From a virus, in IMG/VR virus record IMGVR_UViG_3300044644_001314, positions 1 through 41,753 of that record: DNA of 41,753 nucleotides. One strand, written 5' to 3'. Below, piece after piece: positions 1 to 41,753 of the stretch. How positions within the stretch are numbered: the first letter of the stretch is position 1; every line of letters starts with the position of its first letter. The position numbers and the translations under genes are program-made. The notes under the pieces were generated by a model. That model ran no database searches, was not told where the DNA came from, and saw only the letters and a list, made by a program, of their open reading frames with translations.

Positions 1-1
1 T

Positions 2-88
2 ATTGTTGTGAAAACAGAGGATATTAAAATTAATAATAAGAGTATTACTTTCCTAATGGAGAGTAATGCTTTTTTATATATATACTAA
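2..88 (+). CDS. 3' end of an unidentified gene (partial)
   Basis: An open frame enters from the left edge and ends with TAA at 86-88, one base before the portal start. The 28 visible codons give a short hydrophobic tail (..SNAFLYIY) that I cannot assign to a family. Portal usually follows terL directly and terL runs off the right edge of this window, so this may be the terL C-terminus. It could equally be a small gene inserted between the two. The frame is seen; the identity is a guess. Confidence 0.45.
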   Translation: MVVKTEDIKINNKSITFLMESNAFLYIY

Positions 89-1351
89 ATGAATTGGAAC
101 TTCTTTAAGACTAAAAAAAAATCTCCAATAGGATATGCAGAAAGTGACAATGATGCAGCATGGTTAAGTTATTTTAACCAATATATGCAAAATGCAAATG
201 GAGGTAAGTTAATTAAATTCGACCAAAGCAATGCTTATGAATTAGCAAATACAATAGCAGAGATATTTATTCCTATTGATGCGATTGCAGAAAGATGTTC
301 TTCATTAAAATACGATATTGTAGATACAAATACAAAAGAAGTAATTACTCCGCAAGGAAATTTAAAAAGATTATTAGATAGTCCAAATCCATTAGATAGA
401 TTCTCAGATATTATATACCAAAGCATATTTGCTGAATTAGCAGATGGAAATAGCTATATTTATACAAAAACAGCTGATAGTATAGTAAATCCAACTTATG
501 ACAATATAAGTAATATATGGGTATTAAAACCAAATGTTACTAAGCCAGTTTTACATAAAGAAATATCAAATCCATTTTTGATGAAACAAGTTTCTGACTT
601 AGTGGATTATTATAAAACATTTTTCTTTTATGAGCATAGGATAAAACCGAGATACGTTTTACATACTGCTAATTTAGGAATAACACAAACAGGAACAGGA
701 AGAAGTCCTTTATTTGCTTGTGAGAAAAATATCAATAATATCTTAGCTGTTTATCAAGCAAGATATAATGTTTATGCTAAGAATGGTAATGCAGGTATAT
801 TAGCAAAAGCTCCAGTTGGTGGTGGCGGTGCATCTTTACAAGAAGCTATTGATCCTGTTACAAGAGATACAATGCTAAAAGACCTACAAGACAGAAATGG
901 ATTGGTAGGAGATAAGAATTTTATCGGAATGTCAAGTGTTCCTTTACAATTTATCAAAACTTTAGGCACAATTAAGGAATTAGAGCCATTTGATGAAACT
1001 TTAGAGAACGCAATTAAGATTGCAGGTGTATTTGGAGTAAATAAAGAATTATTGCCTAAAAAAGACAATGCAACCTTTAGTAATCAAACAATAGCAGAAA
1101 AATCGTTTTGGCAGAACGTAATTAAAGCATTTGCCTATGATACTGCTAAAAGTTTAAATAAAATATACTATTTGCCTGATAATTGGACTTTTATGCCTAA
1201 TTTCACAGGAATTGAAGCATTACAAGAGGATAAAAAGGCAGGATTAGAAGCAGATGGCTTATTTATTGATAATTTAGATAAACTAAAAGCTAATGGTATA
1301 GATGTAGAAAAAGCATATTTAACAATACAAGAAAGATACAATGGAAAATAA
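89..1351 (+). CDS. Portal protein, HK97 family
   Basis: A 420-aa protein that forms the dodecameric ring at the capsid vertex through which DNA is packaged and ejected. Length and sequence fit the HK97-type portal family (Phage_portal, PF04860): an N-terminal block with ELANTIAEIFIPIDAIAERC, a middle block with LADGNSYIY, and a C-terminal helical stem with NATFSNQTIAEKSFW, which resembles the conserved 'yaN..e....f' region of these portals. It is followed with an 11-nt overlap by the prohead protease and then the major capsid gene, the classic HK97 order. The start directly follows the previous stop. Confidence 0.9.
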   Translation: MNWNFFKTKKKSPIGYAESDNDAAWLSYFNQYMQNANGGKLIKFDQSNAYELANTIAEIFIPIDAIAERCSSLKYDIVDTNTKEVITPQGNLKRLLDSPNPLDRFSDIIYQSIFAELADGNSYIYTKTADSIVNPTYDNISNIWVLKPNVTKPVLHKEISNPFLMKQVSDLVDYYKTFFFYEHRIKPRYVLHTANLGITQTGTGRSPLFACEKNINNILAVYQARYNVYAKNGNAGILAKAPVGGGGASLQEAIDPVTRDTMLKDLQDRNGLVGDKNFIGMSSVPLQFIKTLGTIKELEPFDETLENAIKIAGVFGVNKELLPKKDNATFSNQTIAEKSFWQNVIKAFAYDTAKSLNKIYYLPDNWTFMPNFTGIEALQEDKKAGLEADGLFIDNLDKLKANGIDVEKAYLTIQERYNGK

Positions 1352-2018
1352 AGTAAAAGAGTTTAAATCTCAAAGAGGGGTTTATAAAAATCCAGTTTCT
1401 TTACCAATGGATAATTTAAGAGCAAAACTTGAAGTAACAGAGGATAGAAAAATAAAAGGTTATGCTATTGTATGGGGTTCTAAAAATGATTATAATGAAA
1501 TTGTTTTAAAAGGAGCAACATTAAATAGTTTAAATGCAAGAGGCGTAGGAAGCACAAGCGGAAATCCAATTTTAATACTTAATCAACACGACCAGGAACA
1601 ACCTTTATGCAGACCAACTATATTACAAGAAGATGATTATGGTTTATATTTTGAAGGAGATATAATTGAAAATGTAGGTTATGCAGAAGAAGTAATGGAG
1701 CAAGTAAGACAAGGCGTTTTAAAGCAAGTTTCTTATGGCTTTAACTATATATGGGATAAAGCAGAATATGATGCAGCACAAGATGCTTATGTGCTTAGAG
1801 AAATAAAATTAGGAGAAATATCTTTAGTTACTTTTTCAAGTGATGAAAATGCACAATTAAGAAATTTCAATCAATATCAAGAAAAAATTATTTTGGACAG
1901 ATTTAGTCCTGAACAATTATCGGATTTACATAATCTTTTAGCAATTAGAGCCGCGACAAGCACTCCAAAGGAAGAAAAGGTTGTAGAAATAAACACTAAT
2001 AAAATAACAATTTTTTAA
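1341..2018 (+). CDS. Prohead maturation protease, HK97/S78 family
   Basis: A 225-aa serine protease that is expected to process scaffold or capsid delta-domains during prohead maturation. The N-terminal half has the family pattern: EDRKIKGYAIVWGS, then a candidate catalytic His in LNQHDQ (around residue 77), then a candidate catalytic Ser in KQVSYGFNY (around residue 130), followed by LGEISLVTF. These are typical of peptidase family S78 (PF04586). The gene overlaps portal by 11 nt and is followed 10 nt later by the capsid gene. The roughly 50 residues after the protease core look like a flexible tail. No separate scaffold gene is visible, so scaffolding may be provided by the capsid N-terminus. 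Confidence 0.88.
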   Translation: MENKVKEFKSQRGVYKNPVSLPMDNLRAKLEVTEDRKIKGYAIVWGSKNDYNEIVLKGATLNSLNARGVGSTSGNPILILNQHDQEQPLCRPTILQEDDYGLYFEGDIIENVGYAEEVMEQVRQGVLKQVSYGFNYIWDKAEYDAAQDAYVLREIKLGEISLVTFSSDENAQLRNFNQYQEKIILDRFSPEQLSDLHNLLAIRAATSTPKEEKVVEINTNKITIF

Positions 2019-2028
2019 AAACAACAAA

Positions 2029-3291
2029 ATGGAAAAATTTAATTTAAGAAGCGCATTGGAAAAAAATGGTGCAGCTTTAGATGAAAATCAAATCAAATTT
2101 GTTTCTGCCTTTGAAAATGCTTTAGAGGAAAGAACAAAAGCGCAAGATGAAGCGTATTCAACATCAATGCAACAAGCATTGCGTTCAGTATTAGGTGCTG
2201 AAACTAAAGATTCTACTGGAAATGTAGTAACTATTGCTGAGCAAATCAGAAGTATTGCTGAAAGCGTAGAAAAAGTTGAAAAAAACAATGTTAGAAACTT
2301 ATCTAACACAGAAAAATTCCAACTTAGAAAAACTATCAAAAAGCAACACGCTGAAATTTGTGAAGCTATCAGAAGTGGTAAAGATTTAGAGATTAATTTC
2401 TCTGCTAAGCGTTCTGCTGCTATGTACACAGCTGATACTGCTATCAGCAACGATATGGGAGTTGATTTTCCTTTGAATGAAAACTTTGAGTTCGAAAGCG
2501 AAATTGCTAAAATTAGATACCCTGAGAATTTTATTCTTAATGTAATATCTAACCAACAAGTAGCTAAAGTACCTCAACAAATTATCAAAAACGAACAAGC
2601 ATCTGCTGAAGGAGCTGTACAAGTAGTTAATGAGGGTGGTACTAAACCATTAGTATCTGATACTTTTGTTAGAACACTTACATTGCGTAAAAAATATGCT
2701 GCTCGTATCGAATGGACAGAAGAATTTGAAATGGACAACGAAATGTTGTACAACGAAATCTTAATGATGTTTGAAGAAAAAGTAGTTAGATTTTGGAATA
2801 ATGGACTTATCGATATTATTATTGATAATGGTACTCCTTATACATCTTCAGTTTTAGATGGTACTTTAGTAGTTCCTGATAATGGATTAGCTGTTATTGC
2901 TGCTCAATCTGTAATTAATGGTATGAACTTTACTGCTGATACAGTACTTATGAACCCTGCTGATATTGTTTCTACAATGTTTACTCAAGATACTGAAGGT
3001 AACTCAAGACTTTTACCTTATATGCAAAATGGACAAATTAATGGTATGACTGTTTTTTCTTCTAATGCAATCGAAATCGGTACAGCAGTAGTTATGGATA
3101 GTACAGTTTACAGAGAGTTACATAGTAACTTTATTTTGAGATTTGGTACTTACAACGACCAATTTATCAAAAACGAAAAATCGGCTATTGGTGAAGTATT
3201 CTCTATATTGAGAATTGCAGTAAATAACCTTCCAGGCGTTATGGCTATTGATTTAGATGCAGTTAAAGCATCATTATTAGCAGGAGCATAA
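2029..3291 (+). CDS. Major capsid protein, HK97 fold
   Basis: A 420-aa protein in the usual place after portal and protease. Residues 1 to about 125 are charged and helical (ALEERTKAQDEAYSTSMQQAL and the following Glu/Lys-rich stretch), as expected for a delta/scaffold domain removed by the upstream protease. The rest has HK97-type features, including VAKVPQQIIKNEQASAEGAVQVVNEGGTKP (quoted in part here), a region resembling the E-loop and spine helix of Phage_capsid (PF05065), and MNPADIVSTMFTQD near the C-terminus. Codon choice is noticeably richer in C/G-ending codons (AAC, ATC, CGT) than its neighbours, which fits high expression. Confidence 0.9.
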   Translation: MEKFNLRSALEKNGAALDENQIKFVSAFENALEERTKAQDEAYSTSMQQALRSVLGAETKDSTGNVVTIAEQIRSIAESVEKVEKNNVRNLSNTEKFQLRKTIKKQHAEICEAIRSGKDLEINFSAKRSAAMYTADTAISNDMGVDFPLNENFEFESEIAKIRYPENFILNVISNQQVAKVPQQIIKNEQASAEGAVQVVNEGGTKPLVSDTFVRTLTLRKKYAARIEWTEEFEMDNEMLYNEILMMFEEKVVRFWNNGLIDIIIDNGTPYTSSVLDGTLVVPDNGLAVIAAQSVINGMNFTADTVLMNPADIVSTMFTQDTEGNSRLLPYMQNGQINGMTVFSSNAIEIGTAVVMDSTVYRELHSNFILRFGTYNDQFIKNEKSAIGEVFSILRIAVNNLPGVMAIDLDAVKASLLAGA

Positions 3292-3324
3292 TACCTTAAA
3301 TAAGTAACTTTTAAATTTAATTAT

Positions 3325-3555
3325 ATGGCAAATTTCAGTATTGCACCAAAAGAAAAAAAAGTAGTAGGAACTGCAACTTTTAACAAAGCAAGTGATTACA
3401 AAGTAGTAACTTTGACAGGAGATAATCCTAAAACAGTTTTATTACATAAAATTCACGCAGACAAACTTATTGCTTTAAAAAGAGCAACAGTTGAAAAAGA
3501 AGTTAAGATTAAAGAGGCAACACCTCACGTTACAGTAACACCTATAAACGATTAA
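3325..3555 (+). CDS. Small protein after the capsid gene, unknown
   Basis: A 76-aa Lys-rich protein beginning MANFSIAPKEKKVVG, with alternating hydrophobic stretches (YKVVTLTG, KTVLLHKIHADKLIALK) that suggest a small beta-rich domain. I do not recognise the family. It lies 33 nt after the major capsid gene and 5 nt before the adaptor gene. Its place is compatible with a head decoration or head-completion protein, but that is inference from position only. Confidence 0.7.
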   Translation: MANFSIAPKEKKVVGTATFNKASDYKVVTLTGDNPKTVLLHKIHADKLIALKRATVEKEVKIKEATPHVTVTPIND

Positions 3556-3560
3556 TTATA

Positions 3561-4196
3561 ATGATAATAAATGCTCAATACTTTCAAACGAAGGAATTAT
3601 ATATTCCTAATTCAGTTGCACAACCGAGCATCGGAAGTGTATCACCGTCTGCCACAGCGCAATTAAACGAGGAAATTGACAGTATTGAGCAATCATTATT
3701 ACTTGATATATTAGGTTACGAACAGTTACAAGAGCTTATGGCTCAGTTTGACGAAGATGGCGAATGGATTACAGATCCAATGCAAAAATGGGTTGATTTA
3801 GTTGATGGAATAGATGATTGGAAAGGTTTAAGATATAGTATTGGAACTAAAAAAATAAGTTTAATTGCTTATTATGTATTCTTTTATTATTTAGGAACTG
3901 ATTATCAAACTTATTCTACTACTGGTATGCAAATACCAAGAGCTGAAAATTCACTATACAATGATCCAAGTGTTAAACAAACAACTGTTTGGAATAAGTT
4001 TATTGAAATGTATATTGGAGATAAAAGATATGGATTGCCAAGAGTTGAAAATAATTGGAATGGAGATTTCATAAATTTCAGCGGAAAAATAATTGGCAAT
4101 CAAGTGTCTTTATATGATTACCTAATGAAAAATCGCGATTTATATGATACTAAATATTTTACTATCAAAAGACGCATTAATTATATGGGATTATGA
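3561..4196 (+). CDS. Head-tail adaptor (connector) protein, putative
   Basis: A 211-aa protein. The first half contains acidic helices (LNEEIDSIEQSLLLDILGYE), then a motif-like WKGLRYSIGTKKISLIAYYVFFYYL in which conserved aromatic residues sit in a long helix. This arrangement (short loop, helix bundle, conserved central helix, C-terminal strand) resembles the gp6/gp15-type connector proteins that bind under the portal. The neighbours, capsid before and tail terminator after (4-nt overlap at ATGATA), support that role. Family-level assignment is not certain. Confidence 0.6.
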   Translation: MIINAQYFQTKELYIPNSVAQPSIGSVSPSATAQLNEEIDSIEQSLLLDILGYEQLQELMAQFDEDGEWITDPMQKWVDLVDGIDDWKGLRYSIGTKKISLIAYYVFFYYLGTDYQTYSTTGMQIPRAENSLYNDPSVKQTTVWNKFIEMYIGDKRYGLPRVENNWNGDFINFSGKIIGNQVSLYDYLMKNRDLYDTKYFTIKRRINYMGL

Positions 4197-4666
4197 TAGT
4201 TGTAGAAGAATTTTTAGATGGTTTATTTGATAATTTGCCTTTAATAGATGGTTTCAAACCAATCTACAAATGGGGAAACAAAGACCATTTATTAAAACAG
4301 ATAGAACTATTCTCTAAAGTATCGCAATCACCATATCCTTTAATTTACCAAACATCAAATGTTAGTAATCAAGGAAATGACGAATGTGAAGTTAGCTTAT
4401 CTTTAGTTTTGGCTTGTCAAAATACAAATGTAGATTTGACAAACGAACAACGTTGGGCAATGAGTTTTAGGAATATTTTAAATCCTTTAACTCAAAATAT
4501 TGAAAACATATTAAAAAGAAGTGGACAAGTAGTTTGGAATGGTAATTATAGAAAAACTGATTTTCCTAATTATGGAAGCGGTGAGGAAAATTTTACTATT
4601 GACAAATGGGATGCAGTCCTTTTAGAAGTAACAATTAAAATAACAAATTTACAAACGTGTAATTAA
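4193..4666 (+). CDS. Tail terminator / tail completion protein, putative
   Basis: A 157-aa protein of the size of lambda gpU or SPP1 gp17 type tail terminators, which cap the tail tube and join it to the head. It shows an alpha/beta pattern: an N-terminal helix, then PYPLIYQTSNVSNQG, then the strand ECEVSLSLVLACQ, a long helix (EQRWAMSFRNILNPLTQNIENIL) and a final strand (LLEVTIKIT). It overlaps the adaptor gene by 4 nt and lies immediately before the major tail gene, which is the standard place. The assignment rests on size, predicted pattern and order rather than on a signature motif. Confidence 0.6.
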   Translation: MIVVEEFLDGLFDNLPLIDGFKPIYKWGNKDHLLKQIELFSKVSQSPYPLIYQTSNVSNQGNDECEVSLSLVLACQNTNVDLTNEQRWAMSFRNILNPLTQNIENILKRSGQVVWNGNYRKTDFPNYGSGEENFTIDKWDAVLLEVTIKITNLQTCN

Positions 4667-4681
4667 TAAAAACAAGAAAAA

Positions 4682-5608
4682 ATGGCAATATTAACAGGTA
4701 CAGATTGTACCACAAGCAGATTAGGGAGCGGTTTAGAAAACTGTCAACCAATAGAAGGTTTACCAAATGGTGTAATCTTAACACCTAAAGGATGGAGTTT
4801 GAACAAAACTTCAGGAACTTTTGATAAAGCATACGTTCAAGAGCAAGTACAATTAGGGAATTTCATTCCATTAGTTGGTTGTTTTGAAGCGGTAGCAGAA
4901 ACACCTGATGCAACTACTCAAGAAAGTCAATCAGGACTTATTGAAGTTGTAAGACAAGGGAAACCAGTTTTCACTTGTACTTATAAAAAGGGATTGGCTT
5001 TCCAAAAGATTGCTTTCTCTTATAACTCTTACCAACAATACGATGCATTAATTACTTACGAAACTGGGTATATTAAATGTGCAGAAAGTGTTGATGGTAC
5101 ATCAATTAAAGGTTTATCAGTAGGTATGTTGAATACTAACGGATATACTGAAAACAATGGTACAAATTCAGCATCAACTATCTTGAAATTCCAAGTTACT
5201 GATCCGTTTGAATACAACCAATATGTAAATCTTTTAACTGATTTAGATTTCAATCCAAATACTGAATTGTTTGGTATTACTGATGTAACACTAAAAGGTA
5301 GTGCTACTGATGGTGATAACAGATTATATGTAAAAGCTACATGGTTACATAATGAGCAATTCCCAATTACAGGTTTATCAGCAAGTGATTTTAGATTAAC
5401 TTTAAATGGTTCTGATATTGCTCTTGATGGTGCAGTTACTTATGATAACACAACTAAAGAATATGCAATTCCACCTGATGCTACTATAAACTCAGGAGAT
5501 GATTGGATTGTAACTCTTTATGATTCAACTAATGATGTTGATTGTGCGCAATTAGGTAACAAGTTTTATAGAGGAAATACTGGTACTTTTGTTGTAGCTA
5601 ACTCCTGA
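4682..5608 (+). CDS. Major tail tube protein, putative, with extra C-terminal domain
   Basis: A 308-aa protein that probably polymerises into the tail tube. Residues 1 to about 195 are beta-rich and contain four Cys (DCTTS, ENCQ, VGCF, FTCT). The last ~105 residues begin FGITDVTLKGSATDGDNRLYVKATW and look like an immunoglobulin-like or other surface beta-sandwich added to the tube subunit, a known arrangement in siphovirus tail proteins. The position after the tail terminator and before the chaperone-position genes supports the call. The reading frame ends in TCC TGA inside an imperfect stem (5600-5606 with 5637-5643), and an intrinsic terminator follows at 5666-5698, which would limit transcript level downstream of this abundant protein. 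Confidence 0.7.
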   Translation: MAILTGTDCTTSRLGSGLENCQPIEGLPNGVILTPKGWSLNKTSGTFDKAYVQEQVQLGNFIPLVGCFEAVAETPDATTQESQSGLIEVVRQGKPVFTCTYKKGLAFQKIAFSYNSYQQYDALITYETGYIKCAESVDGTSIKGLSVGMLNTNGYTENNGTNSASTILKFQVTDPFEYNQYVNLLTDLDFNPNTELFGITDVTLKGSATDGDNRLYVKATWLHNEQFPITGLSASDFRLTLNGSDIALDGAVTYDNTTKEYAIPPDATINSGDDWIVTLYDSTNDVDCAQLGNKFYRGNTGTFVVANS

Positions 5609-5698
5609 AGTTCACGCTTTTCAAATATTTTTAGCGAGGAGTTTTCATAGCTAAAAAAGATAATTAAACACGCATAATTAAGTTTATGCGTGTTTTTT
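5600..5698 (+). terminator. Intrinsic terminator after the major tail gene
   Basis: The main element is a perfect 12-bp stem at 5666-5677 (AAACACGCATAA) and 5684-5695, with a 6-nt loop and a T-run through 5698: a textbook Rho-independent terminator. Upstream, AACTCCT (5600-5606) pairs with AGGAGTT (5637-5643), enclosing a small CGCT/AGCG stem. This first structure overlaps the stop codon of the tail tube gene. Together they would end or attenuate transcription and may protect the 3' end of the abundant head and tail messages. Confidence 0.85.
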
Positions 5699-5701
5699 AT
5701 T

Positions 5702-5709
5702 TATATTTG
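5702..5709 (+). promoter_or_regulatory. Candidate promoter -7 element TATATTTG
   Basis: TATATTTG matches the Bacteroidota -7 consensus TAnnTTTG and sits right after the terminator, 28 nt before the start codon at 5738. A clear TTG/TTTG -33 element at the usual 17-23 nt spacing is not visible, so this is a moderate call. It would restart transcription of the tail-assembly genes at a level independent of the capsid and tail tube genes. Confidence 0.5.
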
Positions 5710-5737
5710 TATCTAATTAATAATTAAATTGTAAATT

Positions 5738-6055
5738 ATGAGAATTTTTAATGTAGAAATTAATGGTAAAGATGCAGAATGGTTTTGCAATCTTACTAAA
5801 GAACAACAATATACATGGATTTTAAATAACACCAATCAAACTAATGAAAATGTTATTAATGAATTTTTAAGTAAAAAATTAGATCCAAACAAAAAAGAAT
5901 ATTGCGTAGAGTGCAGAGGAAATAAACAAAAAATATCAATAGCTAAAATAGTAGAAAATGCCAATATCAGCAGCGGAAATGAGCAGACGATTGAAACCGT
6001 TATTGAACCAATCAAAACTCCAAGAGTTAGTAGAAGTAGAAATAAGAAAAAATGA
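5738..6055 (+). CDS. Tail assembly chaperone-position protein (G-like), unknown family
   Basis: A 105-aa protein beginning MRIFNVEINGKDAEWF and ending in a basic tail (VSRSRNKKK). It lies between the major tail and tape-measure genes, where siphoviruses usually encode two tail-assembly chaperones made through a ribosomal frameshift. Its last ~100 nt overlap another frame (5958-6410). The stop codon TGA (6053-6055) directly follows six A residues (6047-6052) in codons AAA AAA, where a -2 slip would lead into the second frame. Function is inferred from position; I do not recognise the family. Confidence 0.65.
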   Translation: MRIFNVEINGKDAEWFCNLTKEQQYTWILNNTNQTNENVINEFLSKKLDPNKKEYCVECRGNKQKISIAKIVENANISSGNEQTIETVIEPIKTPRVSRSRNKKK

Positions 6056-6410
6056 AAAAGAATTAATTGAATATAAGAAAGGTGATTATCTTATAGGAGA
6101 TATTTATGGAGATGGAAGTAGAGTTCCTTATAAAGATGATGAATATGCAACTTATAAATATTTTAAAAATCCATTAGCAGGTGGAGAAACAGATTTAATA
6201 AACACAGGAGATTTTATAAATTCATTTTTTTTACAAAAACCAATACAGAATAAATATATTTTTGGAGCTAAAGATTATAAAGTTAATATGTTAAAGAAGA
6301 AATATTCAGTTGGAATTTTTGGATTAAACAAAAATAAATTTGCAAGATTTTTAGATGGATATGTTGTAAGTGATTTTAGAAAAGTTTTAAAGAAACAATT
6401 AGGACAATAG
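5958..6410 (+). CDS. Overlapping tail-assembly or tail-completion protein, putative
   Basis: A 150-aa protein read in a different frame from its upstream neighbour, overlapping it by 98 nt if its own ATG at 5958 is used. The centre has GDYLIGDIYGDGSRVPYK and LINTGDFINSFFL; the 'TGDFxxSF' element resembles HK97 gp10-like minor tail/completion proteins. Two readings are possible: an independent gp10-like protein with a long overlap, or the downstream part of a frameshifted chaperone (the T of a G/GT pair). Frame 3 is closed by stops at 5949-5954, so a fusion would have to slip between 5955 and 6055. Confidence 0.65.
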   Translation: MPISAAEMSRRLKPLLNQSKLQELVEVEIRKNEKELIEYKKGDYLIGDIYGDGSRVPYKDDEYATYKYFKNPLAGGETDLINTGDFINSFFLQKPIQNKYIFGAKDYKVNMLKKKYSVGIFGLNKNKFARFLDGYVVSDFRKVLKKQLGQ

Positions 6411-6998
6411 ATGCCAAAGTATAACTCGATTGAAAATATACCAGCAAAGACGTTTTTTGACATTCTTCACACGAAGAATTATCAGTTATTAAAACCTAAG
6501 CCAAATGAAGATGGATTGGAAAAAATATTTACTGATATTTATGATGATTTTTTTGTTAAGTCAGATAATTATGAAGCTAAACAATATTTAAAATTAACAT
6601 ATACTATTGCTTTTTTAGAATATAAAATAGCTACTATTAAACAAGTATTACATTTTGTATTTTACAACAATGTAAGCAATGAAAATAAATTAACATTATT
6701 AGATGCTTTAGAAAAAGGTTGTGGAATATATATTGATAAAGAAGCAGATTTTACAACTGAAATACAAAGAGTATTGCAAGTTGAAATAGGCATTATTGAG
6801 AATGATTTGACAATGGAAAAATTAGAATTAGATAATATTACAAAAAACAAAAATGAAATGCTATTTGATTTTTATGATAATATAGTTTCATTAGGTAACA
6901 TTCATAATCGTAATATAGATGAAAAAATAACATTGGCAATGTATATTTCAATAGAAAAGTCAGCAAGTAGAATAATTAAAGAACAAAATAAGAAGTAA
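6411..6998 (+). CDS. Unknown protein immediately before the tape measure gene
   Basis: A 195-aa, largely helical protein starting MPKYNSIENIPAKTFFDIL, with long amphipathic helices (LKLTYTIAFLEYKIATIKQVLHF and MEKLELDNITKNKNEML). The start abuts the previous stop, and the stop shares one base with the tape-measure start, so all three genes are tightly coupled. The place just before the tape measure fits a tail assembly chaperone that coats the tape measure protein. This is inference from position and helix content; no family was recognised. Confidence 0.65.
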   Translation: MPKYNSIENIPAKTFFDILHTKNYQLLKPKPNEDGLEKIFTDIYDDFFVKSDNYEAKQYLKLTYTIAFLEYKIATIKQVLHFVFYNNVSNENKLTLLDALEKGCGIYIDKEADFTTEIQRVLQVEIGIIENDLTMEKLELDNITKNKNEMLFDFYDNIVSLGNIHNRNIDEKITLAMYISIEKSASRIIKEQNKK

Positions 6999-9900
6999 TG
7001 AGTGAATTTATAGAATTTTTATCACCACAGGCACTTGCTCAATTAAAAGAAGCAAATACTATTGTTACTGAATTAGCAAAAAAAATAGAAACTATAAATA
7101 GTTTTAAAGCACCTAAAACTCCAAGTGGTGGCGATGCGGCAGTTAAAAAAATGACTTCTGAATATAAAATACAAGCTCAAACAATAGAAAGAATTAATGA
7201 ACTTCAAAAACAATCAGCTCAAAGATTAGCTCAAGTAGGAACAGAATCTCAAGGCATGTTTTCTAAAATTGGAAATGGATTAAAATCTGTAATTCAATTA
7301 TTTGGAGTTTATTCAGCAGCAATGATGGCTCATAGAGCTATTGTTGGTACTATTGGAATTAGTAGTAAATTATCTGATGATTTAGCACAATTATCTATTT
7401 ATCTTAAAAATTCTAAAGAAGCGGCAGATGAAGTATTTGAAAGTTTAAAGCGTATTAAAACTCGTACATCATTAAGTGATTTATTAGGATTAGCTGAAAT
7501 TGTAGCTAAAAAAGGTGTTGCTCAAAATGAAATTGCTGGTATTACAGCAGAATTAGATAAATTATTTTTAGTTTTAGGTGAAGGATTAGGAAATAAAGAA
7601 GAAGCTACTGCAAGTATAGTAAAACTTATATCCATTTTTAATACTGATGGAGAAATAACAGCTGGAAGAATTAAAGATGTTGGAGCATCTTTGCAATATT
7701 TAACAACAAGTGGTGTAGCAACAGGAGATTATTTAATTCGTTTTACAGAAAGACTTGGTGCTGTTCGTTCATTAACAGGACAAACAATGCCTGAAATATT
7801 AGGTTTAGGAGCAGGATTTGAACAATTAGGAATTAAAGCAGAGGTTTCTGCAAACTCAACAGGACAAATTATAGCTAAATTACTTACCGATTTGCCTAAA
7901 TATGCTAAAATGGCAAACATTCCATTAGAAGAATTTAAAAGTTTAATGGAAACTAATTCTACTGAAGGTCTTATTAGATTTGCAGAAGGAATACAAAAAA
8001 ATTCAAAATCACAAGAACAATTTGCATTAAAATTAAAAGGTGCAGAATTACAAGGAGTTCGTGTTAAATCTGTATTAGCTGAAATAGCTATTAATGGAGA
8101 TTTATTAAGAACAAAGGTTGAAGGCGCAACAAAAGCAATTAAAGATGTTGATAATGCTTTTGATTCATCTTCTATGAAACAAAAAACTTTTGCAGCTACT
8201 TTAGATAATATTAAAAAGAAATTTGAAGAAATAATATCATCAAAAGGTGTACAAGATACTTTTAGTAATATTGCAGTTGCAATATATACATTAGTTGCCG
8301 CAATAGCATCTATTCCTTTTAGTGCTGTCTTAGGTGGATTATCTGCATGGACTACATATAAATTGTTATTAAATAGAACAATAATTGCAAATTCAATAGC
8401 TCAAGTTTATAACAATTTAACTACTGCAAAAGGAATATTATTAAGACGAATAACAACTGCAAGTCTTGCTGAATCAACTTTAGCTGCTCAAGCTAATATT
8501 GTTACTTTAACAGAACAAATTGCTATGCAAGAAGTAGAAATAATTGCCACAAAAAAAGAAATAGCGGCAAATGAAGCATTGGCAGTTGTATTAGGACAAT
8601 CAATCATAGAAAGACGAGCATTAATAGCTACTTTAGAAACACAGGTAGCAGCAGAAGAAGCAGTTATAGTAGCTAATAAACAATTAACTGCATCAATGAC
8701 AGCAACTGGATTTGGAGCTATTGCAGTAGCTATTGGATTAGTTGTTTATGGATTATATGAATTGCTAAATGCAGAAACAGCAGTTGAAAGAAATAGGAGA
8801 GAATTAAAACAACTTGAACAAGACCAAGCAGAAAGATTATCAAGATCAAATGATGCAACAAGAAAAGCATTAGATGAAAAAATAGCATTAAATGAAGCTG
8901 CTAATAGAAGATTAGTAATTGATGGTAAAATAACAAATGAAAAATTATTGCAAAATAATAAAGAATATGAAATACAAGCATATAAAGATTTAATAGCTGA
9001 TTATAATAAAAGAATTGAAGCAGCTAAAAAATTACAAAAAGATTATGAAAATAAATTAGTTTTTGCGGCTGGACCAGGAAAATTTAATACAAAAAATAGA
9101 ACTGATGCTCAAAATGCGCAAGATAATTATAATAAGACACAACTTGCTCTTACAAAACAAAAATTACAAAATGATTTAAAAGAAGCTAAAAAATATCAAA
9201 TAGAATTAGATAAATTACTTTATAAAGCCATTGAAACTCCTGATGGAATAGATACAAAAAAAGGAAATGGTTATAAAAAACAAAGAATAGATTTAAACTT
9301 TGAAGAAGTTGAAAGTGAATATAATCTTAAATTAGCAATATTAGAAAGAAAAAAAGCTGAAAATTCAGATACTGAAGAAAAGTCTTATGAGGAAAGATTA
9401 AAAATGAGATTGGCATATAGCGAAGCAACTATACAAATTATTGATGAACAATTAAAAAAAGAATTAGCATTAAATGAATTTAAAAAGAAAGAAGATTTAG
9501 ATAAAGCTGAAGAAGCATATAATGAAAATAAGAAAAATGGATATGATGATATTAAAAACACAAATGAATATATTAAAGCTAAAGCTGATATTTTAAAAAC
9601 ATTTAATAATAAAAATAAAATAGCTGCTGAAAAAGCAAGTCAAGCTATTAATGCTAATCAACTTTCAGATTTAGAATTTTGGAAAAAAATACAATATAAA
9701 AAAGAAGATGAAAATTTAAAATTAAATAAAGTTATTAATGAAGGAGAAATTGCTAAATATAAAGCAATAGCTGATAATGAAAAAAATACTTTATTAGTTA
9801 GAGAAGCTGCTTTTCAAAAGTATATTCAATTAGAAAAAGATTTATTAAAAGCTCAAATGCAATCTGATTTAGCAAGAGCATATACAAGAGGAGCATCACA

Positions 9901-10894
9901 AGATGAATTAGATGCAATAGTTCAAGGTTATCAAAATGCTATTGATGCTATTGGTAGAATTAAAAGTCCTAAAATATTAGCTCTTGAGGAAATAGAAAAA
10001 CAAATGAGAGGATTTGTAGATAGCTTTGCTTCTAAAGCAGGATTATCAACAGTCTTTACTATATTACAAGATGGCTTAGATAAATACGGAGATAATTGGA
10101 AAGCTAAAACTGTAATGATAATGGAAGGTGTGCAAGAAATGTATAACTTTATATCTCAAGCATCACAGGCTAATTTTAATGAAGAATACGATAGACTTGA
10201 AAAACAAAAAAATATTACATTAGCATTTGCTGGAGATAATGCAGCTGCAAGAGAAGAAATAGAAAGACAATTTGAAGAAAAACGTAAACAAATAGCAAGG
10301 AGAGAAGCTAAAGCAAAAAAAGAACAAGCAATTATGAATATTGCTATTGATACAGCTCAAGCTATTATGGGTTTATGGGTTAAGCCAGGATTTCCTGCCG
10401 CTGTACCTTTAGCTATTGCAGTAGGAGCATTGGGAGCTGCTCAAATAGCTATGGTTGCATCACAACAGATTCCACAATATTGGAAAGGTACAGATAATGC
10501 AGAAGGCGGTTTAGCTTGGACACAAGAAAAAGGTCGAGAAATTATTACAGATAGTCAAGGTAGAGTTAAGAGTTTAGGTAGTGATAAAGGAGCTGAATTA
10601 ACAATGCTTTCTAAAGGAGATAAAGTATTTACTGCTGAAAAGTCTGCTATGATGTTTGATAATAGTTTAAATAGTATGCTATTGAATAATGGTATAGTTA
10701 TGCCTAAAATTGAAGTATCAATGGACACTAAAATATTAGGAAGTAAATTAGATAAACTATCAGATACAATAGCATCAAAAGAAAGTTTTACAATAGTTAG
10801 AGATGCTAAAGGCGAAAGAATATATCAACGTAAACAAAACGAACGTAAAGAATTATTAAATAACATTTTAAATGTAAAAACTTATGGGGTTTAA
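6998..10894 (+). CDS. Tail tape measure protein
   Basis: A 1298-aa protein, the longest in the window, that sets tail length and is probably ejected into the host envelope. Residues 1-110 are helical. Residues about 120-420 match the TP901-type tape measure core (PhageMin_Tail-like), including LSDLLGLAEIVAKKGV and GVATGDYLIRFTERLGAV. Hydrophobic, membrane-like segments lie near 428-455, 568-592 and 1134-1155. Residues about 600-1110 are Lys/Glu-rich coiled coil. The C-terminus carries GGLAWTQEKGREIITDSQG, a common end motif of tape measure proteins. A length of ~1300 residues predicts a tail of roughly 190-200 nm under the usual 1.5 Å per residue rule. It overlaps the next gene by 11 nt. Confidence 0.93.
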   Translation: MSEFIEFLSPQALAQLKEANTIVTELAKKIETINSFKAPKTPSGGDAAVKKMTSEYKIQAQTIERINELQKQSAQRLAQVGTESQGMFSKIGNGLKSVIQLFGVYSAAMMAHRAIVGTIGISSKLSDDLAQLSIYLKNSKEAADEVFESLKRIKTRTSLSDLLGLAEIVAKKGVAQNEIAGITAELDKLFLVLGEGLGNKEEATASIVKLISIFNTDGEITAGRIKDVGASLQYLTTSGVATGDYLIRFTERLGAVRSLTGQTMPEILGLGAGFEQLGIKAEVSANSTGQIIAKLLTDLPKYAKMANIPLEEFKSLMETNSTEGLIRFAEGIQKNSKSQEQFALKLKGAELQGVRVKSVLAEIAINGDLLRTKVEGATKAIKDVDNAFDSSSMKQKTFAATLDNIKKKFEEIISSKGVQDTFSNIAVAIYTLVAAIASIPFSAVLGGLSAWTTYKLLLNRTIIANSIAQVYNNLTTAKGILLRRITTASLAESTLAAQANIVTLTEQIAMQEVEIIATKKEIAANEALAVVLGQSIIERRALIATLETQVAAEEAVIVANKQLTASMTATGFGAIAVAIGLVVYGLYELLNAETAVERNRRELKQLEQDQAERLSRSNDATRKALDEKIALNEAANRRLVIDGKITNEKLLQNNKEYEIQAYKDLIADYNKRIEAAKKLQKDYENKLVFAAGPGKFNTKNRTDAQNAQDNYNKTQLALTKQKLQNDLKEAKKYQIELDKLLYKAIETPDGIDTKKGNGYKKQRIDLNFEEVESEYNLKLAILERKKAENSDTEEKSYEERLKMRLAYSEATIQIIDEQLKKELALNEFKKKEDLDKAEEAYNENKKNGYDDIKNTNEYIKAKADILKTFNNKNKIAAEKASQAINANQLSDLEFWKKIQYKKEDENLKLNKVINEGEIAKYKAIADNEKNTLLVREAAFQKYIQLEKDLLKAQMQSDLARAYTRGASQDELDAIVQGYQNAIDAIGRIKSPKILALEEIEKQMRGFVDSFASKAGLSTVFTILQDGLDKYGDNWKAKTVMIMEGVQEMYNFISQASQANFNEEYDRLEKQKNITLAFAGDNAAAREEIERQFEEKRKQIARREAKAKKEQAIMNIAIDTAQAIMGLWVKPGFPAAVPLAIAVGALGAAQIAMVASQQIPQYWKGTDNAEGGLAWTQEKGREIITDSQGRVKSLGSDKGAELTMLSKGDKVFTAEKSAMMFDNSLNSMLLNNGIVMPKIEVSMDTKILGSKLDKLSDTIASKESFTIVRDAKGERIYQRKQNERKELLNNILNVKTYGV

Positions 10895-13550
10895 GCACTA
10901 TTTAAACTTTTTATCGTTACCAAGTGTTGGTACTATTCAAATAGCAGAGCCAATAGGATTTGATGGAGCTTCTTATAAATTAAAGCAAGATGATAAACGT
11001 TTTGGTAGAGATATTATAATTGCCAATGAAGATACCGAACTTACATTTACAAGAGATTATTTTGAGCAAATTCAAATAACACAAATATTACCAAGTGGTG
11101 AAACTTTTAATTATGCAAGTCAAGGTTTTGATTACTTATTAGATATATTTAATAATGATGGATGGGAAGGTAAAGTAGAATATATAATTGAAAAAGATAA
11201 TATAAGTTTTACTACTGGCATATTTAGTTACTATACTTCTATTGTAGAATTTGATAATATAAAAGTTAAGATAATTCAAAATACTAATCGTGAAGTACTA
11301 AAACGATTAGAAGATACTGATATTGATGCTTTTAATAATAAGGCATTAGATGGTAGGGATATTAATCCTTGTGCTACTACTAATATACTTTTAAAAGCTA
11401 AGCCGATAGTTGAAAGTAGTCAATGGATAAATGAAACAAAAATATATAATTTTATAGGTGCTGGAAATGGTTTTAACCCTTTTAGACAAATAATAAAAAG
11501 TGGAATAAGAAATACAATAACCCCTTTTGAAGATCAAGTATCTTGGAATTTTACAGGATCAAACCCTTTTATAAATTTTAGTTATGTAGATGCAACAAGT
11601 TATTTGTCAGATATAACTATTAATTTTAAATTAAAAGGAACAGTTAATAGAAGCGGTGGTGCAGATATTAATAAAATTTATTTGTTTTGTTTTAAATGTA
11701 GACCAGCAGATTTTCAATTTAATTTTACAAATGCAGTTATTAGATATGAAATAGACTTTACTACTTTAACAACTGTAAATTTTGATACTGATTTCTCTAT
11801 AAACTTAAATAATATGGAAATTGGAGAAAGAATTTATTGTTACTTTTATTATTCAAGAATATTTAATGGTGGTAATATATCTATAAATTTTCAACAATCA
11901 GAATTTAACATTTCAGCTACTTCTACTTCCATAGATACTGTTGTAAAAGGAATAAGATTAATAGATTTAATAAAACACAATGTAAAATCCATTGTTGATA
12001 TTCCAGTTTATGCTCCTGATTATGATAAGGGTGGTGAACATTATGATAATTTTGCTTTTAATGGATTATTATTAGGTCAAATTACAGATAAGCCATTTTA
12101 TAATCAATTTAAGGATTTAATGAACATTCCAATGGAAACTTGTTCAGATTATCAATTAAATCCTAACAACATTGAAATATTGCCTTATGCTAATTTTTAT
12201 GAAGATATAGAATTAGCAGTATTTAATGAGTTGCCAAGTTTTACTTCTAACTCAATGTTTTCTAAACAATATACTTTAAAAAATGCAGAGTTTAAATACA
12301 ATAGGTCAAGTAGTGAAAGAGAAACAAACTCAGAAAACTCTATTGATGATGTTCATACTGAAACTCAAAAATTTATTACAGATAGTGTTGATGGTAGTTT
12401 AAAAGTAGAAATAAAACATATTAGAAGTGCATTTTTGATTGAACAAGCAAGACAAAGAGCATTTGAAAATCAAAAAACTACTTCTTTACAAAATGACGAT
12501 AATTTATTTATACTTAAATGTATAGCATTGCCTCCAGGTGGCGCAGGTACTTTTGGTGCTGTATTATTACAACAAAAAGATCCAATAACTAATAATTTAA
12601 AAATATTAAACAATAATGAAAATGGTTCAGGAATTGATTTTAATTGGACTTTATTAGGTTTTAAAGTTAATGATGCTTTCTTTATTGATGAAGGTCAAAA
12701 TCAAGGAACTTATATAGTAGTTTCAATAACAGCAACAGTATTAGAATTAGATAAAATTAGCGGAGTTCCGCCTTTTACTGGAGAAGAATTTATTAAATTA
12801 AGATGGTATTATACTGATGTTATTTTTACTAATCAAACTAATCAAACATATTCATTAATTGAAGGAATTGCTAATTCTAATGATTATTCTAATTTGGATT
12901 ATAGTTGGGGTAGAAACATTCAAAGATGGTATTCATATTTAGCAAGTGCTACTAAATTCAAACCTAACGATATAGTTAAAACAAGTTCATTCAAAATTAA
13001 TGGTAATTTAGTAACAAGAAAATCAACTGAAACTGAAAATGTTTCTGATAGTGCTGATATAAATAATAGTGATATTGCAAGTCTTAAAATATTAAATCCT
13101 TTTAATCATACTGTAAAAGTATATGCAGATTTTGCTACTGTAACTCAACTTATTGAAGATATTAGAGATTTAAAAGGGTATGTTTCTGTAAATCTTAATG
13201 ATGGCAGAATGATTAAAGGTTATATTCAAAATATGGATTATACATGGATTACAGAAGAATTAGATTTGGTTATTGAAGAAAAATTTATTAGTGATTATAT
13301 GCAAATAGATTTGACAGTTAACATAGATACCACAACTACTACAACTATCACTAATCCAAATTATCCAACAAAAACTGATTTAAAATCATTTCAAATTAAT
13401 AATATTTTTGTTACTTTGTACGATTCAGTAGATAATGAATTATATCCACCAACAAGATTTGTAAATATTAAGATAAATGGTGTGCAATATACTGACATAA
13501 CTTTGTTTTCTGATGCTTTGACTGAATTAATAAATGCACAAAATGAATGA
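10884..13550 (+). CDS. Distal tail / baseplate hub protein, putative
   Basis: An 888-aa protein encoded directly after the tape measure, where the distal tail and tail-hub proteins normally lie. The N-terminal ~130 residues (MGFKHYLNFLSLPSVG, FGRDIIIANEDTELTFTRDYF) form a beta-rich start seen in large Bacteroidota phage tail-tip proteins. The middle is beta-rich with scattered Cys, and a region near 460-520 (SKQYTLKNAEFKYNRSSSE) may be a hub-like segment. Overlaps of 11 nt upstream and 17 nt downstream tie it to the tail-tip transcription unit. I cannot separate Dit-like from Tal-like parts by eye. Confidence 0.6.
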   Translation: MGFKHYLNFLSLPSVGTIQIAEPIGFDGASYKLKQDDKRFGRDIIIANEDTELTFTRDYFEQIQITQILPSGETFNYASQGFDYLLDIFNNDGWEGKVEYIIEKDNISFTTGIFSYYTSIVEFDNIKVKIIQNTNREVLKRLEDTDIDAFNNKALDGRDINPCATTNILLKAKPIVESSQWINETKIYNFIGAGNGFNPFRQIIKSGIRNTITPFEDQVSWNFTGSNPFINFSYVDATSYLSDITINFKLKGTVNRSGGADINKIYLFCFKCRPADFQFNFTNAVIRYEIDFTTLTTVNFDTDFSINLNNMEIGERIYCYFYYSRIFNGGNISINFQQSEFNISATSTSIDTVVKGIRLIDLIKHNVKSIVDIPVYAPDYDKGGEHYDNFAFNGLLLGQITDKPFYNQFKDLMNIPMETCSDYQLNPNNIEILPYANFYEDIELAVFNELPSFTSNSMFSKQYTLKNAEFKYNRSSSERETNSENSIDDVHTETQKFITDSVDGSLKVEIKHIRSAFLIEQARQRAFENQKTTSLQNDDNLFILKCIALPPGGAGTFGAVLLQQKDPITNNLKILNNNENGSGIDFNWTLLGFKVNDAFFIDEGQNQGTYIVVSITATVLELDKISGVPPFTGEEFIKLRWYYTDVIFTNQTNQTYSLIEGIANSNDYSNLDYSWGRNIQRWYSYLASATKFKPNDIVKTSSFKINGNLVTRKSTETENVSDSADINNSDIASLKILNPFNHTVKVYADFATVTQLIEDIRDLKGYVSVNLNDGRMIKGYIQNMDYTWITEELDLVIEEKFISDYMQIDLTVNIDTTTTTTITNPNYPTKTDLKSFQINNIFVTLYDSVDNELYPPTRFVNIKINGVQYTDITLFSDALTELINAQNE

Positions 13551-14478
13551 TTTAAGTTTTATTCGGCTAGAGCCAAATTTTAATGATGCAAAGTATTTAA
13601 GAGCAAGTACAGCTGCAAAAATATTCTATAATGGACAAATAATACTTTGTCCTAATCAAACATATTTACAAACTACAAATTGTCCTTTAGGAATTGCTTT
13701 TGATGGTAACTATAAAGTTACTGTTATTGATTGTAATGATAATGAATTACAAAATATTACTTCTAATGTAGCTATTAATGAAAGAACTATTAATGGAGTT
13801 CAACAAATAGATTTTGAAATAGCAAACATTGGTGTTGATTATTATGCTAAAAATGTTTATTTAAAATTTAAGCATACTGTATCTAATTATGTTTGGTATT
13901 CAAATCCATTGCAAATAACTAATTATTTCGATGATGTAAGCTCAAGGTTCAATTATAAAAATGCAAATGATACTTATTATCAATCTATAACTTTAAAGTG
14001 TTTCTTTAGCGTTAATGATGCTGAAAGTAATTCAAATGAATATGTAACATACGAAGGTAAAAAAATTACTTCACGTTTAATTACAACTGAATTAGAGCAA
14101 TATTTTTTTGATAGTATTGATAACTTTACATTTAGAAGATTAAATAATTTATTAAGTAGAAACATAGTTTATATAAATGGCAATAGAATAACTAATAAGC
14201 AAACACTTGCAAGTAAAGCACGTGCAGGTGATACAAATATTTTTAGTCTTGATTTTAAGGTTGCTATTGATTATAATGATATATTTGTAGAAGAATTACA
14301 AATATTTGATCCATTTGAGTTAATAAATATAATACCATCAGGTCAATATACAAGTCAAATACCTGTTTATTCAAATAGAACATTTAATAATATATTTGCT
14401 TTACCATTTGGAAGTAATGGAGCAATAATTAACAATAAAAAATTTAATAACAAATTCTCTGATATATTCGGGGGTTAA
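13534..14478 (+). CDS. Tail-tip / baseplate protein, unknown family
   Basis: A 314-aa beta-rich protein (MHKMNDLSFIRLEPNFNDAKYLRA) that starts inside the end of the hub gene. The Met at residue 4 is an alternative start that shortens the overlap to 8 nt. It contains repeated strand patterns such as YYAKNVYLKFKHTVSNYVWYSNPLQIT, similar to fibronectin-like or other structural sandwiches, and ends in an Asn/Phe-rich tail (NNKKFNNKFSDIFGG). By position it is a baseplate component connecting the hub to the fibres. Precise function is not recognised. Confidence 0.6.
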   Translation: MHKMNDLSFIRLEPNFNDAKYLRASTAAKIFYNGQIILCPNQTYLQTTNCPLGIAFDGNYKVTVIDCNDNELQNITSNVAINERTINGVQQIDFEIANIGVDYYAKNVYLKFKHTVSNYVWYSNPLQITNYFDDVSSRFNYKNANDTYYQSITLKCFFSVNDAESNSNEYVTYEGKKITSRLITTELEQYFFDSIDNFTFRRLNNLLSRNIVYINGNRITNKQTLASKARAGDTNIFSLDFKVAIDYNDIFVEELQIFDPFELINIIPSGQYTSQIPVYSNRTFNNIFALPFGSNGAIINNKKFNNKFSDIFGG

Positions 14479-14490
14479 AAAATAAGAATT

Positions 14491-15624
14491 ATGCCAATTA
14501 ATCCAACAACATTAAAAGCGTTAATTGATACGCAAATCACAAACGAAACAGTAGATTTCGCAATTACACCAGCAGAAGTAGGTGGTCGTATGAAAGATAC
14601 TATTGATTATACAACAGAGCAAATTGCTGCAATTCCATCAGGACCAGCAGGTTCTCAAGGAGTTCAAGGACCAGCAGGTCCTATTGGACCAGTTGGACCA
14701 GCAGGATTAGAATGGCAAGGTTCATGGACATCAGGAACTTCTTACGTTGCAAATGATGCAGTAGGATATGATGGAGCTTCTTGGTTTTGTATCTTAGCAA
14801 CTTCGGGAACAACTACTCCTGATGTTGATACAACACATTGGGCATTATTAGCTTCTCAAGGTGCGCAAGGACCTCAAGGAGTACAAGGACCGACAGGCGC
14901 ACAAGGACCTGCTGGAAGCGGTGCAGCTTTAACAAATGCAAGTGCTGCTGGTGGAACTTTTAGTTCCCCAACACCAATAACTGTGGATGTTTTTACTACA
15001 GCTCTTACTAACAATTCTGATAATTATTATTCAGTTCCAAATTATACAAATGATCAAAGTAAAATAGGTAAAAAAATATATATTAGAAATAATACTTTTT
15101 ATGGCGCACAAATAAAAGGAGAGACTGGTGTAAACACAACATTTTACACACACACTACATATTTGGCTAATGGATATGAAACTTTCCAAAGTCCGTTGCT
15201 TTTAACAACAATGAGAAGTACCGAATTAATTTATTTAGGAAATATTGATGGATATGAAAGATGGTCCTCTCATTTATCATTTATGCCAAGAGATTTAACG
15301 ACAGGACAATTTGGAACAGTATCATTAGCTCTAATTAATTCATCTAATGTTAATAATGATATAAATGTAGTAACACCTAATAACGCTACTGATAATTACA
15401 TAAAATTATCTACAAGTAGAACTAATACTGGAGAATCAGTTATGGTTGTAAATGGTTCTAATACAATAGATATTAAATTATTACAATTACCATTATGGCA
15501 TTATACATTAATTGGATTAAATTATCAGACAGATCCTTATGTTATACCTGCTGGTAAAGCTGCAAGGTTTACTAAAGGACCATCGTCTTTTTACTTTGTA
15601 GCAGAAATAGTAAGTTATAATTAA
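14491..15624 (+). CDS. Collagen-like tail fibre with carbohydrate-binding module
   Basis: A 377-aa fibre protein. Residues 1-50 are a helical attachment domain. Two collagen-type Gly-X-Y stretches, at about 51-72 (GPAGSQGVQGPAGPIGPVG) and 123-143, flank a ~50-residue module with WQGSWTSGTSYVANDAVGYD and a final HWALL. That module resembles the chitin/carbohydrate-binding CBM5/12 fold often found in phage fibres. Residues 145-377 form a beta-rich distal part. The gene starts the receptor-binding region. Collagen-like repeats normally trimerise, so a trimeric fibre is expected; sugar binding is inferred from the module. Confidence 0.8.
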   Translation: MPINPTTLKALIDTQITNETVDFAITPAEVGGRMKDTIDYTTEQIAAIPSGPAGSQGVQGPAGPIGPVGPAGLEWQGSWTSGTSYVANDAVGYDGASWFCILATSGTTTPDVDTTHWALLASQGAQGPQGVQGPTGAQGPAGSGAALTNASAAGGTFSSPTPITVDVFTTALTNNSDNYYSVPNYTNDQSKIGKKIYIRNNTFYGAQIKGETGVNTTFYTHTTYLANGYETFQSPLLLTTMRSTELIYLGNIDGYERWSSHLSFMPRDLTTGQFGTVSLALINSSNVNNDINVVTPNNATDNYIKLSTSRTNTGESVMVVNGSNTIDIKLLQLPLWHYTLIGLNYQTDPYVIPAGKAARFTKGPSSFYFVAEIVSYN

Positions 15625-15626
15625 TA

Positions 15627-15950
15627 ATGAATTTTCCAAACGAAATAATAGGTACATTCAATAGAAATATTACTTTAGGAACAGGTTTTCTTAGAGTATA
15701 TAAAAACAATACATTATTTTTAACTTTTGATGAAAATGATATTGAAGTTGAAGATAATGTATTTACTATTGATGTAACAAATTTATTTCCTGACAATGGA
15801 GTTTATTATATTAACTTTACAACTGGTTTATTTATCAGTATATTTGGAGAAATTTATCCAGGCATAACAAATACAACAGATTGGTTATTTAGTATTGGAA
15901 ATGGTGAGTACGAAGTTTTAGAATATAGCAATGAATATTTAATAAATTAA
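15627..15950 (+). CDS. Small fibre-associated protein, unknown
   Basis: A 107-aa beta-rich protein (MNFPNEIIGTFNRNITLGTGFLRVYKNN) placed 2 nt after the collagen-like fibre and 3 nt before the next gene. The alternating aromatic/hydrophobic strands, DNGVYYINFTTGLF and the acidic C-terminus fit a small beta-sandwich. It resembles the short accessory domains that sit between fibre subunits, such as a fibre-joining or chaperone-like protein. No family recognised. Confidence 0.65.
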   Translation: MNFPNEIIGTFNRNITLGTGFLRVYKNNTLFLTFDENDIEVEDNVFTIDVTNLFPDNGVYYINFTTGLFISIFGEIYPGITNTTDWLFSIGNGEYEVLEYSNEYLIN

Positions 15951-15953
15951 AAA

Positions 15954-16370
15954 ATGGCAACAAAATCAGCTTTAATAAGCGCAGTAAATGGTTTTATAAC
16001 ATCAGTTGTAAACATAACCAAACATAGAAATTCTATGTTAGAAGTTATTAATGAACTTTACCCATTAAAAGTTTCTGATAATTCAACAGATGAAACATAT
16101 ACAACACAAACAAACCAAAACATAACTTATACTATTCAGATAGTAAAACAAGGCAGAAGCATTAGAATTAACGGCAGTTTTACATACGTTGGCGCACAGG
16201 CATTAAATCCTAATACTACAATATTTCAATTTAAAGATAGTGAGTTTAAAGGAGATACAAGTACATATTTAGGTACAAATATTAAATATGAACCTTATGC
16301 TTTAAAAACAACAAATAATATTACAACAGGCGCATATCAATTTTCAATAACAATTAGTTCAAATAATTAA
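15954..16370 (+). CDS. Small tail fibre / tip protein, putative
   Basis: A 138-aa protein. The N-terminal 35 residues (ALISAVNGFITSVVNITKHRNSMLEVINELYP) form a helical, possibly trimerising stretch. The remainder is beta-rich, with TIQIVKQGRSIRINGSFTYVGAQ and SFSITIS-like strands at the end, a pattern seen in small receptor-binding heads of phage fibres. The short gaps on both sides (3 and 2 nt) place it in the fibre operon. Function is inferred from fold pattern and position. Confidence 0.65.
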   Translation: MATKSALISAVNGFITSVVNITKHRNSMLEVINELYPLKVSDNSTDETYTTQTNQNITYTIQIVKQGRSIRINGSFTYVGAQALNPNTTIFQFKDSEFKGDTSTYLGTNIKYEPYALKTTNNITTGAYQFSITISSNN

Positions 16371-16372
16371 TT

Positions 16373-17200
16373 ATGTCAACAACAGCAGTAGTAATAACTC
16401 AAGAAACAGCAAGATATAGCGATAACTTATTAAATAAAAATTCTTGCTTTAATTATCCATTATCATGGAATATAGTTGATGGTGCAATTAATGGTACTGC
16501 ATCAAATTCTACATCAGAAAAATATAAAGGAAATAGATCTATTGAAATGACTTTTACAGGAAAAAATCCTTTTATATTTAATACAGGAGATGATAGGTTA
16601 AAAATAACAGTCGAAAAAACAGGAATATATGCATTGTCTTGGAGGCTTTACAAGCCAAATAATGATTTAAGTTGTAATTTTAATGTAAGAGTTTATGTTA
16701 ATGGGGTTTTATATCAGTATAATAACTTTGCTCAAATTATTTTTAACGATAATTTTTATGTAGATAAAATGTGGACTTGTTATGGACAATTTATTAATCT
16801 TAATAGTGGAGATGATGTTGATTTTGAGTTCGAGGCAGAAGGAGATATTATAAATGAAAAATTATTTTTTGATGGATTAAAACTTGAATATAATGATAGA
16901 ATTGTAGATATTGTTTCAACATATTCTTTACCAAACGATATAATTTTAGAACAAACAGAAACAATCGATGTTCCAAGTATTCCAAGTAATGATTTTGAAA
17001 AAGTATCAGTTACTTTAACAGGTGCAGAAATTGGAGATTATGTACAAATGACTTATCCTGCTGAATTAATATCTTTAGGTTTAATTGTAGGCTATCCAAT
17101 AGTAACAAATACAGACGAAGTTAGTTTCTTAATTTATAATCATACTGGTGGTGCTTTAAATCCAGCAAGTGGAACATACACTTTTAAAATAATAAAATGA
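16373..17200 (+). CDS. Jelly-roll tail protein (CBM4/9-like plus fibre C-terminal domain)
   Basis: A 275-aa two-domain protein. Residues about 15-180 (NLLNKNSCFNYPLSWNIVDG, YKGNRSIEMTFTG, SGDDVDFEFEAEGD, FFDGLKLEYNDR) have the order of a CBM4/9-like jelly-roll carbohydrate-binding domain. Residues about 195-275 (FEKVSVTLTGAEIGDYVQM ... NHTGGALNPASGTYTFKI) match a small beta domain found at the end of many phage tail fibres. It therefore probably helps recognise surface polysaccharide. The stop overlaps the next start by 4 nt (ATGA). Confidence 0.7.
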   Translation: MSTTAVVITQETARYSDNLLNKNSCFNYPLSWNIVDGAINGTASNSTSEKYKGNRSIEMTFTGKNPFIFNTGDDRLKITVEKTGIYALSWRLYKPNNDLSCNFNVRVYVNGVLYQYNNFAQIIFNDNFYVDKMWTCYGQFINLNSGDDVDFEFEAEGDIINEKLFFDGLKLEYNDRIVDIVSTYSLPNDIILEQTETIDVPSIPSNDFEKVSVTLTGAEIGDYVQMTYPAELISLGLIVGYPIVTNTDEVSFLIYNHTGGALNPASGTYTFKIIK

Positions 17201-20106
17201 GTACATTAACAATAAGAAAAAAAAGTTTAAAAACGTGGTTGCATACAGATAGTGTTTTAGGTAATTTTATAATCTCTAAATTCTATTTTAATGCTGACAA
17301 TGTTTCTTTTCAGATAGTAGAGCAAGGACAAAGTAAACGTGTTATTTACAATATTACAGACATTACTTTATATGCTTTGCCAACTGGCGGTACTGCTGAA
17401 ACTTTTGGTAATATCACGGAATTATCTTTAAGATTAGAGGAATTAAATTACCCTGCTTTTCAATATGATGGACAAATAACTTCTATTGCTAATTTAATTG
17501 ATGCAGGAACAGGAGTTACTATTACAGGTGATGGTACTGCTGAAAGTCCTTATATAATTAATTCAACTGCTGCTGTTCCACAACTTGTAGCATTGCCATT
17601 TACAACAGATCATCTTACTGCGACAGGAAATCAATATACAGTAGGCAATGTTGTTTTTTACAATGGTAATGTTTACAGATGTATTGCTGCTAACGATTCA
17701 ATATTACCAACAAACACTTTATATTGGACAAATTTAGGAGCAGGTTATCCTCTTGTGCAAGAACCAGCAGATTGGAACTCAACAAGTGGAAATAATCAAA
17801 TTTTAAATAAACCTACAATACAAAGTAATCAAACACTTGCAGAAGTATTAGCAGAAGGTAACACAACAGAAGGTGAAGATATATCCATTTCAGATGGTGA
17901 TAAAATAGTGTTAGATAATGGTGCAAACTTAAAAAAAGGCACAACCGATGCAGGACTTGGCGGTTCTAAAGGTATTGCTTTGCGATGTGCAGTTGATTAC
18001 GAATTGAAATGGGAAGCAGGTCGTTTGTATGTAATGGGTGGCGATGGCTTTACCATTCGTGAAGTGTCGCATAACTTTACAAATACACCAACAGTTAATG
18101 ATGACAATACTAAAGGATTTGTTGTTGATTCACGTTGGATTTTAGATAATGGCGAAGTTTATCTTTGTACTGATGATACAACAGGCGATGCTGTTTGGGA
18201 GATGGTAAGTCAAATTCCTACGCTTCAAAATGTATTAGATTTTAATCACGCTTTAGTTAGTGGTAGAAATTATCAAGGAACTTCTGCTGGATTGGGAGCT
18301 ATTGGAAATAATATAAATGCTTTTGGAACTAATGCTGCACTTTTTAATACAGGTGACAATGTAAATGCTTTAGGTAATACTTCGGGAAATAATAATAGTG
18401 GAGATAATGTAAATGCTTTTGGTGATTCTGCTGGTAATGGAAATACATTTAACAATGTAAATTTACTTGGACTAAATGCAACTGCCAATGAAGATGGACA
18501 AACAGTACTTTCAAAAGATGGTATTATTATGGCTTGTATAGGAACTATTGATTTAACAGATACAAGAAAATATAGTTTACCTGATGCTGATGGAACAATA
18601 GCTTTAACTTCTGATATTCCATCATATACTACTCCAACACTTCAAGAAGTTTTAGATGAAGGAGATGCGGCAGTAGATAGTGCCATTTTTTTAAGCAATA
18701 CTGCAAATGATTTTGAAACAAGTTTTAACGAATTTGGAGATGGTAAAATAGCTGTAAAAAGTATAGTTAATGATACTTTGACAGAAATTGGAGCAGGTCA
18801 AGTTTATTTAGGAAATATTAGCGGTGATGGTATAATTATAAATAGTGAAAAGATATTTAACCCATCAAGTCTTAATGAATACGCATTTCCAACAGGAACA
18901 TCAAGTCCTTTAGCGACTTTAGCTGATATTACAACACCAACTCTACAAGATGTTACAGATGAAGGTAATACAACAAATAATTCAATTATAATAAATGGTA
19001 ATAATGAATTAAGTGTAAACTATGGAAATAATCTTTCTGCTGTTTATTCAAGTTCTATACTTTCAGCTAATAATTCAACAGGTTCTTATGCTACTTTAAG
19101 TTCTGATGGTAATGTTGGATTAGGAAATGCATCAAATTATCAAACAAGTATTGCTGCTAATAATTTAACAAATAATGCAGTTCAATTTGAACTTCCAAAT
19201 AAAACAATAGGAACATATACATTAGCTACAACTTCTGATATACCAACAGGTGGAGGCGGAATACCTCATGCAACCGCAGCAGGAACTGACACATATACTG
19301 CGACAATTACAGGTGTTACAGCTTATAATGATGCTGATGCTTTTTTAATTAGATTTACAAATGGTAACACTACAAGTGCTACTTTAAACATAAATGGATT
19401 AGGAGCAAGAGCGTTATATAGAAATAATGATGGAGTTTTAATTGGAGGAGATATTATTTCAGGAGGCGAGATGCTTTGTGTATATAATTCGACTAATAAT
19501 AGATTTCAAGTTATTGGAACTGCTCCAAATAGTTTATTCTCTTATGTTACAAATGCAGACTCTGTTACTTTAACAAAAGGAATGCCTGTATATGCTTTTG
19601 GTGGTACAGGAGATAGAATGACTGTTAAGAGAGCATTTAACACATCGGATGCAACATCTGCTCAAACAGTTGGATTAGTATTGTCTACATCTATTGGTGT
19701 TAATCAAAAGGGGTTGATAATGATGCAAGGGTTGTTGGATGGATTAAGTATTTTACCTACATCAACTTGGAATGATGGAGATCCTGTATACCTTGGAGCT
19801 ACAGCTGGTACAATTACAAATGTTAAACCTTATGCGCCTAATCATTTAGTTTATTTGGGAGTTGTAACAACTGCCTCAAATGGTAGCGCAGGTAGAATGT
19901 ATGTTCGTATTCAAAACGGGTTTGAAATCCAAGAGCTTCATAACGTACAAGCACAAAGTCCTACTTTAAATGATACTTTATACTATGATGATACAGTTTC
20001 ACCTGCACAATGGAAAACAGCATCAATACCAACAATACTTGGATATACACCTCCTAATTTAGGATTAGTACAAGCGGTTACATTTGGATTACAAAATATT
20101 TTTTAA
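17197..20106 (+). CDS. Long tail fibre protein
   Basis: A 969-aa modular fibre. Residues 1-100 form an attachment domain with GTGVTITGDGTAESPYI. Residues about 135-182 (YTVGNVVFYNGNVYRCIAAND, YWTNLG) form a second CBM5/12-like module. A repeated spacer of type TLxxVLxEGN occurs four times (near residues 213, 345, 485 and 585) and links successive shaft segments. Residues about 360-440 repeat short NINAFGTNA / NVNAFGDSA units like the head repeats of YadA-type trimeric adhesins. The C-terminal third is beta-rich with NGFEIQELHNVQAQSPTLND, common in Flavobacterium-type phage fibres. The overall design suggests a trimeric receptor-binding fibre. Confidence 0.85.
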   Translation: MSTLTIRKKSLKTWLHTDSVLGNFIISKFYFNADNVSFQIVEQGQSKRVIYNITDITLYALPTGGTAETFGNITELSLRLEELNYPAFQYDGQITSIANLIDAGTGVTITGDGTAESPYIINSTAAVPQLVALPFTTDHLTATGNQYTVGNVVFYNGNVYRCIAANDSILPTNTLYWTNLGAGYPLVQEPADWNSTSGNNQILNKPTIQSNQTLAEVLAEGNTTEGEDISISDGDKIVLDNGANLKKGTTDAGLGGSKGIALRCAVDYELKWEAGRLYVMGGDGFTIREVSHNFTNTPTVNDDNTKGFVVDSRWILDNGEVYLCTDDTTGDAVWEMVSQIPTLQNVLDFNHALVSGRNYQGTSAGLGAIGNNINAFGTNAALFNTGDNVNALGNTSGNNNSGDNVNAFGDSAGNGNTFNNVNLLGLNATANEDGQTVLSKDGIIMACIGTIDLTDTRKYSLPDADGTIALTSDIPSYTTPTLQEVLDEGDAAVDSAIFLSNTANDFETSFNEFGDGKIAVKSIVNDTLTEIGAGQVYLGNISGDGIIINSEKIFNPSSLNEYAFPTGTSSPLATLADITTPTLQDVTDEGNTTNNSIIINGNNELSVNYGNNLSAVYSSSILSANNSTGSYATLSSDGNVGLGNASNYQTSIAANNLTNNAVQFELPNKTIGTYTLATTSDIPTGGGGIPHATAAGTDTYTATITGVTAYNDADAFLIRFTNGNTTSATLNINGLGARALYRNNDGVLIGGDIISGGEMLCVYNSTNNRFQVIGTAPNSLFSYVTNADSVTLTKGMPVYAFGGTGDRMTVKRAFNTSDATSAQTVGLVLSTSIGVNQKGLIMMQGLLDGLSILPTSTWNDGDPVYLGATAGTITNVKPYAPNHLVYLGVVTTASNGSAGRMYVRIQNGFEIQELHNVQAQSPTLNDTLYYDDTVSPAQWKTASIPTILGYTPPNLGLVQAVTFGLQNIF

Positions 20107-20130
20107 TAAATTTAAACAAAATAAATAATT

Positions 20131-20547
20131 ATGGCAGCAAATACATCGCCAATTTTCTCATCATTAGGAGATATAGAATGGGGAACAACAGCAATTACAA
20201 CAGCTAATACAGCAAAAGATGGAACAGGAACAGTTTTAGCTTGTTTTACAGCAGATGCAACTAATGGTGGTTTTGTACAAAGAATAAGATTTAGATCAGC
20301 TGGAACAAATATTGCTACAGTAGCGAGAGTTTTTATAAACAATGGCTCTACTAATGCAACACCAGCTAACAATATTCTTTATGATGAAATTACATTAGCA
20401 GCAACAACTATTTCTGAGGTTTCAGCTTTGCCTGTTTATGAATTACCATTAAACTTTGCATTGCCACCAGGATATAAATTAAATATAACTTTAGGAACAA
20501 CAGTTGCGGCAGGATATTATGTAACTGTAATTGGAGGTAAATACTAA
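20131..20547 (+). CDS. Small jelly-roll-like tail protein
   Basis: A 138-aa protein (MAANTSPIFSSLGDIEWGTT) with beta strands GGFVQRIRFRSAGTNIATVARVFIN... (quoted in part), a central NNGSTNATPANN turn and a C-terminal PPGYKLNITLGT. Proteins of this pattern recur in tail regions of diverse phages and probably form a small jelly-roll placed on the fibre or baseplate. It lies 24 nt after the long fibre gene. The role is inferred. Confidence 0.7.
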   Translation: MAANTSPIFSSLGDIEWGTTAITTANTAKDGTGTVLACFTADATNGGFVQRIRFRSAGTNIATVARVFINNGSTNATPANNILYDEITLAATTISEVSALPVYELPLNFALPPGYKLNITLGTTVAAGYYVTVIGGKY

Positions 20548-20552
20548 AAATT

Positions 20553-20732
20553 ATGCAGTATATATTAATACAGTTTACACTTGGATGGGATTTTCAAGCG
20601 TATCAAGAAATTAGTAATGGAAATTTAGTAAGAATAACAGATTTAGATGGAAATACATTAATATATCCTGACTTTCCTGTTGAAAGTGAGGTTATTGATG
20701 CTAATCCTACAACACCAACTTGGGCAATATAA
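20553..20732 (+). CDS. Small protein (59 aa) before the adhesin genes
   Basis: A 59-aa frame beginning MQYILIQFTLGWDFQAYQ and ending NPTTPTWAI. It fills the gap between two tail genes almost exactly (5 nt before it, 3 nt after it) and has codon use like its neighbours, which argues that it is real. The beta-rich, acidic sequence (NGNLVRITDLDGNTLIYPDF) suggests a small structural or adaptor protein that could link the fibre to the glycine-rich adhesins. No family recognised. Confidence 0.6.
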   Translation: MQYILIQFTLGWDFQAYQEISNGNLVRITDLDGNTLIYPDFPVESEVIDANPTTPTWAI

Positions 20733-20735
20733 TAT

Positions 20736-21623
20736 ATGTTAGACTTATCTCACATACCTTCTCAACAACAACAAACCTATACACTTTATGCTACAGGTAA
20801 TTGGCAAACGTGGAATAAACCTCGTAATGCTAAATTTATAGAGATATTTTGTTTAGGCGGTGGAGCAGGTGGTGGACAAACTACTGTATCAACAGGAACA
20901 GGAGTGGGAGGAGGAGGAGGAGGAGCATCAGGCGGAATTGTTAGAGGATTAATACCTGCCTTTTTATTACCCGACACAATTTATATTTTAGTAGGTAAAG
21001 GTGGAGTAGGCTCATCAACATCAGGAACTCCAGGTAGCGTAGGAGGTATTAGTTATATAGGATTACAACCATCTACTTCAGAACAAACACTCATATGTAA
21101 ATCATCAACAACTACTCCAGGAGCAGGTGGTTCTGCATCAGGTGGTGGTGCTGCACCTACAATATCAGTAGTATCATTATCTGCATTTGGTAACTTAGGA
21201 TTATTTACTGCTATAGCAGGAGTTGCAGGAGCATCAGGAGGAGCAGGTTCTACTTCAAATGGAGTAAATCAAGCTGCATTAGGAACTAATATAGTTACAG
21301 GAGGTTGCGGTGGAGGTGGCAAAGGAAGTGCAGGAGTTTTTGGAACAGGAGGTACTATAACTTCAGCATCAGTAATACTAACAACACCTGTATCAGGAGG
21401 TTTAGTAGATGGTGAAAATGGTAATGGTGGATATGGAACTTTACAACCTTTTTGCGGAACAGGTGGTTCAGGAGGAGCAGGAAAATCAGGCACAACAGGT
21501 TCAGGTGGTAGAGGTGGAGATGGTTGGTATGGATGTGGCGGTGGTGGAACAGGAGGTGGTTCTGTTGAAACTAAAGCTGGAGATGGCGGAGATGGATTAG
21601 TAATAATTACAGTTATATGTTAG
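20736..21623 (+). CDS. Glycine-rich tail adhesin, copy 1 of 3
   Basis: A 295-aa protein. Residues 1-45 (MLDLSHIPSQQQQTYTLYATG, WQTWNKPRNAKFIEIFCLGGG) form a conserved N-terminal domain common to the three paralogues. The rest has long Gly-rich runs (GVGGGGGGASGG near 57-68; GGSGGAGKSG and GGDGWYGCGGGGTGGG near the C-terminus) separated by variable segments, and ends GDGLVIITVIC. The layout resembles polyglycine-II sandwich adhesins such as gp38 of S16-like phages, in which loops between Gly runs bind the receptor. It overlaps copy 2 by 7 nt. Confidence 0.75.
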   Translation: MLDLSHIPSQQQQTYTLYATGNWQTWNKPRNAKFIEIFCLGGGAGGGQTTVSTGTGVGGGGGGASGGIVRGLIPAFLLPDTIYILVGKGGVGSSTSGTPGSVGGISYIGLQPSTSEQTLICKSSTTTPGAGGSASGGGAAPTISVVSLSAFGNLGLFTAIAGVAGASGGAGSTSNGVNQAALGTNIVTGGCGGGGKGSAGVFGTGGTITSASVILTTPVSGGLVDGENGNGGYGTLQPFCGTGGSGGAGKSGTTGSGGRGGDGWYGCGGGGTGGGSVETKAGDGGDGLVIITVIC

Positions 21624-22498
21624 ATTTATCATATTTTCAAAATAACAACTCAAATGTACAAGGATTCTTTAGTGCAGGAACTTGGCAAACTTGGATAAAA
21701 CCTCGTGGAGCTAAACTTGTCAATATTATTTGTCAAGGATCAGGAGCAGGAGGAGGAGGTGGATTTCAATCTGCTTCAACACCAAGAGCAGGAGGTGGTG
21801 GCGGTGGTTCAGGAGCTACAGCAAGATTAACTATAAATGCTAACTTACTTCCTGATAGACTTTATATTTTAACAGGTATAGGAGGCAATGGAGGATTAGG
21901 AGGAACAACAGCAACATCAGGTTCAGTAGGACAAAGTAGTTTTGTAACTTTAATACCTGACACAACATCAGTATCAAATGTAGTTTTACGTTCAGGAACA
22001 ACACCAGCAACAGGAGGTGTAGGCGGAACAACAGCAGCAGGAGCTACAGGAGCAGCAGAAACTATAGGAGTAATTGGTAACAATATTTTTGCAAATTTAG
22101 GAACATTTACTTTTCAGGCAGGAGTTGTTGCAAACTCTGCTGGAACTGGCAATGCAGCAGTAACATCACCCACAAATTTTGTTGTAAATGCAGGTGGAGG
22201 GGGTGGAACAGGAATAGGAGGAGGAGTAAACGCATCAGCAGTATTTGCAGGAATAACTGGTGCGGCTGTTAATACTAATGGACAAGATGGAATAATACTT
22301 TACAAACCAATATTAATTTTATATGGCGGCAGAGGAGGCGGTGGATCTTTAGATGCAGGAACAAATGGAGGTAATGGAGGTAAAGGTGCGCCAGGCGCAG
22401 GTGGTGGCGGTGGCGGTGCATCTTCAAACACAGGAGTAAATGCAGGTAATGGCGGTAAAGGCGGAGATGGTTTTGTAATAATAACAACAAGTTTATAA
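21617..22498 (+). CDS. Glycine-rich tail adhesin, copy 2 of 3
   Basis: A 293-aa paralogue of its neighbours. It shares MLDLSYFQ, the GTWQTWIKPRGAKLVNIIC block and the terminal GGKGGDGFVIIT block, while the segments between the Gly runs differ. Main Gly-rich runs are near residues 45-70 (GAGGGGGFQ, GGGGGGSG) and near the end (GAGGGGGGASS). The start overlaps the stop of copy 1 by 7 nt. The conserved frame and variable interior suggest duplication followed by diversification of receptor-contact loops. Confidence 0.75.
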   Translation: MLDLSYFQNNNSNVQGFFSAGTWQTWIKPRGAKLVNIICQGSGAGGGGGFQSASTPRAGGGGGGSGATARLTINANLLPDRLYILTGIGGNGGLGGTTATSGSVGQSSFVTLIPDTTSVSNVVLRSGTTPATGGVGGTTAAGATGAAETIGVIGNNIFANLGTFTFQAGVVANSAGTGNAAVTSPTNFVVNAGGGGGTGIGGGVNASAVFAGITGAAVNTNGQDGIILYKPILILYGGRGGGGSLDAGTNGGNGGKGAPGAGGGGGGASSNTGVNAGNGGKGGDGFVIITTSL

Positions 22499-22499
22499 T

Positions 22500-23378
22500 A
22501 TGTTAGATTTATCTCATATATCAAATAGTCAGCAAGACATACAAATATTCAATGCTAATGGTAGTGCTTGGCAAACTTGGGTTAAACCAAGAAAATGCAA
22601 TTATGTTTGGATAATGTGTATTGGAGGAGCAGGAGGCGGAGGAGCAGGTTTTCCATCTAACAATATTGTATATTCTACAGGCGGAGGTTCAGGAGCAATT
22701 TCAAGAGCTTTATATAATGCACAACAACTATCTGATATATTGTATATACAAGTTGGTCTTGGAGGAATAGGTGGAACTTCAGGCTCTAATGGTTTTCCAG
22801 GTACAAGAAGTTGGGTAGCATTACAACCTGCAATAGTTATACAAAATATGATACAAGTTTCAGGTGGTACTGTTGCTGCTGGAGGTAGGACAAATTTAGG
22901 AAGTAATGCGGCTGGAGAAACAGCAATAACTCAATCAACAGGAATTTTTCTAACTTTATCAAATTTTATAGGAACAGCAGGAATTACAGCTATTGGAGCT
23001 GTGGACTTTATACCTCCTAATATAACTCCTTTAACTTCAAGTTTAGTTACTTGCGGAGCAGGAGGCGGAGGAGCAGTTACAAATACTTCTATTGCCTATA
23101 ATGGAGCTTCAATTATAAGCAGTTCAATTAGTCCAACTATATTAGGTGGTGGATCAGCAACATCAGGTTCAGGAGGCAGAGGCGCAAACGGTATGACATC
23201 ATTAAAACCTTTTTATTCTTTAGGCGGAGCAGGAGGAGGTGCTTCATTATCAGGTGCAGGTGGTAATGGAGGAGATGGAGGTATTGGTTCAGGAGGCGGT
23301 GGTGGCGGTAGTGGAACTACTGTTGGCGGAACTGGCGGAAAAGGAGGAGATGGATTAGTAATAATAATATCATTTTAA
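22500..23378 (+). CDS. Glycine-rich tail adhesin, copy 3 of 3
   Basis: A 292-aa third paralogue, starting 1 nt after copy 2. It keeps MLDLSHIS, SAWQTWVKPRKCNYVWIMC and the terminal GTGGKGGDGLVIII. Gly-rich runs include GGAGGGGAGF (near 41-50) and GSGGGGGGSGTTVGG (near the C-terminus). Because all three copies retain both terminal blocks and open frames, all are probably functional. Whether they occupy the same fibre tip or are alternatives cannot be seen. Confidence 0.75.
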   Translation: MLDLSHISNSQQDIQIFNANGSAWQTWVKPRKCNYVWIMCIGGAGGGGAGFPSNNIVYSTGGGSGAISRALYNAQQLSDILYIQVGLGGIGGTSGSNGFPGTRSWVALQPAIVIQNMIQVSGGTVAAGGRTNLGSNAAGETAITQSTGIFLTLSNFIGTAGITAIGAVDFIPPNITPLTSSLVTCGAGGGGAVTNTSIAYNGASIISSSISPTILGGGSATSGSGGRGANGMTSLKPFYSLGGAGGGASLSGAGGNGGDGGIGSGGGGGGSGTTVGGTGGKGGDGLVIIISF

Positions 23379-23390
23379 TAAATAAAAATT

Positions 23391-23750
23391 ATGAAAACAA
23401 TTAGAAATATAGCTCATTATGTAATAGGATTTGTTTTTTTATATACTTTTGGTAATGCTACTTATGTAAGTGATTTTTGGTTTTGGCAAAAGATAATTGG
23501 TTCTTTAGTAATAGGATTAGTGTTTGGTGGAGCAATGGGTGCATTTTGGGAATTTGGAAATAATGTTGCATTTGGCATTCAGCATGATGAAAAGGATGTA
23601 AAAAGGACTGCAATAGGCGGTGTTTTCGGCTGTTTTTTGGCTTGTTTTTATACTGATATACATTTTATTAGCTTTTGGCTATTTTATGGTTGTATAGTCT
23701 TAATATTAATTGATTTAATACGCGCAATAATAAAGAAGAATAAGAAATGA
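23391..23750 (+). CDS. Small membrane protein at the start of the lysis region
   Basis: A 119-aa protein with about three hydrophobic membrane segments: near residues 9-25 (YVIGFVFLYTFGNATYV), 36-58 (IIGSLVIGLVFGGAMGAFW) and 88-112 (ISFWLFYGCIVLILIDLI), plus a basic C-terminal KKNKK. It lies upstream of two more small membrane proteins and the endolysin. That context suggests a holin, antiholin or envelope-disrupting accessory protein. The stop overlaps the next start by 4 nt. No holin family recognised. Confidence 0.65.
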   Translation: MKTIRNIAHYVIGFVFLYTFGNATYVSDFWFWQKIIGSLVIGLVFGGAMGAFWEFGNNVAFGIQHDEKDVKRTAIGGVFGCFLACFYTDIHFISFWLFYGCIVLILIDLIRAIIKKNKK

Positions 23751-23974
23751 AAATTTTAAAAGACACTTTAATATCAAATGGTAAATGGTCGCAAAAAAGA
23801 TTAATGACTTTTAGTTCTTTTTTTATTGCTACTATTTATGCTTTTTTACCATTATTTAATAGTAAATTTGATGTCAAAGAATTTGTCTTTTTAGGATTTT
23901 TAGGTGCTGGTGGATTTAGTTTATTTCGTACACAGAAAATAAATGAAAATATAATAAATAGTAATAATGAATAA
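23747..23974 (+). CDS. Holin candidate (small membrane protein)
   Basis: A 75-aa protein with a basic N-terminus (MKILKDTLISNGKWSQKR), two membrane segments (about 20-38, TFSSFFIATIYAFLPLF; about 46-62, EFVFLGFLGAGGFSLF) and a charged C-terminus. Size and topology fit a class II holin. It overlaps its neighbours by 4 and 8 nt, so it belongs to the lysis cassette. The next gene is an equally good candidate, so one may be the holin and the other the antiholin. Confidence 0.65.
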   Translation: MKILKDTLISNGKWSQKRLMTFSSFFIATIYAFLPLFNSKFDVKEFVFLGFLGAGGFSLFRTQKINENIINSNNE

Positions 23975-24152
23975 CGCACATGATATAAAACTTTTGATAG
24001 TAAATGGTTTTTTAATTAGTTTCAGTTTTTCTAATGTAGAATTAGGATTAAAGATTTTATCTTTATTATTGGCAGTTGGATATACTGCAAGAAGATGGTG
24101 GTTAATGGAAAAAAATAAAAAAAATGATAACACAGGTTCAACTGAAATCTAA
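23967..24152 (+). CDS. Holin or antiholin candidate (small membrane protein)
   Basis: A 61-aa protein with two hydrophobic segments (about 8-22, [13 protein letters not shown]; about 26-45, [16 protein letters not shown]), followed by [11 protein letters not shown] and a polar tail. It overlaps the upstream holin candidate by 8 nt and the endolysin by 29 nt, the tightest link to the lysin gene. Function in forming or timing the membrane lesion is inferred from topology and position. Confidence 0.6.
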
Positions 24153-24582
24153 ATACGGAATACCTAATCCTGAAGGTAAAGGATATATTGTGCAAATTAA
24201 ATTGCCTTATCCTATGTATTACGATGGCAAAAAAGTAACTAAAATCAGTTGTCATAAATTAGTAGCAGATAAACTTTTGGCAATATTCAATGATATATTA
24301 GAGTTTTATGGTCAAGATGCAATTCGCGATTTGAAAATTGATGATTATGGTGGTTGCTTTAATTATCGTTTAATGAGAGGCGGAACTAAACTAAGTGTAC
24401 ATAGTTGGGGTTGTGCTATTGACTTAAACCCAAGTCGTAATTTATTAAGAGAAACTTCAAAGACTGCGCGATTTGCACGTTTAGAATATAAGCCAATGAT
24501 TGATATATTTTATAAGCATGGCTTTGAAAGTTTAGGCAGAGAAAAGAATTACGATTGGATGCATTTTCAGGTAAAAGATTAA
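24124..24582 (+). CDS. Endolysin, M15-type zinc peptidase
   Basis: A 152-aa peptidase that cleaves the peptide bridge of peptidoglycan at the end of infection. The zinc-site pattern of family M15 (Peptidase_M15_4 type) is clear: [16 protein letters not shown] gives His93 and Asp100, and DWMHFQ gives His147 as the third ligand. Upstream, [11 protein letters not shown] resembles the substrate-side motif of L-Ala-D-Glu or D-Ala-D-Ala peptidases. No signal peptide is visible, so export depends on a holin, and three small membrane proteins lie immediately upstream. Length is typical for single-domain phage lysins. Confidence 0.9.
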
Positions 24583-24663
24583 ATATTTTCCACTAACTGT
24601 TTGTTATATAATACTTTTTTCTATTATTTGTATAATATATCAATCAATTAATATTTTATTTAA

Positions 24664-24671
24664 TACTTTTG
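24664..24671 (+). promoter_or_regulatory. Candidate promoter -7 element TACTTTTG
   Basis: TACTTTTG fits TAnnTTTG and lies 20 nt before the start codon of the phosphoesterase gene, in the 109-nt gap after the endolysin. No TTG sits at the expected distance upstream, so the call is tentative. It would separate expression of the phosphoesterase group from the lysis cassette. Confidence 0.35.
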
Positions 24672-24691
24672 ATAAACCAAACTAATAAACT

Positions 24692-25717
24692 ATGAGTACA
24701 AAAGGCAATCAAAACGCAGCTACTTACAAAAAAGATATAGTTTTATCTTTTATTAATCAGTTTCCAAAAGCAACTACAATGGCTATTTCTCGATTAATTT
24801 ATGACAAACATAAATTAGATTTTAAATCACTTGATGGGGTAAGATCAAACGTTAGAAGATATAGAGGTGAAAATGGTAAAAATAGTTCGCCTATTTCACA
24901 AGCTGGAGAACGAACAGAAACCCAAAAAAAACAAAGCATCAGCAGAACTATAGATTTGCCTGATAGCGATTACGAAAAGTGTGAACCATTTATAATTCCA
25001 AAAGGTCAAAATAATATTTTAATTTTAAGCGACATACACTTTCCTTATCAAGACAATAAAGCACTTGAATTAGCAATTAATTATGGTTTAGAAAACAAAG
25101 TCAATACAATATACTTAAACGGAGATATTGCAGACTTTTACCAATGCAGTCGATTTACAAAAGACAGACGATTAAGAGATATGGCTGGAGAGTTGGAAAT
25201 GGTTAGAGAGTTTCTAAAAAAAATTCAAGAACTATTCAAATGCCCTATCTATTATAAAATCGGAAATCACGAAAAAAGATACGAAGATTATTTAATGATT
25301 AAAGCACCTGAGCTATTAGGTATTGATGACTTTAAACTTGAACAACTTTTAAGATTTAGAGAGTTTGGAGTTACTTTAGTTAAGGATAAGCAAATGGCAA
25401 TGGCAGGAAATCTTCCAATATTACATGGACACGAATGGTTTGGTGGATTTGCTCCGCCTGTTAATCCTGCAAGAGGTTTATTTTTAAAAGCTAAAGAGAG
25501 TGCAATAGTAGGACATCATCATAGAACTTCTGAGCATACAGAAAAGAGGTTGAGCGGTGAAGTTACAACTACTTGGTCTACTGGTTGTCTTTGTGGTTTA
25601 GAGCCTGAATATGCGCCTTATAATAATTATAATCATGGGTTTGCACACGTTAAAGTTTCCCAAGATGGGAACTATGAATTAAAGAATATTAGAATAATCG
25701 ATTATAAAATTGTGTAA
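24692..25717 (+). CDS. Calcineurin-like metallophosphoesterase with N-terminal extension
   Basis: A 341-aa protein. Residues about 108-300 carry all canonical metallophosphoesterase motifs: D114-x-H116 (ILSDIHFPY), GDIAD (145-148), GNHE (191-194), HGHEWFGG (245-247) and GHHH (274-277), so it should bind two metals and be active. Residues 1-100 look like a small winged-helix or DNA-binding-like domain (KATTMAISRLIYDKH, SLDGVRSNVRRYRG) followed by a polar linker. Substrate is unknown; such phage enzymes may act on nucleotides, RNA ends or protein phosphates. It lies between the endolysin and the spanin candidate, an odd place for a metabolic enzyme. Confidence 0.88.
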   Translation: MSTKGNQNAATYKKDIVLSFINQFPKATTMAISRLIYDKHKLDFKSLDGVRSNVRRYRGENGKNSSPISQAGERTETQKKQSISRTIDLPDSDYEKCEPFIIPKGQNNILILSDIHFPYQDNKALELAINYGLENKVNTIYLNGDIADFYQCSRFTKDRRLRDMAGELEMVREFLKKIQELFKCPIYYKIGNHEKRYEDYLMIKAPELLGIDDFKLEQLLRFREFGVTLVKDKQMAMAGNLPILHGHEWFGGFAPPVNPARGLFLKAKESAIVGHHHRTSEHTEKRLSGEVTTTWSTGCLCGLEPEYAPYNNYNHGFAHVKVSQDGNYELKNIRIIDYKIV

Positions 25718-25890
25718 TGAAAAAATATAAAACAATACACGAAAACAAAGTTTTGATAAATCCGCCTGATCTTGATTCGCAAATTGAGAAAGTAGCGAAT
25801 AAAATGCTGCGGCAATATTTAAGAGGTCAAAACTGCGAAAAAACAAATGCTATTTATAGAGAATTAATAAAACAAAAATTAGATAAATAA
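25717..25890 (+). CDS. Small protein (57 aa), coupled
   Basis: A 57-aa Lys/Gln-rich frame starting MKKYKTIHENKVLINPPDL and ending ELIKQKLDK. Its start shares one base with the stop of the phosphoesterase gene, and its stop shares one base with the start of the next gene. Such precise overlaps on both sides suggest a real, translationally coupled gene. It is mostly helical, and I recognise no family. Confidence 0.6.
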   Translation: MKKYKTIHENKVLINPPDLDSQIEKVANKMLRQYLRGQNCEKTNAIYRELIKQKLDK

Positions 25891-26213
25891 TGGCTGATAT
25901 AAGTAAATGCAACGATTTTTTATGTCCATCAAGTAAATACTGTCATAGGTTTACTGCTCCAGCAGGAATGTACCAAAGTTGGGGATGTTTCAATCGTGAA
26001 GATGATGCTGACAACTGCGATATGTTTTGGAGTAATGGTATTGATTCCAACAAGTGCAAACTTGAAGGTGTTAAACGTGAAGGTGAAATTTGTAATTTAG
26101 ACTATTGCACGTATCCAAAATGCGTACAAGACACGTATTGTCCTAAATGCCATAAGGTAGATGGTGAACACAAAATGAGCTGTGCTACAAGAAAAATTCA
26201 ATGTAACTTATAA
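25890..26213 (+). CDS. Cysteine-rich small protein
   Basis: A 107-aa protein with 13 Cys, including DTYCPKCHKVDGEHKMSC (CxxC-type) and repeated YC/KC/NC elements. There is no signal peptide, so cytoplasmic zinc binding is more likely than disulphide bonding; the CPKCH stretch resembles a zinc ribbon. Function is unknown. It is coupled to the small gene upstream and followed by a 163-nt gap. Confidence 0.65.
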   Translation: MADISKCNDFLCPSSKYCHRFTAPAGMYQSWGCFNREDDADNCDMFWSNGIDSNKCKLEGVKREGEICNLDYCTYPKCVQDTYCPKCHKVDGEHKMSCATRKIQCNL

Positions 26214-26247
26214 GATGTATATTATTTTAAACAAAAAGCATATAAAA

Positions 26248-26354
26248 TGTATATTATATACAACATTTTGTCCCAAATATTCACTAAATTAAAGACGAAA
26301 TGTAATTTATAAGTTACTAATTGTTTAAAGATAAACCTTAAAATTTAGGGTTTT
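26248..26354 (+). other. Gap with palindrome and a weak terminator-like hairpin
   Basis: This stretch is gene-free. TGTATATTATATACA (26248-26262) is a perfect odd-length palindrome, also framed by AAAATGT (26244-26250) and ACATTTT (26263-26269). ATGTATATTAT also occurs at 26217. Further on, AAACCTTA (26333-26340) pairs with TAGGGTTT (26346-26353), one pair being U-G, followed by a short T-run. The first could be a regulator site, the second a weak terminator. Both are seen only as sequence patterns. Confidence 0.4.
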
Positions 26355-26376
26355 AATTGATATAAAAAGTAATAAG

Positions 26377-26532
26377 ATGAAAATAACAGTTGAAACAAAC
26401 GGAGAAACAATTACAATGGAATTACATAATGATAATACAATTTGGGAACTTATTTCTAAATTAAAAATTATGCTTTTATTTTGTGGATATAGCCAAGATT
26501 TAATTAATCAAATAATAGAGGATAGCGAATGA
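26377..26532 (+). CDS. Small protein (51 aa) coupled to the spanin candidate
   Basis: A 51-aa frame beginning MKITVETNGETITMELHND with a later hydrophobic stretch (LKIMLLFCGYSQDL). It overlaps the spanin candidate by 4 nt (ATGA), which implies coupled translation. The first 20 residues look like a short beta-hairpin. No family recognised. The stop-start coupling supports it being real and linked to lysis timing or to the spanin. Confidence 0.55.
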   Translation: MKITVETNGETITMELHNDNTIWELISKLKIMLLFCGYSQDLINQIIEDSE

Positions 26533-27035
26533 CAACAACTGAAAATAACAACGGAAATAACATTTTACTAATAGCTATCGTATTAGCTTTAATAATAGGA
26601 ATACTATTGACTTCCTGCGGATCAAGAAAAGTTCAAAAGTCAGAAACTAAAGAACAAGAGCAAAAAACTGAAAAATCTACTCTTGAAACTGAAACGAGAG
26701 TAACAGACAACACTAAAATAGTTGACACTTCAACAACTGATGAAATAGAGATTGTTCCTGTTGATAATACTTTACCTTTTACTGTCAATGGTAAAGAGTA
26801 CAAAAACGTTAAAATAAAGCGCAAAAAAAGTAAAAACAATATAAGTGTAGCAAAAGATGTAAAAGTCCAACATAACGAAGAAAAAAGCGATTTAAAGGTG
26901 GTTAAAAGCAACAAATTAGTTCAGGTAAAACAAATAGAACGTAAAAAATCTTATTGGTGGATGTTTTGGTTTCTGCTTTTAATACCAATTTATTTTGTTT
27001 ACAAAAAATATAAAGATAAATTTTCTTTTGTATAA
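26529..27035 (+). CDS. Unimolecular spanin (u-spanin) candidate
   Basis: A 168-aa protein with a hydrophobic N-terminus (about 12-29) leading to a lipobox LLTSC, so Cys30 should be lipidated and held in the outer membrane. The middle is polar (Lys/Glu/Thr-rich; ETRVTDNTKIVDTSTTDE). Residues about 142-160 (YWWMFWFLLLIPIYFVY) form a single membrane segment followed by a basic KKYKDK end. An N-terminal lipoprotein signal with a C-terminal membrane anchor in one chain is the u-spanin design (as in T1 gp11), linking outer and inner membranes for the last step of lysis. The N-terminus lacks the usual Lys/Arg before the hydrophobic core. It is the last late gene. Confidence 0.7.
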   Translation: MTTTENNNGNNILLIAIVLALIIGILLTSCGSRKVQKSETKEQEQKTEKSTLETETRVTDNTKIVDTSTTDEIEIVPVDNTLPFTVNGKEYKNVKIKRKKSKNNISVAKDVKVQHNEEKSDLKVVKSNKLVQVKQIERKKSYWWMFWFLLLIPIYFVYKKYKDKFSFV

Positions 27036-27046
27036 ACATTTTTGTT

Positions 27047-27054
27047 TACATTTG
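27047..27054 (+). promoter_or_regulatory. Candidate promoter -7 element TACATTTG
   Basis: TACATTTG matches TAnnTTTG, with a TTTG 16 nt upstream (27027-27030), slightly closer than the usual 17-23. The only thing downstream before the terminator is about 75 nt without a gene, so any transcript would be a small RNA. It could also be chance in AT-rich DNA. Confidence 0.35.
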
Positions 27055-27084
27055 ATAATTCATAATAGTTTAGTTTGGTTAATT

Positions 27085-27134
27085 AATCCCCTATCGTAGT
27101 TTGTGGTGTACGCAGACATAGATAGGGGATTTTT
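27085..27134. terminator. Terminator between the convergent late and early genes
   Basis: AATCCCCTATC (27085-27095) pairs perfectly over 11 bp with 27121-27131, and the + strand continues with T residues to 27134. The loop holds inner pairs (GTTTG/CAGAC or CGTA/TACG), and outer AT pairs (27081-27087 with 27136-27142) extend the stem. It lies in the only gap between the last late gene and the last early gene, so it can stop both. The - strand side has a weak T-tract. Confidence 0.85.
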
Positions 27135-27136
27135 GA

Positions 27137-27376
27137 TTAATTATATTTAAGGTTAAATAGTTTTTCATAATCACTTTTTGTATCTATTAGCAATATTCTT
27201 TTTTGATTTATTGCGCTTTCAACATAGTTTATGCAGATTAATTTCTGCTTTTCAAAGTTTTCGCTTCCTTTTTCAGAATTAAGATAATCTTCGTAATGAA
27301 CTATATAATTCTTGTAATCACTTTCTAATTGGTTGTAAGCAATGTAATGTTCTGTTGATAAAAATTTGTCTTTCAT
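27137..27376 (-). CDS. Last gene of the early operon, unknown
   Basis: A 79-aa helical, acidic protein (MKDKFLSTEHYIAYNQLESDY) with a Lys/Glu pattern and no recognised family. It overlaps the DnaA-domain gene by 4 nt and is the gene next to the terminator. Being furthest from the early promoter, it is probably the most weakly expressed. A helical cofactor of the replication proteins is possible but cannot be shown. Confidence 0.6.
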   Translation of the reverse strand: MKDKFLSTEHYIAYNQLESDYKNYIVHYEDYLNSEKGSENFEKQKLICINYVESAINQKRILLIDTKSDYEKLFNLKYN

Positions 27377-27753
27377 AATGTGTGAGATATGTTAATGTTA
27401 TTATTAATTATGTGATAGTTTAACCACTTATCATCGATATTCTTTAATTTAAAATCAATACGTTTAACAATATGTTTTACTTCAGGATAATATTCTAATT
27501 CATATAAAATTCTTTTATTGCCATGAATTACTGTTGCGTGATCTCTATTAATAAAAGTTCCTATTGATTTTAAACTATACCTTGTTTTTTCACAAGCAAA
27601 ATAAAAATATAAATGCCTTGCAAATACAATTTCCTTTAATCTATTTTTACTTAAAATATCATTTTCAGATATAAGAGTAACTTCATTTACTGCTTTTAAA
27701 ATTCTTTTTAATTCCATAATGATAAAATGTTTTTGTTCAATTCTATTTTCCAT
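27373..27753 (-). CDS. Stand-alone DnaA DNA-binding domain protein
   Basis: A 126-aa protein that corresponds only to domain IV of DnaA (Bac_DnaA_C, PF08299). The signature lies at residues about 40-85: LKEIVFARHLYFYFACEKTRYSLKSIG (in part), then GTFINRDHATVIHGNKRI, matching the 'rdHsTVlHa' DnaA-box-contacting helix. No AAA+ domain is present. It may bind DnaA-box-like sites in the phage or host origin, recruit or block host DnaA, or act as a repressor. It lies at the end of the replication genes. An internal Met (residue 13) would give a start at 27717 and reduce the overlap with the upstream gene from 46 to 10 nt. Confidence 0.85.
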   Translation of the reverse strand: MENRIEQKHFIIMELKRILKAVNEVTLISENDILSKNRLKEIVFARHLYFYFACEKTRYSLKSIGTFINRDHATVIHGNKRILYELEYYPEVKHIVKRIDFKLKNIDDKWLNYHIINNNINISHTL

Positions 27754-28271
27754 AAGTTTATATCAGCACTTGCTTTAAAACCTACATGATTAATTTTTCC
27801 TTTTTCCCAAGTTCCATAATTTTCAAATCCTAAATTTTTCCAAAATAAATTGCTTTCTAAATCAGTTCTACACCTTAATGTAAATCCAACTCTTGCAAAA
27901 GTTTCGCAAAAATCTCTACAAACTTCAATTAATGCTTTTCCATAATATAATCTTCTTGCATCATTTCTAACAGCTATTTGTTGAATTTTAGCGTATTTAT
28001 AGCTTCCTTTAGCTGGAGTTATTAAAACATAACCAACTGCATCATTATTAGCTTCACAAATTAATACAATAAAGTTTCTTTTACCACCCCAAACATAATC
28101 TTCCCATATAGTTTTTTGAATAAAACCAACAGCATAACTATTTTCTTTTTGAAGTTTATCTACTAATAACATATCTTTAATTGTTGAAGTTCTAACTGAA
28201 ATATTAGCTAAAGTATCATTATAAAGAATATTTATTAAACCTGTGCTACAATCAAATTTTCCTAAATTCAT
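27708..28271 (-). CDS. GNAT-family N-acetyltransferase
   Basis: A 187-aa protein with the GNAT plan: strands NFIVLICEANNDAVGYVLIT, then KIQQIAVRNDARRLYYGKALIEVC (motif A with the acetyl-CoA-binding RRLYYGKA turn, loosely matching R/QxxGxG/A), then SNLFWKNLGFENYGTW (motif B). The substrate is unknown: a host protein, an amine or a small molecule. It sits between the RecA-fold ATPase and the DnaA-like gene, 3 nt after the former, so it is co-expressed with replication genes. Phage GNATs can modify host proteins, but that is not shown here. Confidence 0.8.
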   Translation of the reverse strand: MNLGKFDCSTGLINILYNDTLANISVRTSTIKDMLLVDKLQKENSYAVGFIQKTIWEDYVWGGKRNFIVLICEANNDAVGYVLITPAKGSYKYAKIQQIAVRNDARRLYYGKALIEVCRDFCETFARVGFTLRCRTDLESNLFWKNLGFENYGTWEKGKINHVGFKASADINLWKIELNKNILSLWN

Positions 28272-28274
28272 AAT

Positions 28275-29174
28275 TTAAAATGTTGGTTTACTTTTTGGTG
28301 TTTCTATAATTTGATTATCTAAAGATAAAGTATATGGAAGCCAATCTTTATTAACTGAAATTCCAAATGCATTCCATTTTTTACCTCTACCTCTTTGACA
28401 AGTAACGCTTGAGAAACTTCCTTCATCTTTAATGATAACTACCGTTTCACATTTTTGTTGAAGAATAGTTCCTAAATGACCTCTTGCTTTGTCTTGTCCT
28501 GGATTAAGGTGTAGCACTCCTGTTATGTGAGCTTTACTTAATGTTGAGTATTTCATTAATGACTGAGTAAATTCAGTTGATTCAACTAAATCATTAAAAT
28601 TGTCAAGCATATCAACATAACCATCAATAGAAACTATGCCTAATTTATTTCTATATTCACTTTCCATAAACAGCCATTTAAGATAATCACGTCTAATTTT
28701 AGCATTATGTTCACGTAAGTTTATTGCAATATAGTTATCAGGTATGACAGGATTTTGTGGTGTTCCATACATTTTGCATATTCTATCAGCACCTAATCGT
28801 GAATAGTATGCATCTTGCTCTGTGTCCAGGTCTATAATGTATTTATCTCTAAGATTATGACCTTTAATATCTGATGAATAGTTTATGCTATTACCATCAA
28901 AACAACAACCTAATAACAAAGATTTAAGCCATGACTTTCTTGCTTTTTCTTCACCTTTAATCATTGAAATGTTACCAAAAGTACCAAATATTAAATGATT
29001 AAATTCTCCATTGTAAGCTATATCATCATAACCTATTGATATTGCTAATTGCGGTTTACTTACTTTGCTTTTTAAGTCAAGTGTTGATAGTTTATGTATC
29101 TCATTAAAATCAACATCTAAGCTATCTAATGCCTGTTTAAGCTGTACTGTTGGTATATCTATTTTAAATTCCAT
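28275..29174 (-). CDS. RecA-fold ATPase (AAA_25 / RepA-helicase-like)
   Basis: A 299-aa ATPase. The Walker A region ISMIKGEEKARKSWL (Gly74 to Ser81) has Arg in place of the last Gly of GxxxxGK[ST], as in several Bacteroidota mobile-element ATPases. A Walker B-like strand GIVSIDGYVDML lies near 178-189, and THVLHLNPGQ-like and SVTCQRGRGKKW segments follow. The fold resembles AAA_25/DnaB-type RecA motors used as replicative helicases or their loaders. It shares one base with its upstream neighbour. The lack of a primase domain suggests that it recruits host primase. Confidence 0.72.
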   Translation of the reverse strand: MEFKIDIPTVQLKQALDSLDVDFNEIHKLSTLDLKSKVSKPQLAISIGYDDIAYNGEFNHLIFGTFGNISMIKGEEKARKSWLKSLLLGCCFDGNSINYSSDIKGHNLRDKYIIDLDTEQDAYYSRLGADRICKMYGTPQNPVIPDNYIAINLREHNAKIRRDYLKWLFMESEYRNKLGIVSIDGYVDMLDNFNDLVESTEFTQSLMKYSTLSKAHITGVLHLNPGQDKARGHLGTILQQKCETVVIIKDEGSFSSVTCQRGRGKKWNAFGISVNKDWLPYTLSLDNQIIETPKSKPTF

Positions 29175-29686
29175 TATGGTAAGTTTTTATATTTATTAAT
29201 AAACTCAGTTATGGTATTGTTTAATGAAATAAATACTTTATCTTCTTTTAAAATACCTTCAAAATAATCCATCATTGCTTTATCTTTTAAAATTTCGTTT
29301 TCTAAATCACGTTCTTTGTCAGTTAATAATGCTGGATGCTTATCAGTAATGCCTAAATCATTAATATATTTATTCATTAATACATCGTTTACTTCTTGCG
29401 TAAACTTTTCATAGTAAAATTCAATAGGATGTTTTAAGTAATGGTGCATTGTCTTTTGTGCCAATTTAAAATCACCTTTATAAAAATGTACTTCCTGAGC
29501 AAATACCCTACAAAATAACTTTGCAAACAAAACATCGTTTTTAAGAGCTTGTTTTTTACTTTCCATAACCCAATTAGCTAAAAAAGAATATGCTTCTAAA
29601 TCAATTTGTTTTGGCTCATATTTGCCATTTTCAAGTCTATAACTCATTTGAGCAAATGCTTGTTCTATATTATTTATCTTTCTCAT
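29174..29686 (-). CDS. Unknown replication-region protein (170 aa)
   Basis: A largely helical, charged protein (MRKINNIEQAFAQMSYRLEN ... FINKYKNLP) with a central aromatic region (FCRVFAQEVHFYKGDFKLAQKTMHHYL). It is coupled by one base to the ATPase gene and lies 12 nt after the PP-loop gene. The tight link to a helicase-like ATPase makes a loader or accessory role attractive. There is no recognised domain, so this remains inference. Confidence 0.6.
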   Translation of the reverse strand: MRKINNIEQAFAQMSYRLENGKYEPKQIDLEAYSFLANWVMESKKQALKNDVLFAKLFCRVFAQEVHFYKGDFKLAQKTMHHYLKHPIEFYYEKFTQEVNDVLMNKYINDLGITDKHPALLTDKERDLENEILKDKAMMDYFEGILKEDKVFISLNNTITEFINKYKNLP

Positions 29687-29698
29687 TGTTTTTATTTA

Positions 29699-30547
29699 TT
29701 AAATTCCACAAAATCCACTATCACATTCATTAAAATCATCATCAGAAAATAATTGTCCTTGCTGATTAAATTTTAAAATTTCAGTAAAAGTAACATCTGA
29801 TAAAAATTTATTTCCAGTATTAATCTCTTGTTTTTCAAACCATTTAATTTTTTCTAAATCTTTATTTGCCATGTGCGAAATCATTAATGGTTGTCTATTT
29901 ACGCAACCAACACAATTATTTCTATATGCAAATCTTACACTTTTATCATTCCAATAGTTATAAATAATATCTTTAGAAATATTATTTTCAATTAATGGAA
30001 AAGTAACTTTTCTATAAGCAATTTTACCCCATTTATTTCTTTTACCTGCATTTCCAATTACAGTTTCAAAAAATTCAATTCCATTTTTATCTGCTCTACT
30101 AATTACATTTTCTGCTCTTGCTGTTTCAGTTGGTCTAAATCCTATTCTCATTTCAATAGGTAGTTCTGTATTATCTTTTAACCAATTAAAAATAGGTTTA
30201 AGTTTCATTTCAACTGTGCAAAACCTTGACATTTTATTTGGAAGATAATTTCCTTTTTTTCTAATTACTTCTTCAAAAGTATTACCGCTTACCCAAGTTA
30301 TTTCTGAACCTATAAATTGCTCTAAATCTAAAATAGTATAAATTATTTCATCCATTTCAGCAGTACCTACAAATTCTTTTCCTAATTTATCTGAAACTAA
30401 TTGCCTTGTTTTTTCATCTTTACCTTTCATCCATAAATTATTTATATCTTCAATTCTTACTAAAGAAAAAATATTTATATCTGCTGGATAATGTTTTGCT
30501 AAATAAGATGATGTTTTACCACCACTAATACTGTTTACTGTTTTCAT
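29699..30547 (-). CDS. PAPS-reductase-like PP-loop protein
   Basis: A 282-aa protein whose N-terminus SISGGKTSSYLAKHY contains the PP-loop SGGKTS (residues 8-13) of ATP pyrophosphatases. It also has SRFCTVEMKLKPIF, close to the 'CxxxlKxxP' element of PAPS reductases, and GFRPTETARAEN. Additional Cys pairs occur in NNCVGCVNRQP and CDSGFCG near the C-terminus, which may bind a metal or an Fe-S cluster. It could reduce sulphate, modify tRNA or nucleobases, or be a DndC-like factor. No other phosphorothioation genes lie nearby. It is co-transcribed with the replication genes. Confidence 0.75.
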   Translation of the reverse strand: MKTVNSISGGKTSSYLAKHYPADINIFSLVRIEDINNLWMKGKDEKTRQLVSDKLGKEFVGTAEMDEIIYTILDLEQFIGSEITWVSGNTFEEVIRKKGNYLPNKMSRFCTVEMKLKPIFNWLKDNTELPIEMRIGFRPTETARAENVISRADKNGIEFFETVIGNAGKRNKWGKIAYRKVTFPLIENNISKDIIYNYWNDKSVRFAYRNNCVGCVNRQPLMISHMANKDLEKIKWFEKQEINTGNKFLSDVTFTEILKFNQQGQLFSDDDFNECDSGFCGI

Positions 30548-30549
30548 AA

Positions 30550-31194
30550 TTATTTTTGTGTTGAAAATCTTTCTAACTTATCAGCTCTACTAATAAATTC
30601 TAAAGTTAAATATTGATGATTAGTTTCTTTGTGATACTTATCGTTATAAGCATTTTGAATTGCATTAGCAATATCTTCTTTTGTAAAGTTTTCTTTTAAC
30701 CTTGCCTTAAATTGACTTTTAGCTTTTTCAGGAACTACTTTACATTTTTTACCTGTTACTTCATTAAAAAAATCTAAAAGCACAGACCAATTTATTGGAT
30801 CTATATTTTCTTTTTTAATTATTATATTATTAGTAGTTGTTAGTTGTTTGTTGTTTGTTTGTTGTTCGTTTGTTACTTTATTTTCTAAATTTTGGTAATC
30901 ATCATATTTTACAATAGTTAGCAAAGTATTTTTGTTTGTTGAATTTTTTACAATTTCATTAGTTTTTTCTAACTTGCTTAATGATGTTCTTATATTCTGA
31001 AAAGTCAAATTTAATTCATTAGATAAAGTTTCAATACTTGTTATAAAACTTCCTCTTTTTATTAAAGTTCCTTGCCAATTTTTATCTTCCCAATTTGCTT
31101 TTAAAAGACAATGTATAAATAATATTTTAGTGTTATTATCATTATACCATTCCCAATCTAAAAGTTTTCGATGTAATGAAATATATCCACTCAT
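30550..31194 (-). CDS. Replisome organiser / replication initiator with Phg_2220_C domain
   Basis: A 214-aa protein. Residues 1-85 resemble the winged-helix N-terminus of phage replisome organisers (GYISLHRKLLDWEWYNDNN and LIKRGSFITSIETLSNELNL). Residues about 85-130 form a Thr/Asn/Gln-rich linker. Residues about 135-205 (LLDFFNEVTGKKCKV ... YLTLEFISRADKLERF) match the conserved phage C-terminal domain Phg_2220_C (PF09524). Proteins of this build bind the phage origin and bring in the helicase. A repeat run encoding the linker (30834-30875) could be the origin. The gene is preceded by a hairpin leader (31207-31310). Confidence 0.8.
   Translation of the reverse strand: MSGYISLHRKLLDWEWYNDNNTKILFIHCLLKANWEDKNWQGTLIKRGSFITSIETLSNELNLTFQNIRTSLSKLEKTNEIVKNSTNKNTLLTIVKYDDYQNLENKVTNEQQTNNKQLTTTNNIIIKKENIDPINWSVLLDFFNEVTGKKCKVVPEKAKSQFKARLKENFTKEDIANAIQNAYNDKYHKETNHQYLTLEFISRADKLERFSTQK
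30834..30875. repeat. Low-complexity TTGTTTG repeats inside the initiator gene (origin candidate)
   Basis: About 40 bp read GTTGTTAG TTGTTTGTTGTTTG and similar, with units of TTGTTTG/GTTCGTTTG. They encode the Asn/Gln/Thr linker of the replisome organiser. Phage origins often lie in the linker of the initiator gene as iterons. The repeats are seen; the origin function is inference, because a low-complexity linker alone would give a similar pattern. Confidence 0.35.
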
Positions 31195-31206
31195 AATTTT
31201 TAAATT

Positions 31207-31310
31207 AAAAAATCCTTTAGGTTTCGGTGTGGTGGCACTTACTCCCTAAAGGATAAATAAATAATTCTTTAATGTAATGAACCCACCAGAACATTACAAA
31301 TGCAAATATA
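31207..31310 (-). promoter_or_regulatory. Two-hairpin leader with promoter-like site and attenuator-like terminator
   Basis: On the - strand: TATATTTG (31310-31303, matching TAnnTTTG), then hairpin 1 with TGTAATG/CATTACA (31298-31292 and 31279-31273) and a 12-nt loop. A second hairpin follows, ATCCTTTAGG/CCTAAAGGAT (31254-31245 and 31221-31212), with a 23-nt loop and six T residues (31212-31207). The two loops contain TGGTGG (31288-31283) and CCACCA (31235-31230), perfectly complementary over 6 bp, so the loops can pair. The structure ends 12 nt before the replisome organiser start. It could attenuate that gene or be a small RNA ended by its own terminator. No TTG element was found at the right distance. 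Confidence 0.65.
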
Positions 31311-31331
31311 TAAAATTATTTTAATATAATG

Positions 31332-31703
31332 CTAAAAAGGTAAATCATCTTCTTCAAATTCTTTAGCTAAAGGTTCAGTATATTCTTTTTTACCTTTATA
31401 CTTTTCGTCTTTAGGAGCTTGTTCTGATGATTCAGCACTTTCAATTTTCCAACATTCTAAAGTATTAAAAGCAATTTCTTTACCTTCTTTATTAGTCCAT
31501 AAACGACCTTTAATGTTTAAATGTACTTTTACTTCTTGACCTACTTTATAATTGTTCAAAATATCGCACTTATCTTTAATTACTTGAAGTTGTAAATATT
31601 GTTTATATTCTTCCTGAGTTTCAACTATAAATTCTCTTTTTGAAAATTTATCTGATACAATTTGCGTTTCACCTATTGAGTGAATTTTTACGTTTAGTTC
31701 CAT
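31332..31703 (-). CDS. SSB-like OB-fold protein, DUF3127 type
   Basis: A 123-aa protein of the Bacteroidota DUF3127 type (PF11325), an SSB-like OB-fold. The pattern is KREFIVETQEEYKQYLQLQVIKDKCDILNNYKVGQEVKVHLNIKGR (in part), then an acidic tail ending EEDDLPF. That ending resembles the DDDLPF tail with which bacterial SSB recruits partners, a strong sign that it coats single-stranded DNA for replication and recombination. It lies in the recombination block. Confidence 0.85.
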   Translation of the reverse strand: MELNVKIHSIGETQIVSDKFSKREFIVETQEEYKQYLQLQVIKDKCDILNNYKVGQEVKVHLNIKGRLWTNKEGKEIAFNTLECWKIESAESSEQAPKDEKYKGKKEYTEPLAKEFEEDDLPF

Positions 31704-31705
31704 AA

Positions 31706-31852
31706 TTATTTAATGTTTAAGTTTTGTAATTCGTTTTGTAAATTGTGTAAATAATGATTAGTGAAAATAGTTTCTTTTAATTCTTTTGTTTTTGCGATTT
31801 CATCACGCAAATAACTAATGTAATCTTCTTTGTCTTGTTTAGTAAATTTCAT
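31706..31852 (-). CDS. Small helical protein (48 aa)
   Basis: A 48-aa frame (MKFTKQDKEDYISYLRDEIAKT, then Lys/Glu/Asn/Leu-rich to NLNIK) lying 2 nt upstream of the SSB gene. It overlaps the next upstream gene by 14 nt. It looks like a coiled coil. Codon use and tight packing support it, but it has no family. Confidence 0.55.
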   Translation of the reverse strand: MKFTKQDKEDYISYLRDEIAKTKELKETIFTNHYLHNLQNELQNLNIK

Positions 31853-32024
31853 CTTTTAAAAATATAGTTGTGTTAAAATTAATTTTATATGCCCTGTAAT
31901 GATACTTTTCGTGTTTAAGTTTTAAAAACTCCTTATAAGACATTCTCATTTTTTTTGGATTAGTTAAACCTTTCTTATGAAAAGCTACTACATCAACTTT
32001 AACATCGTTTATTAAATTCTTCAT
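31839..32024 (-). CDS. Small basic protein (61 aa), unknown
   Basis: A 61-aa basic protein (MKNLINDVKVDVVAFHKKG, KKMRMSYKEFLKLKHEKYHY) with no recognised domain. The positive charge would allow nucleic-acid binding. It overlaps the 48-aa gene downstream by 14 nt, and a 28-codon frame lies upstream. Confidence 0.55.
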   Translation of the reverse strand: MKNLINDVKVDVVAFHKKGLTNPKKMRMSYKEFLKLKHEKYHYRAYKINFNTTIFLKDEIY

Positions 32025-32085
32025 TTAAAGTTTCAAATATTAAATATTCTACAACATCTATTTGTTCAGGTTCTTGATCTTTCAT
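31999..32085 (-). CDS. Very short coupled frame (28 aa), doubtful
   Basis: A 28-codon frame (MKDQEPEQIDVVEYLIFETL..) whose ATG overlaps the TGA of the NinG gene as ATGA and whose end overlaps the next gene start by 26 nt. The start-stop overlap is typical of coupled genes. The shortness makes chance likely. Confidence 0.25.
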   Translation of the reverse strand: MKDQEPEQIDVVEYLIFETLNEEFNKRC

Positions 32086-32684
32086 TTTTCTAATTTTTTA
32101 ATGTTTTCTCTAATTTCTTTTAAGTTTTCTAAATTCCATACTTTGCTAAATTGTTTGTCAATTTGTGCAAGTCTTACAAGGTTATCAAATCTTTCTTTGC
32201 CAATTCTTTCAGGTAATTTTAATGTGTAGTTTTCAAAGTTACCTTCTTTAAATAAATTGCATTGTTCACATTGTCCGTTAATATTGTCTAAATGAAATTT
32301 TAAAGTTTCAAAACTTCCTCCAGGATAATAATGCCCAGCTTGAAATTTATCATTCCATTGGCAACCACAACTAATACAAGGTTTATCTTTATCTCTTTTT
32401 CTCACGTATGCATGAACTAAAGTTTTAGTAACTAATAAAGCACCATTAATGCCTTTTTTTTCTTTATTATCTTTATATGCTTTCTCTAATTCAATTCGTG
32501 GTTTTTGTACATTACTAATTGATTTTTGTAATATACTTTTACCAATATCTGAATTTAAAAGCCAATCAGAATAACAACCGCACATTTTACCAAGTCCATA
32601 GATGCGTTTTTCAACGTTAGTTAATTTACCGCACCCATAACCAAATGCTTTTCCTTGACCTTTACATTTTTTTTGTTTAATCAT
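32082..32684 (-). CDS. NinG/Rap-like recombination protein
   Basis: A 200-aa protein similar to lambda NinG (Rap), a Holliday-junction/D-loop endonuclease that aids phage recombination. The NinG core is visible: the N-terminal Cys-rich part (KKCKGQGKAFGYGCGKL, MCGCYSDW), then AYVRKRDKDKPCISCGCQW, AGHYYPGG and NGQCEQCNLFKEGN. The CxxC pairs and the AGHY/N..H/N context form an HNH-like metal site. Its neighbours are an exonuclease and an annealing protein, so all three likely act on recombination intermediates. It overlaps the exonuclease gene by 4 nt. Confidence 0.88.
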   Translation of the reverse strand: MIKQKKCKGQGKAFGYGCGKLTNVEKRIYGLGKMCGCYSDWLLNSDIGKSILQKSISNVQKPRIELEKAYKDNKEKKGINGALLVTKTLVHAYVRKRDKDKPCISCGCQWNDKFQAGHYYPGGSFETLKFHLDNINGQCEQCNLFKEGNFENYTLKLPERIGKERFDNLVRLAQIDKQFSKVWNLENLKEIRENIKKLEK

Positions 32685-33523
32685 ATTTGATTTAAAGTAA
32701 TACTATTGTAGTATTCAACTGCCATAGGAATTTTGCTCAAAAGTAATTCTTCTTTTTCTTTATCACGTGTAATTTTAAAAGTTTTTACACGTTCTTCCTT
32801 TGTATAATTTCCGTTGCTAAATACTAAATTTTGCTCTAATTGTTTAAATAATCTTTGCATAATTGGATTTTCATCATCTAAAATTCCATACTTATTACGC
32901 AATTTCCATTTTTCATTTTCTAAAATATGTGAAGGACAGTCAGTTAAAGTATAATGCAAATGAAATTCATCGGCATCATATAAATACATATAAGCTCTAC
33001 CTTGCCATTCATAGATAGTTGATAATTCGCCATTCATAAATGTTAAAGGTGACCAGGAACTTTTTATATCTTTAATTACTTTTACTCCATTAATTTTGCA
33101 AAAAATATCTGCTTCACCTGTAATATGCCCAATAGTTTTTCTTTCTGCATTTTTTTCGTAAATAGAATTTTCAATTTCTGAAACTAAAATAATTCCATCA
33201 TCTTCATTAAAATTTCCTTTTTCTACATATTTACTTGACAATTCTTCGTAAAATCCTTTTTCGTTAAATAGCCACGTTTTTTCAATAAAACTTTTTGCTG
33301 TATCACTTAGTGTAGGTTTTGCATTTTCTTTGCTTAAAAGTAGCTCAAAATCGATTTTTTGCTTATCAGTTAAAGGTTTTCCTTCGCCTGAATTTCTAAG
33401 TTTATAATCTGCTAAAGTTTGTTTTTGATTTTCAGTAAGTATTACACCTCTGCCTTCAGTCATCAAAGATCCTATCATACTTGCCCTAAAAAGAGGTTTT
33501 TTATTTTCTAAATGTGTTTCCAT
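32681..33523 (-). CDS. YqaJ-like / PD-(D/E)XK exonuclease
   Basis: A 280-aa nuclease. The catalytic block is GHITGEADIFCKINGVKVIKDIKSSW (in part): Asp139 and Asp152-x-Lys154 give the D..DxK pattern, followed by EWQGRAYMYLY with Gln174 (the QxxxY motif). This places it in the YqaJ/lambda-exonuclease-like PD-(D/E)XK group, which digests the 5' strand to give single-stranded tails. Its natural partner is the ERF annealing protein encoded upstream. An HNH gene lies between the two, overlapping this start by 16 nt. Confidence 0.8.
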   Translation of the reverse strand: METHLENKKPLFRASMIGSLMTEGRGVILTENQKQTLADYKLRNSGEGKPLTDKQKIDFELLLSKENAKPTLSDTAKSFIEKTWLFNEKGFYEELSSKYVEKGNFNEDDGIILVSEIENSIYEKNAERKTIGHITGEADIFCKINGVKVIKDIKSSWSPLTFMNGELSTIYEWQGRAYMYLYDADEFHLHYTLTDCPSHILENEKWKLRNKYGILDDENPIMQRLFKQLEQNLVFSNGNYTKEERVKTFKITRDKEKEELLLSKIPMAVEYYNSITLNQI

Positions 33524-34044
33524 ATTTTATTATTTTTTATGTCTGAAATAGTAGTTATTGAAACATTATATATTTCAGCTAAAGTTTTTAATTTATTATT
33601 ATTATTTCTTATTTCTAAAATTTCATTATTTTTTAATTTTGAAAATCCATTTTTTTCTCCTGTTAAACGTTTTCTTAATAAAATATTATAAGAGTGTATT
33701 TGATTTTCACTATTTGTACACCATTCTAAATTTTCTATTTTATTATCGGTTTTAATTCCATTAATATGATTAACTTGTGGTTTATTTTCAGGATTATTAA
33801 TAAATGCAATCGCTACTAATCTATGAATAAAAATTGTTTTTCTAATATTATAATTTCTTAAATCAACAACTAAATAACCTTTTTTTGTTTTCATTGGTTT
33901 TAATAACTTTCCTTTAATTAAACAATTTTTAAAAGTACCAACACCATTAATGATTCTGTCTAAAGATTTTACATTACCTAAATTACTAACTTGATAGTTT
34001 TCATAACCATCAATAGTTTTCCAAATTTCTTTTTGATTTTCCAT
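33508..34044 (-). CDS. HNH homing endonuclease with NUMOD4 domain
   Basis: A 178-aa protein (MENQKEIWKTIDGYENY start). Residues about 4-50 are NUMOD4-like (IWKTIDGYENYQVSNLGNVKSL), residues about 85-125 an HNH_3 domain (FIHRLVAIAFI, PQVNHINGIKTDNKIENLEWCT), and the C-terminus holds an HTH-like NUMOD element (LAEIYNVSITTISDIKN). Free-standing genes of this type are mobile in phages. I chose the Met at 34044 because the frame upstream to 34161 is not homing-endonuclease-like and crosses a structured DNA segment (34053-34119). The gene has inserted between the annealing protein and the exonuclease. Confidence 0.9.
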   Translation of the reverse strand: MENQKEIWKTIDGYENYQVSNLGNVKSLDRIINGVGTFKNCLIKGKLLKPMKTKKGYLVVDLRNYNIRKTIFIHRLVAIAFINNPENKPQVNHINGIKTDNKIENLEWCTNSENQIHSYNILLRKRLTGEKNGFSKLKNNEILEIRNNNNKLKTLAEIYNVSITTISDIKNNKIWKHI

Positions 34045-34052
34045 ATAATTAC

Positions 34053-34158
34053 CCGACAAAGCGCAAAGGCTTATCCGTTGTGCCAATATTGGCTTTGAGG
34101 CGATGCGAAATGTCGGGATTAAATTTATTTGTGTGAACGAATAAGCATTACAAATATA
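34053..34158 (-). other. GC-rich hairpin element and -7 site before the HNH gene
   Basis: CCCGACA (near 34053) and TGTCGGG (near 34112-34118) are perfect inverted repeats enclosing a perfect 12-bp palindrome, GCCAATATTGGC, near 34082-34093. This segment is far more GC-rich than its surroundings. On the - strand it lies between TATATTTG (34158-34151) and the HNH start, so it would be in the 5' untranslated RNA. It resembles an excision or integration-type structure, an attC-like folded site or a REP-like unit, but I cannot name it. Confidence 0.55.
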
Positions 34159-34167
34159 CAAAAAATA

Positions 34168-34767
34168 TTATATTTTGTTTAAAGTTGCTAAAGTATATTC
34201 ATAAAATTTTGGATTTCTACCATATACAGCTTTTTTTACTGCATCAAATTTTTCTGCATCAATTTTTTCTTTTTTGTTTTCAAAAATTGTTTCAAGGTTA
34301 ATCCAATCTAAATCGGTTAATTCTTCTTTTAAAGGTATTGGCGCGGAAGTTTTCCTTTGATCGTTATCAATATCATCTTCATCGGTTGCAATATGAAAAT
34401 ATTTAAGTAAAAAATATCTTTCTGCATAAGTAAGTGCAGATCCAACACCTTTATCCCAATCATTTTGACCGTTTGCGCCAAATAAATTTTCGTCTTTTTC
34501 TCCACTTTCAACATCAACCCAAGTAAATCGCATCATTATTTTAGATAAAATTTCGGACTTACTTCCTTTTGAAGTTGAATAGTCTTGCCTTGTATTTTCA
34601 ATAGATAAAACTTCCTGTTTTAAAAGTAGTCCTAAATCATTCATCATTGGTTTAATTTCTCCAAGCAATTTATCTCCAGTAACATATTTATAATTATATG
34701 TTGCTTTGTCTTTGCCTAATCCGTTAATTCTTTTTTGAATCGTCAATAATTTTTCGTAAATTTTCAT
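34168..34767 (-). CDS. ERF-family single-strand annealing protein
   Basis: A 199-aa protein of the ERF superfamily (PF04404), which anneals complementary single strands. It shows NYKYVTGDKLLGEIKPMMNDLGLLL and, most diagnostic, DWDKGVGSALTYAERYFLLKYFHIATDEDDID, matching the 'GSALTYAeRYalkklf' block. The C-terminal ~50 residues form a helical region. Together with the YqaJ-like exonuclease and NinG it forms the recombination set. The start is preceded by an A-rich leader like those of its neighbours. Confidence 0.92.
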   Translation of the reverse strand: MKIYEKLLTIQKRINGLGKDKATYNYKYVTGDKLLGEIKPMMNDLGLLLKQEVLSIENTRQDYSTSKGSKSEILSKIMMRFTWVDVESGEKDENLFGANGQNDWDKGVGSALTYAERYFLLKYFHIATDEDDIDNDQRKTSAPIPLKEELTDLDWINLETIFENKKEKIDAEKFDAVKKAVYGRNPKFYEYTLATLNKI

Positions 34768-34782
34768 AATAGTTTGTTTAAG

Positions 34783-34950
34783 TTATTTTTGTATTCTAAA
34801 TATTTCTAAATCTAAATTCCATTTTTTTTGCAAAAATTCTTTTTGTTTTTTTGGAACTGACATCGGCAAAGTTACCGATACATCGTCAATAAATACTTTA
34901 GGTCTGCCACCTAAATTTTTTTCCTGGTTTTCGTTTGTTTCTTTTTTCAT
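34783..34950 (-). CDS. Small basic protein (55 aa) with GRP motif
   Basis: A 55-aa frame (MKKETNENQEKNLGGRPKVF then VSVTLPMSVPKKQKEFLQKK). GGRPKVF contains an AT-hook-like GRP core, so DNA binding is possible. It is the first gene after the recombination promoter (34967-34998) and 15 nt before the ERF gene. No family recognised. Confidence 0.55.
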   Translation of the reverse strand: MKKETNENQEKNLGGRPKVFIDDVSVTLPMSVPKKQKEFLQKKWNLDLEIFRIQK

Positions 34951-34966
34951 AGTTTAATTTTTTTTA

Positions 34967-34998
34967 CAAATATAGTTAATTATTATTAATCATAGCAA
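34967..34998 (-). promoter_or_regulatory. Promoter for the recombination and replication block
   Basis: On the - strand, TTG (34998-34996) is followed after 21 nt by TATATTTG (34974-34967), an agreement with the Bacteroidota TTG-N17-23-TAnnTTTG rule. The predicted start is near 34960, leaving a ~10-nt leader to the start at 34950. It would allow the recombination and replication genes to be expressed independently of the long array of small genes upstream. Confidence 0.7.
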
Positions 34999-35012
34999 TT
35001 TTATTAAAAACT

Positions 35013-35231
35013 TTAGTCTAAATTAAATAATTCGGTTATATTTTCTACATCTAAATTTTTATTTGTAGTAAAAGATAAAATTAAAAGTGCTTCGTCAATA
35101 TTTAATTCAATCCAATAATTTTTTGTAGTTAATGCTTTTAAACAGCTTTTTATAGAAGTTGGAAATTTATCTTTATTATTTTCTAATTTTTCCAAATTTT
35201 CTTTTTTCATTTTTTCTAATAATGTTTTCAT
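35013..35231 (-). CDS. Small helical protein (72 aa)
   Basis: A 72-aa charged helical protein (MKTLLEKMKKENLEKLENNK then ELNIDEALLILSF). No family recognised. The leader CTTAAACTAAAAAATT before the ATG matches the shared A-rich leader of the array. It is the last gene before the recombination promoter. Confidence 0.6.
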   Translation of the reverse strand: MKTLLEKMKKENLEKLENNKDKFPTSIKSCLKALTTKNYWIELNIDEALLILSFTTNKNLDVENITELFNLD

Positions 35232-35273
35232 AATTTTTTAGTTTAAGTGTCCGATTTTTTAGGACCTTTTAAT

Positions 35274-35597
35274 TTATAATTTTTTTCCAATTTTATCTTC
35301 GAGTAATTTTTGTAATTTTTCTTTACAGTTAGGCAATAATTTATTTTTTGAATTATATAAATCATGTAATTTAATTGCGAAAAGTATAAAATCACATTCG
35401 CCATATTCAGGTGCATCAAAATAATTTCCGTATGAAGGTTTTTTATATACCTCAACTTCAACCTCAAAATCTACAATAGCAATACAATTAAAATCATCAT
35501 CATAAATTTCTAAATCTTTGCAATTAATATAATCATCAAACCAATTATAATTTTCGTTACAATAATCGTTTATAGTTTCTAAAATTAAATTTTCCAT
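35274..35597 (-). CDS. Acidic early protein (107 aa)
   Basis: An acidic protein (MENLILETINDYCNENYNWF, then EIYDDDFNCIAIVDFEVEVEVYK). I use the Met at 35597 rather than the first Met at 35636, because a separate 38-aa gene ends at 35603, the distance then is 5 nt, and the AAATTAGAAAAA leader sits there. The strongly acidic, Tyr/Asp-rich sequence is of the sort seen in DNA-mimic inhibitors, but no family is recognised. Confidence 0.6.
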   Translation of the reverse strand: MENLILETINDYCNENYNWFDDYINCKDLEIYDDDFNCIAIVDFEVEVEVYKKPSYGNYFDAPEYGECDFILFAIKLHDLYNSKNKLLPNCKEKLQKLLEDKIGKKL

Positions 35598-35602
35598 TTT
35601 TT

Positions 35603-35719
35603 CTAATTTTTTGTTATTAATATTAATAAAATACATAGTGAAGTAATAAGTACAAAACTTTTTAATCCTTTTTTAAGTAAATTTTTTACTTTCTTTTTTT
35701 CTTTTTTAGTTAGTGTCAT
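35603..35719 (-). CDS. Small one-pass membrane peptide (38 aa)
   Basis: A 38-aa frame with a very basic first half (MTLTKKEKKKVKNLLKKGLK) and a hydrophobic second half (SFVLITSLCILLILIT). It ends 5 nt before the next gene. This charge-then-membrane layout is common in phage peptides that act on the inner membrane. Confidence 0.5.
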   Translation of the reverse strand: MTLTKKEKKKVKNLLKKGLKSFVLITSLCILLILITKN

Positions 35720-35724
35720 TTTAA

Positions 35725-35994
35725 TTAGTTTTTAGGCACGAAAATTATTTCCGTATAATCATTATTAAAAAATCTTTTTTCTTCATTAGGAAAGTTAAAA
35801 ACATGGTTAAATTGGTTTTTAATTTCATTACTTCTATTTTTAAAACTATTGGTTTCTTTTATTTTTTCTTTAATAATTCGCATTTTTAAATAATGAGAAA
35901 ATAAAGATTTTTTTGCATAAGAACAAATTTTAATTGGTTTATCGTTTATTGTCCAATAACCGTCTATTACTTCAATTTTTAAATTATTATTCAT
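35725..35994 (-). CDS. Small early protein (89 aa)
   Basis: An 89-aa protein (MNNNLKIEVIDGYWTINDKPIK) with a beta-hairpin start, a Lys-rich middle and a C-terminal strand (EIIFVPKN). No family recognised. It is 5 nt before the next gene downstream and preceded by an A-rich leader. Confidence 0.6.
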   Translation of the reverse strand: MNNNLKIEVIDGYWTINDKPIKICSYAKKSLFSHYLKMRIIKEKIKETNSFKNRSNEIKNQFNHVFNFPNEEKRFFNNDYTEIIFVPKN

Positions 35995-36001
35995 ATTTTT
36001 T

Positions 36002-36148
36002 TTAATTAATTTTTGTTATATATTTTTTTTTAAAGTTCAAAATATTATTTGATCCCCAAATAATTGCGTTTTCTTTTGCCTCAATACCTTTAAATATTAC
36101 TACCTGGATTGAGTTAGTTGAATTTTCAAAATAAGTTATTTTATACAT
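36002..36148 (-). CDS. Small early protein (48 aa)
   Basis: A 48-aa beta-rich frame (MYKITYFENSTNSIQVVIFK, then NAIIWGSNNILNFKKKY). It begins 1 nt after the upstream gene ends and stops 7 nt before the next, supporting it as real. Unknown function. Confidence 0.5.
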   Translation of the reverse strand: MYKITYFENSTNSIQVVIFKGIEAKENAIIWGSNNILNFKKKYITKIN

Positions 36149-36149
36149 T

Positions 36150-36332
36150 TTACAATTTTTTTAAATTAAACGGTATAGCATCAAGACCATATTCAAACGT
36201 GTAACCAATTTTAAGGCACTCTCTAAGCATTATTTTACAAGCGTTATAGCTATTATTCATTTTTGAAAATTCATGCATTAAATCGATTATTTCAATAGGT
36301 AAATTTTCAGGAGTTTCAAATAGATCATTCAT
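36150..36332 (-). CDS. Small early protein (60 aa)
   Basis: A 60-aa acidic helical protein (MNDLFETPENLPIEIIDLMH) with KIMLRECLKIGYTFEYGL near the end. No family recognised. Tightly packed between two other small genes. Confidence 0.55.
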   Translation of the reverse strand: MNDLFETPENLPIEIIDLMHEFSKMNNSYNACKIMLRECLKIGYTFEYGLDAIPFNLKKL

Positions 36333-36343
36333 TTTTTTATATT

Positions 36344-36535
36344 TTATAAGTTATTATTAATTTTTTCAAAATCTTTTATTGAGTGAATCCCATTTATAGA
36401 ATCTTTCCAATATTCTATTTTATCTTTATGTTTATAAACAAATTTTAAAAATCTATTTATTTGTGAACTATTGGCGCAAAAAACGTTAAATTTTGAACCG
36501 TTGTAAAATTTTATTTCAAATAGTGTAGTTTGCAT
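36344..36535 (-). CDS. Small early protein (63 aa)
   Basis: A 63-aa protein (MQTTLFEIKFYNGSKFNVFC) with a beta-rich start and a helical, aromatic middle (INRFLKFVYKHKDKIEYW). It follows the duplicated gene pair by 4 nt. No family recognised. Confidence 0.55.
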   Translation of the reverse strand: MQTTLFEIKFYNGSKFNVFCANSSQINRFLKFVYKHKDKIEYWKDSINGIHSIKDFEKINNNL

Positions 36536-36539
36536 TTTT

Positions 36540-36695
36540 TTATTTTTTTAAATAATTTATAAATATTTCTGTATTTTCGTTAAAAGTTAATAAATTTTGG
36601 TAATATTCTTCAAAATTCATAAGTTCAAAGTCAGTATAATCCAAGTCGTTTAACATATTATTTACCCAATCTTCAAAGTAATAAATTTCTTCCAT
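36540..36695 (-). CDS. Small acidic protein (51 aa), shorter copy of a duplicated pair
   Basis: A 51-aa frame, MEEIYYFEDWVNNMLNDLDY then ELMNFEEYYQNLLTFNENTE, closely matching the first two thirds of the 81-aa gene just upstream (36709-36954). The two genes share a perfect 37-bp block. The shorter copy lacks the C-terminal part. It is a recent tandem duplicate. Confidence 0.6.
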   Translation of the reverse strand: MEEIYYFEDWVNNMLNDLDYTDFELMNFEEYYQNLLTFNENTEIFINYLKK

Positions 36696-36946
36696 AATTT
36701 CTAATTGTTTAAGTGTTATGTATTCCTACAATTTTATTGGTTATCTTGTCATACAAAACACCACTTTCAGTATTCATTAAAGTATCTCTATCGTAGTGAA
36801 CTAAATGATGTTTAATGAAAGCTTCTGTGTTCTCTTCAAATGTTAATAGGTTCTGATAATGCTCTTCAAAGCACATCAATTCATAGTCCGAATAGTCGGA
36901 GTTGTTGAGCATATTATTTACCCAATCTTCAAAGTAATAAATTTCT
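36654..36946. repeat. 37-bp direct repeat marking a tandem gene duplication
   Basis: CATATTATTTACCCAATCTT and the next 17 bases are identical at 36654-36690 and 36910-36946 (copies 256 bp apart). They encode the shared EIYYFEDWVNNM segment of the two acidic genes. Surrounding bases are similar but not identical, so a duplication is now diverging. Confidence 0.85.
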
Positions 36947-36954
36947 AATTCCAT
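36709..36954 (-). CDS. Small acidic protein (81 aa), longer copy of a duplicated pair
   Basis: An 81-aa protein (MELEIYYFEDWVNNMLNNSD, then ELMCFEEHYQNLLTFEENTE and a C-terminal extension with IKHHLVHYDRDTLMNTESG). Acidic first half, basic tail. Paralogue of the gene at 36540-36695. Function unknown; such acidic duplicates may be inhibitors of host proteins. Confidence 0.6.
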   Translation of the reverse strand: MELEIYYFEDWVNNMLNNSDYSDYELMCFEEHYQNLLTFEENTEAFIKHHLVHYDRDTLMNTESGVLYDKITNKIVGIHNT

Positions 36955-36982
36955 TTTTTTATTTTTTTTAGTTAGTTATTTT

Positions 36983-37192
36983 TTAAAAATTTAATATTAC
37001 CAAAGGTTTTTTTATTTCGCCAATCCAGTCGGGATTTTCTTTTTTTGCATATTCTCTTAATTTAGATAAACTTTCTTTATATTGATATTTTGCGCTTTTA
37101 TTATAGCAAATTAAAATATCATTTTCAATAAATAAAACCTCAGAAATTTGATAGCGGTTATTTTTTGGATTATAGTATTTTATAGTTTTCAT
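36983..37192 (-). CDS. Small early protein (69 aa)
   Basis: A 69-aa protein beginning MKTIKYYNPKNNRYQISEVL with a small beta-fold pattern (FIENDILICYNKS) and PDWIGEIKKPLVILNF at the end. Shares the MKT-type start and A-rich leader with its neighbours. No family recognised. Confidence 0.55.
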   Translation of the reverse strand: MKTIKYYNPKNNRYQISEVLFIENDILICYNKSAKYQYKESLSKLREYAKKENPDWIGEIKKPLVILNF

Positions 37193-37209
37193 TTTTTTTA
37201 TTTTTTTAG

Positions 37210-37419
37210 TTAATTAAAATCACTTATTCGCATACCTATATTATTACAAACATTTTCCTTTTTTAATCTTAAAAATTCAGGATTATTCGGGCTAATAGAT
37301 ACAACCTCTAATTTTTCACCTTTGCATATTTTTATAGATGATACACTATGATCGTATGAAATTATAATATCTTTTTTTAATGTTAAAAAATCACCTATTT
37401 TTATTTTTTTAGTTTTCAT
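37210..37419 (-). CDS. Small early protein (69 aa)
   Basis: A 69-aa protein, MKTKKIKIGDFLTLKKDIII, with an SH3-like or KOW-like strand pattern (CKGEKLEVVSISPNNPEFLRL). The short beta-barrel look is a guess; no family is recognised. The leader AACTAAAAAAAATG fits the array. Confidence 0.55.
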   Translation of the reverse strand: MKTKKIKIGDFLTLKKDIIISYDHSVSSIKICKGEKLEVVSISPNNPEFLRLKKENVCNNIGMRISDFN

Positions 37420-37438
37420 TTTTTTTAGTTTTTTTTAG

Positions 37439-37651
37439 TTAGTTTAAAATTTTTAAAATTCTTTCGTTAGGACAATTACTATTTCCAAAAGTTTCAAATT
37501 GAACCCAGCAATTAAAATTGTAATTTTTTTGAAATTCGCAAAATTTATCATTTATTATACATTGTAAATAATTTGATGATATATATAAAATTTCTGAAAC
37601 GTTTAAATTATTTTTTAATTCGGTAACAGTTGTTTTTAAAGTAGTTTTCAT
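37439..37651 (-). CDS. Small early protein (70 aa)
   Basis: A 70-aa protein, MKTTLKTTVTELKNNLNVSE, with several Cys and aromatic residues (NYLQCIINDKFCEFQ, FNCWVQFETFGN). Leader ACTAAACAAAATG. No family recognised. Confidence 0.55.
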   Translation of the reverse strand: MKTTLKTTVTELKNNLNVSEILYISSNYLQCIINDKFCEFQKNYNFNCWVQFETFGNSNCPNERILKILN

Positions 37652-37663
37652 TTTGTTTAGTTT

Positions 37664-38011
37664 TTATTTGTTAAAAAATTGGTAAATTAGTCCGTTTGTT
37701 TTACTATTAAATTTTGCGATCTCTTTTTTTGAGTTTGTAATTGATAAATAAATATTTGTACTATTTTTTACTTCGATTTGATAATAGCCTCTAATTATTA
37801 AATTTATTTCCTTACTTACTGAATTTAAACCTTTGTAAATTGTATCATTTTTTGCGTGGTTTTTATCAATTATTATAATTTGTCCATCACTTTGATAATT
37901 TAAATAACATTTTTCGGTTGGGTAAAGTTCGGGAATTTGATTTTTTTCAATTTCAGGAGTGCTACAACTTAATAAAGTTGCAAAAATTGGTATTAATATT
38001 AATTTTTTCAT
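37664..38011 (-). CDS. Early-expressed lipoprotein (115 aa)
   Basis: A 115-aa protein with a clear lipoprotein signal: MKKLILIPIFATLLSC, with lipobox LLSC and Cys16 as the lipidation site. The mature part is short and beta-rich (YLNYQSDGQIIIIDKNHAK). A secreted lipoprotein within the early region suggests an envelope role soon after infection, such as receptor masking or superinfection exclusion, as known for phage lipoproteins like T5 Llp. Without homologues this is inference. Leader CTAAACTAAACAAAATG. Confidence 0.7.
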   Translation of the reverse strand: MKKLILIPIFATLLSCSTPEIEKNQIPELYPTEKCYLNYQSDGQIIIIDKNHAKNDTIYKGLNSVSKEINLIIRGYYQIEVKNSTNIYLSITNSKKEIAKFNSKTNGLIYQFFNK

Positions 38012-38033
38012 TTTGTTTAGTTTAGTAATTTAG

Positions 38034-38279
38034 TTATTTTATTTTTTCTAATCGATAATTTTTATATTCTTTTTTGTAGTTTCTATTTATAAAAATGTTT
38101 ATATCCTGGAGTTTTTTAAACCAATGCTCAAAACCTTTTTTAGCGAATTTATATTTTTCGCATTTTTCAGTAATTAAGCCTAATTCATTAATAGGGAATT
38201 TTTGTAAATAATTGCTAAAAAAATCAACTTGCTTTTCAATATCAATTTTTCGCTGTATTAGTTTGTTAAATGTTTGCAT
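38034..38279 (-). CDS. Small helical protein (81 aa)
   Basis: An 81-aa charged helical protein (MQTFNKLIQRKIDIEKQVDF, FEHWFKKLQDINIFINRNY). Basic C-terminus. No family recognised. It lies 5 nt from its upstream neighbour. Confidence 0.55.
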   Translation of the reverse strand: MQTFNKLIQRKIDIEKQVDFFSNYLQKFPINELGLITEKCEKYKFAKKGFEHWFKKLQDINIFINRNYKKEYKNYRLEKIK

Positions 38280-38284
38280 ATTTT

Positions 38285-38545
38285 CTAATTTATTTTAGTT
38301 ACTGTCATTATTCTATTAAAAGTATCTTTATATTCATTTTTAATTTTACACATCATTTGATCGTATAAAAAATTAACTTTTATTTCATGCCATGCGTTTT
38401 TTTCGCCCTCTAAAATGTAATAATCAATTTTATCATCATTAACGTTATAATTTCTAAAATGTATTTTTGCTTTACCTATTCTATTAAGTGAATTAGTTTT
38501 TATAGTTTCTATAAAAATTTCCCGTTTTGGATATAAATTTTTCAT
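38285..38545 (-). CDS. Small early protein (86 aa)
   Basis: An 86-aa protein (MKNLYPKREIFIETIKTNSL, then YYILEGEKNAWHEIKVNFLY). Mixed alpha/beta pattern. It begins 1 nt after its upstream neighbour ends. Function unknown. Confidence 0.55.
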   Translation of the reverse strand: MKNLYPKREIFIETIKTNSLNRIGKAKIHFRNYNVNDDKIDYYILEGEKNAWHEIKVNFLYDQMMCKIKNEYKDTFNRIMTVTKIN

Positions 38546-38546
38546 T

Positions 38547-38741
38547 TTATAAGTTTTTTAATTGGTTCATAGTTGCTAAAAAATACTCAATAGCTGAATC
38601 CAAGCAAAGCCCCTCTTTTTCTTTTAATATATTATCATTAAAAGATAGTTCGACACTATAAAAACCGCCTAAAATAGCGGTTTTATTTTCAATCATTAAA
38701 ACTGTATAATTTTTATTTGAATAAGAATTTATTGTTTTCAT
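38547..38741 (-). CDS. Small early protein (64 aa)
   Basis: A 64-aa protein (MKTINSYSNKNYTVLMIENK, GFYSVELSFNDNILKEKEG). Leader ACTAAACAAAATG. No family recognised; acidic helical C-terminus. Confidence 0.55.
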   Translation of the reverse strand: MKTINSYSNKNYTVLMIENKTAILGGFYSVELSFNDNILKEKEGLCLDSAIEYFLATMNQLKNL

Positions 38742-38753
38742 TTTGTTTAGTTT

Positions 38754-38861
38754 TTAAAAGTTATTAATTTGTAATACAACCGAAAGTATAATAATAAAAA
38801 ATGTAAATAGTGTTATTTGTATAATTGTGTTAATTGTTGGATCTGTTTTTTTACGTTTCAT
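38754..38861 (-). CDS. Small one-pass membrane peptide (35 aa)
   Basis: A 35-aa frame: basic start (MKRKKTDPTI), one hydrophobic segment (TIIQITLFTFFIIILSVVLQI), then INNF. The leader AACTAAACAATATG fits the shared pattern. The layout suggests insertion in the inner membrane. Confidence 0.5.
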   Translation of the reverse strand: MKRKKTDPTINTIIQITLFTFFIIILSVVLQINNF

Positions 38862-38882
38862 ATTGTTTAGTTTATTTAGTTG

Positions 38883-39038
38883 TTAAAAATCATTTATTAT
38901 TAATGTATCAATTTTTGATTTTAGCATTTTTAAAAAATCTGAAGTATTTCCAGACTCAAAAAAATCAATTTCCATTTGTTCAATAATTAAATGCATTATT
39001 TGCATTTTTTCAATTTGTATTTTTTTTAATTGTTTCAT
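38883..39038 (-). CDS. Small helical protein (51 aa)
   Basis: A 51-aa Met/Ile/Glu-rich frame (MKQLKKIQIEKMQIMHLIIE, then DFLKMLKSKIDTL), probably a coiled coil. Leader CTAAACAAATG. No family recognised. Confidence 0.5.
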   Translation of the reverse strand: MKQLKKIQIEKMQIMHLIIEQMEIDFFESGNTSDFLKMLKSKIDTLIINDF

Positions 39039-39042
39039 TTGT

Positions 39043-39375
39043 TTAGTTTTTAGCTTTGTTTATAAACTCAATAAGTAATTTGTTTACTTTTTTTTCTCTT
39101 ATTTTATAGTCAAGATTATAATCAAGTGAAATTTTTTGCGCCTTAGCTTCAAATTTGCGCACAAGTTTATAATCTACATTTTGACCTATTGGATTATAGC
39201 CCGTAGATAAACAAACCCCGTCAATATTATAATAATCACAAGCCCAACCGTTAATACCGCTTGAATACGCAAACGGATTTTTATAACGGGTTAAATTATC
39301 AATATCACAATATCCTATTGATAAAATAGTGTTGAAACTGTTTTTTACTGCTGTTTTAGTTACTTTTGTTTTCAT
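39043..39375 (-). CDS. Early protein (110 aa), unknown
   Basis: A 110-aa protein (MKTKVTKTAVKNSFNTILSI) with Cys and Tyr-rich middle (YCDIDNLTRYKNPFAYSSGI, WACDYYNIDGVC) and a basic C-terminus. The Gly/Tyr/Cys segment looks like a small structured domain, but I recognise no family. It is the largest gene of the first group after the early promoter. Confidence 0.65.
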   Translation of the reverse strand: MKTKVTKTAVKNSFNTILSIGYCDIDNLTRYKNPFAYSSGINGWACDYYNIDGVCLSTGYNPIGQNVDYKLVRKFEAKAQKISLDYNLDYKIREKKVNKLLIEFINKAKN

Positions 39376-39403
39376 GTTTTTAGTTTTTATAGTTTATATT
39401 ATT

Positions 39404-39505
39404 TTAATTTAAATTTATTATATTTTTTATTTTTTCGGTTAATTCATAAGCGGTAATATAACCGCTTTCAAAATCTTCTATTAAATACAAAATTTCTTTT
39501 TTCAT
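39404..39505 (-). CDS. Very small early protein (33 aa)
   Basis: A 33-aa acidic helical frame (MKKEILYLIEDFESGYITAY, then ELTEKIKNII). Leader AAAACTTAAAAACATG. The frame fits the gap between two genes; support is moderate. Confidence 0.45.
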   Translation of the reverse strand: MKKEILYLIEDFESGYITAYELTEKIKNIINLN

Positions 39506-39516
39506 GTTTTTAAGTT

Positions 39517-39687
39517 TTATAAGTTATTATTTAAATCTTTACAAAATTCTATTGCTTCTTTTCTTGTGAAGTTTTCGCCAATTTCGTCAAATCCCTCTTT
39601 ATTTATTATAATATATCGATCCTCAGTATTTATGTGACCGAAACAATTAATATTTCCTTTATAGTCATAAATTAAAATACTATACAT
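39517..39687 (-). CDS. Small early protein (56 aa)
   Basis: A 56-aa frame (MYSILIYDYKGNINCFGHIN, then FDEIGENFTRKEAIEFCKD). A beta-strand start and helical end; one Cys in each half. No family recognised. The leader AAAACTTTAAAAAATG is like its neighbours. Confidence 0.5.
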   Translation of the reverse strand: MYSILIYDYKGNINCFGHINTEDRYIIINKEGFDEIGENFTRKEAIEFCKDLNNNL

Positions 39688-39705
39688 TTTTTAAAGTTTT
39701 AAAAG

Positions 39706-39810
39706 TTAGTTAATGATTTTACTTAATTCGCTAATTGAAACGCTAATTGTTACAATTAATAGTATTAATAAAAAAATACTTTGTCCTGGATTTTGTTTAA
39801 TTGCTTTCAT
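39706..39810 (-). CDS. First early gene: one-pass membrane peptide (34 aa)
   Basis: A 34-aa frame, MKAIKQNPGQSIFLLILLIV then TISVSISELSK, with a single membrane segment. It is the first gene after the early leader and would be made first in infection. Leader AAAACTAAAAACATG. It is short, so real but unproven. Confidence 0.5.
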   Translation of the reverse strand: MKAIKQNPGQSIFLLILLIVTISVSISELSKIIN

Positions 39811-40076
39811 GTTTTTAGTTTTTAGTTTTAGTTTATAATTTGTTTTTTATTTAGCGCCTTAGCTTGATAAACGAATCAAGTTAAAAATGTTATTTTTAAA
39901 ATTCTGAGTTCTAAGGCTATTTTTGTTTAATTTTTCGGTATCCGTTACAAGCTACAAAGATTTCCTTATTAATACGAGTTAATAAGGCTTTATACTAATT
40001 AGGGTGCTACCTGTTAAACTTTCAAAATGTCAAAGAACTATTTTTTTGTAGTTGTTAGTATTATTACTTCCTTTCT
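39811..40076 (-). other. Structured 5' leader of the early operon (no gene)
   Basis: About 265 nt between the predicted early start site and the first gene contain no open frame. On the - strand, CCTTATTAA/TTAATAAGG (39987-39979 and 39972-39964) forms a 9-bp hairpin with a 6-nt loop. Nearer the gene, GCCTTAG/CTAAGGC (39917-39911 and 39862-39856) closes a region with two inner hairpins: AAAAAT/ATTTTT and CTTGAT/ATCAAG. That gives a three-way junction. The element may control translation, transcript stability or antitermination. No known riboswitch family is recognised. Confidence 0.5.
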
Positions 40077-40082
40077 ACACTA

Positions 40083-40114
40083 CAAATATAAGTTGATTAT
40101 AAACAACTACCAAA
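40083..40114 (-). promoter_or_regulatory. Main early promoter, leftward
   Basis: On the - strand, TTTG (40114-40111) then 20 nt then TATATTTG (40090-40083): a near-perfect fit to the Bacteroidota consensus TTTG-N19-21-TAnnTTTG. The predicted start is near 40076. It drives the small-gene array and, with the internal promoter at 34967-34998, the recombination genes. An operator-like repeat (40092-40108) overlaps its spacer and reaches to the -33 element. Confidence 0.75.
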
Positions 40115-40300
40115 TAAATAAGTAAGTTTTTTATAAAAAAGTATAAAATAATTGTAAATAATTTGTAATTGGTTGATAATAAACAACTTAAGAATAAATA
40201 TAGTTGTAAGAAAATACAACAAATAAAGTAAGATAAAGTATTAATACTGATTCAATCAAATAAGGATATATAACAAACAATAAAACCAAAGTAAACAACT
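40092..40300. repeat. Operator-like GTTG/CAAC repeats in the divergent control region
   Basis: GTTGATTATAAACAACT (40092-40108) and GTTGATAATAAACAACT (40172-40188) differ by one base; each has GTTG and CAAC half-sites in opposite orientation. GTTGTAAGAAAATACAAC (40203-40220) has the same half-sites with altered spacing, and TAAACAACT recurs near 40292-40300. The first abuts the leftward -33 element; the last lies just upstream of the rightward TAACTTTG. This is the layout of a shared operator set for divergent early and late promoters, for an unknown regulator. Confidence 0.6.
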
Positions 40301-40315
40301 AACAAATAAAATATA

Positions 40316-40323
40316 TAACTTTG
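40316..40323 (+). promoter_or_regulatory. Candidate rightward promoter -7 element TAACTTTG
   Basis: TAACTTTG fits TAnnTTTG and lies 25 nt upstream of the terS start, with a predicted short leader. There is no TTG at -33, which might mean weak or activator-dependent expression, as expected for a late gene. Confidence 0.45.
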
Positions 40324-40348
40324 CCTTAAATCTATTAAAACTAACAAA

Positions 40349-40942
40349 ATGAATAAGAAGCAAACAAAGACAGAAAGCAAAACACAATTAACAGAAAGCG
40401 CAAAAGAACTCATTAAGACTGTAAGCGAAACAAAACCGAAAGAATCAAAAGAATTCCAGCCAATTAGCAAAAGTATCACCACTATAAACCACAAGAGTAA
40501 AGAAGCACAAGAAGAAAGAGAAAGAAAGTTTAATCTAATCATAAAGGAAATAGAAAGCAAAGGTAAAGGAGTAAACACCGCATGTAAGAAATACAATTTA
40601 GATCCGAGAACGTTCTTTAATTTGGTAGATAAAAACCCCGCATTACTTCAGCAATACACACGCGCGCTCGAATTGAAAGCCGACGTAATAGCGGAAAGGA
40701 TAATCAGAAACAGCCACAACAACGCAAACGACTTCTATACTGATTCAGAAGGCAACCTAAAACCGAATCCCGTTGCAGTACAGCGCGACCGCCTGAAGTT
40801 AGACGCGGACAAATGGCTTTTATCTAAGATAGCACCGAAGAAATACGGCGACCGCTTGACCTTAGACGGTGAAGTTAAGACAGGGCAACCGCTAACAATA
40901 GAAAACATTAACATGATATTGAACGAGATCAAAGACGAATAG
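40349..40942 (+). CDS. Terminase small subunit (TerS)
   Basis: A 197-aa packaging initiator that recognises phage DNA. Residues 1-60 are basic and low-complexity. Residues about 70-125 (GKGVNTACKKYNLDPRTFFNLVDKNP, in part; QYTRALELKADVIAERIIR) form the HTH and core of Sf6-type small terminases; then AVQRDRLKLDADKWLLSKIAPKKYGDRL matches the family's C-terminal region. The gene is richer in G+C and CGC/CGCG words than other genes here (e.g. around 40660-40870), suggesting recent transfer or a constraint linked to packaging. TerL lies 366 nt further on, more than usual. Confidence 0.88.
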   Translation: MNKKQTKTESKTQLTESAKELIKTVSETKPKESKEFQPISKSITTINHKSKEAQEERERKFNLIIKEIESKGKGVNTACKKYNLDPRTFFNLVDKNPALLQQYTRALELKADVIAERIIRNSHNNANDFYTDSEGNLKPNPVAVQRDRLKLDADKWLLSKIAPKKYGDRLTLDGEVKTGQPLTIENINMILNEIKDE

Positions 40943-41157
40943 CCTATTTACAAGGCTTCGCGCTTCATTAAGTACTAATAGTTTACGCAACCAACAACCA
41001 AACGCGCCCAAATTTGTAGGAAAAACAAAGGACCAAACGCGCAAAGGTCAAAATTAAGAAATCAACAACCGCGCGCCCTCAGTCAACATGGTCCACGCGC
41101 TGAAGACACGCCACAAATGTAGGAAAGCGGGGCGTATAATAATAAAAACTTTTGAAA

Positions 41158-41268
41158 ATGGAAGATAGGGAGTATAAAAAGCCCAAAAATATTTTTTACC
41201 AAAATTTCACCACAAAAAAACCAAAAGGCAAAATGGGTTTCAAAAAAAAATTTTTCCAAAAAATCTGA
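41158..41268 (+). CDS. Short Lys-rich frame (36 aa), doubtful
   Basis: A 36-codon Lys/Phe-rich frame (MEDREYKKPKNIFYQNFTTK, then a basic tail) in the spacer before terL. It could be a small gene but low-complexity A-rich DNA easily gives such frames. No family. Confidence 0.2.
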   Translation: MEDREYKKPKNIFYQNFTTKKPKGKMGFKKKFFQKI

Positions 41269-41285
41269 TTGTAAAAAACTAATTC

Positions 41286-41293
41286 TATATTTG
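41286..41293 (+). promoter_or_regulatory. Candidate terL promoter -7 element TATATTTG
   Basis: TATATTTG fits TAnnTTTG and lies 15 nt before the terL start. A TTG lies only 14 nt upstream, closer than usual, so strength is uncertain. It would let terL and the head genes be transcribed separately from terS. Confidence 0.45.
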
Positions 41294-41308
41294 CATTAAA
41301 CTAAGATT

Positions 41309-41753
41309 ATGAATGATGTAGTTGCTTTAGAGCAGTTAAGAGTAGTCCAGGCGAAATTAATGTCGAGTTGCATGACTTTTACAAAATACTTCTTTAAAAA
41401 GCGTTATGGAAGGAGTTTTGTAGTTAATTCTCATCACGAAACGATATGTGATGCGTTGGATAAGGTAATTAGGGGCGATATAAAGAAATTATGCATAAGT
41501 ATAGCTCCTCGATATGGAAAAACGGAATTAGCGGTTAAAAACTTCATTGCATTGGGTTTAGCGCACAATCCGAGTAGTAAGTTCATACATTTGAGTTATT
41601 CTCAGAGTTTGGCTTTTGATAATAGTGAAAGTGCGAGAGATTTCGTTGCGAGTGAAGATTATAACACTATTTTTCCTTATGTTGAGATAAGTAAGACAAG
41701 TGCGAGTAAAAATAAGTGGCATACTACGAGAGGTGGTGGAGTGTATGCAACTG
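41309..41753 (+). CDS. Terminase large subunit (TerL), 5' part
   Basis: The first 148 codons of the packaging ATPase-nuclease; the frame is open at the right edge. ISIAPRYGKTELAVKNFIAL contains a terminase Walker A (PRYGKTE, compare PPRHGKSE), and FIHLSYSQSLAFDNSESARD is the typical following segment of phage TerL proteins. The nuclease domain lies outside the window. The frame at 2-88 might be its other end if the molecule is circular. Confidence 0.9.
   Translation, partial: MNDVVALEQLRVVQAKLMSSCMTFTKYFFKKRYGRSFVVNSHHETICDALDKVIRGDIKKLCISIAPRYGKTELAVKNFIALGLAHNPSSKFIHLSYSQSLAFDNSESARDFVASEDYNTIFPYVEISKTSASKNKWHTTRGGGVYAT

Follow-up and report, generated by a model that had tools for sequence, protein, structure and literature searches.

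A two-hairpin leader RNA with covarying kissing loops and a predicted terminator ahead of phage replication genes

The window analysed here is the whole stretch of 41,753 nucleotides of viral DNA (IMG/VR record IMGVR_UViG_3300044644_001314). On its minus strand, the gap between a gene for a DUF3127 protein and a gene for a replisome-organiser-like protein holds a promoter element, two hairpins (P1 and P2) and a T-tract, which ends 12 nt before the start codon ATG at 31194 (Table 1). The promoter, both hairpins, the match between their loops, the T-tail and the 12-nt gap had been named in the initial annotation and are exact to the base on this strand. That description lacked the internal loop and the 3-bp inner stem of P2, which make CCACCA the whole apical loop; judged by its bases, the internal loop reads like a sarcin-ricin/loop-E motif. 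The two kissing strands are exactly complementary, four of the six pairs being G-C. The terminator proposed before the initiator gene is also supported, in that the G/C-containing 10-bp stem is immediately followed by T6, and the relatives carry T4-T9. RNAfold returns both hairpins with an energy of -24.7 kcal/mol (z -2.39), and 2 of 200 shuffled sequences fold as well.

Table 1. Coordinates of the element and its flanking genes in the window
Feature	Position	Strand	Remarks
Upstream gene, DUF3127 (single-strand-binding-like), 123 aa	31332..31703	-	Pfam PF11325, E 1.3e-22
TAnnTTTG-type -7 promoter element TATATTTG, Bacteroidota-type	31310-31303	-	Fixed in TATATTTG-like form among relatives
P1, 5' hairpin, 7 bp: TGTAATG 31298-31292 / CATTACA 31279-31273	31273..31298	-	RNAfold; covaries in relatives
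Kissing strand 1, TGGTGG, within the P1 loop	31283..31288	-	Sequence; covariation in relatives
A/T-rich linker containing AAAGAATTATT	31255..31272	-	Resembles the consensus linker of other members
P2, terminator hairpin, lower stem 10 bp: ATCCTTTAGG 31254-31245 / CCTAAAGGAT 31221-31212	31212..31254	-
P2 internal loop, GAGUA / GAAA	31244-31240 / 31225-31222	-
P2 inner stem, 3 bp, GTG/CAC	31238-31236 / 31229-31227	-
Kissing strand 2, CCACCA, entire 6-nt apical loop of P2	31230..31235	-
Six-T tract	31212-31207	-	Predicted 3' end of the released RNA
Downstream gene, replisome-organiser-like protein, 214 aa	30550..31194	-	Weak Phg_2220_C match (Pfam E 1.7e-5, below gathering score); N-terminal relatives

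A loose scan for a hairpin, a terminator and a loop match, in which the promoter was not required, returned 3 units in the window vs. 15 in four shuffled windows, and the loop match in the window taken alone is not above chance. The locus could then be an ordinary promoter with an insulating terminator, as the shortness of the kiss (6 bp) and its near-identity in the closest relatives would also allow. However, one relative (L219) has a 7-bp kiss, ATGGTGG/CCACCAT, on a different P1 stem, the loops covary throughout the family, and the family covariance model finds 31207-31310 in the window. The window element is beyond chance because the relatives keep the complement while the loop sequence changes, and an accidental match is very improbable.

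In the nearest relatives of the downstream gene (L005-L008), the element is nearly unchanged, even where the upstream sequence has been replaced. The initial annotation had staked its proposal on conservation in related phages, and the stems and the loop complement are both kept there. DNA similarity finds the element in Flavobacterium isolate phages of Muminvirus, Lillamyvirus and Ficleduovirus (FCV-1, FCOV). A homologue covering most of the query is present in 115 sequenced Flavobacterium phage records, which makes the start, the end, the termination efficiency and loop swaps directly measurable. The loop pairs of the isolates are each perfectly complementary (GTGGAACG/CGTTCCAC, GTGAGACG/CGTCTCAC, GTGAGAAG/CTTCTCAC and GTAGAGAG/CTCTCTAC), and phage FL-1 has the pair CGTCTCAC/GTGAGACG. 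The same design with matching but different loops occurs in scores of related phages. A fixed-code pattern, TCTCAC...GTGAGA, located the element in at least 120 loci of viral contigs, that is, in all 120 matches listed, among which the match length is sharply 75-82 nt though about 49-105 nt was allowed. Relatives from viral contigs carry no host labels, and their promoter type and isolate relatives point to Bacteroidota hosts. A strict DNA pattern, which matches 43 of the 120 viral loci listed, had no match in 257 Gb of bacterial genomes, and a covariance model search of ~796 Bacteroidota genomes found the element in one; both searches used strict filters with a low expected count, so that their result is no proof of a lytic-only distribution.

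The loop-loop match was analysed in a set assembled with the loops ignored, comprising all units of the fetched loci in which an intrinsic terminator follows a TAnnTTTG, reduced to 91 clusters. The upstream segment matches its own terminator loop at 17 or more hydrogen bonds in 25 of the 91 clusters vs. 3.1 with loops swapped between clusters, the maximum over 20,000 permutations being 13. Alignment of 65 elements, with 20-odd different loop sequences, gave the consensus TATATTTG - P1 - linker AAAGAAATTATTA - P2 - T-run. With the loop-loop helix counted as a pseudoknot, 90.6% of the cells are paired vs. 70.8% after shuffling, and 288 cells show double changes vs. 87.5±8.2; none of 500 shuffles reaches any of the measures. 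The compensatory changes cover the loop-loop helix, both lower stems and the inner stem. The kiss helix is paired in 98.5% of its cells, and sliding the partners by 1-3 columns reduces pairing to 30-49%. Among positions outside the search pattern, which escape its bias, one in the kiss flank (CG20/GC19/TA12/AT8, all four pair types) is paired in 59/59 cases and the next position in 54/59, while three inner-stem pairs are paired in 59/59. RNAalifold, run unguided, picks the loop-loop helix. Above the lower stem of P2, 41 elements have the motif UGAA/GGA, 14 have a looser form, TGA/GA, and 9 have AGUA/GAA.

G·U pairs exceed A·C pairs (66 vs. 24, p 1e-5), indicating that selection acts on the sense-strand RNA and not on the DNA. 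This asymmetry bears on a DNA-level reading, in which a repressor or an initiator would bind the inverted repeats, or the hairpins would belong to a single-stranded origin near the initiator gene. The adjoining replication genes and the nature of the loop match, which is an inverted repeat, agree with such a site. However, the repeats sit in hairpin loops that covary, the T-tract and the promoter keep a fixed orientation, and copies within one phage differ in sequence, which would be hard for one binding protein. A DNA-level feature is thus strongly disfavoured, with a very small probability.

A covariance model built without the window had 31207-31310 as its only window match (29.7 bits, E 0.067 over 371 kb), a weak match with P1 out of register that rests mostly on the promoter, the linker and the terminator base. 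Out of sample, covariance model R1 found a locus in a Flavobacteriaceae assembly (L329, E 9.7e-6) whose loops, AGCCTTCGAC/GTCGAAGGCT, are unlike the training codes and match over 10 nt. Pairs could not be counted in the window-type (GT...) subfamily, whose MAFFT alignment was too ragged, so that the formal covariation comes from the larger subfamily, complemented by the swap test across the whole set. Independent tests are provided by this swap test, by the free pairs of the kiss flank and the inner stem, by the excess of G·U over A·C and by L329. The two-hairpin kissing-loop structure is well supported by these comparisons, which bear out the kissing complex suggested in the initial annotation. 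The fold, its strand, the geometry of promoter, terminator and gene, and the family can be taken as demonstrated.

That no known family has such an arrangement, as first annotated, agrees with Rfam 15, which gave no match at the gathering threshold and only chance matches at relaxed E values. No description of the element was found in the literature searched, which did not extend to the full text of a survey of 224 candidate RNAs from 2017. The skipping-rope RNA (RF02924) is similar in being an RNA family of ~80 nt, terminator-ended and partly phage-borne; its covariance model matches 0 of 9 tested records at E<=10. The element of the window, with TAnnTTTG, P1, the loop-loop complement, a terminator and a start codon within ~50 nt, belongs to a family of structured RNAs that appears to be large, unlisted and carried by Bacteroidota phages. 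Gene regulation in these phages is poorly known, and the family heads replication operons and homing-endonuclease genes. Its kissing loops, which covary and form part of terminators, also make up a clean natural library.

The statistics on genomic context come from elements chosen by kiss score and are thus descriptive of the family, not a test of it. The base of P1 lies at a median of 5 nt downstream of the promoter element in the relatives, at about +1, and the median linker is 13 nt. From the end of the terminator stem to the ATG, the median distance is 21 nt (quartiles 15-25) in 98 non-redundant elements, and none of the 98 has a second TAnnTTTG between P2 and the ATG. Thus, no transcript can arrive at the gene without passing through P2, which would make P2 an attenuator by geometry. 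Genes following the element encode replication initiators, DnaD-like loaders, DUF6291 proteins, helicases, primases and methylases, as well as ParB-like proteins, NUMOD4-HNH endonucleases and small ORFs; they are usually replication, helicase or HNH genes. In Muminvirus and Lillamyvirus, the element likewise lies 3' of the DUF3127 gene and ahead of replication genes. Several phages (FCV-1, L006, L146, L157, L217 and L219) have two elements of different code. Those of FCV-1 are GTAGAGAG and GTAGTGC, the latter copy, read by eye, preceding its NUMOD4-HNH gene.

The interpretation we lean towards, as rather probable, is a cis-acting leader RNA in which an intrinsic terminator locked by kissing loops attenuates the downstream gene and releases an RNA of ~95 nt. 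Judging by the promoter spacing, transcription would start at the base of P1, which would form first, followed by P2. Through the 6-10-bp helix that covariation reveals, the loop of P1 pairs with the apical loop of P2. This fold is compatible with P2, an unusually long-looped intrinsic terminator, and probably stabilises it; plausibly, the kiss makes the terminator work by folding the long upper part of P2. Most polymerases would be expected to stop at the T-tract, about 15-25 nt ahead of the start codon, releasing the RNA with a structured 5' end and keeping the downstream gene low or delayed. The gene may be expressed upon read-through, whether by intrinsic leak, by phage antitermination or by a factor acting against the kiss or the internal loop. 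The loop sequence could drift freely provided that both sides change together.

The initial annotation had also suggested a switch between terminator states. However, comparison of own and swapped partners for all segment pairs in 89 elements recovered only the P1/P1, kiss/kiss and P2/P2 pairings. The linker, the UTR and the arms have no coevolving alternative partners in the 89 elements, nor was any antiterminator or start-codon pairing found. The kiss has no competing fold in these elements and is thus a lock that can coexist with the terminator, not an antiterminator switch. The RNA switch was rejected by this all-segment swap test, as was an attenuator with an antiterminator, since no pair beyond P1, the kiss and P2 exceeds the swapped controls. 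Most regulated attenuators do have an alternative fold, and its absence here counts against an attenuator. So do the tight packing of phage genes, which would in part bring any unit close to the next start codon, and the pooled upstream profile of the relatives, in which a -33 promoter element is not clear.

The main rival is a trans-acting phage small RNA of ~95 nt that has a promoter and a terminator of its own. The kissing fold would then be the functional shape (a protein-binding RNA, a decoy or a sponge), and the downstream gene would be a bystander expressed by upstream read-through. Such an RNA would account for P1 at the predicted start, for the one stable fold that has no switching alternative, for the conserved non-Watson-Crick internal loops (UGAA/GGA or AGUA/GAA) and for the similar elements that can precede different genes. 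It sits poorly with the narrow distribution of start-codon distances, the functional bias of the downstream genes and the several copies per phage with differing loops, and we consider it unlikely, if still a serious contender. The initial annotation had left attenuation of the initiator gene and a short RNA side by side; the geometry favours the attenuator.

Leader systems of other phages and of plasmids offer analogies only. The phage P4 CI RNA and the P1/P7 C4 RNA are short and control termination or expression of the phage replication or antirepressor operon; they act by base pairing, and their sequence differs between immunity groups. These RNAs act in trans on separate leader sites, whereas the partners of the phage element lie ~45 nt apart in one RNA and the loops complement each other within it; moreover, the element comes with no demonstrated lysogeny module and no Rfam match. 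The attenuators of pT181-type plasmids likewise have a terminator in the leader of a replication initiator gene, but their action depends on an antisense RNA and on an alternative pre-emptor fold; for the phage element, neither an excess of antisense promoters nor an alternative fold was found. Antisense TAnnTTTG occurs in 11 of 91 cases vs. 13.6 expected, and none of these antisense sites lies in 31000-31310 of the window. Control by an antisense RNA of the pT181 or ColE1 type was rejected on these TAnnTTTG counts, which show no excess of counter-transcript promoters.

P2 could also hold a sensor, in which the internal loop and the kiss bind a metabolite or a phage or host protein and thereby set termination, as in compact riboswitches. 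The specific non-canonical internal loops kept above the terminator stem would suit this role, and a terminator-embedded aptamer has a precedent in the HMP-PP (thiS motif) riboswitch, in which the RNA forms part of an intrinsic terminator immediately 5' of the gene that it controls (PMC6478431). This riboswitch is the nearest functional precedent; it is compact like the element, the loop of its terminator is conserved, and it may contain a pseudoknot (PMC6478431). However, it has mutually exclusive folds and serves thiamin genes in bacteria, whereas the phage element has a single fold, a loop-loop kiss and a variable sequence. Membership of the HMP-PP class was rejected, as the downstream genes are replication or HNH genes rather than thiamin genes and no P1 fold competes with the terminator. 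Against any sensor stand the lack of mutually exclusive pairing in the 89 elements, the downstream genes, which do not form one metabolic pathway, and the internal loop, which differs between members; a sensor is improbable.

The loops might further act as a self-recognition code, in which released leaders pair with the nascent leaders of genomes of the same code and raise termination as the phage copy number grows. This idea is speculative and has a low probability; if true, phages that do without a repressor would time their replication and exclude superinfection by means of RNA, using many orthogonal codes.

Several further observations were made around the elements. Small proteins of 57-75 aa, often with a 'DKSTAIKFAKTLRTEINK'-like ending, are repeatedly the first ORF after the element (L139, L151, L154, L030, L133 and others). 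The same element heads both operons in L018 and L019, where an apparent HNH-like gene in L019 replaces the 61-aa ORF of L018. Annotated hypothetical ORFs overlap the RNA element in L002 (2966-3061, snusmum91_gp041) and L154 (2499-2642, HWC92_gp42) and are probably spurious, the RNA element explaining such annotations.

A second leader RNA lies in the window ahead of a NUMOD4-HNH gene (34172-34062, minus strand), with a TATATTTG promoter and without a T-tract. Within the loop of its CCCGACA/TGTCGGG stem, GCTTATTCGTT pairs with AACGGATAAGC (11 bp, one G-U). This leader is 92% conserved in L139 (882-1000), in which the inner pairs CGCA/TGCG become TGCA/TGTA. At 27047-27131, convergent genes are separated by a strong hairpin (AATCCCCTATC/GATAGGGGATT) that has T-runs on each strand and is probably a bidirectional terminator. 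In four apparently non-Bacteroidota phage loci with sigma-70-like promoters (L037:3857, L033 ~3850, L058 ~3890 and L029 ~1390), a 5' segment, identified by eye, complements the terminator loop just before a replisome-organiser homologue, a possible convergent use of the same design. The pairing in L037, the sole one of the four also picked up by the scan, is GCGACCTTGC/GCAAGGTCGC and spans 10 bp.
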